From positions 1 through 64,000 of the forward strand of contig QHSX01000069.1 in assembly GCA_003221695.1 (NCBI GenBank): DNA of 64,000 nt, given 5' to 3'. This document shows positions 1-64,000 of the stretch, one piece after another. Source of the DNA: Candidatus Rokuibacteriota bacterium. GTDB lineage: Bacteria; Methylomirabilota; Methylomirabilia; Rokubacteriales; CSP1-6. The notes under the pieces were generated by a model. It saw only the letters and a list, made by a program, of their open reading frames with translations, was not told where the DNA came from and ran no database searches. The position numbers and the translations under genes are program-made. Within the stretch, counting starts at the first letter, position 1. Each line of letters begins with the position of its first letter.

Positions 1-1223
1 TGCGTGGTGGTGCACACGTCGAACCGCTTCACGTTGGGGCCCAGCGACGTGTAGAAGATCGTGCAGCCGTCGCTGGCGAGGTCGACCCACAACGACCCGC
101 GCCGCTCGGCGGCGACCTGGTACGCGACCGACGGCCGGCCAGCCGCGATTTTCAGGATCTGACCGCTGCAGTCGGCCTGGCCGACGTACATGTTGCCGGC
201 GGCGTCGAAGGTGATCGAGCCCGGATTGCAGTTGTAGCCGCTGCCGACCGAGCCCTCGGACACGCCGTGGACGTTGAATTTCTCCACGGTATTGCCGGTG
301 GTGCAGCCCGCGTCCACGCACCAGCGGGTGGCGTACAGGTTGCCGGCGGCGTCGAACCTGATGCCCTCGGTGTGGCCCGGCACCGTGCCGGTGAGCTCCG
401 CCTTGAGGGTGCCGTCGGGGCCGCGCCACTGCACGGTCCCCTTCTCGAACGAGAGGAGCAAGTCGCCGGCCGCAAAGGTGTCGGACGGCGGAGGCGGAGA
501 CGTGTTGGAGACCGTCACCGTGACCGGCTCGGAGATGGTCACGTTGCCGGCGGCATCCCGCGCGACGGCGGTCAGGGTATGCGACCCGTCGCTCGTGGTG
601 GTCGTGTCCCACGGGACCGAGTACGGAGCTTCGGTGTCTTCCGCGCCGAGGTCGGCGTCGTCGAGCCTGAACTGGACACCCGCGACGCCGACGTCGTCGG
701 AGGCGGTAGCGACGACGTCGATGGTGCGGCTGACGGTCGCCCCTGACGATGGAGACGCGATGGTGACCGACGGCGGGCTGGTGTCGGGGGGCGGACCGTT
801 AGAGACGGTGACCCTCACCGGGGCAGAGGTGAACTGAAGGCCAACGGCATCTCGCGCGACGGCGGTCAGGGTATGCGACCCCTCGCTCGCCGTAGTCGTA
901 TCCCAGGGGATCGAATAGGGGGCGCTCCCGTCTTCTTCGCCAAGGTTGGCGCCATCGAGCTTGAACTGGACGCCTCTGACGGTGAGAAACCCGATGATAC
1001 TGACGCTGGCGGTCACGGTCGTCGTGCCGGAGACAGGGGATCCGGAGCTCGGCGAAGTAATGGACACCACCAGGCTGCCCGGCAGAGGCGGTATCGGTAA
1101 CGGGAATTGTGCGAAGGCTCGAAGCGGTGAAATCCAGACACAGCTCAGGACGACTAACAGAGCTGCGGCGTAGGAAAATCTCCGACGGCGTAGTCGAGTT
1201 TTTTGGTTCGTATGCGCCTCCAA
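1..1223 (-). CDS. Secreted protein with Ig-like repeats and NHL/propeller-like region (3' end outside window)
   Basis: Reading the minus strand gives an arginine-rich n-region, a hydrophobic stretch and an AFA cleavage-like site, so the product is probably exported. Two similar Ig-like units of about 90 residues follow, each with an SITSPSSG or TIASPSSG start, a VQFxLDxAxLGxED core and a SHTLTAVARDA end. After a proline-rich linker come segments repeating RFDAAGNLY and TFDAAGNMY, typical of NHL-type beta-propellers. No in-frame ATG is visible; TTG near 1223 is the best start before an upstream stop, but a GGAGG lies just inside it, so the start is uncertain. The C-terminus is cut off. Surface binding or scaffold role is inference. 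Confidence 0.6.
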   Translation of the reverse strand, partial: MEAHTNQKTRLRRRRFSYAAALLVVLSCVWISPLRAFAQFPLPIPPLPGSLVVSITSPSSGSPVSGTTTVTASVSIIGFLTVRGVQFKLDGANLGEEDGSAPYSIPWDTTTASEGSHTLTAVARDAVGLQFTSAPVRVTVSNGPPPDTSPPSVTIASPSSGATVSRTIDVVATASDDVGVAGVQFRLDDADLGAEDTEAPYSVPWDTTTTSDGSHTLTAVARDAAGNVTISEPVTVTVSNTSPPPPSDTFAAGDLLLSFEKGTVQWRGPDGTLKAELTGTVPGHTEGIRFDAAGNLYATRWCVDAGCTTGNTVEKFNVHGVSEGSVGSGYNCNPGSITFDAAGNMYVGQADCSGQILKIAAGRPSVAYQVAAERRGSLWVDLASDGCTIFYTSLGPNVKRFDVCTTT

Positions 1224-1376
1224 AACCGAGAGGATAAGTGGATGAAATCATAGCGATCGCCAGCGCCGATCACATCGGGCGAATCCTTCAATCGTGTAGG
1301 AGAAAATCCCCCGGCAGAAACATAGCCAGAGATACCCTCGGGGGTCGGAAGGGAGGGCGGAAGTGCGCGATTTTAG

Positions 1377-1453
1377 TGGTGCGCCCTAGAGGATTCGAAC
1401 CTCTGGCCTTCGGATTCGTAGTCCGACGCTCTGTCCACCTGAGCTAAGGGCGC
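1377..1453 (-). tRNA. tRNA-Arg (anticodon ACG)
   Basis: The minus strand folds as a complete cloverleaf. The acceptor stem GCGCCCT pairs with AGGGCGC, the anticodon stem TCGGA/TCCGA encloses loop CTACGAA, and the T-arm carries GGTTCGAATC. Discriminator A at 1380 is followed by genomically encoded CCA (1379-1377). ACG is normally edited to ICG by TadA. Confidence 0.95.
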
Positions 1454-1454
1454 G

Positions 1455-1548
1455 TGGCGGAGAGGCCGGGATTCGAACCCGGGACAGAGGTTTTGCCCCT
1501 GTAACCGCTTAGCAGGCGGCTGCCTTCGGCCAGCTCGGCCACCTCTCC
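1455..1548 (-). tRNA. tRNA-Ser (anticodon GCT)
   Basis: A class II tRNA with a long variable arm, one base from tRNA-Arg. The acceptor stem GGAGAGG pairs with CCTCTCC, the anticodon loop is CTGCTAA, the T-loop is GGTTCGAATC, and G plus encoded CCA ends the gene. It reads AGC/AGU serine codons. It is probably co-transcribed with tRNA-Arg, upstream of it on the minus strand. Confidence 0.95.
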
Positions 1549-1615
1549 GAACCGTCGAGCGTCATGAGTATAACGGATCTGGAGCCGGCACAAACTCAAG
1601 AGCCAGGGAGCCGCC

Positions 1616-3370
1616 ATGACCGCCCTTCGACAATTCCTGCGCGACGTCTGGACCCTCGCCATCCCCTACTGGTCCTCCGAGGACCGCTGGCCGGCGCGTG
1701 GCCTCCTGGCCGTGCTCGTCGCGATGAACCTCGGACTCGTGTACCTCAACGTGGTGTTCAACCGGTGGAACAACGCCTTCTACAACACGCTCCAGGACAA
1801 GGACTACGCGGCGTTCACCCACCAGCTCGGCGTGTTCACCGGGCTGGCCGCGATGTTCATCATCGTCGCCGTCTACCAGCTGTACCTCAACCAGATGCTC
1901 CAGATCCGCTGGCGGCGCTGGCTGACCGACCACTATCTGGACGCCTGGCTCGCCGATCGCGCCTACTACCGGATGCAGCTCGCGGGTGGGAGCACCGACA
2001 ACCCCGATCAGCGGATCGCCGAGGACCTGCGCCTGTTCGTCGCCAGCACCCTGGCCCTCTCCCTTGGTCTGCTGAGCGCGGTCGTGACCCTCGGATCGTT
2101 CATCGCGATCCTCTGGGGGCTCTCCGGCGCTGTCACGCTGCCCGTCGGCCCCACGGGAGTCACGCTCCCCGGCTACATGGTCTGGGCCGCGCTCGTCTAC
2201 GCGATCGCCGGGACCTGGCTGACCCACACGATAGGCCGGCCCTTGATCCGGCTCAACTTCGACCAGCAGCGCTTCGAGGCCGACTTCCGCTTCAACCTCG
2301 TGCGCTTCCGCGAGAACGTCGAGGGCGTGGCGCTCTACGCGGGCGAGGCCGACGAGGGGCGGACCTTCCGCGCGCGCTTCGCGCGCGTCGTCGGCAACTG
2401 GTGGGGCATCATGCGCCAGCAGAAGCGGCTGACGTGGTTCACGGCCGGCTACAATCAGGCCGCGGTCATCTTCCCGTTCGTGGTCGCCGCCCCACGCTTC
2501 TTTCGGGGCGAGATCCCGCTGGGCGGGCTCATGCAGACGGCGCAGGCCTTCGGCCAGGTCCAGCAGTCGTTGAGCTTCATCGTCAATGCGTACGCCGACA
2601 TCGCCGAGTGGCGCGCGGTCGTTAATCGGCTCATCGGCTTCCGCGACGCGATCGAGCGCGTCCGGCATGAGGTCGGCGGGATCCGCCTCGCGCCGAGCGC
2701 CGACGCGCGGCTCTCTCTCGAGCACGTCGACCTGGCGCTGCCGAACGGCCGGCCGCTCCTCGACGGCGTAAGCCTGTCGGTCGCGCGCGGCGATGCCGTC
2801 CTGGTGACCGGTCCGTCAGGCGCCGGCAAGAGCACGCTGTTCCGCGCGATCGCTGGCATCTGGCCGTTCGGGCGCGGCGAGATCCGCCGCCCGGAGCACG
2901 GACGCGTGCTGTTCCTGCCGCAGATCCCGTACCTGCCCATCGGCACGCTGCGAGAGGTCGTGAGCTACCCCGTGCCGGCGGCGGGGGTGGACGACGGGGC
3001 GCTGCGGGAGGCGCTGGCGGCGTGCGGGCTTCCGCACCTCGTCGCCCGCCTTGACGAGACCGGGCACTGGGCCCAGACCCTCTCGCCGGGGGAGCAGCAA
3101 CGCATCGCGTTCGTCCGCGCTCTCGTGCAACGGCCGGAATGGCTCTTTCTCGACGAGGCCACCTCCGCGCTCGACGAGCCCACCGAAGCACAGCTGTACC
3201 GGCTGGTCCGGGCCCGTCTCCCGGGTACCACCATCGTGAGCATCAGCCATCGGTCCACGCTGGGCCCCTTCCATACGCGGCGGCTACAGATTACGCCCCG
3301 CAGCGGCGCGCCGACGTCCCTCGAAGAGGTGGCGGTGGGCGCGGCCGCCGGGGAGCTCAGAGGCATTTGA
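1616..3370 (+). CDS. SbmA/BacA-like ABC transporter (fused membrane and ATPase domains)
   Basis: This 584-residue protein begins with an ABC_membrane_2-type transmembrane domain (RWNNAFYNTLQDKDY near residue 50 is typical of the YddA/SbmA/Rv1819c group). It ends with an ATPase carrying Walker A GPSGAGKST (about residue 399), signature LSPGEQQR (about 488) and Walker B WLFLDEATSALDE. Relatives move peptides, bleomycin, vitamin B12 or long fatty acids across the inner membrane as homodimers; the substrate here cannot be told. GGGAG lies a few bases before the ATG. It stands alone between the tRNA genes and a peptide ABC operon. Confidence 0.88.
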   Translation: MTALRQFLRDVWTLAIPYWSSEDRWPARGLLAVLVAMNLGLVYLNVVFNRWNNAFYNTLQDKDYAAFTHQLGVFTGLAAMFIIVAVYQLYLNQMLQIRWRRWLTDHYLDAWLADRAYYRMQLAGGSTDNPDQRIAEDLRLFVASTLALSLGLLSAVVTLGSFIAILWGLSGAVTLPVGPTGVTLPGYMVWAALVYAIAGTWLTHTIGRPLIRLNFDQQRFEADFRFNLVRFRENVEGVALYAGEADEGRTFRARFARVVGNWWGIMRQQKRLTWFTAGYNQAAVIFPFVVAAPRFFRGEIPLGGLMQTAQAFGQVQQSLSFIVNAYADIAEWRAVVNRLIGFRDAIERVRHEVGGIRLAPSADARLSLEHVDLALPNGRPLLDGVSLSVARGDAVLVTGPSGAGKSTLFRAIAGIWPFGRGEIRRPEHGRVLFLPQIPYLPIGTLREVVSYPVPAAGVDDGALREALAACGLPHLVARLDETGHWAQTLSPGEQQRIAFVRALVQRPEWLFLDEATSALDEPTEAQLYRLVRARLPGTTIVSISHRSTLGPFHTRRLQITPRSGAPTSLEEVAVGAAAGELRGI

Positions 3371-3440
3371 CGCGGCGGCTTTTTCGACCGATCCTCTGGC
3401 GCATCGAGCGACGACCGGGTCTCGCACGCGGGAGGACACA

Positions 3441-4991
3441 ATGAGTGACTTCCGAACGACGCTGTGCCTCGTGCTGGGCGCGCTGCTGCTGGCGCTGTGG
3501 CCCGGGGCCGCCCACGCCCAGAAGCGGACACTGGTCGTGGCGCTGAATCAGGATCCCGACGTCCTCGACCCGACGCTGGCGCGCTCGTACGTCGGGCGCA
3601 TCGTCTTCGCGCACATCTGCGAGAAGCTCTACGAGATCGATGAGAACCTCCGGATCTACCCGCAGCTGGCCACTGACATGCCCGCGGTGAGCGACGCGGG
3701 CCGGACGGTGACGATCAAGCTGCGGCGCGGCGTCAAGTTCAACGACGGCAGTCCGATGGATGCCGAGGCCGTCCGCTTCTCGCTCGACCGGCACCGCACG
3801 CTCAAGGGCTCGAACCGGCGAAGCGAGCTGGACGGGGTCACCGTGGTCGAGGTCGTCGACCCGCAGACGGTCCGCCTGCGCCTCAAGACGCCGCTGTCGC
3901 CGCTCGCGGCGATCCTGACCGACCGGGCGGGGATGCCGGTGTCGCCGGCGGCGGCCCAGAAGCTCGGCGACAAGTTCGGTACCGCCCCCGTGTGTGTCGG
4001 TCCGTGGCAATTCGTCGAGCGCCTGCCTCAGGATCGGATCGTCGTCGAGCGCTCGCCCCACTACTTCGACCCGACCGCCGCGCGATTCGACCGCATCGTG
4101 TTCCGGATCATCGCCGACGACAACGTCCGCCTGGCCAACCTGCGCTCGGGCGACATCGACGTCATGCACCAGGTCGCGCCGACGGACGCGGCGAGCCTCA
4201 AGAAGGAAGGCCGGTTCGAGGTCTCGAACGTGACGGGCCTCGGGTACAACGGCATCACCGTCAACCTCCGCAACAAGAGCGGCAAGACGCAGGCGCCTGG
4301 GGACCTCGGGACCCCGCTCGCCGACGACCCTCGCGTTCGCGAGGCGCTCGATCTCTCGATCGACCGCGAGGCGCTCAACCAGGTGGCATGGGACGGCCTG
4401 TACACGCCCGGGTGTACCGCCATCGCGCCGAACAGCCCGTTCTTCGACAAGACCCGCACATGCCCCGCGCGTGACGTGGCGCGCGCAAAGAAGCTACTCG
4501 CCGAGGCCGGGCTTGCGGCTGGTTACGCCTTCGAGATGGTGATCGTCAACAATCCCCAACAGCGGCGCGTCGGCGAGGTCATCCAGGGCATGGCACGCGA
4601 AGCCGGGTTCAACATCGCGCTGACGCCCAAGGAGTTCGCCTCCTCGCTGAAGGACAACGAGGACGGCAAGCACCAGGCGTTCCTCATCGGCTGGAGCGGG
4701 CGCGTCGACCCCGACCACAACATCCACCAGTTCCACACCTGTGGCGGAAGCCTCAACGAGACCCTCGCCTGCGACGAGAAGGTGGATGGACTCCTGAACA
4801 AGGCGCGCGAGGTGAGCGATGTCGCCCAGCGCACGGCCCTCTACCGCGAGGCGATGGATCACATCCTCGCCCGCCGCAACATCATCTACCTCTACTTCCA
4901 GAATTACATCGCCGCGTTCCCGAAGAACTTGAAGGGCTACAAGGCCGTCCCGGACGGTCTGATCCGCATCAAGGGGACGAGCTGGCAGTAG
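3441..4991 (+). CDS. ABC transporter substrate-binding protein, peptide/nickel family (SBP_bac_5)
   Basis: The 516-residue protein starts with a signal peptide ending AHAQ, then TLVVALNQDPDVLDPTLARSYVGR, the usual opening of family 5 solute-binding proteins (DppA/OppA-like). GVKFNDGSPMDAEAVRFSLDRH and the late RTALYREAMDHI segment fit the family. It would capture an oligopeptide or similar solute in the periplasm and deliver it to the two permeases directly downstream, the first starting 4 bases after this stop. No lipobox cysteine is visible. Substrate is not predictable from sequence alone. Confidence 0.9.
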   Translation: MSDFRTTLCLVLGALLLALWPGAAHAQKRTLVVALNQDPDVLDPTLARSYVGRIVFAHICEKLYEIDENLRIYPQLATDMPAVSDAGRTVTIKLRRGVKFNDGSPMDAEAVRFSLDRHRTLKGSNRRSELDGVTVVEVVDPQTVRLRLKTPLSPLAAILTDRAGMPVSPAAAQKLGDKFGTAPVCVGPWQFVERLPQDRIVVERSPHYFDPTAARFDRIVFRIIADDNVRLANLRSGDIDVMHQVAPTDAASLKKEGRFEVSNVTGLGYNGITVNLRNKSGKTQAPGDLGTPLADDPRVREALDLSIDREALNQVAWDGLYTPGCTAIAPNSPFFDKTRTCPARDVARAKKLLAEAGLAAGYAFEMVIVNNPQQRRVGEVIQGMAREAGFNIALTPKEFASSLKDNEDGKHQAFLIGWSGRVDPDHNIHQFHTCGGSLNETLACDEKVDGLLNKAREVSDVAQRTALYREAMDHILARRNIIYLYFQNYIAAFPKNLKGYKAVPDGLIRIKGTSWQ

Positions 4992-4995
4992 GCGC

Positions 4996-5958
4996 GTGAC
5001 CGAATTCCTCGTCCGCCGGGCCTTCATTTCCGCGGTCACGCTCGTCCTCATCAGCCTCATCGTCTTCACGGGCGTGCGGATGATCCCGGGCGACCCGGCG
5101 CGCGTCATGGCCGGAACCGACGCCGACGCCGCCGGGCTCGAGGAGGTTCGCGAGAAGTACGGCCTGCATGATCCGATCCCCGTCCAGTACGTCCGGTGGA
5201 TCGGCCTCGCCCTTCGCGGCGACCTCGGCGAGTCGATCCGGACGCGGCAGTCGGTGGCGTGGACGGTCGCGATCAAGCTGCCGATCACGGTCGAGCTCGC
5301 GTGCCTCGCCCTCCTGATCGCGTTGGCGCTGGCGATCCCGGCGGGCGTGATCGCCGCCGTCCGGCGGAACACGGCCTGGGACGTCCTGGCCAGCGCGGCC
5401 TCGCTGTGTGGCGTGTCAATCCCGAACTTCTGGCTCGGGATCATGCTGATCCTGCTCGTCTCGGTGCGACTCGGCTGGCTGCCGGCGTCGGGCTTTGTGC
5501 CCCTCTTCGAAGACCCCGTCGCCAATGTCAAGCGCATGCTCATGCCGGCGCTCGTCCTGGGCACCGCGCTCGCAGCCGTGCTCATGCGCCAGACGCGCAA
5601 CGCGATGATCGAGGTCCTCTCCGCGGACTACATTCGGACCGCCCGCAGCAAGGGCCTGGCGGGCTTCGCCGTGGTCGTGCGGCACGCGCTCCGGAATGCT
5701 CTCATCCCGGTCGTCACCATCCTCGGCCTCCAGATGGGCGCCCTGATGGGGGGCGCCGTCGTGACCGAGTCGATCTTCGTGTTGCCCGGCTTCGGCCGCC
5801 TCATCGTCGAGGCGGTCTTCACGCGCGACTACCCGGTCGTGCAGGGCGTGGTGCTCATCACGGCGTCGTCGTACGTCCTGATCAACCTGCTGGTCGACAT
5901 CTCGTACACCGTGCTGAACCCGCGCATCCGCATCGGTGGTGGTGTCGATGGGGCCTGA
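4996..5958 (+). CDS. ABC transporter permease, DppB/OppB-like
   Basis: The 320-residue inner-membrane protein begins FLVRRAFISAVTLVLISLIVFTGVRMIPGDPA, the classic DppB N-terminus, and holds the cytoplasmic EAA loop (DYIRTARSKGLAGFAVVVRHALRNA) that docks an ATPase. About six transmembrane helices are expected. It starts at GTG 4996, four bases after the binding-protein gene, and overlaps the second permease by about 20 bases, so the genes are one operon. The ATPase subunits it needs (DppD/F type) are not in this window. Confidence 0.92.
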   Translation: MTEFLVRRAFISAVTLVLISLIVFTGVRMIPGDPARVMAGTDADAAGLEEVREKYGLHDPIPVQYVRWIGLALRGDLGESIRTRQSVAWTVAIKLPITVELACLALLIALALAIPAGVIAAVRRNTAWDVLASAASLCGVSIPNFWLGIMLILLVSVRLGWLPASGFVPLFEDPVANVKRMLMPALVLGTALAAVLMRQTRNAMIEVLSADYIRTARSKGLAGFAVVVRHALRNALIPVVTILGLQMGALMGGAVVTESIFVLPGFGRLIVEAVFTRDYPVVQGVVLITASSYVLINLLVDISYTVLNPRIRIGGGVDGA

Positions 5959-6850
5959 CGCGGCCAGCCCGATCTATCCGCTCGCGCTCACGGCCGAGGC
6001 TCCGGGGGCGCGCTCCGGCTTCCTCGTACGCACCTGGCGCGTGGGTCGCCGGCGGCCGGCCGCGCTGGCCGGCGCCGTCGTGGTGCTCCTCTTCGGCGCC
6101 ATGGCGCTCGGCGCGCCCTGGATCGCCACCACCGACCCGGTGCGGACCGACTGGAGCCAGATCCGCAAGGCGCCGACGTGGGCGCACCCGTTCGGCACCG
6201 ACGACCTGGGCCGCGACGGCCTCTCGCGCGTCGTGTGGGGCGCCCGCATCTCGATGCAGGCCGGCGTGTTCTCGATCCTCCTGGCAATCGCGATCGGCGT
6301 CCCGGTCGGGCTCGTGGCGGGCTTCTACCGGGGCGCGCTCGACCAGGCGATCATGCGGCTCACGGACGCCTGGCTGGCGTTCCCCTTCCTGATCCTCGCC
6401 ATCGGCCTGGTCACGATCCTCGGCCCGTCGCTCACCAACGCCACGCTCGCCATCGGGCTCGGCGCCACGCCGACCTACATCCGCCTCACCCGCGGGCTCG
6501 TGCTGTCGACGAGCGAGGAGGACTACGTGCACGGCGCCCGGGCGCTGGGCGCCGGGGATGTCAGGCTGATGGCCCGCCACGTCCTGCCCAACATCGTCAG
6601 CGCTATCCTGGTACAGGCCACCGTCGCCGTCCCGACGGCGATCATCGCCGAGGCCGTGCTCTCGTTCCTCGGTCTCGGCGTGCAGCCGCCAGCGCCGTCG
6701 TGGGGCACGATGCTCAACGCCGCCCAGCAGTTCCTGGAGTCGGCGCCGTGGATGGCGTACTGGCCGGGACTGGCGATCTTCATGCTGGCGCTATCCTTCA
6801 ACCTGGCCGGCGACGGGCTGCGCGACCTGCTCGACCCACGAGACTACTGA
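5936..6850 (+). CDS. ABC transporter permease, DppC/OppC-like
   Basis: Second permease of the peptide-type importer, 304 residues if GTG 5936 is used; ATG 5948 is an equally plausible start. The family pattern HPFGTDDLGRDGLSRVVWGAR, the EAA loop EEDYVHGARALGAGDVRLMARHVLPN and the C-terminal NLAGDGLRDLLDPR are all present. The overlap with the DppB-like gene suggests coupled translation. The operon continues into a thioesterase and an amidohydrolase rather than ATPases, so the pump must borrow nucleotide-binding subunits from elsewhere. Confidence 0.92.
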   Translation: MVVSMGPDAASPIYPLALTAEAPGARSGFLVRTWRVGRRRPAALAGAVVVLLFGAMALGAPWIATTDPVRTDWSQIRKAPTWAHPFGTDDLGRDGLSRVVWGARISMQAGVFSILLAIAIGVPVGLVAGFYRGALDQAIMRLTDAWLAFPFLILAIGLVTILGPSLTNATLAIGLGATPTYIRLTRGLVLSTSEEDYVHGARALGAGDVRLMARHVLPNIVSAILVQATVAVPTAIIAEAVLSFLGLGVQPPAPSWGTMLNAAQQFLESAPWMAYWPGLAIFMLALSFNLAGDGLRDLLDPRDY

Positions 6851-6874
6851 AGCGATCGCGGCGCGGCGGTTCTG

Positions 6875-7321
6875 GTGAGCGCTCAAGTTGTAACATGGGA
6901 GCCTGTGAGCGCGTCCGACTACCCCGAGATCCGCGCCGAGCTCCGGGAGCGGATCCAGAAGGACCCCTGGGCCGCGGCGCTCGGCATCCACTACCTCGAC
7001 CTGCGCCAGGGCTACTGTCGCGTGAGCCTCCGGCTCCAGCCTCACATGGTGAACTTCCAGGGCCACCCGCACGGCAGCGTCATCTTCGCCCTCGCCGACG
7101 TCGCCTTCGGCGCGGCGTGCAACTCCCACGGCGAGGCGGCCGTGGCGCTCAACGTCACGATCGCGTTCCTCGACGCGGTGACGCCGGACGCGACGCTGAT
7201 CGCCGAAGGGCGGGAGAAGAAACAGGGACGGCGGGCGGGATTCTACGAGATCCAGGTCACGACCGAGGCCGGCGCGCCGGTCGCGCTCGCCCACTGCATC
7301 GCCCATCGGGTTGGCCGCTGA
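6875..7321 (+). CDS. PaaI-type hotdog-fold acyl-CoA thioesterase
   Basis: A 148-residue single hotdog domain. NFQGHPHGSVIFALADVAFGAACN matches the PaaI family active-site helix (HGG-x-F-x-LAD-x-AF pattern), and VTIAFLDAVTPDATLIAEGRE is the following strand pair. Relatives hydrolyse aromatic or medium acyl-CoA thioesters as tetramers in the cytoplasm. GTG 6875 gives this length; GTG 6904 is an alternative start. Its stop overlaps the TTG start of the downstream amidohydrolase, which links the two enzymes to the preceding transporter. Confidence 0.85.
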   Translation: MSAQVVTWEPVSASDYPEIRAELRERIQKDPWAAALGIHYLDLRQGYCRVSLRLQPHMVNFQGHPHGSVIFALADVAFGAACNSHGEAAVALNVTIAFLDAVTPDATLIAEGREKKQGRRAGFYEIQVTTEAGAPVALAHCIAHRVGR

Positions 7322-8984
7322 TCTGATCCTTCACAGCGGGACGGTCATCACGGTCGATCCCGCAGGCCGCGTCGCGGAGGCGGTGGCCGTGGCCGACGAC
7401 CGCATCGTCGCGGTGGGCGGCAACACCGAGGTCCGCGCGCTCGCCCACGGCTACACCTGCTTGATCGACCTTGGCGGCCGCGCGGTCGTCCCGGGCCTCG
7501 TCGACGCCCACGCTCACATGGACCGCGAAGGCCTCAAGGCGGTCTGCCCCTCACTCGCCGGCGCCGCCTCGATCGACGACGTGCTCCAACGCGTGGAGGC
7601 TCTGGTGCGAGCCACGGCGCCGGGCGAGTGGATCGTGACGATGCCGCTCGGCGACCCGCCCTACTACTTCGACGTCCCGACGAACCTCAAGGAGGGGCGC
7701 TTCCCGACGCGCTGGGAGCTGGACCGCGTCGCGCCGCGGAACCCGGTCTACATCCGCGCGATCTGGGGCTACTGGCGCCATACGCTCCCGCTCGTCTCGA
7801 TCGCCAACAGCGAGGCGCTGCGGCGGGCGGGGGTCACCCGTGAGACCGTGCCCCCGTGGGAGGGCGTGACGATCGAGAAGGACTCGCGCGGGGAGCCGAC
7901 GGGCATCTTCGTCGAGCAGACGTACATGCCGCTCGTCGAGCTCTCCCTGATGGCTGCGGCGCCGCGCTTCAGCCACGCCGAGCGCGTCCGGGCGCTCAGC
8001 GACTCGATGCGAATCTACGCCGCCACGGGCACGACCAGCGTCGTGGAGGGCCACGGCGTCGCCGAGGAGGTGCTCCGCGCGTACGAGACGCTGGCCAGCC
8101 GCCGAGACCTGACGGTGCGGGCCCATCTCTTCCTGAGCCCGTCGTGGGGCGCGGGCGATCCCGCGTCGATTCGGGCGCGGCTCGACGCCTGGCAGACACG
8201 CATCGCCGGCCGTGGCGCCGGCGACGCCTTTCTCCGCGTCGCAGGCCTCGTCGGCGAGGCGAATCCGACGCTCGACAACGCCGTGCGAGCGCGCGCGATG
8301 CCCTACACGGGCTGGGCCGGCTTCGCCTACGATGCGGCCCTGCCGCGCGCCGCGCTCCGAGAGGTGCTGCGGGAGGCCGCGCGGCGCGAGATCCGCGTCG
8401 CGAGCATGGGGACGGACCTGCTCGACCTGTACGAGGACGTGAACCGCGTCGTGCCGATCCGAGACCGACGCTGGGTCGTCGAGCACATCAGCACCCTCAC
8501 CGCCGACGAGATCGCCCGCATCCGCGACCTCGGCGTGGTCGTGACGACCCATACGAACCGCTACCTCTTCAAGGAGGGCGAGATTCTTCGCTCGCGCGTG
8601 GGCGCCGAGGACTCGATCGTCCCGCTCCGGAGCCTCCGGGACGCCGGCGTCCACGTCGCGCTCGCGACCGACAACGTGCCGACCTCACTCTTTCACCCGA
8701 TCTGGCACGCCGTTGCCAGGCTCGACCGGTCGTCGCGCCGCATCATCGCGCCCGGGCAGCGGCTCGCACGTGCGGAAGCCCTGCGGGCGGCGACGCTCGA
8801 GGGAGCCTATCTCACGTTCGAGGAGGGCGAAAAGGGCTCGCTCGAGCCGGGTAAGCTTGCCGATCTCGCCGTGCTCTCCGACAACCCCCTCACGTGCCCC
8901 GAGGACCGGATCAAGGACATCACCGCGGAGGTGACGATCATGGCTGGCCGGATCGTTCACGGCCCGGGAAACGGGCGCCCCTAA
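7311..8984 (+). CDS. YtcJ-like amidohydrolase
   Basis: This 557-residue metal-dependent hydrolase belongs to the amidohydrolase_3 group. It opens ADLILHSGTVITVDPAGRVAEAVAVADDRI, carries the metal motif DAHAHMD at about residue 65, a later WVVEHIS and ATDNVPTSLFHP, and closes with the EKGSLEPGKLADLAVLSDNP segment. The family hydrolyses amide, carbamate or related bonds of small molecules. TTG 7311 overlaps the thioesterase stop by 11 bases. With an upstream peptide-type importer, uptake followed by hydrolysis of an imported amide is a reasonable inference; the substrate is unknown. Confidence 0.85.
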   Translation: MAADLILHSGTVITVDPAGRVAEAVAVADDRIVAVGGNTEVRALAHGYTCLIDLGGRAVVPGLVDAHAHMDREGLKAVCPSLAGAASIDDVLQRVEALVRATAPGEWIVTMPLGDPPYYFDVPTNLKEGRFPTRWELDRVAPRNPVYIRAIWGYWRHTLPLVSIANSEALRRAGVTRETVPPWEGVTIEKDSRGEPTGIFVEQTYMPLVELSLMAAAPRFSHAERVRALSDSMRIYAATGTTSVVEGHGVAEEVLRAYETLASRRDLTVRAHLFLSPSWGAGDPASIRARLDAWQTRIAGRGAGDAFLRVAGLVGEANPTLDNAVRARAMPYTGWAGFAYDAALPRAALREVLREAARREIRVASMGTDLLDLYEDVNRVVPIRDRRWVVEHISTLTADEIARIRDLGVVVTTHTNRYLFKEGEILRSRVGAEDSIVPLRSLRDAGVHVALATDNVPTSLFHPIWHAVARLDRSSRRIIAPGQRLARAEALRAATLEGAYLTFEEGEKGSLEPGKLADLAVLSDNPLTCPEDRIKDITAEVTIMAGRIVHGPGNGRP

Positions 8985-9109
8985 CCGGACCCGGCCGCTG
9001 GGGTTCTCCGCCCGCGTTTTCCGGGATTTGCCTAATTGTCGGAAGCCCGGACAGAGGCAACCTTAACCCTGCATTCCGGAAATCGGTCAGACACGGGAGG
9101 AAGGGGTTC

Positions 9110-9313
9110 ATGAAGGTGGTCTGCGCGTGGTGTCAGAGGGAAGGACGGGCAGGCGTGATCCGCGAGGACGACCCGTGCGACGCCCCGTTCGAGTCGCTTG
9201 GAATCTGCGACGACCATAGTGTCAAGCTGATTTATGAGCTCAAGATGCGCCTCAAAGAGGCGTGGAGCCTTTCGCAGGGCGTAGCCGAGCCGCCCTCGGG
9301 CCTCGCGCCCTGA
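9110..9313 (+). CDS. Small CxxC protein, function unknown
   Basis: A 67-residue reading frame with a strong ribosome site (GGGAGGAAGGGG) just before ATG 9110. It starts MKVVCAWCQREG, giving one CxxC pair, and has two more cysteines (DDPCDAP and GICDDH) with a nearby histidine, so a small zinc site is plausible. The C-terminal third is helical. No family is recognised with certainty. It is monocistronic: the preceding gene ends 125 bases upstream and the next gene is convergent. Confidence 0.65.
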   Translation: MKVVCAWCQREGRAGVIREDDPCDAPFESLGICDDHSVKLIYELKMRLKEAWSLSQGVAEPPSGLAP

Positions 9314-9325
9314 AAGGCGGCCTGG

Positions 9326-9826
9326 TCACATGCGCTCATAGGAGAGACGCCGCACCCTGTCCATGTTGGTGCCCTCGATGCGGATCAGCCTGGTCGGGCC
9401 GTCGCGGCGCGGAGAGTGGACATCGCCTTCGTTGTAGACGTGCGCCATCCCAGGCTTCAGGGTATAGCTCCTGAGGTGGCGCACCTTGCCCGACTGGTTC
9501 TGAGTCGCGGGCTCGACGATCGCCCAATCGGTCATCACGGTCTCTCCCCGCGCCTGGCCATAGATTGCCCACGACGGCCCGTGGTCGTGCGGCGGGCTCT
9601 CCCTGGCGCTCCTGTACACATGGGCGAGAACGCAGAAGCCTAGCTGCGGGTCCTCGTAGATGATCTTGCGCTCGGACACGCCGTCGCCGAGGTGCGTGGC
9701 GATGAACGCCTCGTCCTTCAGGACGTCCTGGACCAGCGCACACACCTTCTGGCGACCCTCGGGCCCGGGCTCCGCCGCGAGGATGCGGTGACAGGCGGCC
9801 GCGAACTGTTCGAGCGTGTGTCCCAT
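9326..9826 (-). CDS. Cupin-fold protein, cysteine-dioxygenase-like
   Basis: A 166-residue single cupin. PPHDHGPSWAIYGQARGE gives two histidines (about residues 80 and 82) and a glutamate, and a third histidine sits in NEGDVHSPRR (about 137), the usual three-histidine metal site. Layout and length are closest to thiol dioxygenases of the cysteine/3-mercaptopropionate type and to uncharacterised relatives. An iron-dependent oxygenase acting on a small thiol is likely but not proven. It is convergent with the small CxxC gene, with 12 bases between stops. Confidence 0.65.
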   Translation of the reverse strand: MGHTLEQFAAACHRILAAEPGPEGRQKVCALVQDVLKDEAFIATHLGDGVSERKIIYEDPQLGFCVLAHVYRSARESPPHDHGPSWAIYGQARGETVMTDWAIVEPATQNQSGKVRHLRSYTLKPGMAHVYNEGDVHSPRRDGPTRLIRIEGTNMDRVRRLSYERM

Positions 9827-9843
9827 GAGAACTCCTCAGGGCC

Positions 9844-10251
9844 TCAACGCGCGACTGGCGCGTCGACCACTTTGATCTCGTGCTTCTTCACCAGCTGGAC
9901 CCGCGGCCCGGTGACGGTCACGAATTCCAGGTCGAATCCAGTTTTCGCGCCGGGAGCGAGTGTTCGCTGCTCGGTCGACGCCGTGGCCGTACCGAGGATC
10001 TTGCCTGCGGAGTCGAGCGCTTTGCCGGCCACCTTGATCGGTCCCAGTGGGACGTCGGCGAGGTTCCGCACCGTGCCCCTGATGTGCAGGTGGCCGGCGG
10101 CACAAACGTACATTCCTGGCTCCATCCCGGGGTGGGGGTCGACGTTCTCGAGCTCGACCTTGACCTTATTCGCAAGGTTGCCGGCCAGAGCCAGCGAGAC
10201 GCCGTGGAAGACCATGAGCCCTGCGATCAGCCATGCCAGACGCGCCTTCAT
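9844..10251 (-). CDS. Exported protein of unknown function with a FxLyD-like beta domain
   Basis: Starting at ATG 10251, which has GAGAGGG upstream, the product has 135 residues: a signal peptide (MKARLAWLIAGLMVFHG to LALAG) followed by a beta-rich domain reading LHIRGTVRNLADVPLGPIKVAGKALDSAG. This pattern (RGTVRN, then alternating strands, then TLAPGAKTGFDLEF) resembles FxLyD or DUF3426-like domains. A longer reading with an upstream start is possible but lacks a signal peptide. It lies 17 bases downstream of the cupin start on the same strand and may be co-transcribed with it. Confidence 0.6.
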   Translation of the reverse strand: MKARLAWLIAGLMVFHGVSLALAGNLANKVKVELENVDPHPGMEPGMYVCAAGHLHIRGTVRNLADVPLGPIKVAGKALDSAGKILGTATASTEQRTLAPGAKTGFDLEFVTVTGPRVQLVKKHEIKVVDAPVAR

Positions 10252-10399
10252 GCTCACCCTCTCTTCCCTGGTGCGGTGGGAGGAAACTCGCCGTCCCTGA
10301 TCGAAACCGCACCAGGCGGCGCCGCGCACCAGCCTCGAGCGTACCCGATTTGAGCCAGAATTTCCGGGGGTTCCCTCCGGTGAACCTCTGGCACCTCGT

Positions 10400-11527
10400 G
10401 TGCTTCCGTCAACCGCAAAAATGGCGACCCCACGCGTGCGTCCGGACGATTCCGCAGCCTTCGACGTCGGCGGCGGAGCCGCGTCAGACCGTGGAGCGCC
10501 GCTCATCGACGAGCTCATCCAGCTGGGCATCGCGCTCAGCAGCGAGAGCGAGCTGTACGCGCTCCTCGGGCGCGTCGTGACGCAGGCCCGACGCTTCACC
10601 GGGGCCGAGGCGGCCACGCTCTTTCTTCGAGAGGGCGCCCACCTCCGGTTCGCGGTCGTCCAGAACGATGTGATGGCTCGCCGGCTCGGCGAGGACGAGA
10701 TGCAGCATCGCTTGGATGCCGAGCGGCTGCCGCTGGATGGTCCGAGCCTGGCGAGTCACGTCGCGCTGACGGGCGCCGTCGTCAACGTGCCAGACGCCTA
10801 TTCGATCCCGCCCGGCCAGCCGTACACCTTCAACTGGCGGGTGGACGTCGCCACGCGCTATCGGACACGGTCGGTGCTTGCGGTCCCCCTGCAGGACACC
10901 TCACGCCGAATCCTCGGCGTGCTCCAGCTGATCAACGCCGTCGGCGCGACGGGAGAGATCGTCCCGTTTCCCCCCCGCCTCGAGGACCTCGCCCGCATGT
11001 TCGCCGCGTACGCGACCGTCGCCATCCGCGGGGCTCGGCTCGAGGAGCTCTCGTTCAAGGACCCGCTGACGGACGGCTACAACCGGCGCTACCTGATGCG
11101 GCGACTCTACGAGGAGGTGGAGCGCTCCGCCAGCGGCAGCCAGCCGCTCTCACTCATCCTGCTCGATCTGGACCAGTTCAAGAGCGTGAACGATCGCTGG
11201 GGCCATGACGCTGGCGACGAAGTCCTCCGGCAGGTCGTCCAGCTCCTCGTGGGGCAGTCTGGACGCTCCACCGTCATCGCGCGGTACGGGGGCGACGAGT
11301 TCGTCGCCCTGCTCCCCCGCACGCCGAAGGCGGCGGCGATCCGCGATGCGGAGCGCTTGCGCGCGATCATCGCACGGTACCCATTCACGAATGGACCCGT
11401 GACAGCGAGTTTCGGCGTCGCCTGCTTCCCCGACGACACGGAGAACGTCGCAGAGCTGATCAAGAGCGCCGACCACGCCCTGTATCAGGCGAAGCGGCAG
11501 GGACGGAACGCGGTCGGAACGCGCTGA
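10400..11527 (+). CDS. GAF-GGDEF diguanylate cyclase
   Basis: The 375-residue soluble protein has an N-terminal GAF domain (about residues 35-195, ending AAYATVAIRGARLEEL) and a GGDEF domain with intact YGGDEF near residue 296 and a NRRYLMRRL opening. It should make cyclic di-GMP from two GTP. The usual inhibitory RxxD site upstream of the active site reads GRST here, so product inhibition through that site is probably missing. GTG 10400 or ATG 10421 may be the start. It is a stand-alone gene with no transmembrane segment. Confidence 0.9.
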   Translation: MLPSTAKMATPRVRPDDSAAFDVGGGAASDRGAPLIDELIQLGIALSSESELYALLGRVVTQARRFTGAEAATLFLREGAHLRFAVVQNDVMARRLGEDEMQHRLDAERLPLDGPSLASHVALTGAVVNVPDAYSIPPGQPYTFNWRVDVATRYRTRSVLAVPLQDTSRRILGVLQLINAVGATGEIVPFPPRLEDLARMFAAYATVAIRGARLEELSFKDPLTDGYNRRYLMRRLYEEVERSASGSQPLSLILLDLDQFKSVNDRWGHDAGDEVLRQVVQLLVGQSGRSTVIARYGGDEFVALLPRTPKAAAIRDAERLRAIIARYPFTNGPVTASFGVACFPDDTENVAELIKSADHALYQAKRQGRNAVGTR

Positions 11528-11540
11528 CGCGCCCGGGCCG

Positions 11541-12635
11541 TCACGCACCGCACAGCCGGACCACGTCCTTCCAGTCGCGACCCGTCGCGATCGGGATCGG
11601 CGTGTCGCGGACCTCGGAAGCCAGACGCCCGAGCGTGGCGACCCGCTCCGCGGTCGCGGGATGAGAGGCGAAGTAGCCCAGCGCCGTCGGCGCCCCCGTC
11701 TCCGCCGAGACGAGCTGGGCGAGAAACGAGCTGAGCCCCCGAGGATCGATCCGCGCGGCCGCCAGCATGGAGAGCCCGGCGGCATCCGCCTCCGCCTCGT
11801 ACTGGCGTGAGTACCGCAGCGTGCCCAGGATCCGGGCGGCCTCCAGGCTATACGCCATCAGCGCGCTCACGTCGCCCGCCACAGCGCCCACCAGGAGCCC
11901 CGCCGAGCTGTGCTGGACGATGAGCCGGGTGGGGTGCCGATGATAGACGTGCTGAATCTCGTGGGCGAGGACGCCCGCCAACTCCGCGGGCGTGCGGGTG
12001 CGCTCGAGCAGCCCGCGCAAGACCACGATGTGGCCGCCGGGCGCGGCGAACGCGTTGACGGCCGGGTGATCCAGGATCGTGACGCGGATACGGTACGTGT
12101 CCGGCGCTCTCGCGACGAGCCGGGCGACGATGGCGTCGACCGTGGTCTGGAGGGCGGTGTCCAGGCATCGCCGCTCGTGCGCCGCGAGCTGCGCGGCCAC
12201 GGCGCGGCCGATCCGGTCCTCCCACGCGACCGGAACGACCGACGCCACGATGCCCGACGCGGCCGGAATGCCCCAGAGGTGGAGGGCGCCGCCGACGGCG
12301 ATCGCGGCGAGCGCCGCGAGGGCCGTGACGAGCACACGGAGACTCCGGCGCTGCGGGCCATGGAACCGCCGGCCCGCCACCCCGATGGAGCGGACGGCGG
12401 CCAGCAGCGTCGGGTCATCCACGACGAGGACCTCCGACGTCGCCCCGCCGCGCTCGAGACGGATCTGCTCCCCGGCGTAGACCCCTTGGGTTTGACGGAT
12501 CGCGCCGAGCGGCCACCAGAGCGTCGCGCCGCCCTCCACCTGGATCTCGAGCCCGGTCGCGGTCACGCGGACCAAGGCGCGCCGCCGCACGGCGGTCTGC
12601 CCGTCGAGGTAGTGCCCGGCGAAAACGGTCGACAT
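11541..12635 (-). CDS. M48-family zinc metallopeptidase, membrane anchored
   Basis: Using ATG 12635 gives 364 residues. An N-terminal beta domain (about 1-85) precedes a transmembrane helix (about 101-122), then a peptidase domain with zinc motif HEIQH (225-229) and the downstream EAEAD that supplies the third ligand. Relatives of the HtpX/BepA/LoiP type do envelope protein quality control. It starts 3 bases after the stop of the DUF898 gene, a common pairing, so the two are one operon. Confidence 0.88.
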   Translation of the reverse strand: MSTVFAGHYLDGQTAVRRRALVRVTATGLEIQVEGGATLWWPLGAIRQTQGVYAGEQIRLERGGATSEVLVVDDPTLLAAVRSIGVAGRRFHGPQRRSLRVLVTALAALAAIAVGGALHLWGIPAASGIVASVVPVAWEDRIGRAVAAQLAAHERRCLDTALQTTVDAIVARLVARAPDTYRIRVTILDHPAVNAFAAPGGHIVVLRGLLERTRTPAELAGVLAHEIQHVYHRHPTRLIVQHSSAGLLVGAVAGDVSALMAYSLEAARILGTLRYSRQYEAEADAAGLSMLAAARIDPRGLSSFLAQLVSAETGAPTALGYFASHPATAERVATLGRLASEVRDTPIPIATGRDWKDVVRLCGA

Positions 12636-12637
12636 CG

Positions 12638-13735
12638 CTACGCGATGCCGACGTCCATCCCCAGGAACGTCGAGAGCGCGTCGCCGGTGGCGTCCTCGCT
12701 CTGGGAGGCTTGGACGACGCCCGCAAGGTCGAGCGCCCCGGCGAGTCGCACGGTGTCGCAGGCGAACCGCGCGTTTCGGACGAGCACCCATGGCCAGCCG
12801 AGGCCGAGCGTCGCCAGGAGCAGGAGCACGTTCCCGCCCATCAGGTTGAGGAGCAGGCGCCCCGTGACGGTGGAGCGGAAGCGCGCACGATCGAACGTCG
12901 TATGCTCCCAGAAGTACCGGCGCTTCTGCGCCAGGTACCAGAACCAGCAGAGCCCGAGCGTCGGCACCGTGAGGAGGACCGCCACGACGAACGGAAGCAT
13001 GAGCTGCCGGCCGTTCCCCTCGAAGCCAAACCGGCGATTGCCGAAGTGCGCGTGCGCCACCATGAACGCGCGTCGTCGCGTGTCGAACACCGGATAGTAG
13101 AGGCCCAGGGTGAGCGTCGTGAGCATCGAGCCGCGGAAGAAGAGCTTGACGAAATCCCACGTGTGCCCACGGAACGAGAAGCGGATTCCCCGCCACGACG
13201 TGCGGCTCAACCGATAGCGGTGCGCGCCGACCGCGGCGATCGGCATGAACACCGACACGACGACGTAGCCCAGGAGCTGCGCGGAGCGTTCGAGGACCTC
13301 GCCGGCGCCGAGCAGCCGTGGCAGCAGGTTGAGCGCGATCATCGGCAGGATGAAGAAGGCCATCGCCTTCGAAAACCCGTGGGCCAGCTCGCCGCCCGTG
13401 CCGTGGTACGCGAACCGGTCGCCCTCGAGCGCGATCTGGCCGAAGACGTAGCGCCGCACCCTCGTCTTGCCCCAGAAGTAGTAGCCGCCCAGCGTCAGGA
13501 GCGCCCAGAGCATGTTCACGATCTGGATCCCGAACAGCGTGCCGGCGCGGCCGTGAAAGGAGAAGGCGTAGACGGCGCTCGACACGGCGGCCGGCGCCGT
13601 GGGAGGCGCGGACGGGCGAGGCGCGGGTGTCCGCCGCATCTTCTCGAGCGCGACCAGGTAGGTCGCGACGACGACGCCACACCGGGGACACCGCTCGCCT
13701 GGCGTCTCGGCTTCTTGGCAGCGCGGACAGGTCAT
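12638..13735 (-). CDS. DUF898 (YjgN-like) membrane protein with zinc ribbon
   Basis: The 365-residue product begins with a zinc ribbon (CPRC, then CPRC nine residues later), followed by several hydrophobic segments. LFGIQIVNMLWALLTLGGYYFWGKTRVRRY and RLSRTSWRGIRFSFRG are hallmarks of the DUF898/YjgN family. Function of the family is not established. It is the promoter-proximal gene of a pair with the M48 peptidase, suggesting a joint envelope role. Confidence 0.85.
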   Translation of the reverse strand: MTCPRCQEAETPGERCPRCGVVVATYLVALEKMRRTPAPRPSAPPTAPAAVSSAVYAFSFHGRAGTLFGIQIVNMLWALLTLGGYYFWGKTRVRRYVFGQIALEGDRFAYHGTGGELAHGFSKAMAFFILPMIALNLLPRLLGAGEVLERSAQLLGYVVVSVFMPIAAVGAHRYRLSRTSWRGIRFSFRGHTWDFVKLFFRGSMLTTLTLGLYYPVFDTRRRAFMVAHAHFGNRRFGFEGNGRQLMLPFVVAVLLTVPTLGLCWFWYLAQKRRYFWEHTTFDRARFRSTVTGRLLLNLMGGNVLLLLATLGLGWPWVLVRNARFACDTVRLAGALDLAGVVQASQSEDATGDALSTFLGMDVGIA

Positions 13736-13930
13736 GGCACGCCTCCGCCTCGTAGAGCTGTCGTGTACGAATCGTGCAAGGGGGGTGCCACGGAAACGTG
13801 CCGGTATTCTCGATGGTTCTGGGGCGGCGTCAGCGGCAGCCGGGCAGACGCGTGCCAGGACGACTACAAGCCGACGAGTGACGTCACGTCATTCGCGTCG
13901 CCAGAGTTCTCAGCCCGACAACTGCGTAGG

Positions 13931-13943
13931 TATACTGCCAGCG
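13931..13943 (+). promoter_or_regulatory. Probable -10 box of a leaderless receiver-protein transcript
   Basis: TATACT at 13931-13936 is a 5/6 match to the sigma-70 -10 consensus in an otherwise GC-rich gap. A start of transcription seven bases downstream would coincide with the GTG initiation codon at 13943. No Shine-Dalgarno sequence precedes the GTG. The -35 element (TTCTCA, 13907-13912) is weak. Confidence 0.45.
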
Positions 13944-14347
13944 TGCCCAAGCGAGTCCTGATCGTCGAGGACGACCCTGAGGTCATGCACGTGCTGCAGG
14001 AGTTCTTCGTGGGACTGGAGCACGGGTACAACTATGAGATCGAGACGGCGACCGATGGGATGAAGGCGATGCCCCTCCTCCGTCGTACCCAATTCGACCT
14101 TGTCCTGCTCGACATGCGCATGCCGCGGATGGATGGTCTCGAGGTACTGAAGAAAATGCGTGACCACAAGATTCGGGCCCCGGTGCTCATGGTCACGGCC
14201 AACGAGGACGCGGAGGCCGCGGGCGAGGCCCTGAGCGCCGGCATCTTCGCGTACGTCCCCAAGCCCTTCGACCTCCCGCGTCTCGAGCACCTCGTCGCGC
14301 TCGCCATCTCGGGAGCGCCCCCTGCCGACGCCCCGCCAGACGCCTGA
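13943..14347 (+). CDS. Single-domain response regulator (CheY-like)
   Basis: A 134-residue receiver domain with no output domain: KRVLIVEDDPEV (acidic pair), LVLLDMRMPRMDG (phospho-acceptor Asp), VLMVTAN (switch Thr) and YVPKPFD (conserved Lys). It should pass a phosphoryl signal by protein contact. The stop lies 4 bases from the stop of the convergent hybrid histidine kinase, its likely partner. GTG 13943 is chosen because the receiver fold starts right there. Confidence 0.9.
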   Translation: MPKRVLIVEDDPEVMHVLQEFFVGLEHGYNYEIETATDGMKAMPLLRRTQFDLVLLDMRMPRMDGLEVLKKMRDHKIRAPVLMVTANEDAEAAGEALSAGIFAYVPKPFDLPRLEHLVALAISGAPPADAPPDA

Positions 14348-14351
14348 GTGC

Positions 14352-15950
14352 TCACTGGCGGGGCGCGCTCGGCGCGTCCCGCGCGAGGACCTGGTGGACG
14401 ACCCGCCGGACCTCCTGGACGTCGAACGGCTTCGTCAGAAACGGCGCCCCCGTGCGCTCGATGAAGGCCCGCTTCTCAGGATCGAGGACATCGCCCGTCA
14501 GGAACACGACCCGCTCACGTAGCACCGGAAATCGGCGCGCGATTTCTCCGTAGAGAGCGACGCCGTCGACGCCCGGCATCTTGGTGTCGCTGATGACGAG
14601 GTCATAGGCCCGCTGCGTCAGGAGCTCTAACGCCCTGCCGCCGCCACTGGCGACCTCGACGTGATGTCCCAGACGCTCCAGGGCTTCGGCGAGTACCCCG
14701 GCAATCTCCACTTCATCGTCGACGACGAGGATCGCCTTGGCGCCGATCGGGGGGAGGGCAGACGACACGGGCGCGCCGGCCGCTGGCGTGGGTGGGCCGG
14801 GCGGCGCCGGGGCCGGGAGCGGGAACTCGATGTGGAAGACCGCTCCCGCGCCGGCTCCGCTCACGACCGTGATCGTGCCGCCGTGCTCCTCGACGATCCC
14901 CTGGCACAGCGACAGCCCGAGGCCCGTCCCGTGGCCGGGTGGCTTGGTCGTGAAGAACGGCTCGAAGATCTTGGCCTGGATGTCAGGCGGAATTCCGGGG
15001 CCCGTATCGGCGATCTCGAGCCGCACGCGAGTCCGCTCACGGTCGAAGCGGGTGGCGAGGCGGATCCGGCGGACGGTCGAACCTCGCATCGCCTGATGCG
15101 CGTTCGCCACGAGATTGACCACGACCTGGTGGAGTTGATGGGCGTCGCCCCAGAGGATGGGCAGGCCCTCCGCCAGATCGAGGACGACCTCGACATTGTC
15201 GGTTCGGAGCTCGTAGGCGAGCAGTTCGACCGCCTCGCGAACCACTTCATTGAGGACGAGCCGATGACGCTCCGGTGGCTGCTGGCGGGCCAGCGCGAGG
15301 AAGTTGCGGACGATGCGCGCGCACCGCTCGGCCGCCGCGCTGATCTGGTCGGCCCGCGCCCGAAGGGCCCCATCCTGCACGACCTCTCGCATGAGATGCG
15401 TCTGCCCCATGAGGACGGCCAGGGGATTGTTGAGCTCATGCGCGACGCCGGCGAGCAGGGATCCCATCGTGGCGAGCTTCTCGCTCCGCAGAAATTGCTG
15501 GGTGCGCTCCTCGACCGTCTGCTCGAGCGATCGGTTGTGGCGGTCGAGCTCGAGGTAGAGCCGCCGCGTGTCGAGCAGGTTCTTGATCCGCAGGAGGACT
15601 TCGAGCCGGTCGAACGGCTTGGTCAAGAAGTCTTTCGCGCCGGCGGCCAGGGCGCGCTGCCTGGCCTCGAGCGTCACGTCCGCGGTCAGCACGAGCACCG
15701 GGAGATAGACGTTCTCGGGAATGGCGAGCGTCTGGATGACGGCCACCCCGTCGAGGTACGGCATCATGAGATCGAGCAGGATGAGATCCGGTTGGAAGGT
15801 CTGGTAGAGCGCCAGCGCCTGCCGAGGGTCGGTCGTGCTCTGAACGTCGTGGTACCCGGCGTCCGTGAGGAACCGCTCCAGGAGCCGAACGTTTCCCGGC
15901 TCGTCGTCGATGACGAGAATTCTCGACGGCGCGGGCGCCCTGTCGCCCAT
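14352..15950 (-). CDS. Hybrid histidine kinase (REC-HisKA-HATPase-REC)
   Basis: From ATG 15950 the protein has 532 residues. An N-terminal receiver ([12 protein letters not shown], then [13 protein letters not shown]) is followed by a short coiled linker, a dimerisation domain with phosphorylatable [16 protein letters not shown], a GHKL ATPase ([26 protein letters not shown]) and a C-terminal receiver ([33 protein letters not shown]). It has no membrane segment, so it is a cytoplasmic phosphorelay protein. A longer reading begins at 16067 but its N-terminus looks non-coding. Two 17-bp palindromes lie about 110-145 bases upstream. Confidence 0.9.
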
Positions 15951-16059
15951 CACGGCCACGGAATCGCAATGGCGGTGCCACTCGAGCGCACGGTGGCGAA
16001 GTCCCTTTGATTCCTCCTTTTCCGTCGTCCGGCGGACCGGGAGCGCGGCCCGAGGGCCT

Positions 16060-16095
16060 TGCACCACTTTGGTGCACCTGCACCACGCTGGTGCA
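16060..16095. repeat. Two tandem 17-bp palindromes (possible operator pair)
   Basis: TGCACCACTTTGGTGCA (16060-16076) and TGCACCACGCTGGTGCA (16079-16095) share perfect 7-bp arms TGCACCA/TGGTGCA around a 3-bp centre. They are separated by 2 bases, so centres are 19 bp apart, near two helical turns. They lie between the alpha/beta hydrolase stop (16125) and the hybrid kinase start (15950), both leftward genes. Confidence 0.75.
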
Positions 16096-16124
16096 TCCGG
16101 GACTCCCGCGCGTCGACGCCCGGA

Positions 16125-16955
16125 CTAGTGACGCGGTCGGGGCGAGGGGCGGAGTCTGAGGAAGCTCGTCACCGCGGCGTTGAACGCCGACGGCGATTCC
16201 AAGTTCGTCAGGTGACCGGCGCCACGGAGGACGACGTGCTTCGCCTTCGGGATCACGTCGGCCAGGAAGCGGTGGACCTTCAGGCAGGGCGTGTCGTACT
16301 CGCCGACGATCAAGAGCGTCGGAACGCGCAGCTCGCGCAGGCGCGCGTCGAGGCTGTAGAGGCTCGGCCGCTTGGCCAAGACCTCGAGAACGGTGTGGGC
16401 GAGTCCCCGGGCATGGTGGGTCATGAGACACGCGCGGATGAACCGCTCGGCCTCCGGCCCCTGGGCCACGTAACGGGCAAAGAGCGGGTGCTGCACCGCC
16501 ATATCGGTGAACGCCTCGACGCCGCCACCGTTCAGGGCGTCCCAAAACACGCGGAGCCCCGCGGCCCAGTCGCCGGCCCCATCGGAACCGGCGCCGGTGT
16601 CGGCGACGATCAGCGCGCTGACCATCGCCGGATGGGCGAGGGCGAAGTTCAGGGCAATGTTCCCGCCCATGGAGAGTCCCCCGACGACCGCGCGCCCGAT
16701 CTTCAAGTGTGTGAGGAGCGCGTGCAGATCGGCGACCAACGTCGCCTGGGAGTACGCCTCGGCCTCGGGTGGCGCTTCCGACAGGCCGTGGCCGCGCACG
16801 TCGTAGGTGAGCACGCGGCGGTGGAGCGACAACGCGCGAACCTGGGGGTCCCAGCTGCGGATGCCGCAGGCGAAGCCGTGGACGAGCACGAGTGGGGCGC
16901 CGCGCCCGGCCGCTTCGTAGTAGAGCGAGACGCCATTCACCCGCGCGCTCGGCAT
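16125..16955 (-). CDS. Alpha/beta-fold hydrolase, 3-oxoadipate enol-lactonase-like
   Basis: ATG 16955 gives 276 residues beginning MPSARVNGVSLYYEAAGRG. LVLVHGFACG is the oxyanion region, GGLSMGGNIALN the nucleophile elbow (Ser), EYDTPC the likely acid, and GAGHLTNLESP the histidine. The pattern is that of the PcaD/BioH-like group of esterases and lactonases. Substrate is not predictable. The gene is followed by paired palindromes and the hybrid kinase, and preceded on the same strand by unrelated sigma/anti-sigma genes 56 bases away from the anti-sigma stop. Confidence 0.82.
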   Translation of the reverse strand: MPSARVNGVSLYYEAAGRGAPLVLVHGFACGIRSWDPQVRALSLHRRVLTYDVRGHGLSEAPPEAEAYSQATLVADLHALLTHLKIGRAVVGGLSMGGNIALNFALAHPAMVSALIVADTGAGSDGAGDWAAGLRVFWDALNGGGVEAFTDMAVQHPLFARYVAQGPEAERFIRACLMTHHARGLAHTVLEVLAKRPSLYSLDARLRELRVPTLLIVGEYDTPCLKVHRFLADVIPKAKHVVLRGAGHLTNLESPSAFNAAVTSFLRLRPSPRPRH

Positions 16956-17010
16956 GGCGGGCCCATGATACGGGCGCCCTCGCCGTTCCGCCACAATCTG
17001 GGCGACCTCT

Positions 17011-17808
17011 CTAGGGACTCGCGGTCATCCTCGCGGCGAGCCGCCCCAGCTCACGGGCGTCGACGTCGGACACAAGGGCGTAGCCCAGTTCCCCGCGCCG
17101 CCACATGATCACGTTGAAGCCGCGCTCCGCCGTCGCGTGCGTCTCCACGGGGCCGATCCGCGTCAGGTCGCGCGCCGGCCACGCGAGGCCGTCGGCGCGG
17201 AAGACGAGGAGCGAGATCGGATGCAGGCGGCGCGCGTAGACGAACACCGCCGCCTTGCGGTCCCGGAAGTAGCCGACGGCGCCGCCCTTGAGCGGGAAGT
17301 CGGCGTCACCTTCGAACGGCACCACCGGCGCGAAGTCCAGCCGCCCCTCGAACCATGGTTTCACCTGGTGGAGACCGCCGCTCTCGATGTCGAGCGGGTG
17401 CTGGCTGCTCAGCACGCGCAGATGATCGTTCACGGCCTCAGCCACCATGCCGGCCCGCTCGCTCGCCACCCGGGAGGCCGCGCGCTCGTAATAGAGGACG
17501 GGCGCGGCCACGAGCACCACCGCGGCGGCAGCCACAGCCGGCACGAGGGATGGTTTCCATCGGCTCCACCACGAGCGTTCGGTGGCGGACGCGGGCCACT
17601 CTGCAGCGAGCCGCCGCCTGAGTGCAAGCGAGGCGGGGTGTTGGGGCAGACGGTGCTCGAGCACCGACGTCAGCTCCTGCTCGACGGCGTCGGCGCGGGT
17701 GCAGTCGGCGCACCCGTTGAGGTGCGTGCGCACTTCAGCCTGCGCCGGGAGCGTCAGGCGGCCCCGCTGGTAGTCGAGCAACCGGATCCGCACGTCCTCG
17801 CAGTTCAT
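17011..17808 (-). CDS. Anti-sigma factor with zf-HC2 domain
   Basis: The 265-residue product starts MNCEDVRIRLLDYQRGRLT and carries the anti-sigma zinc motif H-x3-C-x2-C (THLNGCADC). A single transmembrane helix (about residues 85-105, AAAAVVLVAAPVLYY) leads to an extracytoplasmic C-terminal domain that would sense the signal. ATG 17808 with GGTGAG upstream is preferred; ATG 17826 would overlap the sigma gene. It should hold the adjacent ECF sigma factor inactive at the membrane. Confidence 0.88.
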   Translation of the reverse strand: MNCEDVRIRLLDYQRGRLTLPAQAEVRTHLNGCADCTRADAVEQELTSVLEHRLPQHPASLALRRRLAAEWPASATERSWWSRWKPSLVPAVAAAAVVLVAAPVLYYERAASRVASERAGMVAEAVNDHLRVLSSQHPLDIESGGLHQVKPWFEGRLDFAPVVPFEGDADFPLKGGAVGYFRDRKAAVFVYARRLHPISLLVFRADGLAWPARDLTRIGPVETHATAERGFNVIMWRRGELGYALVSDVDARELGRLAARMTASP

Positions 17809-17815
17809 CGGCGTC

Positions 17816-18334
17816 TCACCGGGCATAGTCCTTCAGCTGCTGCCTGAGCGCCGCCCGGGCGCGGGCGAGCCGCGATTTCACGGTTCCCACCGCGCATCCG
17901 ACGACGTCGGCGACCTCCACTTCGGTCAAGCCCTCCAGGTCTAGCAGGATGACCGTGCGCGCGTCCTCTGACAGCGTCATCAGCGCTGTCTCGATCTCCT
18001 CGGCGACCACATTGCGCAGGCGGTCCAGCTCGATGTCGCCGAGCAGCCACGCTTCGGTCGCCGCGCCCTGCGCGTCCGCGTCGACGGTGTCGAGGCCGCC
18101 CACCGTCGGGTTGTGGCGCCGGCGCCGGTACAGGCTCAAGAACGTGTTCCTTAATATTCGAAACAGCCACGCCTTCAAATTCGTACCAGGCGTGAACTGA
18201 TGCTCCGCCCGGAGCGCGCGCGCGTACGTCTCCTGCACGAGGTCCTCGGCGTCTGTCTCATTACCCGTGAGGTACCGCGCCAGGTTGTGCAGGGCGTCGA
18301 CGTAGGCCAACGCCTCGCTCGCCACCGCACTCAC
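17816..18334 (-). CDS. ECF-family RNA polymerase sigma factor
   Basis: GTG 18334, with AAGGGAG upstream, gives 172 residues. Region 2 holds [24 protein letters not shown] and [21 protein letters not shown]; region 4 holds [33 protein letters not shown], the helix-turn-helix for the -35 element. A longer ORF extends upstream but overruns the promoter region. The anti-sigma gene follows 7 bases downstream. A GGGAAC-N16-CGTT promoter precedes it, which predicts autoregulation. Confidence 0.92.
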
Positions 18335-18398
18335 CGCTGATCGGCTCCCTTCGCCACGCCCCAACCCTACCACCTGGCGGGAGCAGCCTCTCACTCTC

Positions 18399-18455
18399 GC
18401 AACGCGCGAGTCGGCGAATCGTTCCCAGGGAACGGGCGCGCGCCCGCGGCGTTGG
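18399..18455. promoter_or_regulatory. Divergent ECF-type promoter pair sharing one palindromic -35 element
   Basis: GTTCCCaGGGAAC (18421-18433) is a perfect inverted repeat. Rightward, GGGAAC (18428-18433) is followed after 16 bases by CGTTGG (18450-18455). Leftward, GGGAAC (18426-18421) is followed after 16 bases by CGTTGC (18404-18399). Both fit the GGAAC/CGTC-like pattern used by ECF sigma factors. The rightward promoter would serve the exported-protein/cupredoxin operon, the leftward one the sigma factor itself. Confidence 0.7.
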
Positions 18456-18464
18456 CAGGGGCGA

Positions 18465-18504
18465 GAGGCAACGCTTAGAGGTGAGGCAACGGTTAATGAG
18501 GCAA
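18465..18504 (+). repeat. Short direct repeats in the 5' leader of the cupredoxin operon
   Basis: GAGGCAACGCTTA (18465-18477) and GAGGCAACGGTTA (18483-18495) differ by one base and lie 18 bp apart. A shorter third copy, GAGGCAA, is at 18498-18504. They lie just downstream of the predicted ECF start point, so they would be in the leader RNA or act as protein sites. Confidence 0.5.
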
Positions 18505-18530
18505 AAACAACACACAGAGGAGAGGAGACC

Positions 18531-18827
18531 ATGAAACGGCATTTGGCGATCTTTGCCACAGCGGCGGCGCTGTCCCTTCCCGCTCTCGTCGAGGCCGGGA
18601 GCAAGACGGTGATCTCACCGGACGCGATGGCGGCTCCCGCGGCGCGAGGGTCGGTCGACGCCGCCGCGGCGTTGACGGATCTGCTTGCGGAGAAAGGGTT
18701 GATCACCCCGCAGGAGCAGAAGGACTTGACGCACCCGATGGGAGCGCCTTCAGTCGACGAGAAGGCACTGCGGGAATACTTCCGGACGGCGCCGTACCGC
18801 AACGGGTCGGACATCGGTAATGGTTAG
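18531..18827 (+). CDS. Small exported protein of unknown function
   Basis: A 98-residue product with a strong ribosome site (GAGGAGAGGAG) before ATG 18531. The signal peptide ([23 protein letters not shown]) is followed by a short acidic-helical domain including [20 protein letters not shown], similar to the short-helix motif seen in many small secreted proteins. No cysteines occur. It is the first gene of the predicted ECF-controlled operon, 22 bases before the cupredoxin. Confidence 0.7.
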
Positions 18828-18849
18828 CGAAGGCAGAAAGGGGTTCACG

Positions 18850-19197
18850 ATGAAGCCGCGAAACACGACCGCACGGTGGCCGTGGCGGGCCGCGATCGTC
18901 GCGGGGTTGGCCCTGGCCGCCCTGACGGCGGCGCACGCCTCGGCAGCGAGCTCGGCCGCCGTCGATATCAATGAGTTCAAGTTCGCGCCGGCGGTGCTCA
19001 CGGTCCCGGTAGGTACGACGGTGACGTGGATCAATCACGATGAAGAGCCGCACACGGTCACGTCCGCGACGGGCGCGTTCGGCTCCACCGGGCTCAGCAA
19101 CGAGGAAACGTTCGCGCAGACGTTCACCCGTCCCGGCACCTACGCGTACTTCTGCGCGCTGCACCCGCACATGAAGGCAACCCTGATCGTGAAATAG
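18850..19197 (+). CDS. Cupredoxin (plastocyanin/amicyanin-like type 1 copper protein)
   Basis: The 115-residue protein has a signal peptide ending near AHASAASS and a single cupredoxin domain opening VDINEFKFAPAVLTVPVGTTVTWINHD. All four type 1 copper ligands are visible: His in EEPHTVTS, Cys in YAYFCALHP, His in CALHPHM and Met in PHMKATL. It would carry single electrons or copper in the periplasm. ATG 18850 follows AAAGGGG; the longer GTG 18820 start is less likely. It is the middle gene of the ECF-linked operon. Confidence 0.92.
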   Translation: MKPRNTTARWPWRAAIVAGLALAALTAAHASAASSAAVDINEFKFAPAVLTVPVGTTVTWINHDEEPHTVTSATGAFGSTGLSNEETFAQTFTRPGTYAYFCALHPHMKATLIVK

Positions 19198-19225
19198 CTC
19201 GTCGACCCAACACAAGGAGGCGGAG

Positions 19226-20149
19226 ATGGACCGCATCGATCGTCGCGGATTTCTCGAGTGCATGGCCTGGGCGGGCGCGGGTGTCCTCTGGACCGCCGCC
19301 GGCGGCGTGGTGTCCTCGCGCCTGATCTCCTCGGCGGAGGCCGCGGAAGCGGCGGCCGGCAGCTTCAGCTTCGTCCAGATCAGCGACACGCACATCGGCT
19401 TCAAGGGACAGGCGAACGGCGACCCGGTGGCGACGCTCCAGCAAGTGGTGGACCGTGTCAACGCCCTCGAGCCCGCGCCGGCGTTCGTGCTTCACACGGG
19501 TGACCAGACCCACGGCCAGAAAGCGGGCGCCTTCGACACTGTTGCCGAGATCTTGAAGGGTGTGCGGACCGAGCGCATCCTCTACGTCCCCGGCGAGCAC
19601 GACGTCTTCCTGGACGGCGGCAAGGAGTATCTCGGCCGCTACGGCAAGGAGACGGTCGGCGGACGCGGCTGGCAGAGCTTCGACTACAAGGGCACGCACT
19701 TCGTCGGCCTCGTCAACGTGCTCAAGTACAAGGGCGAGGGTGTGGGCGCGCTCGGCGAGGACCAGATCGAGTGGCTCGAGAGGGACCTGGCCCCGCTCTC
19801 GGGCAGCACGCCGCTGATCGTCTTCGCGCACGTACCGCTCTGGTCGGTCTACCCCCAGTGGGGCTGGGTCACCGAAGACGCCGAGCGCGCTCTGGCCCAC
19901 CTCCGGCGCTTCGGCTCCGTCACCGTGCTCAACGGTCACATCCACCAGGTGCTCCAGAAGGTGGAAGGACACGTCAGCTTCCACACGGCGATGTCGACAG
20001 CATTTCCGCAACCGGCGCCCGGCAGTGCGCCCGCGCCCGGACCGATGAAGATCCCGGAGAGCGAAGCGCGGCGCATGATCGGCGTGACCGAGGTGACGTA
20101 CGTGCCCGGCACGCATCCGCTCGCCGTCGTCGACTCGACGCTGGGCTAA
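19226..20149 (+). CDS. Tat-exported metallophosphoesterase
   Basis: The 307-residue protein begins MDRIDRRGFLECMAW, a twin-arginine signal, followed by a hydrophobic core. Calcineurin-type motifs follow in order: ISDTHIG (about residue 52), HTGDQTHG, PGEHDVF in place of GNHD/E, and NGHIHQ near 236. The family hydrolyses phosphomono- or diesters with a two-metal centre. Tat export implies folding with metal in the cytoplasm. AAGGAGG lies 8 bases before the ATG. It is the third gene of the operon with the cupredoxin. Confidence 0.88.
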   Translation: MDRIDRRGFLECMAWAGAGVLWTAAGGVVSSRLISSAEAAEAAAGSFSFVQISDTHIGFKGQANGDPVATLQQVVDRVNALEPAPAFVLHTGDQTHGQKAGAFDTVAEILKGVRTERILYVPGEHDVFLDGGKEYLGRYGKETVGGRGWQSFDYKGTHFVGLVNVLKYKGEGVGALGEDQIEWLERDLAPLSGSTPLIVFAHVPLWSVYPQWGWVTEDAERALAHLRRFGSVTVLNGHIHQVLQKVEGHVSFHTAMSTAFPQPAPGSAPAPGPMKIPESEARRMIGVTEVTYVPGTHPLAVVDSTLG

Positions 20150-20252
20150 CCGTGAGGTCTCAAACAGGCTAGCGGAGGCGCGAGAGCGAGCGCTGGGCGC
20201 CGGGCAACCCGAACCGATCACCCTGCATCCAAATCACCGGGGGAGGTACGCG

Positions 20253-20891
20253 ATGACCGTGGCCGAGCTCTGGCGGTACCCGGTGAAGTCGCTCGGCGGC
20301 GAACGGCTCGGCGTGGCCGAGCTCTCCGACAACGGCATTGGCGGAGACCGGGTGGTCCACGTGCGGGACGGTCGGGGCCGAGTCATCACGGCCCGGACCC
20401 GGCCCCACTTGCTCGGCCTGCGCGGTACCCTCGGCCCCGACGGCGAGCCGCTGGTGGGCGGCCGCCCCTGGACCAGCGCCGAGGTGGCCGCATCGGTGCG
20501 GGCGGCGGCCGGGCCCGACGTCGAGCTCGTGCGTTACGACGGGCGCGACCGGTTCGACGTCCTGCCGCTCCTGGTCGCCACCGACGGCGCCATCGCCCGA
20601 CTCGGGGTGGACCACCGGCGGCTCCGACCCAATATCGTCATCGCCGGGGTGGAAGACCTGGCTGAGCGCACCTGGCCCGGTCGCCGGCTCCGCATCGGGG
20701 AAGCTGTCATCGGGGTGGCCCAGCTCCGCTCGCGTTGTGTGATGACGACGTTCGATCCCGACACGCTGGTGCAGGACGTCGGCGTCCTGCGCCGCATCGC
20801 CTCTGAGTTCGGCGGGCGCATGGCCCTCGACTGCGACGTGATCCACGGCGGCCGCCTCGCCGTCGGCGATCCCGTCGAACTGATAGATTAA
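20253..20891 (+). CDS. MOSC-domain protein
   Basis: A 212-residue protein with the MOSC N-terminal beta-barrel signature VAELWRYPVKSLGGERL and GIGGDRVVHV, and a core MOSC segment RSRCVMTTFDPDTLVQDVGVLR containing the conserved cysteine. Relatives bind molybdenum cofactor or transfer sulfur, as in mARC/YiiM types. GGGGGAGG precedes ATG 20253. It follows the metallophosphoesterase by about 100 bases on the same strand; whether it belongs to the ECF operon is unclear. Confidence 0.85.
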   Translation: MTVAELWRYPVKSLGGERLGVAELSDNGIGGDRVVHVRDGRGRVITARTRPHLLGLRGTLGPDGEPLVGGRPWTSAEVAASVRAAAGPDVELVRYDGRDRFDVLPLLVATDGAIARLGVDHRRLRPNIVIAGVEDLAERTWPGRRLRIGEAVIGVAQLRSRCVMTTFDPDTLVQDVGVLRRIASEFGGRMALDCDVIHGGRLAVGDPVELID

Positions 20892-20972
20892 GACGCGATC
20901 GCGACGTCCGCCTTGATGCGACCCGGGCGGGCCGTCATGACGTAACCCCGGTCACCGAGCAGGATTGTCTCG
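20888..20972 (-). pseudogene. Remnant of an ABC transporter ATPase gene (3' part)
   Basis: Bases 20897-20972 match 23991-24066 inside the downstream ATPase gene at 70 of 76 positions, same strand. The reading LLGDRGYVMTARPGRIKADV aligns with LLGDRVHVMTARPGRIKAEV of the intact gene. No Walker motifs remain and there is no start, so it is a fragment, probably left by duplication or recombination. Confidence 0.8.
20897..20972. repeat. 76-bp direct repeat, copy A (copy B at 23991-24066)
   Basis: The two copies are about 92 percent identical, in the same orientation and 3.1 kb apart. They flank the FG-GAP remnant, the MFS gene and the dienelactone-hydrolase-like gene. Confidence 0.75.
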
Positions 20973-21016
20973 AGAGTCAGCCAGAGCGCCGTGTCGACCG
21001 TGGTTATCCGCCGGCG

Positions 21017-21232
21017 ATGCCAGGTATGCCCGACCCAATTTTCAGGGGTTCCCCCGCATCCGAACCCAGCAGTCTGCTGATTGTCCCCGGGATTTTCGGT
21101 GCCGGCCTCGGCTCTGTCTCCGTGACCAGTGGTGACTTCAATGGCGACGGGGCGCAGGACCTGGTCGTGGCGAACCGCTATTCCAACGACGTCTCGGTCC
21201 TGATCAACAAGACTACCCACCCGCCCCATTAG
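21017..21232 (+). pseudogene. FG-GAP/VCBS repeat fragment
   Basis: A 71-codon reading frame contains one clear FG-GAP unit, SGDFNGDGAQDLVVANRYSN followed by DVSVLIN, which is a calcium-binding blade of surface beta-propeller proteins. It lacks a signal peptide and the several blades a functional protein needs. It lies in a 740-base gap with other debris. A degraded end of a larger surface protein gene is the likeliest explanation. From 21233 to 21632 I see no convincing gene. Confidence 0.6.
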
Positions 21233-21632
21233 CGATGAAACACTGCTCGAGGGTCTCCTGATGAAGCGGCGCCTCGTCGGCCGGCGAGGGTGAGGATAGC
21301 CGCAGAGGAAACTCAACGTCCGCTCAGCCGTGCGACGAGCGCGGGAAATTCTTCCAGCGATGCCAGTGTGAATTCTGGTTTCTCGCGCTTCGCCGTTGAT
21401 CTGCTCTTCCGACGACGACTCTCGAGGCCGCGGATGTCTCGCTGACATCGACCGACCCCTTCCCGACACAGACCCGATTGCACTGACCGCCGAAAGTCCG
21501 CCAGCAAGCGAGCTTGCATGACGCCGGTCTCTGGCACGGTTGCTGCTCCTTTGCCGTCTGGCTCGCACCGCCTGGAACAGGCGCGCAGGACTCCGGGTCA
21601 AGGCCCGGTAGCGAAGCCGGCACGAAGAGAAT

Positions 21633-23102
21633 GTGGAGAACAAAACGCCCCGCCATCCGATCGACCGTGTAGCCTCGGCCCCCTCGGTCCCGCAGCCGGG
21701 CGAGTCGCTGCCCGGCAGTGCCCCCGCCCTCGCGGCGGCCCCTGTCCCGGGACCGGCCGCGCGCCGCGGGGACGCTGGGCGCCACGTCGGGTCGGTGCGA
21801 GCCTCGCTGCGCGCCTCGTGCGCCGAGGGCGCCGTCTCCGAACTCTTCGCCGCCTGCGCTGGCGGCGCCGTCCTCACCGCGTGGGCCCTCTCCCTGGGGG
21901 CGACGCCGCTCGTCATCGGGCTCGTCGGGGCGCTTCCCCTCGCCTCTCAAGTCCTGCAGCTCCCGGGCGCATGGCTGACCCTGAGCTTCGGACCCAAGGT
22001 CGTCGCGGTCATAACGATCGGCGCGGCGCGGCTCATCTGGCTACCCATGGTCGTGCTGCCATTCGTCCGGCTGACGACCGAGACGAAGCTCCAGCTCTTC
22101 GTGGTCGTCGTGGCGGCCGCCGCGATCCTCGGCGTTCTCGGCAACAACGCCTGGACGGCGTGGATGGGCGATCTTGTGCCGGGGAGAATTCGCGGCCGCT
22201 TCTTCAGCCGACGGACCGTTTGCATGACGCTGGTCGGCACGACCGCCTCGCTCGCAGCAGGTATGATCCTCGACGCGTTAACCCCGCGCGGGTGGAAGGG
22301 GCACGCCCTCGGCGGGCTCTCGGCGGTGGCCTGCCTTGCAGGGATGGTGAGTGTTTATCTTCTCCTCCGCCAGCACGGTCCCAGGCTGGATGCCGGGCGC
22401 GAGCGGCCCCGCTGGGGACTGATCGCCGACGCCGCCCGCGACCCGAGAGCGCGACCGTTCCTCTGGTACCTCCTCGCCTGGAACAGCGCGGTCGGTCTCT
22501 CGGCAAGCTTCTTCTCGTATCACATGCTCAGCAACCTGGCGACAGGCTTTGCCATCGCGGCCCTTCACGGAGTCGCCGTGGCCGCGGTCCGCATCGTCTC
22601 AGCGCCGCTGTGGGGTCGTGCGGTGGACCGCTTCGGCGCGCGGCCAGTGCTCGTCGTTTGCTCCTTTGGCATCGCCGCGGTGCCCGCAATCTGGCTCTTC
22701 CCCACGCCGGCGTTCCTGTGGCCCCTCGCCCTGGAGGCCGCACTCTCCGGTGCCCTCTGGGGCGGCCACGGGCTCGCGGCGATGGATCTGACGGTCGACC
22801 TCTCGCCGGCTCAGGCGCGTCCCTTTTACGTCGCCGTCTTCGCGGCCGCGAGCGGGGTGGGGTTCGCGGCGGCGTCGGTGCTGGCGGGACTCGTCGCGGT
22901 CAGCCTACCGGACCGGTTCGAGCTGCTCGGGCAGACGTGGGCGAACCTTCACGTGCTGTTCTTCTTGTCGGCCGTGGGGCGCGCAGCTGCGGGGTTCGCC
23001 GCCCTTCCGATCAAGGAGCGTGGTGCACTCGGCGTGTCCGAGTTTCTCCGCGTGCTCGGCGCTCGGGCAGCGGGTAGGCTCGGGTGGTCGCCGTCGAGTT
23101 AA
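21633..23102 (+). CDS. Major facilitator superfamily transporter
   Basis: A 489-residue multi-pass protein. After a proline- and alanine-rich, poorly conserved N-terminal 60 residues come alternating hydrophobic helices such as LVIGLVGALPLASQVLQLPG and VVVAAAAILGVLGNNAWTAWMGDLVP. The cytoplasmic motif GRIRGRFFSRRT matches the loop of the MFS group seen near methyltransferases and in YbfB-like exporters. The GTG start at 21633 may be too far upstream. Substrate unknown. Its stop overlaps the stop of the convergent hydrolase gene. Confidence 0.78.
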   Translation: MENKTPRHPIDRVASAPSVPQPGESLPGSAPALAAAPVPGPAARRGDAGRHVGSVRASLRASCAEGAVSELFAACAGGAVLTAWALSLGATPLVIGLVGALPLASQVLQLPGAWLTLSFGPKVVAVITIGAARLIWLPMVVLPFVRLTTETKLQLFVVVVAAAAILGVLGNNAWTAWMGDLVPGRIRGRFFSRRTVCMTLVGTTASLAAGMILDALTPRGWKGHALGGLSAVACLAGMVSVYLLLRQHGPRLDAGRERPRWGLIADAARDPRARPFLWYLLAWNSAVGLSASFFSYHMLSNLATGFAIAALHGVAVAAVRIVSAPLWGRAVDRFGARPVLVVCSFGIAAVPAIWLFPTPAFLWPLALEAALSGALWGGHGLAAMDLTVDLSPAQARPFYVAVFAAASGVGFAAASVLAGLVAVSLPDRFELLGQTWANLHVLFFLSAVGRAAAGFAALPIKERGALGVSEFLRVLGARAAGRLGWSPSS

Positions 23103-23734
23103 CCCGACGAGAGCGACCGGAGGAAGGCCAGGGTTCGATCCCAGGCCAAGACGGCGGCCGTGCCTGAGAAGGCCGGCAACTTCTCGTTCATGAAGGAGTG
23201 GTCGGCGTCATAGTAGTGGAACGTTACTCGCTTACCCTCGTGAAGCAGGTGTCGTTCGGCGTCGCGAACGGCATCGACCGACACGAACACATCACGGAGC
23301 GAGAAGTGGCCCAAGACAGGGATGCCAAGCCGGTGAAACTCGCCCCGCGGTGTCGCGTAGAACATGATCACCCCTGAGAGCCCCTCGACCTCGCGGGCGC
23401 TCCGAAAGCTCAGCCCGCCCCCCATGGAGAAACCGAGCACCGCGACGCGTGGCGTCCCCCGGTCTCGCAGGTGCGCCATGCTGGCCGAGACTTGATGGAC
23501 CGCGTTTTTCGGGTCCAGTGCTCTCATCAGTTCGAGCGCCTGGTCCACTGACGTCGCCGTAGCGCCGCGGTAGAGATCCGGGGCGAGGGCTGAGAACCCG
23601 GCTCCGGCTAACCGGTCGCAGAAGTCTGGGACATTCGAGTTTGGGCTGAAAAGTCCGTACGCCTCGTGTAGGACGATGACGGCGAGCGGCCCGTGCGCTC
23701 CGGCAAAATATCCCGTCGAAAGGACTTCTCCCAC
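23099..23734 (-). CDS. Dienelactone hydrolase family protein (serine type)
   Basis: The 211-residue product matches the DLH fold: LAVIVLHEAYGL, a nucleophile elbow VLGFSMGGGLSF and YDADHSFMNE with the catalytic His. Classical dienelactone hydrolases use cysteine at the elbow; this one has serine, as many uncharacterised family members do, so it is better called a DLH-like esterase. The gene sits between the MFS gene and the taurine-type ABC operon, inside the 76-bp direct repeats. Confidence 0.82.
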   Translation of the reverse strand: MGEVLSTGYFAGAHGPLAVIVLHEAYGLFSPNSNVPDFCDRLAGAGFSALAPDLYRGATATSVDQALELMRALDPKNAVHQVSASMAHLRDRGTPRVAVLGFSMGGGLSFRSAREVEGLSGVIMFYATPRGEFHRLGIPVLGHFSLRDVFVSVDAVRDAERHLLHEGKRVTFHYYDADHSFMNEKLPAFSGTAAVLAWDRTLAFLRSLSSG

Positions 23735-23879
23735 CCCTCCTCCTCAGATGCGGGCACAGCTCACGCTCTGCCCTCTGATCGCCGCCTCCTTTTCAGGACC
23801 GACTGTCTGCGCCTTTCGCCCGTGGCAAGCCGGCCTCGTCCGCCGACGCGGAAGCGCCTGGCACCCGGTCGGGCGCCGC

Positions 23880-24656
23880 TCAGCTCATCGCGCGGACCGC
23901 CTCTTCGTGGATCAGCGCCATGATGCGCCGCTTGATAACAATGAACTCGTCCGCGGTCAGCACACCGACCGAGCGGGGCCGCGGGATGTCGATCGCGACC
24001 TCCGCCTTGATGCGGCCCGGCCGGGCCGTCATGACGTGAACCCGGTCACCGAGCAGGATTGCCTCGTCGATGTCGTGGGTGATGAAGAGCACCGTCTTGT
24101 GGGAATGCTCCCAGATCTTGAGCAGAAGCTCCTGCATGAGCGAGCGGGTCTGGCTGTCGAGCGCGCCGAACGGCTCGTCCATGAGCAGGATGTCGGGGTC
24201 GTTGGCGAGCGCCCGAGCGAGTGCCACGCGCTGCATCATGCCGCCCGAGAGTTGCTTGGGGTAGGCGCGCTCGAAGCCTTCGAGGCCGACTTCCGCGATG
24301 AAGCGGCGCGCGACCGCGGCGCGCTCTTCGGCGGCCATGCCCCCGAGCTTGAGGCCGAACTCGAGGTTGTCCTGCACGGTGAGCCAGGGAAACAGCGTGT
24401 AGGACTGGAACACCATGCCGCGGTCCTTGCCCGGCCTGGTGACCAGCTTGCCGTCCAGATAGATGGCGCCCGCGGTCGGCTGGATCAAGCCGGCGACCAG
24501 CCGTAGCAGGCTGGATTTGCCACAGCCCGACGGGCCTACGATGACCGAGAACTCGTTCTCGTCGACCTCGAGGGAGATGCGGTCGAGTGCCGTGACCGGG
24601 CGTCCCATCCGCGGCGTGAAGCGCAGGACGACGTTGTCAATGCGCAGCTTGCCCAT
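23880..24656 (-). CDS. ABC transporter ATP-binding protein, taurine/sulfonate/nitrate type
   Basis: A 258-residue nucleotide-binding subunit with Walker A GPSGCGKSSLL, signature LSGGMMQRVALARAL, Walker B ILLMDEPFGALD and switch FITHDIDEA, in the SsuB/TauB/NrtD group. It powers the permease and binding protein encoded just upstream in the same operon (19-base gap to the permease). A 76-base piece near its 3' end is duplicated at 20897. Substrate class (organosulfur, nitrate or thiamin precursor) cannot be fixed. Confidence 0.92.
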   Translation of the reverse strand: MGKLRIDNVVLRFTPRMGRPVTALDRISLEVDENEFSVIVGPSGCGKSSLLRLVAGLIQPTAGAIYLDGKLVTRPGKDRGMVFQSYTLFPWLTVQDNLEFGLKLGGMAAEERAAVARRFIAEVGLEGFERAYPKQLSGGMMQRVALARALANDPDILLMDEPFGALDSQTRSLMQELLLKIWEHSHKTVLFITHDIDEAILLGDRVHVMTARPGRIKAEVAIDIPRPRSVGVLTADEFIVIKRRIMALIHEEAVRAMS

Positions 24657-24675
24657 GGTCGGCGGACCGCGCGCC

Positions 24676-25479
24676 TCAGGGGTTGCTCGCCCAAGGCAGC
24701 AGCCAATCCCGGATCAACTTGAAGAGCTGGTCGGAAATCAGGCCGAGCAGGCCGATCACCATGATGCCCAGGAAGATCTGGTCGGTGAACAGCCCGCGCG
24801 AGGCGTTGAGGATGAGGTAGCCGAGCCCCTTGTTGCCAGCGACCAGCTCGGCGACCACGAGATAGGTCCAGGCCCAGCCGAGGGTCACCCGGAGCGTGTC
24901 CATGACGCCTGGCATGGTGGCAGGGATCAGCACGCGCGTCACCACCGTGCGCCGATCCGCGCCGAGCGTGTAGGAGACGTCGAGCAGATCCTGGGAAACG
25001 CCGCGCGACACGTCGGCGATCAGAATGAGCTGTTGGAAGAAGGTGCCGATGAAGATGACGGCGATCTTTTCCTCGATGCCGATGCCGACCCAGAGGATGA
25101 GCAATGGGATCAGGGCCGAGACCGGGAGATAGCGAACGAAATTGGTGACCGGCTCGACCGCCGCCTCGACGATCTTGAAGCTGCCCATCAGGATGCCGAG
25201 CGGCACCGAGATCAACGAGGCGATGATGAAGCCCGACATGATCTCGGTGACGCTCGCCGTCGTGTTCACCAAGAGGGAGCCGTCCCGGGCCATGTCGATG
25301 CCCGCCTGGAGGACGGCGACGGGCGTCGGCAGGAAATCCGAGCGCACCAGCCCGCCATAGCTGAGCGCACACCAGGCGAGCAGCCCGCCGAGTCCCACGA
25401 GCGCACTCACCGTGAGGTAGACCCGCCGTGGGATCTCCCTTCTCGGTGCGGTATACGCCTCGAGGAAGGAGGCGATCAT
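24676..25479 (-). CDS. ABC transporter permease, SsuC/TauC-like
   Basis: ATG 25479 gives 267 residues with about six transmembrane helices. The BPD-type loop SYTLGADRRTVVTRVLIPATMPGVMD is the ATPase-docking motif. The ATG overlaps the binding-protein stop as ATGA, so translation is coupled. A longer open frame upstream is the shadow of the binding-protein gene in another frame and is not part of the product. Confidence 0.92.
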   Translation of the reverse strand: MIASFLEAYTAPRREIPRRVYLTVSALVGLGGLLAWCALSYGGLVRSDFLPTPVAVLQAGIDMARDGSLLVNTTASVTEIMSGFIIASLISVPLGILMGSFKIVEAAVEPVTNFVRYLPVSALIPLLILWVGIGIEEKIAVIFIGTFFQQLILIADVSRGVSQDLLDVSYTLGADRRTVVTRVLIPATMPGVMDTLRVTLGWAWTYLVVAELVAGNKGLGYLILNASRGLFTDQIFLGIMVIGLLGLISDQLFKLIRDWLLPWASNP

Positions 25480-26462
25480 TCGTTGACGAATTCGTAGTCG
25501 ATAAGATCGCTGGGCGTCGTCTTCACCTGGATCTTGCCGTGGCCGGACCACACGTCGATGGCGTCCTTGACGGTCTGGGAGAGCGGGCCCGGGTTGGCTT
25601 TGGTGCCGAAGAACTTCTTGTTGTCCTCGGCGCCGTAGAACTTGATGCCGGGCAGCGTCTCGGCGAACACCTTCGGGTCCTTGAGCCAACCGCCCACGCC
25701 CTTGGCCATGATCTGATTGGCCTCGTCGGGATGGGCGCGCTGATAGGCCACGGCCTCGTTCCACGCCGCGACGATGCCCTTGAGCCCCTTCTTGTGCTTG
25801 GCGACGAACTCCTTCGGAACGATGAACACATCGGTGATCAGGCCGGGCGTCTTCGAGCTGTCGGTCAGGAGATGGCCGTGCTCGCTCGCCTTGCCGCGGC
25901 TGAGCCAGGGCTCCCAGGTCACCGCTGCGTCGACCTTCTTGGCCACGAACGCGCTCCCCGCGTCCGCCGCCGTCATGTTGACTGTCTGCAGGTCGGATTC
26001 CTTGAGACCGGCCTTGGCCAGCAGCACGTTGAGATAGAACTGCGACACCGAGCCCTCGTTGACGGCGACCTTCTTGCCCTTGAGATCCTTGATCGACTTG
26101 ATGTCCTTGGTCGCGACGATGCCGTCGCCGCCGTTCGAATCGTCGATCGCCGCCACGTATTTGAAGTCGTCCGCCTTCTTGAGGTAGAGCAGCGCCGTGT
26201 CGACCGTGCTCGCGATGACGTCGATCTGCCCGGCGCGCAGCGCCGTGAAGCGCAGCTTCGGATCCTCCATCACCGTAAGGTCCACATCGACGCCGTGGTT
26301 CTTGAAGAACCCCTTGTCGCGCGCGATGTAGAGCGGCCCATAGCCCACCCAGGTGGAATGGGCGATCTTGATCGTCTCGGCCGCCGCGGGGCTGGAGCCG
26401 ATCGAGCCGCCGACCAGGGCCCATGCCGCCACTGCCAGGGCAGCACTGAGAAGTTTTCGCAT
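25476..26462 (-). CDS. ABC transporter substrate-binding protein, NMT1/SsuA-like
   Basis: A 328-residue periplasmic protein with signal peptide MRKLLSAALAVAAWALVGG to SPAAAE, then TIKIAHSTWVGYGPLYIARDKGFFKNHGVDVDL, the typical opening of taurine/sulfonate/thiamin-precursor binding proteins. Further landmarks are LRAGQIDVIASTVDTAL and DLKGKKVAVNEGSVSQFYLN. GGGAGGG precedes the ATG. It is the first gene of a three-gene importer operon. The 140 bases upstream hold no gene. Confidence 0.92.
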   Translation of the reverse strand: MRKLLSAALAVAAWALVGGSIGSSPAAAETIKIAHSTWVGYGPLYIARDKGFFKNHGVDVDLTVMEDPKLRFTALRAGQIDVIASTVDTALLYLKKADDFKYVAAIDDSNGGDGIVATKDIKSIKDLKGKKVAVNEGSVSQFYLNVLLAKAGLKESDLQTVNMTAADAGSAFVAKKVDAAVTWEPWLSRGKASEHGHLLTDSSKTPGLITDVFIVPKEFVAKHKKGLKGIVAAWNEAVAYQRAHPDEANQIMAKGVGGWLKDPKVFAETLPGIKFYGAEDNKKFFGTKANPGPLSQTVKDAIDVWSGHGKIQVKTTPSDLIDYEFVNE

Positions 26463-26607
26463 GCGTGACCCTCCCTGAGTTCGAGTGGCCGTGACCGTGC
26501 GATGCAGTCTAGTGTTCGGGGATACTAATGTAGCTCTCGCACCTGCACAAGCAGGGCCGCCGCAGGGTGAGGAGGAGGAGCGAGACCGCCGGCGAGGAGC
26601 CGGGTTG

Positions 26608-29600
26608 CTAAGGGATCGTCGTCTGGACCGTGGCCACCGAGCCGTCGGCGAGAGTCACCGTCAATGAGAAGCCTGAGCCCGTCGTAAAGGCCGCCGGGCC
26701 GAAGTCGGACGCGAACACGAAGAATTCCGCGCCGTCGACGACGCCGAAGCTCACCGTCCCGGTCCCCGAGTTGAGCAGCGCCCCGTCGAGACCCGCTGAA
26801 GCCCCGAGCGCCCAGTTCGCCGTCGCGGGGTCGGTGTCCCAGGCACCACCGCTTGCCCGGCGCAGCTCGAGCCGCGTCACGGTCCGGGCGCCACTCCCCG
26901 CCTGGACGGTCACCCGGAAGCTGCCGTCGAACGCGCCGTCCGCGCTGAAGGCCGTATTGCCCTGCCCCACCTTGTCCCGCAGCTTGCCCAGAAATGCCAG
27001 GCCGAGCGTCGGCGGCGGCGGGGCCACCGCGAAGCCGCCTGTGAGAACGACCGACTGCCCGTCGGGATTCGCCACCGTCACGTCACGCGCGCCCATCGCC
27101 GCCGTGGCTCCAATCGCCAGGGCCACCGAGAGCTGGGTGGACGAGACCACCGTCGTCGAGTTGACCGTGATGCCGGCGCCGAAGGCGGCGCTCGCCCCGG
27201 CCTGGAAGTTCGTGCCCGTCACCGTCACGGTGAGGTTCGCTCCCTGGACCCCGGTGCTCGGCGACACACTCGAGATCGTCGGCATGAACGGCACGCTGGC
27301 GCTCGCGCTGGCCGAGGCGCCATCGGCGAAGTTGGCGGTCAGCGTGAAGCTGGCCCCGCTGGTGAACACCGAACTCGGATCGGCGGCGAATACGAAGAAC
27401 GTTCCGCCGTCGGTGACGCCGAAGCTCACCGTCCCGGTCCCCGAGTTGAGCAGCCCGCCGTCGAGACTCCCCGCGGCCCCGAGGGCCCAGTGCGCCGTGG
27501 CGGGGTCGGTGTCCCAGACCCCGCCGCCGCCGGCCCGGCTCAGCTCGAGCCGCGTCACGGTCCGGGCGCCACTCCCCGCCTGGACGGTCACCCGGAAGCT
27601 GCCGTCGAGCGCGCCGTCCGCGCTGAAGGCCGTATTGCCCTGCCCCACCTTGTCCCGCAGCTTGCCCAGAAATGCCAGGCCGAGCGTCGGCGGCGGCGGG
27701 GCCACCGCGAAGCCGCCTGTGAGAACGACCGACTGCCCGTCGGGATTCGCCACCGTCACGTCCCGCGCGCCCATCGCCGCCGTGGCTCCGATCGCCAGGG
27801 CCACCGAGAGCTGGGTGGACGAGACCACCGTCGTCGACGTCACCGTGATGCCGGCCCCGAAGGCGGCGCTCGCCCCCGCCTGGAAGTTCGTGCCCGTCAC
27901 CGTGACGGTGAGGTTCGCTCCCTGGACCCCGGTGCTCGGCGACACACTCGAGATCGTCGGCATGAGCACGCTGGCGCTCGCGCTGGCCGAGGTCCCATCG
28001 GCGAAGTTGGCAATCAGCGTGAAGCTGACGCCGCTGGTGAACACCGAGCTTGGATCGGCGGCGAATACGAAGAACGCTCCGCCGTCGGCGACGCCGAAGC
28101 TCACCGTCCCGGTCCCCGAGTTGAGCAGCGCCCCGTCGAGACCCGCTGAGGCCCCGAGCGCCCAGTTCGCCGTCGCGGGGTCGGTGTCCCAGACCCCACC
28201 GCCGCCGGCCCGGCTCAGCTCGAGCCGTGTCACGGTCCGGGCGCCGCTCCCCGCCTGGACGGTCACCCGGAAGCTCCCGTCGAACGCGCCGTCCGCGCTG
28301 AAGGCCGTATTGCCCTGCCCCACCTTGTCCCGCAGCTTGCCCAGAAACGCCAGGCCGAGCGTCGGCGGCGGCGGGGTCACCGCGAAGCCGCCCGCCAGCA
28401 CCACCGTCTGCCCGTCGGGATTCGTCACCGTCACGTCCCGCGCGCCCATCGCCGCCGTGGCCCCGATCACGAGGGCCACCGAGAGCTGGGTGGACGAGAC
28501 CACCGTCGTCGACGTCACCGTGATACCGGCGCCGAACGCGGCGCTCGCCCCCGCCTGGAAGCTCGTGCCCGTCACCGTCACGGTGAGGTTCGCTCCCTGG
28601 ACCCCGGTGCTCGGCGACACACTCGAGATCGTCGGCATGAGCACGCTGGCGCTCGCGCTGGCCGAGGTCCCATCGGCGAAGTTGGCAATCAGCGTGAAGC
28701 TGACGCCGCTGGTGAACACCGAGCTTGGATCGGCGGCGAATACGAAGAACGTTCCGCCGTCGGCCACGCCGAAGCTCACCGTCCCGGTCCCCGAGTTGAG
28801 CAGCCCGCCGTCGAGACTCCCCGCGGCCCCAAGGGCCCAGTGCGCCGTGGCGGGGTCGGTGTCCCAGACGCCGCCACTACTTCGCAGCTCGAGCCGCGTC
28901 ACGGTCCGGGCGCCGCTCCCGGCCTGGACGGTCACCCGGAAGCTCCCGTCGAACGCGCTGTCCGCGCTGAAGGCCGTATTGCCGCGCCCCACCTTGTCCC
29001 GCAGCTTGCCCAGAAACGCCAGGCCGAGCGTCGGCGGCGGCGGGGCCACCGCGAAGCCGCCTGTGAGAACGACCGGCTGCCCGTCGGGATTCGTCACTGT
29101 CACGTCTCGCGCGCCCATCGCCGCCGTGGCCCCGATCACGAGAGCCACCGAGAGCTGGGTGGACGAGACCACCGTCGTCGAGTTGACCGTGATGCCGGCG
29201 CCGAAGGCGGCGCTCGCCCCCGCCTGGAAGTTCGTGCCCGTCACCGTCACGGTGAGGCTCGCTCCCTGGACCCCGGTGCTCGGCGACACACTCGAGATCG
29301 TCGGCATGAGCACGCTGGCGCTCGCGCTGGCCGAGGTCCCGTCCGCGAAGTTGGCAATCAGCGTGAAGCTGGCCCCGCTACCGAACACCGTCGGGTTCAG
29401 ATCGGACGCGAACACCAAGAACGCCCCGCCGTCGGCGACGCCGAAGCTCACCGTTCCGGTCCCCGAGTTGAGCAGCGCCCCGTCGAGGCTCCCCGCGGCC
29501 CCGAGCGCCCAGTTCGCCGTCGTGGGGTCGGTGTCCCAGACGCCGCCGCCGCCGGCCCGGCGCAGCTCGAGCCGCGTCACGGTCCGGGCGCCGCTCCCCG

Positions 29601-32052
29601 CCTGGACGGTCACCCGGAAGCTCCCGTCGAGCGCGCCGTCCACGCTGAAGGCCGTATTGCCCTGCCCCACCTTGTCCCGCAGCTTGCCCAGAAACGCCAG
29701 GCCGAGCGTCGGCGGCGGCGGGGTCACCGCGAAGCCGCCTGTGAGAACGACCGACTGCCCGTCGGGATTCGCCACCGTCACGTCACGCACGCCCATCGCC
29801 GCCGTGGCCCCGATCACGAGGGCCACCGAGAGCTGGGTGGACGAGACCACCGTCGTCGAGCTGACCGTGATGCCGGCCCCGAACGCGGCGCTCGCCCCCG
29901 CCTGGAAGTTCGTGCCCGTCACCGTCACGGTGAGGTTCGCTCCCTGCAGCCCGGTGCTCGGCGACACACTCGAGATCGTGGGGACGTTCGGCAGGATCGA
30001 GGTCGCGGTGGCCGAGGTGCCGTCGGCGAAGTTGGCGGTCAGCGTGAAGCTGGCCCCGCTAGTGAACACCGAGGTCGGATCGGCGGCGAATACGAAGAAC
30101 GTTCCGCCGTCGGCGACGCCGAAGCTCACCGTCCCGGTCCCGGCGTTGAGCAGCCCGCCGTCGAGACTCCCCGCGGCCCCGAGGGCCCAGTGCGCTGTCG
30201 CGGGATCGGTATCCCAGACCCCGCCGCTGGTCCGCAGCTCGAGCCGCGTCACGGTCCGGGCGCCGCTCCCCGCCTGGACGGTCACCCGGAAGCTCCCGTC
30301 GAGCGCGCCGTCCACGCTGAAGGCCGTATTGCCGCGCCCCACCTTGTCCCGCAGCTTGCCCAGAAACGCCAGGCCGAGCGTCGGCGGGAGCGGCAGGACC
30401 GTGAAGCCGCCCACACGGGTCGCGGTCTGCCCGCCGGGGTTCGTCACCGTGACGTCGCGCGGACCGGGATTCGCCGTGGCGGCGATGGCGAGGGCGACCG
30501 AGAGCTGGGTGGACGAGACCACCGTCATCGACGTCACCGTGATGTCGGCGCCGAACGAGGCGGTCGCCCCGGGTTGGAAGTTGATCCCGTTGACCGTCAC
30601 GGTGAGGCTTGTGCCCAGCGTCCCTCGCTTGGGAGAGACGCCGGCGATGATCGGCACGCCCGGGTTGAGGAGGGCGCTCAGCGCGAGGTCGACTTGAATC
30701 CGCGGCCGCGTGGTGCCCGTCTCGGCCAGGGTGTCCTCGATCATGACCCCGGTACCGCTGAGGGCCTGGAGGATCTCGTCGACGCTCGCGGTCGGCTTGG
30801 CCTGCTTGAGCACCGCCCAGGTGCCGGCGACGTGCGGGGCCGCCATCGACGTCCCGCTCGCGATCGCGAACCCGCCGCCGGCGAACGACGAGGTGATGCT
30901 GACGCCGGGGGCGAACAGGGACAGGAACGGGGCCACGTTCGAGAAGTATGCGACCTGATCGTCCTTGGTCGTGGCGCCGACGCTCACGGCAGTGGAGACG
31001 CACGCGGGGGCGCTGAGCTGGTCGATGGCCCCGTTGTTTCCGGAGGCCACGACGGTCGCGATGCCGGCTGCGCGCAGGTTGTCGATGAACGGCTTGTAGG
31101 GTTGGTCATCACAGGTCGAGTCGAAGAGCCCGCCGCCGAGGCTCATGTTGACCGCGGCAAAGGGGTGAGTGGTACGCAGGGCGTAGACGCGCTCGAGGGC
31201 GGCGAGGATATCGGACGTATACGCCCCGATGCAGGGCGGCGCGCCGCCGCAATCGAAGAACCCGTCGAACCGTGAGAAGACCTGGACCGACATGATGCTG
31301 GCGCCCCGCCCGACACCCCAGATCGGCAGGCCGGACGGCGTCCCGTTCCCGGTAGCGATGCCCGCGACGTGGGTGCCGTGCCAGCAGCCTTCGAGCTCGA
31401 GCGGACAGTACACCCCGGCGCCGGGACCGATCTGCTCGTCAGTGCCGTTCGGGCAGAGCGTTGAGCTCCGCTGCGCGGACGTGGTCGAGTAGCACGCCTC
31501 CTCCACGACCTTGCCGGCGAGGAACTGATGAGCCGAGTCGACGCCGGTGTCGATCAACGCCACCACGCGGCCGGTGCCGTCGAAGCCTTGAGCCCAGGCC
31601 TTGTCGGCGCCGATGAGGGGGACACTGTCCAGCAGGACCGGCTTGTGAATCCTGTCTTCCGTCACCCGCTTCACCAGCGAGCTCGACGCATCCAGCTCTT
31701 GCAACGTCGTCGGGCCAGCCTCGAGCGCGATCAGTGGCGCCGTCACGTATCGGCGCAGGACACGGTGCTGGTGCTGTGCGAGCCGGCTCAGCAAACGCGA
31801 GGCGGCGTCTGTGATCTCTTGGCGGTAGAGGGCCCTCGCTTGACTCGGCACGGCACCCTCGGCAACGCGGCCGGAGGGAAGCAAGAGCTCGACGAGGACG
31901 CGCACCTCGCCTTCGGCCCGCGCGCGGTCGTGGATCGCCGTCGGCACCACATGACCGTCTTTGTCGGGAGGTGCCGCGACCACATTCGTGGGTAAGAGGA
32001 CCCCGAGCAGCAACAGACTGGAGGCGAGGAACGAAAGTACCCGGCAGGTCAT
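26608..32052 (-). CDS. Giant subtilisin-like serine protease with six IPT/TIG-containing modules
   Basis: The 1814-residue protein has a signal peptide (1-27), an I9-type propeptide (about 45-138) and an S8 catalytic domain with Asp in VALIDTGVD (168), His in HGTHVAG (225) and Ser in GTSMAAPHVAG (402). From about 465 to the end there are six modules of about 225 residues. Each has an IPT/TIG domain (ISSVSPSTGVQGANLTVTVT) and a second beta domain (LGLAFLGKLRDKVG to SFGVADGG). Modules 2-6 are nearly identical. It is likely secreted and processed. No C-terminal anchor or sorting signal is visible. Confidence 0.92.
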   Translation of the reverse strand: MTCRVLSFLASSLLLLGVLLPTNVVAAPPDKDGHVVPTAIHDRARAEGEVRVLVELLLPSGRVAEGAVPSQARALYRQEITDAASRLLSRLAQHQHRVLRRYVTAPLIALEAGPTTLQELDASSSLVKRVTEDRIHKPVLLDSVPLIGADKAWAQGFDGTGRVVALIDTGVDSAHQFLAGKVVEEACYSTTSAQRSSTLCPNGTDEQIGPGAGVYCPLELEGCWHGTHVAGIATGNGTPSGLPIWGVGRGASIMSVQVFSRFDGFFDCGGAPPCIGAYTSDILAALERVYALRTTHPFAAVNMSLGGGLFDSTCDDQPYKPFIDNLRAAGIATVVASGNNGAIDQLSAPACVSTAVSVGATTKDDQVAYFSNVAPFLSLFAPGVSITSSFAGGGFAIASGTSMAAPHVAGTWAVLKQAKPTASVDEILQALSGTGVMIEDTLAETGTTRPRIQVDLALSALLNPGVPIIAGVSPKRGTLGTSLTVTVNGINFQPGATASFGADITVTSMTVVSSTQLSVALAIAATANPGPRDVTVTNPGGQTATRVGGFTVLPLPPTLGLAFLGKLRDKVGRGNTAFSVDGALDGSFRVTVQAGSGARTVTRLELRTSGGVWDTDPATAHWALGAAGSLDGGLLNAGTGTVSFGVADGGTFFVFAADPTSVFTSGASFTLTANFADGTSATATSILPNVPTISSVSPSTGLQGANLTVTVTGTNFQAGASAAFGAGITVSSTTVVSSTQLSVALVIGATAAMGVRDVTVANPDGQSVVLTGGFAVTPPPPTLGLAFLGKLRDKVGQGNTAFSVDGALDGSFRVTVQAGSGARTVTRLELRRAGGGGVWDTDPTTANWALGAAGSLDGALLNSGTGTVSFGVADGGAFLVFASDLNPTVFGSGASFTLIANFADGTSASASASVLMPTISSVSPSTGVQGASLTVTVTGTNFQAGASAAFGAGITVNSTTVVSSTQLSVALVIGATAAMGARDVTVTNPDGQPVVLTGGFAVAPPPPTLGLAFLGKLRDKVGRGNTAFSADSAFDGSFRVTVQAGSGARTVTRLELRSSGGVWDTDPATAHWALGAAGSLDGGLLNSGTGTVSFGVADGGTFFVFAADPSSVFTSGVSFTLIANFADGTSASASASVLMPTISSVSPSTGVQGANLTVTVTGTSFQAGASAAFGAGITVTSTTVVSSTQLSVALVIGATAAMGARDVTVTNPDGQTVVLAGGFAVTPPPPTLGLAFLGKLRDKVGQGNTAFSADGAFDGSFRVTVQAGSGARTVTRLELSRAGGGGVWDTDPATANWALGASAGLDGALLNSGTGTVSFGVADGGAFFVFAADPSSVFTSGVSFTLIANFADGTSASASASVLMPTISSVSPSTGVQGANLTVTVTGTNFQAGASAAFGAGITVTSTTVVSSTQLSVALAIGATAAMGARDVTVANPDGQSVVLTGGFAVAPPPPTLGLAFLGKLRDKVGQGNTAFSADGALDGSFRVTVQAGSGARTVTRLELSRAGGGGVWDTDPATAHWALGAAGSLDGGLLNSGTGTVSFGVTDGGTFFVFAADPSSVFTSGASFTLTANFADGASASASASVPFMPTISSVSPSTGVQGANLTVTVTGTNFQAGASAAFGAGITVNSTTVVSSTQLSVALAIGATAAMGARDVTVANPDGQSVVLTGGFAVAPPPPTLGLAFLGKLRDKVGQGNTAFSADGAFDGSFRVTVQAGSGARTVTRLELRRASGGAWDTDPATANWALGASAGLDGALLNSGTGTVSFGVVDGAEFFVFASDFGPAAFTTGSGFSLTVTLADGSVATVQTTIP
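26611..30660 (-). repeat. Six tandem DNA repeats of about 665-690 bp within the protease gene
   Basis: The block encoding LAFLGKLRDKVG recurs near 26970, 27650, 28325, 28990, 29680 and 30345. Copies are near-identical over long runs; the first-encoded unit (near 30.4-30.66 kb) is the most diverged. Differences are mostly synonymous or small swaps such as TSTT/NSTT and RAGGGG insertions. Confidence 0.9.
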
Positions 32053-32119
32053 GGGTCGTCATAGTGGGCAACGAACATGCCATACGCAGGCCCCTTGAAG
32101 TGAAGGGCTTTCGGCAACG

Positions 32120-32164
32120 CCGAGTGACGGCTTGGCAGTCCTGGTGACCCGGAGCGTCACTCGG
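32120..32164. promoter_or_regulatory. 10-bp inverted repeat between propeptide-like gene and protease gene
   Basis: CCGAGTGACG (32120-32129) and CGTCACTCGG (32155-32164) are perfect inverted copies separated by 25 bases. They lie in the 137-base gap between the stop of the propeptide-like gene and the protease start. It could be an RNA hairpin or an operator. No T-run follows. Confidence 0.4.
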
Positions 32165-32189
32165 AGAGAAACGTCACCCCCAAAGGTGG

Positions 32190-32564
32190 TCAGCGAGGAG
32201 GCGCGAGACCCTCGTACGGAGGGGAGATATCGTCCGCTCGTACGCGGATCACGAGGGCGGTCATCTCCTCGAGCCGAGCAAGCGCGGCGGCGTCGATCTC
32301 GAGCGCGAGAAGGGGTACCGTCGCATACCGGCGCGCGAGGCGGCCGCCGGTGCCGGCCAGGAGGTGCAAGACCTCATCCTGGACGTTCCCGAGGGCAACG
32401 GGATCGCCACGAGGAACGCGAAGCTCCACGAGGACGCGCAGCGTGCCTCCGCTGACCACGGCACGGACGCCGGGGTCGATCACCGGCCGGTCATCCATAC
32501 CGCTCGCCGCGCTCCACCCGCCAGCCAGGGCGACCATGGTGACCATCGTCCATGTGCACCTCAC
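32190..32564 (-). CDS. Free-standing subtilisin-propeptide-like (I9-like) exported protein
   Basis: A 124-residue product with a hydrophobic N-terminus (MVTMVALAGGWSAASG) and a domain reading LRVLVELRVPRGD, then LLAGTGGRLARRYATVPLLALEIDAAALARLEEM. This lines up with the propeptide of the downstream protease (VRVLVELLLPSGR, RVLRRYVTAPLIALEAGPTTLQEL). There is no catalytic domain. It may act as a separate folding helper or inhibitor of the protease, or may be the leftover of a truncated protease gene. Same strand, 137 bases upstream of the protease. Confidence 0.65.
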   Translation of the reverse strand: MRCTWTMVTMVALAGGWSAASGMDDRPVIDPGVRAVVSGGTLRVLVELRVPRGDPVALGNVQDEVLHLLAGTGGRLARRYATVPLLALEIDAAALARLEEMTALVIRVRADDISPPYEGLAPPR

Positions 32565-32646
32565 CGTTCGCCACCCCTATCCGTTCCTGCGCGCGGCGCC
32601 AGCCATCCTTCCACCAGGCTCAGGAACTGAGCAGGTCCTCTAAAAG

Positions 32647-32735
32647 TGGCGGAGGGCGAGGGATTCGAACCCCCAAGGGCCGTGAGGCCCGGTGGATTTC
32701 AAGTCCACTGCCTTACCAGTTGAGGCTAGCCCTCC
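32647..32735 (-). tRNA. tRNA-Ser (anticodon TGA)
   Basis: A class II tRNA on the minus strand. The acceptor stem GGAGGGC pairs with GCCCTCC, the anticodon stem GTGGA/TCCAC encloses CTTGAAA, a long variable arm follows, and the T-loop is GGTTCGAATC. Discriminator G and encoded CCA (32649-32647) complete it. It reads UCA-type serine codons. Confidence 0.95.
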
Positions 32736-33351
32736 GTGCCCAGCACAACAGCCACTTACGATACATCATCCAGCTGTCGGATCGATGAGTCCTCAGTTCG
32801 AGCTAGTTACGAGGTAGTTCTATAGCGTTCGGCGGCAGGCGCCAGAAGCGGTGCAATCTAATGGTCTAAACCCGCACTCAGGGTCACACGGTGTGCAAAT
32901 CCTTTCACAACCACGCTACCGACGAAGGCAACCCGTGAGGGAGCCGGGCCTCACCGCCGAGATACATCCGCCTGACCTCGGAGTTGTCGCCACGCGGAGC
33001 TCAGCCGACTCATCGGCCACGCGCGTCAGACGCTGGCGTGCCTGCTCGAGGGCGACAGCGAGAAACAAGAGCTCGTCGGGATCGTTGGGGCGCGCCCGCT
33101 GCGCACCAAGGTCGTGGAAGTGGGAACGGTTCGCCGCCGGCGACAACCGATGCATGCTCCGTCGTCGTACTGTAGTCGCCGCCCGTCGCGATCTGGGCGT
33201 CAGTGACGCACGACAGTGCGAGCTGGAGCGGCTTGAGGAAGGTCTGGACTGCCTTCCGGGGTGTGGAGCCAGCCACCCGAAAGGGCGGCAGGCCGCAGCC
33301 TCCCCACACCCAGCGTAGCGTTGCTCAGTCAGCCATTACCCATCCCGGTGA
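32736..33351. other. Intergenic stretch with no firm gene
   Basis: About 615 bases between tRNA-Ser and the MASE1 protein. Several overlapping short frames exist but none has codon use, a ribosome site or a recognisable domain. A start-less frame on the plus strand, about 32976-33180, reads AELSRLIGHARQTLACLLEG and later LRTKVVEVGTVRRRRQPMH, which looks protein-like and may be a decayed gene end. Confidence 0.4.
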
Positions 33352-34950
33352 TCAACGTCGCGCGCTTCTCCCCGCCGGCTGGCTCGACTTGCTGAGGTCG
33401 AGCATCTGCGGCACATAGGGGCCCGCGTCGATCAGGTCGAGTTCGGTGACACGGGTCATGCGGAAGACGATATTCGCGATTCGGGCAGCAGCTTCGAGGA
33501 TCTCCTCGACCCGCCGGCGCTCCTCCAGGTCCAGCGTCCTCTCGAGCAGCTGTGCCTGGCCCACGAGCGCTGTCAGCGGATTGTTGATCTCGTGCGCGGC
33601 CGCCGCGGCGAGGCCCGCCACGTGCCGGAGAGCGTCCCGCTCCCGCGTGGCGGCCTCGGCCCGCTTGTGATCGGTGATGTCCCGGGCGATCGCCGACGCG
33701 CCGACGATCCGCCCCGCCGCGTTTCGGATCGGCGACACCGTGACGGACACAGCGATCCGCCGCCCGTCCTTCGCCACCCGGACCGTTTCGTAGTGGTCGA
33801 CTTTTTCGCCCCGAGCGAGCCGTTCGAGGATCATCGACATCTCGTCCCGGTGCTCGGGCGGGATGAGGATTGAGATTGGCCGCCCCATCACTTCGTAGGC
33901 CGCGTACCCGTAGAGGCGTTCGGCGCCGGCGTTCCAGGTCGTGATGATCCCGTCCGGCGTCTTGCCAATGGTCGCGACGATCCCGTCCTCCGAGGTCTTC
34001 ACGATCTCGGCGAGGCGGGCCAGTTCCTTGACGAGCGCCGCCAGGAGCAGCGTCGCCACGGCCATCGTCCCGATGAACGCTCCGAGCAGCAGCAGCGACT
34101 CGTTCTGGGCGTACCTGCCAAAGGGTCCGGCGCCCTGGAGCGTTGCCCAGACGGCGACCCCCGCGAGCAGGGCGACGCACGTCGCCGCCTCGCGCTGTCC
34201 GAACCGGAACGCGGCCACGGCGAGCGGCAGGGTGCACAGGAACGTGAGGGGATAGCCGCTCGTCCTCGATGACGGTCCGCCGAACACGACCCAGCCGACC
34301 AGGAAAACGGAGCCGAGCAGCAGCACGAGCTCCAGAGCCCGCGCCCGCGTCAGATGCACCGTGCGGTCCGTTCCCCAGAGGATCAGCACCGGGGCTACCA
34401 CCAGCGCCCCCACCACGTCCCCGCGCCACCATGTGAGCCAGATGGCCCCAACCTGCTCCCAGCTCACGTAGCCCCCCAGCGAGAGACTCGCCACCCCGAC
34501 GGTCGCGCTCACGACCGGACTCAGCAGCCCGGCGAGGGCGACGAACGTGAGGATATTCCGCGTCCGATCGAACGCCTGGCAGCCGTTCGCGAACCGCGTC
34601 ACGAGCCAGCCGCCGAGGAGCGCTTCGAGCGTATTGCCGCTCGCGATTCCGAGCGACGTCCAGGCCGATCCCGCCGTCGTGACGTTGACGAGGAACGCGC
34701 CCGCGAAGAGCGCGGGCCAGACGCGGTACCCGAGCAGCAGCGTCGCCGCCAGCGCGATGCCGGTGGGTGGCCACACCGTCGTCGCGCTCGGGTGCACCGA
34801 GGCCAGGGTGAGGCCCACCTTTCCGGCGACGAAGTAGACGCCGGCGATCACGAGGGACCCCCAGGGCACCAGAGGAATCCAAGGGCGAGCCACCACCTCG
34901 CGCCTCACCAGACGCCTTGTGCGCGAGACGATAGGGAGCAGACACGCCAC
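33352..34950 (-). CDS. MASE1-PAS-HisKA sensor protein lacking an ATPase domain
   Basis: The 532-residue protein (GTG start) has a MASE1-like membrane domain (about 25-300: GKVGLTLASVHPSATTVWPPTGIALAA) and a PAS domain (about 315-430: TPDGIITTWNAGAERLYGYAAYEVMG, IARDITDHKRAE). A dimerisation helix pair follows with phospho-acceptor motif AAAHEINNPLTALVGQAQLL. The protein then ends after PQMLDLSKSSQPAG with no N, G1, F or G2 boxes. It may be a phosphotransfer or regulatory partner of another kinase. No frameshifted ATPase is visible downstream (leftward) in the tRNA-side gap. Confidence 0.82.
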   Translation of the reverse strand: MACLLPIVSRTRRLVRREVVARPWIPLVPWGSLVIAGVYFVAGKVGLTLASVHPSATTVWPPTGIALAATLLLGYRVWPALFAGAFLVNVTTAGSAWTSLGIASGNTLEALLGGWLVTRFANGCQAFDRTRNILTFVALAGLLSPVVSATVGVASLSLGGYVSWEQVGAIWLTWWRGDVVGALVVAPVLILWGTDRTVHLTRARALELVLLLGSVFLVGWVVFGGPSSRTSGYPLTFLCTLPLAVAAFRFGQREAATCVALLAGVAVWATLQGAGPFGRYAQNESLLLLGAFIGTMAVATLLLAALVKELARLAEIVKTSEDGIVATIGKTPDGIITTWNAGAERLYGYAAYEVMGRPISILIPPEHRDEMSMILERLARGEKVDHYETVRVAKDGRRIAVSVTVSPIRNAAGRIVGASAIARDITDHKRAEAATRERDALRHVAGLAAAAAHEINNPLTALVGQAQLLERTLDLEERRRVEEILEAAARIANIVFRMTRVTELDLIDAGPYVPQMLDLSKSSQPAGRSARR

Positions 34951-35191
34951 CAGCTGCCGCCTCGGGAGTGATGGGCCTCCATCCGTAGCTGCGCGCCTCG
35001 CAATGGAAGACCCGACGACGCCGGCGCGTGATTGCGCCGAATATCCGAACTGCCCCTATGCTACCCCTCTCAAATGGGTCGGGACATTGAGGAGTATCAC
35101 TGAGAGAGGGGGCGGGAAAAACCCGATGCCCGGTGGTGGGATCTTGGGGCGCGGGAGCCGAGCTAGCAGCTCGAACGCCGTGGGCTGCTCC

Positions 35192-36508
35192 TCAGGGGGC
35201 GCATGGGAGATCCGTAAAGCCGTGACCGTGGAACCAGGCGCACGCCTGACGACGGTTCTCCAGGTCCTCCCGGACCAGGAGCCGCGCGGCCTCATAGAGG
35301 TAGTCCTGCAGCTGCTGCGGAGTGTGGCCGGGGGCCTGGAGGCGATACTGGGTAGAAATCTCGTTGACCACCTTTCCCACCTCCTCGCCCCGCGCCGAGA
35401 GGGAGGGCCAGAACCGTTTCACAAGTCTTTGGAAGGTGAGGTGCCAGACCGAGCAGCGGGGCCCGTCCGGACGGTCCGGAAAGATCACGAATTCTTGATA
35501 CGGCTTCGATCCGATGTCGCCGACCCGAAAGCCGACCTCATGCAGAACGTCCTCTCGGCGGAGCGTGAGGAGGACATCGGAAGAATCTAGAACGTTATCG
35601 TCCAGGATGAAGTCCAGCGTCCTCCGGGTGTCGCGCTCGAGGACTCCTTTCCCCCGCTCGAAGGGATAGGCGTCCACGACGAAGAGAAAGCACCCACGCG
35701 CCGGTTCGTTCGAGGCGTAGATTTGCTCGCGGAGGAGTCGGAGCAGTGTCTTGATCCCCAGATTGTCGGCGGGGCCACCGTCGAAGAGATGGACATAGTG
35801 GGGCCGGCGCGACTGGGTCGCATAGTTCTGGAGCGTCACGTTGTTGAACGCCCCCGGGAAGGCACCCGAGGCCATCACCGCATGGGAGACGGGATAGGTG
35901 TCCAGCCGGGATCGCAGCGTTCTGAAGTCCTGATCGGTGAACCGGAATTGACGCCCGGTCGTGAGGCTGGTGGCGTTGATGAGGATCTTGGGGCCGGCGG
36001 GTGGCATGTCTCCGAACGTCTTCTTCTCAAAGAGGAGGTCGTCGAAGACCCCCTTCATGATGTCGCTCCGATCGAAGTCGGTGAGCCAGTAGCGGACCAT
36101 GTTGTGTGGGAGGAACCATCGCGAGATCCACCGAGTCTGAAAATCCTTTCCCAGCAGGGTCCTCACCCGCTCTCGGTTCCATCGTTCGGCGTCGTGGCTG
36201 AACAACCCGTAGTAGGCGGCCGTGAGGGACCCGCCCGAGATCGACGAGATCGCAGAGACGTTTTGAAGAAGCCCCAGCTCTTCCAGCTCAAAGAGCACCG
36301 CCGCGGAGAAGTTGGCGGCTCGACTTCCCCCGCCCGAGATCGCGATCCCCACGAAGACCCCCTTGGGGAGGTCCTTGACGGCGATCTCCCGCGTCGCCCG
36401 GGTAGGTCTTGCGTCCTCCACGAGCCTTTCGTTGGCCCGGGTATAGAGCGGGAGGATCGAGCACCCCGCTAGCGCGAGGGAGACGACGAGGAGGGCCACT
36501 CGCTTCAT
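35192..36508 (-). CDS. Patatin-like phospholipase lipoprotein
   Basis: A 438-residue protein with a lipobox (VVSLALAGCSILP, Cys 16), so it is probably an envelope lipoprotein. The patatin fold is shown by the oxyanion motif SGGGSRAA, the nucleophile motif SSISGGSLTAAYYG (catalytic Ser in GxSxG-like setting) and DGGPADNLG with the catalytic Asp. Family members hydrolyse phospholipid or other lipid esters. It stands alone on the minus strand; the 240 bases downstream (34951-35191) hold no gene I can support. Confidence 0.88.
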   Translation of the reverse strand: MKRVALLVVSLALAGCSILPLYTRANERLVEDARPTRATREIAVKDLPKGVFVGIAISGGGSRAANFSAAVLFELEELGLLQNVSAISSISGGSLTAAYYGLFSHDAERWNRERVRTLLGKDFQTRWISRWFLPHNMVRYWLTDFDRSDIMKGVFDDLLFEKKTFGDMPPAGPKILINATSLTTGRQFRFTDQDFRTLRSRLDTYPVSHAVMASGAFPGAFNNVTLQNYATQSRRPHYVHLFDGGPADNLGIKTLLRLLREQIYASNEPARGCFLFVVDAYPFERGKGVLERDTRRTLDFILDDNVLDSSDVLLTLRREDVLHEVGFRVGDIGSKPYQEFVIFPDRPDGPRCSVWHLTFQRLVKRFWPSLSARGEEVGKVVNEISTQYRLQAPGHTPQQLQDYLYEAARLLVREDLENRRQACAWFHGHGFTDLPCAP

Positions 36509-36829
36509 GCCGGGCCTCTGATCAGCCGGGCCGGTTCACTGCGCGGCGAAGAGCGCCCAACGTTAGCCCGTGGGGGCTGCGCGGTCAACCGATGCGGATT
36601 CCGCCGGGGGTCCGGCACGTGCTTGGAGTTTTCACATCTGTGGTAAGAGCTTTCGGCGTTTCCCCACGGCGCCGCCAGGTTCTGACCGTTCACTGTCCCA
36701 GAAGCCGCCCGCGGGGCCCGCTCGCATCGTCGCCAACTTCTCATCATCGCTGAACACCCGTGGTAAGCGTTCCCCCGGCCGCTGTCCCCAGCATCCGTGG
36801 CACAGGTCTTGCCCTGAGAACACGGCTCA
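36509..36829. other. Intergenic stretch with a repeated short motif
   Basis: About 320 bases without a convincing gene. GTGGTAAG occurs in similar context at about 36640-36647 and 36760-36767, preceded by CACATCT or CACCC, 120 bp apart. This spacing and pattern could be the end of an old insertion sequence (IS21-like ends carry such repeats), but no transposase remains. Confidence 0.3.
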
Positions 36830-37123
36830 GTGGGAACTGTCCTGCGAACGCCCCTCGACGCGACGACTCCTCCAGTCTACGGCGGATGGTGGCGAACGAT
36901 CGGAGCTCTCGGCGTGAGCCTCGTGCTGCCGGGCGGCCTGCTGTTCCTCCTGTACTGGGTGGTGCGGTCCCAGAGGCGCGCGGCGGCGACGCTGAACGAT
37001 CCCTACATCGAGTGGTTGCGGGCGCGCGACCGGTGGCGGCAGGGGCAGAACGGCGCGCCGAAGCCTTCACGACCGACCCCAGCCGCAGCCATTCCGGAAG
37101 ACAGCCGCCTCAGGGTCCGCTGA
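36830..37123 (+). CDS. Small single-pass membrane protein, function unknown
   Basis: A 97-residue frame from GTG 36830. Near the middle, IGALGVSLVLPGGLLFLLYWVV is one clear transmembrane helix, followed by a basic stretch (RSQRRAAATLNDPYIEWLRARDRWRQGQ) that would face the cytoplasm. No domain is recognised and the start is uncertain. It is convergent with serS, with 12 bases between stops. Confidence 0.5.
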   Translation: MGTVLRTPLDATTPPVYGGWWRTIGALGVSLVLPGGLLFLLYWVVRSQRRAAATLNDPYIEWLRARDRWRQGQNGAPKPSRPTPAAAIPEDSRLRVR

Positions 37124-37135
37124 GCGCCGGTCCGT

Positions 37136-38437
37136 CTACCGGGGGCTCGATCCGCCGGTGAGCCGGACGAGGCCGTCCATGTAGGGTCGGAGCGCGGGCG
37201 GGATCGTCACGCTCCCGTCGGCTTCCTGTCCGTTCTCGAGCACCGCGATCAACGTGCGGCCGACGGCGAGGCCGGAGCCGTTGAGGGTGTGGCAGTAGTC
37301 GGCCCTGCCGCCGCCCACGGGGCGGTAGCGGATCTCGGCCCGGCGCGCCTGGAACGCCCCGCAGTTCGAGCACGAGGAGATCTCGCGGTACTTCCCCTGC
37401 CCCGGGAGCCAGACCTCCACGTCGTAGCTCTTCGCCGCCTGGAACCCCATGTCCCCGGCGCAGTGGAGGACGACCCGGTACGGGATCTCCAGGCGCCTCA
37501 GCACCTCCTCGGCGTTCCGAACCATGGATTCGAGTTCGTCGTTTGACTGGGCCGGCGTCGTGATCTTCACGAGCTCGACCTTGTCGAACTGGTGCTGCCG
37601 GATCATCCCCTTCATGTCCTTGCCGTACGTCCCCGCCTCGCGGCGATAGCACGGCGTGAAGGCCACGTAGCGGCGTGGCAGCGTCGGCTCGGGGAGGATC
37701 TCGTCCGTGTGGAGCGCCGTCACGGGCACCTCGGCCGTGGGAATCATGTAGAGCGCGCGGCCCTCGTCGGCTTCGAGCGTCTTGAAGATCTGCTCCTCGA
37801 ACTTGGGCAGGAGCCCGTTGTTCTGCATCGTCGCCGCGTTCACGAGGTGGGGCACCCAGACCTCCGTGTAGCCGTGCTCGCGCGTGTGGAGGTCGAGCAT
37901 GAACTGGGTCAGCGCGCGCTCGAGGCGCGCCGCGGCGCCCCACAGGATCGTGAACCGTGCCTTCGCCAGCTTCGACGCGCGCGCGAAGTCGAGGAGGCCC
38001 AGCGCCTCGCCGAGCTCCTCGTGGGGCTTGGGGGTGAACGCGAACGCGCGCGGCATGCCCCAGCGACGTACCTCGACGTTCTGCTGCTCGGTCGTCCCGG
38101 GAGGCACCGACGGGTCGGGGAGGTTCGGAATCTGGAGGAGCACGCGCTCGAGCTCGGCGTCCACCCGCTGGAGCTCGGTGTCGAGCGCCTTGATACGCTC
38201 GCCGACCTCGCGCATCCGTGCCATCTCCTCGGCCGGGGCCTCGCCGCGCCGCTTCGCCTGGCCGATCGCCTCGGAGGCGCGGTTCTTGAGGGCCTTGAGC
38301 TCCTCGCTCTCCTTGACGAGACGGCGGCGGGACGCGTCGAGATCGAGCACGCTCTTCACCAGCTCCGCGCCACCCCGGTCGGCGAGTCCGCGCGCGACCG
38401 CCTCGGGGTCCTCGCGGATCAGCCGGAGGTCCAGCAC
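37136..38437 (-). CDS. serS: Seryl-tRNA synthetase
   Basis: A 433-residue class II synthetase charging tRNA-Ser. The N-terminal long coiled-coil arm (about 25-105, MLDLRLIREDPEAVARGLADRGG then charged helices) grips the tRNA variable arm. Motif 2 is FTPCYRREAGTYGKDMKGMIRQHQF and motif 3 lies near GLAVGRTLIAVLEN. GTG 38437 starts 6 bases after the gyrA stop, so it is the last gene of the dnaA-dnaN-recF-gyrB-gyrA-serS run. Two of its substrate tRNAs are in this window. Confidence 0.97.
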   Translation of the reverse strand: MLDLRLIREDPEAVARGLADRGGAELVKSVLDLDASRRRLVKESEELKALKNRASEAIGQAKRRGEAPAEEMARMREVGERIKALDTELQRVDAELERVLLQIPNLPDPSVPPGTTEQQNVEVRRWGMPRAFAFTPKPHEELGEALGLLDFARASKLAKARFTILWGAAARLERALTQFMLDLHTREHGYTEVWVPHLVNAATMQNNGLLPKFEEQIFKTLEADEGRALYMIPTAEVPVTALHTDEILPEPTLPRRYVAFTPCYRREAGTYGKDMKGMIRQHQFDKVELVKITTPAQSNDELESMVRNAEEVLRRLEIPYRVVLHCAGDMGFQAAKSYDVEVWLPGQGKYREISSCSNCGAFQARRAEIRYRPVGGGRADYCHTLNGSGLAVGRTLIAVLENGQEADGSVTIPPALRPYMDGLVRLTGGSSPR

Positions 38438-38443
38438 CGGCGG

Positions 38444-40885
38444 CTACTGCGCGTCGACGGGCGCGGCGCTTTCGGCCTCGACGCGGGCGACGGAGCCGAC
38501 GTGGTCGTCCGCATCGAGCTCGATGATGCGAACGCCCCAGGTGTTGCGGCCCTGGGAGGAGACGTCGGCGGCGTGGAAGCGGATCAGCTTGCCCTTGGTC
38601 GTCACGACGAGGATGTCGTCCCCGTCGCGCACCTGGAGCATGGTGACGACGTTGCCGTTGCGACCGCCGGTCTTGATGTCGATGATCCCCTTGCCCGCCC
38701 GGCCCTGGAGCCGGTACTCCTCGAGCGGCGTCCGCTTGCCGAACCCCCGGTCGGTGACCGTGAGGATCGTGACGCCCTCCTGCACGACATCGGCGCTGAT
38801 GACCTCGTCGCCCTCCTCCAGCTCGATGCCCCGCACGCCGCCGGCCCCGCGCCCCATCGGGCGCACCTCCTCCTCGGGGAAGCGGATGATCATGCCGAGC
38901 TTCGTCGCGATCATCACCTCGCGCTGGCCGTCGGTGCGGCGCGCCGTGATGACCGCGTCGCCGTCGTCGAGACCGATCGCCTGGATGCCGCCGGCGCGCG
39001 GGTGCGAGAACGCTTCCAGCTCGGTCTTCTTCACCTTGCCCTGCTTGGTCGCGAAGAGGACGTAGCCGCCGGCGCCGAAGTCGCGCACGGGCACGCACGT
39101 GGCGACCGCCTCGCCCTCGCCGAGCGAGAGGAGGTTCACCATCGCTTTGCCCTTCGCCTGGCGTCCGCCCTCCGGGATCTCGTGGACCTTGAGCCAGTGG
39201 ACCTTGCCGAGCGTGGTGAAGAAGAGGAGATACGAGTGGGTCGAAGCCACGAAGAGGTCCTCGACGATGTCCTCCTCCTTGGTCTCCATGCCCGTCACGC
39301 CCTTGCCGCCGCGCCGCTGGCTCCGGTACGACTCGACGTGCGTCCGCTTGATGTACCCGGAGCGCGTGATCGTGACGACCATCTCCTGGTCGGCCAGGAG
39401 GTCCTCGATCGTCAGCTCGGCCGTCTCGGTGAGGATCTCGGTGCGCCGGGCGTCGCCGAACTCCTCCTTGAGCTCGAGGAGCTCCTTCCTGATGATGGAC
39501 ATGAGCTTCGTGTCGGAGGCCAGGATGCCCTTGAGCTCCTCGATGAGCGCCAGCGTCTGCTCGTGCTCCTCGACGACCTTGTGGCGCTCGAGCTGCGTGA
39601 GGCGCTGGAGCCGCATGTCCAAGATCGCCTTCGCCTGGATCTCCGAGAGGTCGAGGCGCGCCATCAGGGCGTCCTTCGCGGCATCCGGGCTCTCCGCCTG
39701 GCGGATCAGGCGGATGACCTGGTCGAGGTGCTCCACCGCCTTGCGCAGGCCGGCGAGGACGTGCGCCCGCTCCTCCGCGCGCGCCAGGTCGAAGCGCGTC
39801 CGTCGCGTCACGATCTCGCGGCGGAAGCGGATGAACGCGTCGAGCATCTCTTTCAGGTTCACGACCTGGGGTCGACGGTCGACGAGTGCCAGCATGATGA
39901 TCCCGAAGGTCGTCTGCATCTGGGTGTGCTTGTAGAGCTGGTTCATGACGATCTGCGGGATCTCCCCGCGCCCCAGCTCGAGCACGACCCGGATCCCCTC
40001 GCGATTGGACTCGTCGCGGATCTCCGAGATGCCCTCGATCCTCTTGTCCCGCGAGAGCTCCGCGATCTTCTCGATGAGGCTCGCCTTGTTCACCTGGTAC
40101 GGGAGCTCGGTGATGATGATCGCCTCGCGTCCGCCCCGCATCTTCTCGGCGTGGGCCTTGGCGCGGAGCGTGATCGTCCCGCGCCCCGTCGTGTACGCCT
40201 CGGCGATACCGCTCGCGCCGTAGATGTAGCCGCGCGTCGGGAAGTCGGGCGCCTTGATCACCTGCGTGAGTCGCTCGATCGGCGCCTGGGGGTCGTCGAT
40301 CAGCGTCACGAGCCCATCGACGACCTCCGAGAGGTTGTGGGGCGGGATGTTGGTGGCCATTCCGACGGCGATGCCCGCCGAGCCGTTCACGAGGAGGTTC
40401 GGCACGCGCGTCGGCAGGACGGTCGGCTCCTGCTCGGACTCGTCGAAGTTGGGCGCGAAGTCGACCGTGCCCTTGTCGATGTCGGTCAGCATCTCGTGGG
40501 CGATCTTCGCGAGCCGCACTTCCGTATACCGGTAGGCCGCCGGCGGATCGCCGTCGATCGAGCCGAAGTTTCCCTGACCGTCGACGAGGGGGTAGCGAAG
40601 GGAGAACTCCTGGACCATCCGGACGAGCGCTTCGTAGACTGGGGAATCGCCGTGCGGGTGGTATTTCCCAAGGACCTCACCGACGACCTTTGCCGATTTT
40701 TTATAGGCCCGGTTCCACGCGAGCCCGAGGCTGTGCATCGTGTACAGGACCCGGCGGTGGACGGGCTTGAGGCCGTCGCGGATGTCCGGGAGCGCGCGGC
40801 CAACGATGACGGACATCGCGTAGTCCAGGTAGGACTTCCGCATCTCTTCTTCGATCGGGACCGGGACCTGGCGTTCGTTCGGCAT
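38444..40885 (-). CDS. gyrA: DNA gyrase subunit A
   Basis: An 813-residue type II topoisomerase breakage-reunion subunit. The N-terminus [33 protein letters not shown] is diagnostic. The quinolone region reads [15 protein letters not shown] (Ser kept, Glu where E. coli has Asp87), the catalytic Tyr is in AAYRYTEVR, and the GyrA box QRRGGKG marks the C-terminal DNA-wrapping domain, distinguishing it from ParC. ATG 40885 is preferred over TTG 40888. The gap from gyrB is about 10 bases. Confidence 0.98.
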
Positions 40886-40894
40886 CAACGTCTC

Positions 40895-44343
<3,449 letters not shown>

Positions 44344-44380
44344 CCTCTTAAACTCCTATTTTTAAAGGCAAAAATGGCTT

Positions 44381-45475
44381 CTAGATCCGCATAGGCATTA
44401 TAACACAGCAGTACCCCTCATCCTCGACGCTTTTAATGACGCCGGGGCTCAAGGAATCCTTCAACTCGAGGACGATTTGGTCTCGCTCGACTGCGGCGAC
44501 TGCGTCCAGGAGATAGCGTGAGTTGAACCCGATCACGAGCTCTTCGCCGCTATACGCGACCTCCATCCCCTCCTCCGCCTCCCCGAGATCCTGGCTCGAC
44601 GCCGAGAGCCGTAGCGAGGCGGGAGCCAGCGAGAGCTTGACGGGCTTGTTCCGCTCTTCGGCCATGACGGCGACGCGTCGCAACGCGGCCGCGAACGCCT
44701 GGCGGGAGACCACGAGCCGACTCGGGTGCGCCTTTGGAACGACCGCCTCGTAATTCGGAAACTGTCCCTCGATCAGGCGCGCCGTCATCACGAAGTTGGG
44801 CATCTGAAGCACAAACTGATTCTCCGTGATCGCGATCTGAACATCTTCACCCGCGCCCAAGACCCGCATGATCTCGCTGACGGCCTTGCGCGGCACGATG
44901 CCCGTCATGCCCCCGACGCCTCGGCCGAGGCTCCGCTTCGACACGGCGAGCCGATGGCCGTCGGTCGCGACCATCTGGACGTCCTTCCCCTGGAGGACGA
45001 AGAGGATGCCATTGAGGGCGTAGCGCGTCTCGTCGTGGGAGACTGCGAAGCTCGTCTGGAGCAACATCTCTCGCAGCGTCTTCCCGTCGAGACTCACCCA
45101 CGACGCCGGCGACGCCGGGACGACCGGTGGAAAGTCGTCGGGCGACAGCCCGACGAGCTTGTAGGTGGCGCCGGCACACCGAAGGCTCACGCTGGCGGTG
45201 TCCGTCACTCGGAGACTGACCGCTGCAGTCGGGAGCTCCTTCACGATCTCCGCGAGCTTCCGGGCCGAGACCGTGATGGCCCCCTTGGACGCGACCTTCG
45301 CGGGGATCGCGACACGTGCTCCGACCTCGAGGTCGGTCGCGGTCACACGCACCGCCTCGCCATCGGTCTCGAGGAGCACGTTCGCAAGAATCGGAAGCGT
45401 CTGACGGGGCTCCACGATGTTCTGCACCATCTGCAGGCCCTTGACAAACGCATCACGGTCGATCACGACTTCCAT
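44381..45475 (-). CDS. dnaN: DNA polymerase III beta sliding clamp
   Basis: ATG 45475, preceded by GGAG six bases upstream, gives 364 residues starting MEVVIDRDAFVKGLQMVQNIVEPRQTLPILANVLLE. Three clamp domains follow; the end, DSLSPGVIKSVEDEGYCCVIMPMRI, is the usual C-terminus with the protein-binding pocket. The open frame extends to 45754 but that part overlaps dnaA and is not coding. It encircles DNA as a dimer to give polymerase processivity. Confidence 0.98.
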   Translation of the reverse strand: MEVVIDRDAFVKGLQMVQNIVEPRQTLPILANVLLETDGEAVRVTATDLEVGARVAIPAKVASKGAITVSARKLAEIVKELPTAAVSLRVTDTASVSLRCAGATYKLVGLSPDDFPPVVPASPASWVSLDGKTLREMLLQTSFAVSHDETRYALNGILFVLQGKDVQMVATDGHRLAVSKRSLGRGVGGMTGIVPRKAVSEIMRVLGAGEDVQIAITENQFVLQMPNFVMTARLIEGQFPNYEAVVPKAHPSRLVVSRQAFAAALRRVAVMAEERNKPVKLSLAPASLRLSASSQDLGEAEEGMEVAYSGEELVIGFNSRYLLDAVAAVERDQIVLELKDSLSPGVIKSVEDEGYCCVIMPMRI

Positions 45476-45638
45476 GCAGTTCTCCATTGTTGGTAAGAAG
45501 AGAACAACAACATCGTAGCCGTAGAAACTCGTAGTCCGTGTGGATCGGGTGGGTGAGGCGGAAAGGCGGCTTGCCGCAGGCGGTTCTGCGCACGGCCCGC
45601 GGGGATAAGTGTGTGGACGGCGCCGGGAGACGCGTGGA
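45476..45638. other. dnaA-dnaN intergenic region with DnaA-box-like sites
   Basis: A 163-base gap with a relatively AT-rich part next to dnaN (45481-45535). Minus-strand TTATCCCCG (45608-45600) and CGATCCACA (45547-45539) are partial 9-mers. Just inside the dnaA 3' end, TTATCCAGA (45661-45653, minus) and TTATCCACG (45715-45723, plus) are 8/9 matches. It may be one half of a two-part origin. Confidence 0.45.
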
Positions 45639-46973
45639 TCACAGGGTGACGCTCTGGATAAGCCCGTCGATCGTCTTGCGCAGTTTGGGATCTTCCTGGA
45701 GCAGCACCTGCACCTTATCCACGGCGTGCAGCACCGTGGTGTGATCCTTGCCACCGAAGGCGCGCCCCACCTCGGACAGGGACGCGTGGGTGAGCTGGCG
45801 CGCCAGGTACATGGCGATCTGCCGGGGGAATGCGATGGCCTTCGTCCGATTCTTCGCCTTGAGATCGGAGAGCCGAATGCCGAAGAAGTCGCAAACCTTC
45901 CGCTGGATCTGGTCGATCGTGATGAGCTTCTCTTCCTCGCCCCAGAGCTCGCCGAGCACCTCTTGCGCGAGGTCGACGGTCATCTCGCGTCCCGTGAGAG
46001 CGCAGAAGGCGATCATGCGAGTCAGCGATCCCTCGAGCTCGCGGATGTTCGATTTGATGCGGCTCGCGATCAGGTAGGCCACGTCGTCGGTCAGGCGAAC
46101 GCGCTCGAGCGCCGCCTTCTTCTTGAGAATCGCGACGCGCGTCTCGAAGTCCGGTGGCTGAATGTCGGCGATGAGCCCCCACTCGAATCGCGAGCGGAGC
46201 CGCTCCTCGATCTCCGGGATCTCTTTGGGCGAACAGTCGCTCGAGACGATGATCTGCTTGCGCGACTCGTAGAGGTCGTTGAACGTGTGGAAGAACTCCT
46301 CCTGGGTCCGCTCCTTGCCCGAGATGAACTGGATGTCGTCGATCAGGAGAAGATCGATCGTGCGATAGCGCGCTCGGAACTCGGCGGTGCGATCGTAGCG
46401 GATCGCATTGATCAGCTCGTTCGTGAACCGCTCGGACGAGATGTAGACGACCGCCATGCCGGGGAACAGGCGCACGCTCTGGTGGCCGACCGCGTGCAGC
46501 AGATGCGTCTTGCCGAGACCCACGCCGCCGTAGATGAAGAGCGGGTTGTACGCTCGCGACGGCAGCTCGGCCACTGCCTGACACGCCGCCTGGGCGAACT
46601 GGTTCGAGGAGCCGACGACGAAGGCGTCAAACGTATAGCGCGGGTTCAGCCCTTCCGCCGTGCCCGCCCCGCCGCCGCGCGGCGGCGTCACCACGGGCGC
46701 CGCCTCGGTTGCCGCGGCCTCGTCCACGACGATGGTCACGCGCGGGTGGCCACCCACGACTTCCTGCGCGGCGTGTTGCAGCGCGTCCAGGTGATGCTGC
46801 GTGAGCCAGTCGCGGGAAAACGGATTCGGCGCGCCGATTCGCAGGTGGTCGCCCTCGACGGCCAGGAGTCGGCACGGGCGGATCCAACTGTCGAAGACGG
46901 TCGGGGCGAGTTTTCGGGACAAGGACTCGAGAAGCTGGGCCCAAAGGCTATCCAACACAGGCGGAGACCTCAC
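45639..46973 (-). CDS. dnaA: Chromosomal replication initiator DnaA
   Basis: A 444-residue AAA+ initiator. Domain I is [26 protein letters not shown]; domain III has Walker [12 protein letters not shown], Walker [10 protein letters not shown] and the sensor region [20 protein letters not shown]. Domain IV ends with the DnaA-box signature [18 protein letters not shown] 46973 has no ribosome site; GTG 46958, with GAGG nine bases upstream and giving VLDSLWAQ, is an attractive alternative. It is the first gene of the leftward arm. Confidence 0.98.
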
Positions 46974-46985
46974 TTACGCACAGAG

Positions 46986-47005
46986 TTATCCACAGGTGTG
47001 GATAG
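46986..47005. other. Inverted pair of DnaA boxes, candidate oriC core
   Basis: TTATCCACA (46986-46994, plus strand) is a perfect DnaA box. TGTGGATAG (46997-47005) is the complement of CTATCCACA, 8/9. The two are head to head with 2 bases between, in the gap between divergent dnaA and rpmH where gene orientation switches. Confidence 0.75.
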
Positions 47006-47145
47006 CTCGGAGCGCTCAGCCGACCCGGACATCTGCGCCGAGGCACGCGCGCATCGGGGCAAAACACCTCACACGCGATCAAGTCGCTCAGTGGATTGGC
47101 GGACTCTAGCACGCGCGCGAAGCAGGTCGCAAGAGGGATCGCGTG

Positions 47146-47174
47146 TTGACTCGCTCAGAGGCGATGTCTACACT
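47146..47174 (+). promoter_or_regulatory. Sigma-70-type promoter of rpmH operon
   Basis: TTGACT (47146-47151) and TACACT (47169-47174) are separated by exactly 17 bases, matching 5/6 and 4/6 of the consensus. The start point would be near 47181, about 30 bases before the rpmH GTG, which has GAAGGGGGG upstream. Confidence 0.7.
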
Positions 47175-47210
47175 GGGTCGGTTCGACGATCGAAGGGGGG
47201 ATCAGCGCTC

Positions 47211-47345
47211 GTGAAGCGGACCTTTCAGCCGAATGTGCGTCGACGCAAAAAAACCCATGGTTTCCGCGAGCGGATGAAAACCAAGGGCGGGCGGAAGGTG
47301 TTGAAACGGCGGCGAGCCAAGGGGCGCAAACGGCTGACCGTCTGA
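47211..47345 (+). CDS. rpmH: 50S ribosomal protein L34
   Basis: A 44-residue, highly basic protein: [20 protein letters not shown] followed by [24 protein letters not shown], essentially textbook L34. It starts at GTG 47211, with GAAGGGGGG as ribosome site, and is the first rightward gene from the origin, as in most bacteria. The rnpA reading frame starts at or near its stop codon. Confidence 0.97.
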
Positions 47346-47689
47346 CGGGGCGCTTCCCTCGACACGAGCGGCTGACGACCGGCGCCGACTTTCAGGCGAT
47401 CTTCCAGCGGGGCAAACGCATTGACCGGCCGTCCATGATCATCCTCTGGCGCGAGAGCGTCGACGCGCGCCGTGTGGGGTTCGCCGTGAGCCGCCAGGTC
47501 CGGCGCGCGGCGGCGAAGAACCGGGTGCGGCGCCGGCTGCGGGAAGCGTATCGGGCGACGCGCGAGGCCGCGCCTGCGCGGACGACGCTGGTGGTGATCG
47601 GAAAGTCGTCGGCGCTGAGTGAGCCCTTCGCGATGCTCGTGAAGGAGTTGCGCGGCGCGCTCGCGGCGATTCCGGGAGCCCGCGCGTGA
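47342..47689 (+). CDS. rnpA: Ribonuclease P protein component (non-standard start codon)
   Basis: The frame reads [24 protein letters not shown], then [27 protein letters not shown], the RNase P protein core and RNR motif. The first ATG is at 47435, well inside the conserved domain. No ATG, GTG or TTG occurs in frame before it, although the frame stays open back through rpmH. CTG 47342, overlapping the rpmH stop, gives a normal 115 residues and is the best guess. It matures tRNA 5' ends with the RNase P RNA. Confidence 0.85.
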
Positions 47690-47913
47690 CGCGCGTCGTG
47701 CTCGCCGCGCTCACCTTCTATCAACGCGTCGTCTCGCCGCTCCTGCCGCGGTCGTGCCGGTTCGCGCCGACGTGCTCGGAGTACGCGCGGCTCGCCCTCC
47801 TCGAGCACGGAGTGGTGTATGGCGGCTGGCTCGCGCTCAGACGCGTGCTGCGGTGTCATCCATTCCATCCCGGCGGCTACGACCCGCCGCCAGTCCGCCA
47901 GGGGCGGGTGTGA
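47686..47913 (+). CDS. yidD: Membrane protein insertion efficiency factor YidD
   Basis: A 75-residue protein with the invariant [31 protein letters not shown] pattern (three cysteines with the last in [13 protein letters not shown]). It is a small membrane-associated factor that assists YidC-dependent insertion. GTG 47686 overlaps the rnpA stop (GTGA), and yidC begins 2 bases after its stop. Confidence 0.96.
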
Positions 47914-47915
47914 CG

Positions 47916-49607
47916 ATGGAAAAGCGCGCGATCATCGCCGCCGTCCTCATGGCAGCGCTCCTCCTGGTCTACCAGATGTTCTTCTTCCCGACGTCCCAGG
48001 AAGCGCCAGCGCCGAAGGCGCCCGCGCAGACGGCGCCGGCGACTCCCCTGCCCGCCCCGCCGCCTCCGGTTCCTGCGGCGGCCGCCATGCCGCGGCCGCC
48101 CGGGCCGCGGCCCCCCCAGCGGCTCGCCGTCGTGGAGACGCCGCTGTACGACGCCGTGGTGTCGAGCGAGGGGGCAAAGCTGCAGGCGTTCGTCCTGAAG
48201 TACCGGGGAGAGAAGCCGATGGTCATCGTCGGCGACCTCGGCCCGGCCGGATTGCTGATCTCCGCCGACGCCAGCCGCCCCCCCGACGTCGTCCCGATGG
48301 CGTTCAGCACCGAGCGAATCGCGGTGGGCGCGGAGCGTCCGACGCAGGACCTGGTCCTGACGGGTGAGCTGGACGGACTCCGCGTTCGTCAGCGCCTCAC
48401 GTTCCGAGCCGACGACTTCGCCATCGACGTGTCCCTACGCGTGGAGAACGTCACCCGCGCTCCGCGCACGATCACCCTCGCTCTGCCATGGCTTACCCGG
48501 GAGGCGTGGCACGCGACGCCGGAAAAGTTCCAGGGTCAGCACCCGACGGAGATCGTCTGGTCGCCGAACGGCCACGTCGAGCGCGTCGAAGACCTGACCG
48601 CCGTCGGCGAGCGGATCAGCGACGGCGAATGGATTGCCCTGGGGAGCGTCTGGTACGTCGAGGCGCTCATCCCCCAGACGCCGGGCTTCAAGCTCGTGGC
48701 CACCAGCGAGGGGAAGTTGCCCGAGGCGAAAAACGGCGACAAGGCGCCCGCGGGCCGCGCGAGCATCGCCCTCCGCGCGACGCCAACGATCCCGCCGGGC
48801 CAGGCGTGGGAGGGTGGCGCGCTCATCTACGCCGGGCCGAAGGAGTACGAGCGGCTCCGGGCGCACGGGCTCCAGGAGACGATCAACTTCGGCGGCTTCC
48901 CGCTGCCGCGCCGCTGGGGCGGCCTGCCGATGGAATGGCTCGGGGTGCCGATTCTGTTCTTGATGAACTGGGTCTACAAGTACGTCGGTAACTACGGTGT
49001 CGCGATCATCCTGTTAACCGTGCTCACGCGCGTCCTCTTCTACCCGCTGACGGTCAAGAGCATGCGGTCGATGAAGGCGATGCAGGCCTTGCAGCCTCAA
49101 GTCAACGCGCTCCGCAACAAGCACAAGAGCGACCCGCAGCGGCTGCAGAAGGAGACGCTCGAGCTCTACCGGAAATACAACGTGAATCCGATGGGCGGAT
49201 GCCTGCCGATGGTCGCCCAGGTTCCGATCTTCTACGGCCTCTACCTGGCGCTGTCGCTCGCCGTGGAGCTGCAGAACGCGAAGTTCCTCTGCCTCGGGCG
49301 ATTCTTCGGGGTCGACCTGTGGATCTGTGACCTCGCGGCCCACGATCCGACGTACGTTTTACCGGTCCTGATGGGTGTCACGATGTTCATCCAGCAGAAG
49401 ATGTCGCCGACCTCGGGCGATCCCCGCCAGGCGAAGATGATGCTCGTCATGCCGTTCGTCTTCACGTTCATGTTCCTGAATCTGCCGTCGGGGCTCGTAC
49501 TCTACTGGACGGTGTCGAACATCCTCCAGATCACCCAGCAACGGTTGATGGACCGCCCAGCGCGTGCGCGCGCCGGGCGGGAGGCCAAGGACGCCGGCCG
49601 GGCCTGA
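47916..49607 (+). CDS. yidC: Membrane protein insertase YidC
   Basis: From ATG 47916 the product has 563 residues. An N-terminal transmembrane anchor (MEKRAIIAAVLMAALLLVYQ) and a proline-rich linker lead to a large periplasmic beta domain (to about residue 330). Five conserved helices form the insertase core (WVYKYVGNYGVAIILLTVLTRVLFYPLTVKSMRSM with the catalytic Arg region, then LPSGLVLYWTVSNILQI). It inserts inner-membrane proteins with or without Sec, including F0 subunits. GTG 47910 is an alternative start. Confidence 0.97.
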   Translation: MEKRAIIAAVLMAALLLVYQMFFFPTSQEAPAPKAPAQTAPATPLPAPPPPVPAAAAMPRPPGPRPPQRLAVVETPLYDAVVSSEGAKLQAFVLKYRGEKPMVIVGDLGPAGLLISADASRPPDVVPMAFSTERIAVGAERPTQDLVLTGELDGLRVRQRLTFRADDFAIDVSLRVENVTRAPRTITLALPWLTREAWHATPEKFQGQHPTEIVWSPNGHVERVEDLTAVGERISDGEWIALGSVWYVEALIPQTPGFKLVATSEGKLPEAKNGDKAPAGRASIALRATPTIPPGQAWEGGALIYAGPKEYERLRAHGLQETINFGGFPLPRRWGGLPMEWLGVPILFLMNWVYKYVGNYGVAIILLTVLTRVLFYPLTVKSMRSMKAMQALQPQVNALRNKHKSDPQRLQKETLELYRKYNVNPMGGCLPMVAQVPIFYGLYLALSLAVELQNAKFLCLGRFFGVDLWICDLAAHDPTYVLPVLMGVTMFIQQKMSPTSGDPRQAKMMLVMPFVFTFMFLNLPSGLVLYWTVSNILQITQQRLMDRPARARAGREAKDAGRA

Positions 49608-49635
49608 TCCGGCGCCTCACGCCTGCCTCCGATCG

Positions 49636-50256
49636 GTGGCCGATCCTCTTACGCGTCTGGCCGAAGGCGCCCACGGCATTCTCCGCCGCTCGCTGACATC
49701 TCTTGAGCTCGACCTATTCGACAAATATCTGAAATTATTACTGAAATGGCAAAAATCTCAGAGGCTCATCGGCTCAGCGGAGCCCCACTGGATCGTCGAC
49801 AAGCTGTTGCTCGATAGCTTGCTCTTTCTCGAGGTGCTGCCCCGCCCGCTTCGTACCCTGCTCGATCTCGGCTCGGGTGCCGGCCTTCCCGGGATTCCGC
49901 TCAAGATCGTCCTGGGTGAGGTCGAGCTCGTTCTCGTCGAATCGCGCCAGAAGCGCGTTTCGTTCCTCTCGAGCGCAATACGAGAGCTTGGGCTCGAGCA
50001 TGCGCGCGTCCTCGCCCGACGGGTCGAGGACGCCATAGAGGAGCTTCAGAGTGGATTCGACGCCGTCGTCATGCGCTGCGCCGGCGACCCTGGGGCTCTC
50101 ATGACGGTCGCTGCCCGGCTGGTCGTCAGACCGGGTGGCGTCGTCGTCGCCTCCGGTCCGCCGAGGCCCCGGCCGTTGCCCATCGGCGAGTGGATAACAG
50201 TCGAAGCCGGCAGAGGACGACCACTTCGGAGGTTCGCGGTCTTCCGAAATTCTTGA
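49636..50256 (+). CDS. rsmG: 16S rRNA (guanine-527-N7)-methyltransferase RsmG
   Basis: GTG 49636 gives 206 residues. The helical N-terminus FDKYLKLLLKWQKSQRLIGS and the SAM-binding motif LLDLGSGAGLPGIPLKIV are typical of GidB/RsmG; VELVLVESRQKRVSFLSSAIRELGL is the next strand-helix. The usual neighbours jag, mnmE and mnmG are absent between yidC and this gene. A stretch near 49720-49760 is notably AT-rich for the window. Confidence 0.93.
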   Translation: MADPLTRLAEGAHGILRRSLTSLELDLFDKYLKLLLKWQKSQRLIGSAEPHWIVDKLLLDSLLFLEVLPRPLRTLLDLGSGAGLPGIPLKIVLGEVELVLVESRQKRVSFLSSAIRELGLEHARVLARRVEDAIEELQSGFDAVVMRCAGDPGALMTVAARLVVRPGGVVVASGPPRPRPLPIGEWITVEAGRGRPLRRFAVFRNS

Positions 50257-50281
50257 CCCCGACGGCACGCTCCCTTGACAA

Positions 50282-50343
50282 TGTTCTTCGTGGAACACCA
50301 CGCGTGGGCACGTCATGTGATTGGTAATGTTGTACGTGGAACG
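50282..50343. other. Two parS-like sites upstream of parA
   Basis: TGTTCTTCGTGGAACA (50282-50297) matches 14/16 and TGTTGTACGTGGAACG (50328-50343) matches 13/16 of the palindrome TGTTCCACGTGGAACA known from ParB systems. A perfect 10-bp palindrome CCACGCGTGG (50298-50307) lies beside the first. They fill the 92-base rsmG-parA gap. Confidence 0.6.
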
Positions 50344-50348
50344 CTCCA

Positions 50349-51110
50349 ATAGCTAGGATCCTCGCGGTCGTCAATCAGAAAGGCGGCGTTGGGAAGACGA
50401 CCACCGCCGTCAACCTCGCGGCCGGCTTCGCCCTTGCCGAGCGCCCTACCCTCCTGGTGGATCTGGACCCTCAGGGCAACGCCACGACAGGACTGGGTGT
50501 TCAAAAGTCCGGACTCTATCCCACCGTCTATCACGTCATCCTCGGCAACGAGGCCACCGAGAAGGCTGTTCGCGAGACCGGGCTGGCGCACCTACGACTG
50601 CTCCCGTCCGACATCGACCTCGTCGGTGCCGAGATCGAGCTGGTGTCCGTTGACCAGCGCGAGTATCGCTTGAGAGTCGCACTCGAGCCCGTGGCCCAGG
50701 CCTACGACTTCGTGATCGTCGACTGTCCCCCGTCGCTTGGCCTGCTGACGATCAACGCACTCGCGGCCGCCGACCGGGTCCTCGTGCCCCTGCAGTGCGA
50801 GTTCTACGCGCTTGAGGGACTCACCCATCTCCTCAAAACCATCAGGCTCGTCCGCGAGCGCTTGAATCCACGCCTCTCGGTCGAGGGCATCGTGCTCACG
50901 ATGTTCGACGGACGGACGAGCCTGGCTCTCCAGATCCGCGATGAGGTGCATCGCTACTTCCCGGGCGAGATCTTCGACACGGTGATTCCGCGCAACGTGC
51001 GGCTCTCAGAGGCCCCGAGCTACGGGAAGCCCGTAATGCTGCATGATCTGCGATCGAGCGGCTCCGTCGCATATCTCGAACTCACGGGGGAGGTCCTCAA
51101 GCATGAATAG
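50349..51110 (+). CDS. parA: Chromosome partitioning ATPase ParA (ATA start)
   Basis: Starting at ATA 50349 the protein has 253 residues, IARILAVVNQKGGVGKTTTA with the deviant Walker A (KGGVGKTT), then LVDLDPQGNATTGLG, DFVIVDCPPSLGLLT and VPLQCEFYALEGL. No ATG, GTG or TTG lies between an in-frame TAA at 50325 and the conserved core; the first standard start (GTG 50457) would delete the nucleotide site. The family usually opens with M-A-R-I, so an ATG to ATA change, or a sequence error, is implied. It drives origin segregation with ParB. Confidence 0.93.
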   Translation: MARILAVVNQKGGVGKTTTAVNLAAGFALAERPTLLVDLDPQGNATTGLGVQKSGLYPTVYHVILGNEATEKAVRETGLAHLRLLPSDIDLVGAEIELVSVDQREYRLRVALEPVAQAYDFVIVDCPPSLGLLTINALAAADRVLVPLQCEFYALEGLTHLLKTIRLVRERLNPRLSVEGIVLTMFDGRTSLALQIRDEVHRYFPGEIFDTVIPRNVRLSEAPSYGKPVMLHDLRSSGSVAYLELTGEVLKHE

Positions 51111-51957
51111 GCGAGGGCTCGGCCGCGGCCTTGGCGCTCTCCTTTCGGCCACGCCGGCTGCAGACGACGTTCTGATCGAGATCCCAGTCGACCAGATCGA
51201 GGCGAACCCGGCACAGCCGAGAAAATCATTTAGTCCCGAAGCCTTAGAAGAGCTCGTCACGTCGATCAGAGCGTCGGGGGTGATCCAGCCGGTCATCGTC
51301 CGGCACCGAGGGCCTGGCTATCAGCTCATCGCGGGTGAACGCCGCTGGCGCGCCGCGCGACAGGCGGGGCTAGAGCGCATCCCGGCGATCGTCCGCGACG
51401 CCACCGACGCCGAGAGCCTTGAGCTCGCGCTCGTCGAGAATCTGCTCCGAGAAGACCTGAACCCGATCGACGAGGCCGAGGCCTACGAGAAGCTCCTCGG
51501 CCAGTTCGGCTGGACACAGGAAGAGCTCGCCGGGCGGATCGGCCGCGACCGCAGCTCGATCGCGAACTCGCTCCGCCTGCTGCGACTGCCGGAGGAGATC
51601 CAGGCGGATCTGCGCGGAGGGCGCCTCACGATGGGGCACGCGCGAGCGCTTCTCGCGCTGACGAACCCGGCGGATCAGCTCAGGCTGCGTGACGACATTC
51701 TCGCGCACGCGTGGTCCGTCAGGGCGACGGAGGACTCGATTCGCGCCCTCGAGGAGGCGGCCCGCCCGCGCGGCGCCGCGCCGCGCACAGGGCGTCGGCG
51801 TTCCCCCGAGCTGGCCGCGCTCGAAGCCGGGCTCCAGCGAGCGCTGATGACCCGCGTACGGATCGTCGGCAGCGAGCGCAAGGGCAAGATCGAGGTCGTC
51901 TACGCGACAGGGGAAGAGCTCGACCGGCTGACCGAGCTGCTCGGCGCGAGACACTGA
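51103..51957 (+). CDS. parB: Chromosome partitioning protein ParB (CTPase clamp)
   Basis: ATG 51103, overlapping the parA stop by 8 bases, gives 284 residues: NRRGLGRGLGALLS, then the N-terminal CTP-binding domain IPVDQIEANPAQPRKSFSPE with YQLIAGERRWRAARQAGL. A helix-turn-helix region follows (LAGRIGRDRSSIANSLRLLRLPEEIQ) and a C-terminal dimer domain. It binds parS and spreads along DNA. Two parS-like sites are just upstream of parA. Confidence 0.97.
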   Translation: MNRRGLGRGLGALLSATPAADDVLIEIPVDQIEANPAQPRKSFSPEALEELVTSIRASGVIQPVIVRHRGPGYQLIAGERRWRAARQAGLERIPAIVRDATDAESLELALVENLLREDLNPIDEAEAYEKLLGQFGWTQEELAGRIGRDRSSIANSLRLLRLPEEIQADLRGGRLTMGHARALLALTNPADQLRLRDDILAHAWSVRATEDSIRALEEAARPRGAAPRTGRRRSPELAALEAGLQRALMTRVRIVGSERKGKIEVVYATGEELDRLTELLGARH

Positions 51958-51983
51958 GTCGGAGAGCGTCTACACTCTGGGGC

Positions 51984-53066
51984 ATGGCCGAGCGAATCGT
52001 CGTCGGGATGAGCGGGGGTGTCGACTCCTCCGTCGCCGCCGCGCTACTCGTCGAGCAGGGCGGGGACGTTGTCGGCGTCACCCTGCGCGTCTGGCCTTGG
52101 TCGGAGCCCGCCGAGCCGACGAAGCGCTTCGGGAGCTGCTGTGGGACGGACTCGTCGGACGATGCACGGCACGTCGCCCGCGCCCTCGGGATCCCCTACT
52201 ACCTCCTCAACATCGAGAGGGAGTTCGATCACGCCGTCGTCGGTCCATTCGCCGACGCGTACCGACGGGGTGAGACCCCGGTCCCGTGCCTCGCCTGCAA
52301 CAGTGAGTTGAAATTCGGCTCGCTCCTGCGACGCGCCAGAGCCTGGGAGGCGGCGGCCGTCGCGACGGGCCATTACGCGCGCGTGACCCGCGACGCGGCG
52401 ACGGGACGCTACCTGCTCCTGCGCGCCGTGGACCCGCGGAAGGATCAGACCGACTTCCTCTGGCCGCTCACGCAGACGCAGCTCGCCGCGGCGCGGTTTC
52501 CCGTCGGCGACCTGACGAAGGACGAGGTGCGCGCTCACGCGCGGCGCCTCGGGCTGGTGACGGCGGACAAGCCCGAGAGCCAGGAAATCTGCTTCGTCCC
52601 GGACGACGACTACCGTGGCTTCCTGCGCCGCCGTGAGCCCGGTGTGTTCCGCCCCGGCCCCATCGTCGACCGCCAGGGCAGGGTGCTCGGGATGCACGGC
52701 GGCGTCGCCGGCTACACCATCGGGCAGAAGAAGGGGCTCGGCCTCGCGGTAGGGCGGTCGCTCTACGTCGTCGACCTCGATCCCGAGCGAGCCACCGTCG
52801 TGGTCGGCGGCTCGGCCGATCTGGAGCGTGACCGGCTCGTGGCGCGCGCGGTGAACTTTATCTCGTGCTCTCCGCCGAGCGCCGCGATGCGCGTCGAGGC
52901 GAAGATCCGCCACAGCCACGCGCCCGCGCCGGCCACGGTGCGCATGGTCGACGCGGACACGGCCGAGGTCGTGTTCGACGAGCCGCAGCGGGCCATCGCG
53001 CCGGGGCAGTCGGTGGTCTGGTACCGGGGCGAGTGCGTGGTCGGCGGCGGCGTGATCGCGCGGTAG
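51984..53066 (+). CDS. mnmA: tRNA-specific 2-thiouridylase MnmA
   Basis: ATG 51984 gives 360 residues starting MAERIVVGMSGGVDSSVAAALL (PP-loop). The catalytic cysteines lie in VPCLACNSELKFG and SQEICFVPDDDYRGFL, and GYTIGQKKGLGLA marks the central domain. It thiolates U34 of tRNA Lys, Glu and Gln. It lies 26 bases after parB and before the ATP synthase promoter; its partners mnmE and mnmG are not in the window. Confidence 0.95.
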   Translation: MAERIVVGMSGGVDSSVAAALLVEQGGDVVGVTLRVWPWSEPAEPTKRFGSCCGTDSSDDARHVARALGIPYYLLNIEREFDHAVVGPFADAYRRGETPVPCLACNSELKFGSLLRRARAWEAAAVATGHYARVTRDAATGRYLLLRAVDPRKDQTDFLWPLTQTQLAAARFPVGDLTKDEVRAHARRLGLVTADKPESQEICFVPDDDYRGFLRRREPGVFRPGPIVDRQGRVLGMHGGVAGYTIGQKKGLGLAVGRSLYVVDLDPERATVVVGGSADLERDRLVARAVNFISCSPPSAAMRVEAKIRHSHAPAPATVRMVDADTAEVVFDEPQRAIAPGQSVVWYRGECVVGGGVIAR

Positions 53067-53081
53067 CTTGTCCGCCGGCGA

Positions 53082-53110
53082 TTGACACCGAGCGGGTCGC
53101 GTGATAGTTT
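53082..53110 (+). promoter_or_regulatory. Promoter of the ATP synthase operon
   Basis: A perfect TTGACA (53082-53087) is followed after 17 bases by TAGTTT (53105-53110), with TG one base before it as an extended -10. Transcription would start near 53117, about 38 bases before the atpF ATG, which follows GGGAGAG. Confidence 0.6.
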
Positions 53111-53154
53111 TCACAAACCTTCGCGAGCAGCACGAGACCAGGGAGAGCCTCCTT

Positions 53155-53757
53155 ATGTGTCGGCGTGAGCGCAACTGGACGGGCGCGATCGTGTGCGCCG
53201 GCGCCCTGCTCCTCGCGGGATGGGCGTTCCAGGGACCCGGTGTCGCCTGGGCGGCGGAAGGCGGACACGAAGGCGGCCTCGTCAGCCTCGACAGGTCGCT
53301 GATCGTCCAGGTCGTCAACTTCCTCATCCTGCTCGTCATCCTGCAACGGCTCCTCTACAAGCCCTTCCTCGCGAAGATGCAGGAGCGGACCGCCGCCATC
53401 CAGAAGTCGCTCGAGGAGGCGCAGGCCGCGCGCGCCGAGGCCGCGCGTCAGCAGGAGGAGAACGAGGCGCGCCTGCGCGCCGCCCACGCCGAGGCGGCCG
53501 CGATCCGCGCCCAGGCCCTGAAGGAGGCCGCGGAGGAGCAAAAGCGCCTCGTCGGCGCGGCCCGCGCGGAGTCGCAGCGGCTGATCGACAGCGCGCGCGC
53601 GCAGCTGGAGGCGGACGTCCGGCGCGCGCGCGACGAGCTGCGGCGCGAGGTCGCGGAGCTCGCCACCCTGGTGGCCGAGAAGCTCGTGCGCAAGAGCCTA
53701 CGGGACGAGGATCACCGGCGCCTCCTCGCCGAGGCGATCGCAAAGGTCGGCGACTAG
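53155..53757 (+). CDS. atpF: ATP synthase F0 subunit b
   Basis: A 200-residue protein. After an N-terminal hydrophobic, signal-like segment (AIVCAGALLLAGWAFQGPGVAWAAE) comes the membrane helix VQVVNFLILLVILQRLLYKPFLAKM. A long alanine- and charge-rich coiled coil follows (about 80-190), the peripheral stalk. The extra N-terminal segment is longer than in E. coli b and resembles the cleavable leader of some deltaproteobacterial b subunits. Only one b-type gene is seen. Subunits a and c are not encoded nearby. Confidence 0.93.
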   Translation: MCRRERNWTGAIVCAGALLLAGWAFQGPGVAWAAEGGHEGGLVSLDRSLIVQVVNFLILLVILQRLLYKPFLAKMQERTAAIQKSLEEAQAARAEAARQQEENEARLRAAHAEAAAIRAQALKEAAEEQKRLVGAARAESQRLIDSARAQLEADVRRARDELRREVAELATLVAEKLVRKSLRDEDHRRLLAEAIAKVGD

Positions 53758-54306
53758 GTGGCCGTGGCAGAGCGCGTCGACCGCTCCTACGCGAAGGCGT
53801 TGTTCGCGCTCGCGCAGGAGCGCGGCCAGGCCGACACGGTCCTGCGCGAGCTCGCCGCCGCGGCGGACCTGTTCGCCCGGGAGCCCGAGCTCCGCGCCTT
53901 CCTGAGCCGCCCCTGGGTCACCACGACGGTCAAGCGCGACGCGGCGGCGGAGGTCGCCGCGCGACTCGAGGTGGCGCCGCTCACGCGCGACTTCCTCGCG
54001 CGCGTCGCCGCCCACGGGCGGGCCGAGCGCCTGCCGTCCATCGCCGCCGCGTACCGCGAGCTCGTGGACGATGCCGCCGGGCGCGTGAGCGCGCGGGTGC
54101 GCACGGCCACGCCGCTCACCGCCGACGAGCGCGCGGCGCTGGCGGGCCGGTTGAGCCGGGTCACCGGCGGCAAGCAGGTGGTGCTCGAAGAGGCCGTGGA
54201 CGGGGCGCTCCTGGGCGGGTTCGTCGCGGAGATCGGCAGCCTCCTGGTAGATGGAAGTCTGGACGGCCAGCTGGCGCGGCTGCGCGAACGGCTGGTGAAG
54301 GGCTAG
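53758..54306 (+). CDS. atpH: ATP synthase F1 subunit delta
   Basis: A 182-residue stalk subunit that links b to the alpha/beta head. [26 protein letters not shown] is the standard N-terminal helix bundle, and [45 protein letters not shown] is the conserved C-terminal signature. GTG 53758 directly abuts the atpF stop; GTG 53764 is possible too. The downstream gap to atpA is 61 bases. Confidence 0.93.
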
Positions 54307-54367
54307 GCCGCGCTCGAGCGCGGGCGTCGCCCGCGCAACCCTCAAGAGGGGAGGTCCGGGGATAGCG

Positions 54368-58208
<3,841 letters not shown>

Positions 58209-58209
<1 letters not shown>

Positions 58210-58622
58210 TGGCCGAGCGGCTGACGCTGGAGCTCGCCACGCCGACGCGGCTCGTCGTCGCCGAGACCGCCGATGAGGTCGTGGTCCCCGGGATCGAGGG
58301 ATACTTTGGCGTCCTGCCCGGCCACGCCGCGTTCCTCACGACGCTCGGGACCGGCGCGGTCACGTACCGCATCGGGCGCGACGAGCACCCCCTGGCCGTG
58401 TCGGGTGGCTTCGCGGAGGTCCGGAACGATAAGGTCATCATTCTCGCCGACACGGCCGAGCGGCCTGATGAGATCGACCGCGCGCGCGCCGAGCAGGCCA
58501 GGGAGCGGGCAGAGCGCCGCCTGTCCGGACGAGGCGCCGAGGAAGCGATCGACTACGCGCGGGCGACGGCGGCGCTCTCCCGCGCGATGATCCGCCTCCA
58601 GACCGCCGCCCAGGCTCACTAG
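58209..58622 (+). CDS. atpC: ATP synthase F1 subunit epsilon
   Basis: A 137-residue rotor and regulatory subunit: LTLELATPTRLVVAETADEVVVPGIEGYFGVLPGHAAFLTTL is the N-terminal beta sandwich, followed by HPLAVSGGFAEVRNDKVIILADTAE and a two-helix C-terminal hairpin that can inhibit ATP hydrolysis. GTG 58209 shares a base with the atpD stop. It is the last gene of the atp cluster; 125 bases to the next gene hold no clear feature. Confidence 0.95.
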
Positions 58623-58747
58623 CCGGCTGCCCAGAGGGGAGGGCACTCCGCCTCCTCGGCTGAGCAGCGTGGCGGTCCGGCGTTCGATAACTCCGCGTCG
58701 CCGGGACCCCGGCCCTCTGGCATCGCGCTTGCGCCTGACTGGGCGCG

Positions 58748-59134
58748 ATGCCAACGATCCTGATCGCCGACGACGAGGCCAGCATCGTCGAGCTCGTGCG
58801 GGTGACCCTCGAGGACGGGCGGATCCAGATCATCGAGGCGCTCGACGGCGCGACGGCGCTCGCCCTCGCCGAGGCCCACCGGCCCGAACTGGTGCTCCTG
58901 GACGTGAACCTGCCCGACATGAGCGGCCTGGAGGTCTGCGCTCAGCTCCGGCGCGACGCGCGCTTCGCCGCGACGAAGATCGTGATGCTCACGGCGGCAG
59001 CGCAGGCCGACGACGTCAGGCGCGGGCTGGCCGCCGGCGCGGATCACTATCTGACGAAGCCCTTCTCACCGCTCGGATTGCTCGACCTGATCGAGACACT
59101 CCTGCCGTGCGCCATCGTATGGCAGCGCGGCTAG
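58748..59134 (+). CDS. Single-domain response regulator
   Basis: A 128-residue receiver: TILIADDEASIVELVRVTLED, phospho-acceptor in LVLLDVNLPDMSG, switch in IVMLTAAA and HYLTKPFSPLGLLDLIETLL. There is no output domain, but the next gene (HD-GYP phosphodiesterase) overlaps it, so this is probably the receiver half of a split RpfG-like regulator. First gene of a four-gene signalling operon that also encodes a histidine kinase. Confidence 0.9.
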   Translation: MPTILIADDEASIVELVRVTLEDGRIQIIEALDGATALALAEAHRPELVLLDVNLPDMSGLEVCAQLRRDARFAATKIVMLTAAAQADDVRRGLAAGADHYLTKPFSPLGLLDLIETLLPCAIVWQRG

Positions 59135-59877
59135 TGTCCGTCGCGTTTCCGGCCGGCGACGACCTGACGGCGGCCTACCGCCGGCTGAGCGCCGCGTACC
59201 AGCAGGCCCTCCGCTACGCCGAGGACGTCAAGCGGCTGTACCAGCAGGTGCAGCGCGCGATCTACCAGTCGCTCCTCGGCCTGGCCAACGCGCTCGAGGC
59301 GAAAGATGCGTACACGCGCGGCCACTCCGAGCGCGTCGGCGCCGCGAGTCGGAGCGTCGCGGCGGCGCTCGGGCTCCCGCCGCACGAGGTCGAGATCGTC
59401 GGCCAGGCCGGGCTCCTGCACGACATCGGGAAGATCGGCGTGCCCGAAGCGGTGCTGCGCAAGCGCGGCGAGCTCGATGACGCGGAGTGGGCGCTCATGC
59501 GAAAGCACCCGCTCACCGGCGCGCAGATCGTCTCGCCGTTCGAGTTCTTCGCCGCCGGCGCTCTCACGATCCGTCACCACCACGAGCGCCTCGACGGCAG
59601 CGGCTATCCCGACGGGCTCGCGGGCGAAGCCATCCCGATCGGCGCACGCATCGTCGCGGTCGCCGACGTGTACGATGCGCTCACGTCGGATCGGCCGTAT
59701 CGCGCCGCGCTGCCTCGCGACGCGGCGCTCGAGTACGTGGAGAGGCAGGCGGGCCGGACGCTCGACGGCCGCGTCGTGGCGGTCTTTGTCAAGCTGGCGG
59801 GAGCGAGCCCGTCGGCGAATCCGCATGTGGACGCTCGACCAGCCCTGGCGGCCACGCCGCCGGCCACTTCTCGCTGA
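59119..59877 (+). CDS. HD-GYP cyclic di-GMP phosphodiesterase
   Basis: A 252-residue protein with an N-terminal helix (LTAAYRRLSAAYQQALRYAEDVKRLYQQV) and an HD-GYP domain: DAYTRGHSERVG, LLHDIGKIGVPEAVL (HD), MRKHPLTGAQIV, HHHERLDGSGYPDGLAG (GYP) and DVYDALTSDRPYR. All metal-binding residues look intact, so it should degrade cyclic di-GMP. ATG 59119 overlaps the receiver gene; GTG 59134 (sharing one base with that stop) is an alternative. The last 25 residues are low complexity and overlap the next gene. Confidence 0.9.
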   Translation: MAARLVSVAFPAGDDLTAAYRRLSAAYQQALRYAEDVKRLYQQVQRAIYQSLLGLANALEAKDAYTRGHSERVGAASRSVAAALGLPPHEVEIVGQAGLLHDIGKIGVPEAVLRKRGELDDAEWALMRKHPLTGAQIVSPFEFFAAGALTIRHHHERLDGSGYPDGLAGEAIPIGARIVAVADVYDALTSDRPYRAALPRDAALEYVERQAGRTLDGRVVAVFVKLAGASPSANPHVDARPALAATPPATSR

Positions 59878-60631
59878 CACGCCGACGCGGCTGCTCGCGA
59901 CGCTCGCGGGCGCGGTCGCGACGGCGCTGCTGCTCGCGGGCCGAATACCGCTTCCGCCAGGAGCGCTGGGAGTGGTCGGCGTCGCCGCCGGCCAGGGCGC
60001 CCTGCTCGCGACCGCGCTCGCGTGGGCCGGATGTGGCACGCGGTCCGGGGTCGTCGCGATCGTCCTCCTCGGGGCGGCCGCGGCGGCCGCCGCACGCGGC
60101 CCCGCGGGCGCGCTCGCCTACCTGATCGTACCGCTGTGGGTCGCGTGGCTCGCGCGGCGTGGGCGCCTGGCCACGCTCGGCCTCGCGGGCCCGGTGCCGG
60201 GGCGGGCGCTCCTCGCGGCCGTCGCGCTCGGCGCCTTCCTCGGCGGCCACTTGCTCGTGTCCGCCTCGCTCACGCTCGGTGTGCGCCTCCGGCCTGGCCC
60301 GGGCGGGGTCCTTGCCGCCCTGGCCTACGACGCTGGGGCGAACGTGCTCGCCGCGGAGTGCTTCTTCCGCGGCGCTCTGTTCAACCGCGCCCAGCGCCGC
60401 TGGTCCTTCGCCACGGGGGTGGTCCTCGCGACGGCAGCGTACGTGGTGCGCTATCTCGTCGATCCGCTTCTGCCGAAGAGCATCGAGTGGGTCGTCGGCG
60501 CGGCGTTCTACCTCGCGCTGCTGGGCGCCGGGAACTGCTGGCTCTTCTGGTGGTCGGGAAGCCTCGTTCCCGGCGGCGTCGCCGCGCTCCTCTTCTTCGC
60601 GGCGTACCGGCTGCTCGGGACCGGCGCGTGA
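59825..60631 (+). CDS. CPBP-like intramembrane protein with altered active-site motif
   Basis: A 268-residue, very hydrophobic protein with about seven or eight helices. AAECFFRGALFNRAQRRWSF resembles motif 1 of CPBP/CAAX-type intramembrane proteases (EExxxRG), but the first glutamate is alanine. Other motifs are weakly visible, such as GNCWLFWWSGSLVPGGVAAL at the end. It may be a non-catalytic relative. It overlaps the HD-GYP gene by about 50 bases and the kinase start overlaps its stop. Confidence 0.6.
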   Translation: MWTLDQPWRPRRRPLLADTPTRLLATLAGAVATALLLAGRIPLPPGALGVVGVAAGQGALLATALAWAGCGTRSGVVAIVLLGAAAAAAARGPAGALAYLIVPLWVAWLARRGRLATLGLAGPVPGRALLAAVALGAFLGGHLLVSASLTLGVRLRPGPGGVLAALAYDAGANVLAAECFFRGALFNRAQRRWSFATGVVLATAAYVVRYLVDPLLPKSIEWVVGAAFYLALLGAGNCWLFWWSGSLVPGGVAALLFFAAYRLLGTGA

Positions 60632-62097
60632 GGCGCGGGCTCGGCGCCGTCGCGGCGCTGACGCTGGCCCTCGTCACGGCGCTGATCGCACAGGGAGGCG
60701 GCGACCCCGCGTCGGCGCTCCGCCACGTGTATCTGATCCCCGTCGCCGCGCTGGCGCTCGCGTTCGGCCGGCTCGGCGGCACGCTGGGCGCCGGGGCCAC
60801 GCTCGTCCTCTACGCCTCCGTCGTGCTTCCCGCGCTCGAGCGCTCGGGGCTCACGCCGGAGACGATGGAGGGGCTCGTGACCTTCGCGCTCGTCGGGGGT
60901 GTCGGCGCCCTCGGCGGCACGCTCACCACCCGCGCGCGCCGCCAGCGCGCACGGTACGAGACGATTCTGACGGTGCAGCGCGCGCTCGCGGACGTGACGC
61001 CGCTCGAGGCCGCGCTTCGCTCGGTGCGCGCCGTGCTCCTCGACCGCCTTCGCGCGGCCGACGTCGGGCTGGTCGTGCGCGACGGTGAACGGGAGGTCGT
61101 GGTGGGCGCCGAGCGCGTCGTGGCCGGCTCCGTCGCCGCCCGCGTGCTCGCCGGCGGCCCATCGGTGTTCGTGCCCGACACGGGCAGCGGCAGGCGGCCG
61201 CGGCGAGTGTTCGCCACGCCGCTCGTCGTGGCCGGTCAGCCGATCGGCGTGCTCGCCGTCGAGCGGGTCGGCGAGCTCGGCGACGAGGAGCGCGCGGCGC
61301 TCGAGGCGCTCGGCGCCCACGTCGCCGTCGCGCTGGAGAACGCGCGGCTCACGTCGCGGGCCCGGCGGTTCGCCGACGAGCTGGAGGCGCGGGTCGCGAC
61401 CGCCACGCGCCATCTCGAAGAGCTGGACCGCGCGAAGTCCGCTTTTGTCGCCGTCGCCTCGCACGAGCTCCGGACGCCGCTCACGGCGCTCCGGGGATTC
61501 AGCGAGATTCTCGCCGCGCGCTCGCTCGCGCCCGACGAGGTCCGGCGGATGGCGGGGATCATGGGCGCCGAGGCAGCGCGCCTCGGGCGGATCGTCAGCG
61601 ACCTGCTCGATCTCTCGCGTCTCGAGCGTGGCCTCGAGCCGACGCTCCACCGCGTGCCGGTGGCGGTGGAGGGCGCGCTCACCGCGACGGCCGACCTCTT
61701 CCGGGGCGGCGCCGTGGACACAATCGTCGTGGACTGCGCGCCGGCGCTGCCTCCGGCGGACGCCGACCCGGACGCTCTCGAGCGCATCCTCGCCAACGTC
61801 GTCGGGAACGCGGTCAAGTACTCGCCGCCCGACAGCGAGGTGCGGCTCCGCGCCCGCCGCGCGGGCGCGATGATCGAGATCGAGGTCACCGACCACGGCG
61901 CGGGCATCGCCGGCGCCGCGCTCGCACGCATCTTCGAGCCGTACTATCGGGCGCCCGACGTCGGCGCCGTGCGCGGCACTGGTCTCGGGCTCGCCGTCGT
62001 CAAGGCGCTCGTCGAGGCGCACGGCGGGTCGATCCGAATCGAGAGCACGCTGCACGTCGGCACGCGCGTGACGTTTTCCCTGCCGGCCGTTCCTTGA
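60628..62097 (+). CDS. GAF-domain sensor histidine kinase with membrane domain
   Basis: GTG 60628, overlapping the preceding stop (GTGA), gives 489 residues. The N-terminal 100 residues hold three or four transmembrane helices, then a GAF domain (about 110-245, VFATPLVVAGQPIGVLAVERVGE). HisKA has SHELRTPLTALRGFSEIL, and HATPase has NVVGNAVKYSP, DHGAGIAG and GTGLGLAVVKALVEAHGG. It is a complete kinase and the likely donor for the receiver encoded at the head of the same operon. A longer open frame upstream is out of register with the real gene start. Confidence 0.9.
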   Translation: MRRGLGAVAALTLALVTALIAQGGGDPASALRHVYLIPVAALALAFGRLGGTLGAGATLVLYASVVLPALERSGLTPETMEGLVTFALVGGVGALGGTLTTRARRQRARYETILTVQRALADVTPLEAALRSVRAVLLDRLRAADVGLVVRDGEREVVVGAERVVAGSVAARVLAGGPSVFVPDTGSGRRPRRVFATPLVVAGQPIGVLAVERVGELGDEERAALEALGAHVAVALENARLTSRARRFADELEARVATATRHLEELDRAKSAFVAVASHELRTPLTALRGFSEILAARSLAPDEVRRMAGIMGAEAARLGRIVSDLLDLSRLERGLEPTLHRVPVAVEGALTATADLFRGGAVDTIVVDCAPALPPADADPDALERILANVVGNAVKYSPPDSEVRLRARRAGAMIEIEVTDHGAGIAGAALARIFEPYYRAPDVGAVRGTGLGLAVVKALVEAHGGSIRIESTLHVGTRVTFSLPAVP

Positions 62098-62131
62098 CTC
62101 TCCGCGTCGCCGCCGTGTAGGCTCAATCGGT

Positions 62132-62410
62132 ATGCCGCGGCGGGACGAGATCGCAGCGCGAATGGCCGACGCCATCCTGAAACGCCTGATCGTGCGGAAG
62201 GTCGTTGAGGTCAAGGACGAGGCCGCGGCGCGCGCCGCGATTCGACACGTCCTCGTCGACGACATCGCCGCCGAGGAGAAGCTCGACGCGGACGCGCGCC
62301 AGCTCTTGCTCGAGCACGCCAAGAAGATCAAGGAGTCCGCCGCCGACTACCGGCAGCTCCTCGGGAAGGTCAAGGAGAAGCTCGCGCGCGAGCGGGGGTT
62401 CATCCTCTGA
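62132..62410 (+). CDS. DUF507 family protein, copy 1
   Basis: A 92-residue charged helical protein: PRRDEIAARMADAILKRLIVRKVVEV, then VLVDDIAAEEKLDADARQLLLEHAKKIK. It matches the DUF507 family, whose function is unknown. Its stop overlaps the start of a second DUF507 gene, so the pair is co-translated and may form a heterodimer. Confidence 0.8.
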   Translation: MPRRDEIAARMADAILKRLIVRKVVEVKDEAAARAAIRHVLVDDIAAEEKLDADARQLLLEHAKKIKESAADYRQLLGKVKEKLARERGFIL

Positions 62411-62685
62411 TGCGCATGAGCCGCGAGCGCATCTTCCACCTCGCCGACCTCATCGTGAAGGAGCTCAGCGCCACGCCGGGTGTGCACGTCAAGGCCCCCG
62501 ACGATCTGCGTCCGGAAGTGATCCGCGCGCTCACCGACGAATCGAAGCTCGAGGACTCGATCGACGGCGAGGTGCGGAAGATCCTCGGGTCCTACTCCCG
62601 CCCGATGCCCGAGGGGAGCCGCGAGTGGGAGGTCCTCTACCAGAAGACGCGCGAGGAAGTCTTTCGGAAGAGGTTCCGCTTGTGA
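62410..62685 (+). CDS. DUF507 family protein, copy 2
   Basis: A 91-residue protein starting at ATG 62410: RMSRERIFHLADLIVKELSATPGVHV, then DESKLEDSIDGEVRKILGSYSRPMPEGSREWEVLYQK. It is a clear DUF507 member and aligns loosely with copy 1 (DESKLEDSIDGEVRKIL vs AEEKLDADARQLLLEH). The ubiX ATG overlaps its stop (TGATG). Confidence 0.85.
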   Translation: MRMSRERIFHLADLIVKELSATPGVHVKAPDDLRPEVIRALTDESKLEDSIDGEVRKILGSYSRPMPEGSREWEVLYQKTREEVFRKRFRL

Positions 62686-63275
62686 TGCGTCTGGTCGTCG
62701 GGATCACGGGCGCGACCGGCGTGATCTACGGGATCCGCCTCCTCGAGGTGCTGCGCGGGTACCCCGACGTCGAGACCCATCTGGTCATCTCCGTTCCCGG
62801 CAGGCGGACGATCGGTGAGGAGACGGCGTTCGCGGCGAAGGACGTGGAGGCGCTCGCGGCGTATCACTACGACAACAAGGACACCGGCGCGTCCATCGCC
62901 TCGGGCTCGTTTCGCACCGCGGGCATGGTGATCGCGCCCTGCTCGATCAAGACGGCCGGGGCGATCGCCGCGTGTCACTCGGACTCTCTCGTGGCGCGCG
63001 CCGCGGACGTGACGCTCAAGGAAGGCCGCCCGCTGCTCCTGCTCGTGCGCGAGACGCCGCTGCACCTCGGCCACCTCAGGCGCCTCGTCGCACTCGCGGA
63101 GATGGGCGCGGTGATCCTGCCGCCGATGCCGGCCTTCTACGCGCGCCCGAAGGACATCGACGACATCGTGAACCACACCGTCGCGCGCGTGCTCGACCGG
63201 CTCGGCCTGCCGCAGACGCTCGTGGCCGAGTGGCGCGGAACGAGTCGCGCGGGCCAGGGCGAGCCCGGTGGTTGA
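62685..63275 (+). CDS. ubiX: Flavin prenyltransferase UbiX
   Basis: ATG 62685 gives 196 residues with LVVGITGATGVIYGIRLLEVL (FMN binding), SGSFRTAGMVIAPCSIKTAGAIA, RAADVTLKEGRPLLLLVRETPLHLGHLRRLVALAEMGAVILPPMPAFY and DIDDIVNHTVARVLDRLGL. It joins dimethylallyl phosphate to FMN to make prenylated FMN for UbiD-type decarboxylases, as in ubiquinone synthesis. No ubiD is in the window. The GT2 gene overlaps its end. Confidence 0.95.
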   Translation: MRLVVGITGATGVIYGIRLLEVLRGYPDVETHLVISVPGRRTIGEETAFAAKDVEALAAYHYDNKDTGASIASGSFRTAGMVIAPCSIKTAGAIAACHSDSLVARAADVTLKEGRPLLLLVRETPLHLGHLRRLVALAEMGAVILPPMPAFYARPKDIDDIVNHTVARVLDRLGLPQTLVAEWRGTSRAGQGEPGG

Positions 63276-64000
63276 CCTCTCCGTCGTCATCCCCGTCTAC
63301 AACGAGGAGGAGAATCTTCCGCCGCTGTGGGCGGAGCTGCGGGGCGTGCTCGAGCGGCTCGGGCTCGCCGTCGAGGTGATCTTCGTCGACGACGGCAGCC
63401 GTGACGGGAGCGCCGAGATCGTCCGCGGCCTCCGCGCGGCCGACCCGCGTGTCCACCTGGTGCGGCTGAAGTCAAATGCCGGGGAGACCGCGGCGACCGA
63501 CGCGGGCTTCAAAGCGGCGCGCGGCCGGTGGGTCGTCGTGATGGACGCGGATCTGCAGCACGACCCCGCGGACATCCCGACGCTCCTCGGGTACCTCGAC
63601 CGCTGGGACGCGGCGACGGGCTGGCGGAGGGAGCGCGCCCGCGGAGACGACTGGCGCCGTCGCCTCGCCTCGCGCATCGCCAACGGCGTGCGCAACCGGC
63701 TCAGCGACGAGACGATCCAGGACAGTGGCTGCACGTTCCGCGCGTTCCGCCGCGAGTGCCTGCGTGATCTCGTGCTCTACCGCGGGCTGCACCGGTTCAT
63801 TCCCACGCTCCTGAGGCTCCGGGGCTACCGGGTGATCGAAGTGGAGGTCAACCCCCGCCCCCGGCGCTTCGGCCGGTCGAAGTACGGCGCGTGGTCCCGC
63901 GCGTTCGTCGCCTTCACCGATCTCCTGGCGATCCGCTGGATGAAGTCGCGCCTGCTCCGCTACGAAGTCGCGGAGAATCTGGGCGGCGACCTCGGTCGCG
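63268..64000 (+). CDS. Family 2 glycosyltransferase, polyprenyl-phosphate type (3' end outside window)
   Basis: From GTG 63268 the open frame runs to the window end (244 codons seen). VDLSVVIPVYNEEENLPPLW, VIFVDDGSRDGSAEIV, VVVMDADLQHDPADIP (DXD) and later RFGRSKYG match DPM1/ArnC-like transferases that move a sugar from a nucleotide donor to a lipid phosphate at the inner membrane. The following text (AFVAFTDLLAIRWM) suggests the usual C-terminal membrane part is just beginning. Confidence 0.9.
   Translation, partial: MVDLSVVIPVYNEEENLPPLWAELRGVLERLGLAVEVIFVDDGSRDGSAEIVRGLRAADPRVHLVRLKSNAGETAATDAGFKAARGRWVVVMDADLQHDPADIPTLLGYLDRWDAATGWRRERARGDDWRRRLASRIANGVRNRLSDETIQDSGCTFRAFRRECLRDLVLYRGLHRFIPTLLRLRGYRVIEVEVNPRPRRFGRSKYGAWSRAFVAFTDLLAIRWMKSRLLRYEVAENLGGDLGR

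Follow-up and report, generated by a model that had tools for sequence, protein, structure and literature searches.

ECF sigma factor operons are mostly positively autoregulated, and AAC in the −35 element combined with CGT in the −10 element is a hallmark of the promoters involved (PMC8103513). For the general stress factor EcfG of Alphaproteobacteria the consensus is GGAAC-N16-CGTT (PMC3892343), and the motif described here equals it. The EcfG locus, in which phyR lies divergent from nepR–ecfG, likewise joins an autoregulated ECF operon to a divergent ECF-dependent unit (PMC8103513, PMC3892343); its partner genes, however, encode the anti-sigma factor NepR and the regulator PhyR, whereas the neighbours here are genes for a zinc-finger (zf-HC2) anti-sigma factor, a cupredoxin and a metallophosphoesterase. 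We found no literature report of a fused −35 palindrome or of phased spacing at the phyR/nepR–ecfG locus. At hrpJ–hrpL of Pseudomonas syringae, ECF polymerase at a divergent GGAAC promoter affects the adjoining gene of its own sigma factor, HrpL (PMC5263251), but hrpL itself is served by a sigma-54 promoter and its expression is affected negatively, whereas here the same ECF motif faces both ways. The bidirectional promoters of Escherichia coli (Warman et al., PMC12825309) also consist of pseudo-symmetric DNA at which polymerase can bind either way, one binding excluding the other. They share the −10 region and carry their −35 elements outside, whereas the present site shares central −35 elements with the −10 elements outside, and so is not a bidirectional promoter in the sense of that study. 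By protein family, the closest described system is SigR–RsrA/SigH of Actinobacteria (TIGR02947; relatives 40–50% identical), which also has a zinc-finger anti-sigma factor; the scores obtained here nevertheless lie below the family cut-offs, and the pair pattern is absent from 39 non-ortholog genomes carrying such 40–50%-identical ECFs, nearly all from other phyla and many of them actinobacterial.

The locus lies in a stretch of DNA of 64 kb, hereafter the window, from a soil-dwelling member of Candidatus Rokuibacteriota. Read directly from the sequence, CGTTCCCAGGGAACG at 18420–18434 is a 15-bp inverted repeat with one central base, and within it the 13-mer GTTCCCaGGGAAC spans 18421–18433. 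The original prediction, that this palindrome gives both strands GGGAAC at exactly 16 bp from CGTTG, is correct to the base: 16-bp spacers separate CAACG (18400–18404) from the GTTCCC half on the left and the GGGAAC half from CGTTG (18450–18454) on the right. The leftward −35-like GGAAC thus occupies 18425–18421 on the minus strand and its rightward counterpart 18429–18433 on the plus strand, 3 bp apart within CGTTCCCAGGGAACG; the −10-like CGTTG elements, at 18400–18404 (minus strand) and 18450–18454 (plus strand), stand about 45 bp apart with the −35 pair at the centre. The leftward unit carries the ECF hallmark, AAC in the −35 and CGT in the −10 element, upstream of the sigma factor's own gene. 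Across the window GGGAAC-N14-18-CGTTG matches exactly twice, both times at the palindrome (0.16 expected), a count that 1 of 100 shuffles reached. Alignment places a GTGA-like conserved stretch at 18391–18394 (minus strand), 5 bp past the leftward −10, and the GTGA-like GCGA at 18461–18464 (plus strand), 6 bp past the rightward −10; both likely lie near the predicted transcription starts. DNA hairpin stability at the palindrome was not in excess (z −0.96), and a search of the site for a sigma-70 promoter or a terminator found none. Further right, the leader of the 98-aa gene (18466–18512) contains imperfect direct repeats GAGGCAACG.TTA with extra CAACG motifs and no matching −35.

To the left, the SigR/SigH-like ECF gene (17816–18334, minus strand) encodes 172 aa from GTG 18334, its exact start codon being uncertain. 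The protein has the ECF (group IV) architecture, sigma2 and sigma4 only, joined by a short linker (Pfam Sigma70_r2 at residues 10–73, Sigma70_r4_2 at 112–163), and an anti-sigma gene adjoins it, as is typical of the group. TIGR02947 is its best NCBIfam model (E 1.4e-41), although the 142.3 bits fall short of the equivalog cut-off of 251.55. A leaderless start at GTG 18394, at the predicted transcription start, was considered and is not favoured; family similarity begins only near 18334. The anti-sigma gene (17011–17826, minus strand) overlaps the ECF gene at the latter's 3′ end, an adjacency kept in several relatives. Its product has a zf-HC2 domain (E 3e-7), the zinc-finger motif HLNGCADC in its N-terminal part and, probably, a transmembrane segment; at 30.9 bits it scores below the 62.5 required of an RsrA equivalog (TIGR03988). 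To the right, and on the plus strand, the operon opens with a gene for a 98-aa protein of no known family with an N-terminal hydrophobic stretch (18531–18827), a homolog of which adjoins the pair in G015. It continues with an amicyanin/plastocyanin-like cupredoxin (18850–19197; Pfam Cupredoxin_1, 9e-14; amicyanin model 1.1e-14, below its cut-off), whose gene adjoins the pair in most relatives, and a calcineurin-like metallophosphoesterase (19226–20149; PF00149, 9e-13), found behind the cupredoxin in relatives too. Beyond the operon, a minus-strand frame at 20888–20990 ends in LLGDRGYVMTARPGRIKADVAIAS, a sequence similar to the C-terminal portion of the ABC ATPase at 23880–24656, and is possibly a degenerate duplicate fragment of that gene.

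The arrangement recurs in other genomes. A search for AACG-N16-GTTCC-N0-30-GGAAC-N16-CGTT located the pair in 23 of the family's 57 genomes and in 0 of 38 from the rest of the phylum, and the reversed-pattern control returned zero; a first-order model expects about 2e-5 pairs per 64 kb, or about 0.08 in 57 genomes. ECF orthologs (70–95% identity) are present in 25 of the 57, among them all 23 that carry the pair. ECF protein relatives at 74–80% identity, where named, come from Candidatus Rokuibacteriota, and those at 40–50% mostly from Actinobacteria. The pair adjoins the ECF/anti-sigma genes, upstream of the ECF gene, in 21 genomes, and faces a cupredoxin and/or metallophosphoesterase gene on its opposite side in 19 of these; of the remaining two, G069 has a beta-propeller gene there, and in G015 the contig ends. 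The prediction of a divergent ECF-type pair, one unit facing the sigma gene and the other the cupredoxin operon, is thus supported by 21 genomes, with a spacer of exactly 16 in every promoter found even though 15–17 was allowed. Aligned, the pairs show high information content at GGAACG and CGTT around variable spacers, a −35/−10 signal that is partly circular where the exact pattern had selected the sites. Relatives retain CGTT in their ECF-side promoters, and on the rightward side conservation extends to CGTTGGCA, the extended form of the −10, and to the GTGA-like stretch; the conservation of GTGA and GGCA is not circular, because neither was part of the search pattern. In its palindromic form the site is conserved as CGTTCC-NNN-GGAACG with varying central bases (CAG, CCG, CAT, AAC, ACG, CGC), so that the outer half-sites are conserved rather than the 13-mer GTTCCCaGGGAAC as such. 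The ECF of the window's genome shares 95% identity with its counterparts in genomes of other genera (G015, G066) but only 78–80% with those of G001 and G003 from its own genus; transfer of the ECF cluster (17816–20149) or a mixed genome bin might explain this.

Relatives that lack the target beside the ECF gene provide natural controls. With no cupredoxin near the ECF gene, G074 has an intact leftward promoter and lacks a rightward one; in G060, which has a different gene to the right of the ECF, a rightward GGAAC persists 13 bp away while its −10 has decayed or gone. The predicted rightward promoter is thus missing or decayed where its target does not adjoin, in support of the originally proposed divergent, autoregulated pair. 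Within the window's own genome, strict GGAACG-N15-CGTTR has five other matches, all inside apparent coding regions, which leaves the palindrome pair as the genome's only credible strict sites. Pattern searches for the loose GGGAAC-N15-17-CGTT showed no genome-wide enrichment (14 versus 10 in the reversed control), so a large strict-motif regulon in this genome is not supported. Elsewhere in the family, pairs lie between cupredoxin and DUF6529 membrane protein genes rather than immediately in front of an ECF gene (G063, G067, G064). Divergent cupredoxin/DUF6529 pairs occur among L167, L168, L161, L162, L182 and L163, and YVTN-type beta-propeller genes adjoin the pairs at L182 and L163. Cupredoxin, DUF6529 and beta-propeller genes beside such pairs suggest a common regulon; a DUF6529 search of the window's genome gave no match, its control being equally silent.

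What varies among relatives is how far apart the two −35 elements stand. Among the 21 ECF loci the gap from GGAAC to GGAAC is 3 bp in 11, 14 bp in 3, 15 bp in 1, 22 bp in 1, 23 bp in 3, 24 bp in 1 and 25 bp in 1, and at five further pair sites it is 2, 22, 23, 24 and 24 bp, the 2-bp case (G035:C250) having a cupredoxin on one side only. Within the searched range of 0–60 bp there is no exact-pattern pair at gaps of 4–13, 16–21 or 26–37 bp; three more pairs stand at 38 and 42–43 bp, the one at 38 being ECF-free and out of phase, and a doubtful one stands at 55 bp. The spacing statistics exclude two doubtful pairs, G074:C172 (22 bp) and G028:C233 (55 bp), for which either the adjoining genes do not clearly belong to the regulon or the motif context is poor. 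The shared palindrome, as originally proposed, is therefore only part of the picture: it occurs at 11 of the 21 ECF-linked loci, and the other 10 keep the gene cluster with gaps of 14–15 or 22–25 bp. Fusion of the −35 elements is thus optional, the conserved thing being the divergent pair; of the three spacing forms the palindrome is the tightest, and it is not essential. The 22–25-bp gaps often contain a central T-rich run (CTTTTC, ATCTTTTTC, CGTTTTG) in a setting of 69% G+C, as in the pairs of G005, G010, G035, G063, G067 and G068; such a run could be a shared upstream element contacted by polymerase alpha subunits.

Taken together, these observations lead us to posit that the palindrome is a compact two-headed autoregulated promoter for the adjoining ECF sigma factor, a reading to which we assign a probability of about 85%; genome comparison lends good support to the divergent-promoter interpretation. 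That the pair reflects chance or an assembly feature of a G+C-rich genome might be argued from the single strict matches that also fall inside genes, but about 0.08 pairs were expected against the 23 genomes observed, the reversed control gave zero and an ECF ortholog always accompanies the pair, so that conservation already refutes this explanation. A palindrome lying between two genes also invites reading as an operator, bound by a dimeric repressor or activator and placed between two promoters by coincidence: CGTTCC-NNN-GGAACG resembles a dimer site in look and size, and helically spaced half-sites are typical of regulator operators. We nonetheless consider this very improbable, since the half-sites may stand 3, 14–15 or 22–25 bp apart while each stays fixed at 16 bp from its own CGTT, since G074, where one gene is served, retains a lone half-site with its −10, and since the sequence is that of an established ECF −35.

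A closer contest concerns not whether there are two promoters but whether they are coupled. Successive gap classes differ by roughly one helical turn, which suggests, in an exploratory way, helical phasing of two polymerase sites. On the ECF tree the gap class changed at least seven times, and single genera contain contrasting gaps (3 versus 22 bp in g1, 15 versus 25 in g16, 3 versus 23–24 in g8). Rayleigh tests on tree-independent states gave p 0.0009–0.0034 at a period of 10.5 bp and p 0.007–0.016 with the period free between 8 and 13; these phase tests are exploratory, the idea having been formed after seeing the data, with few independent changes and weak gene-tree support at several forks. 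We propose tentatively, and regard as rather doubtful, that the −35 gap is kept in helical phase (3, 14 or about 23–24 bp), so that a pair of ECF holoenzymes, or a single holoenzyme and the contacts of its alpha subunits, would come together on one particular side of the helix. The alternative accepts both promoters and rejects only phasing and coupling: two independent ECF promoters would stand back to back, their 3-bp overlap and preferred distances having arisen by accident from common ancestry and the tightness of the intergenic space. We give this roughly even odds. It fits the 10 of 21 ECF-linked loci that keep both promoters with separated −35 elements, and the 14-bp cases may represent a single ancestral event; it does not readily account for the empty intervals at 4–13, 16–21 and 26–37 bp, or for class changes within g1, g8 and g16 that fall on approximately whole turns.

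Under the two-headed promoter model, release of the sigma factor by its zinc-finger anti-sigma factor would allow sigma-bound polymerase to load in either direction, each with its own GGAACG −35, its own CGTT −10 and a 16-bp spacer. Leftward transcription would express the ECF/anti-sigma operon and close a positive feedback loop, and rightward transcription would express the 98-aa gene, the cupredoxin and the metallophosphoesterase. An ECF holoenzyme is reported to cover DNA to about −60, as stated for sigma-E (PMC5263251). With a 3-bp gap the other −35 element would fall inside this footprint, so that two polymerases would probably exclude each other at this palindrome, output being split by alternating occupancy. 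At gaps of 22–25 bp two polymerases might just fit, and the spacings in relatives (3, 14–15 or 22–25 bp), near whole helical turns, suggest that the relative face of the two sites matters. In the bidirectional promoters of E. coli, competition makes a difference only if one of the directions is strong (PMC12825309), and its effect at this palindrome may therefore be small.

Our literature search, with subscription journals mostly outside its scope, found no description of −35 elements fused in a palindrome or of −35 pairs set at helical intervals, and no ECF study for this phylum. We suggest that the ECF regulon likely comprises the cupredoxin and the metallophosphoesterase, and in relatives also DUF6529 and beta-propeller genes. 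If phasing is true, each intergenic unit would be one coupled switch, with exclusive use at 3 bp and joint occupancy possible at 22–25 bp. The family thereby offers a natural series of one sigma factor and one gene pair at three promoter distances, in which the competition between polymerases at a regulator's own promoter and at the promoter of its target can be measured.
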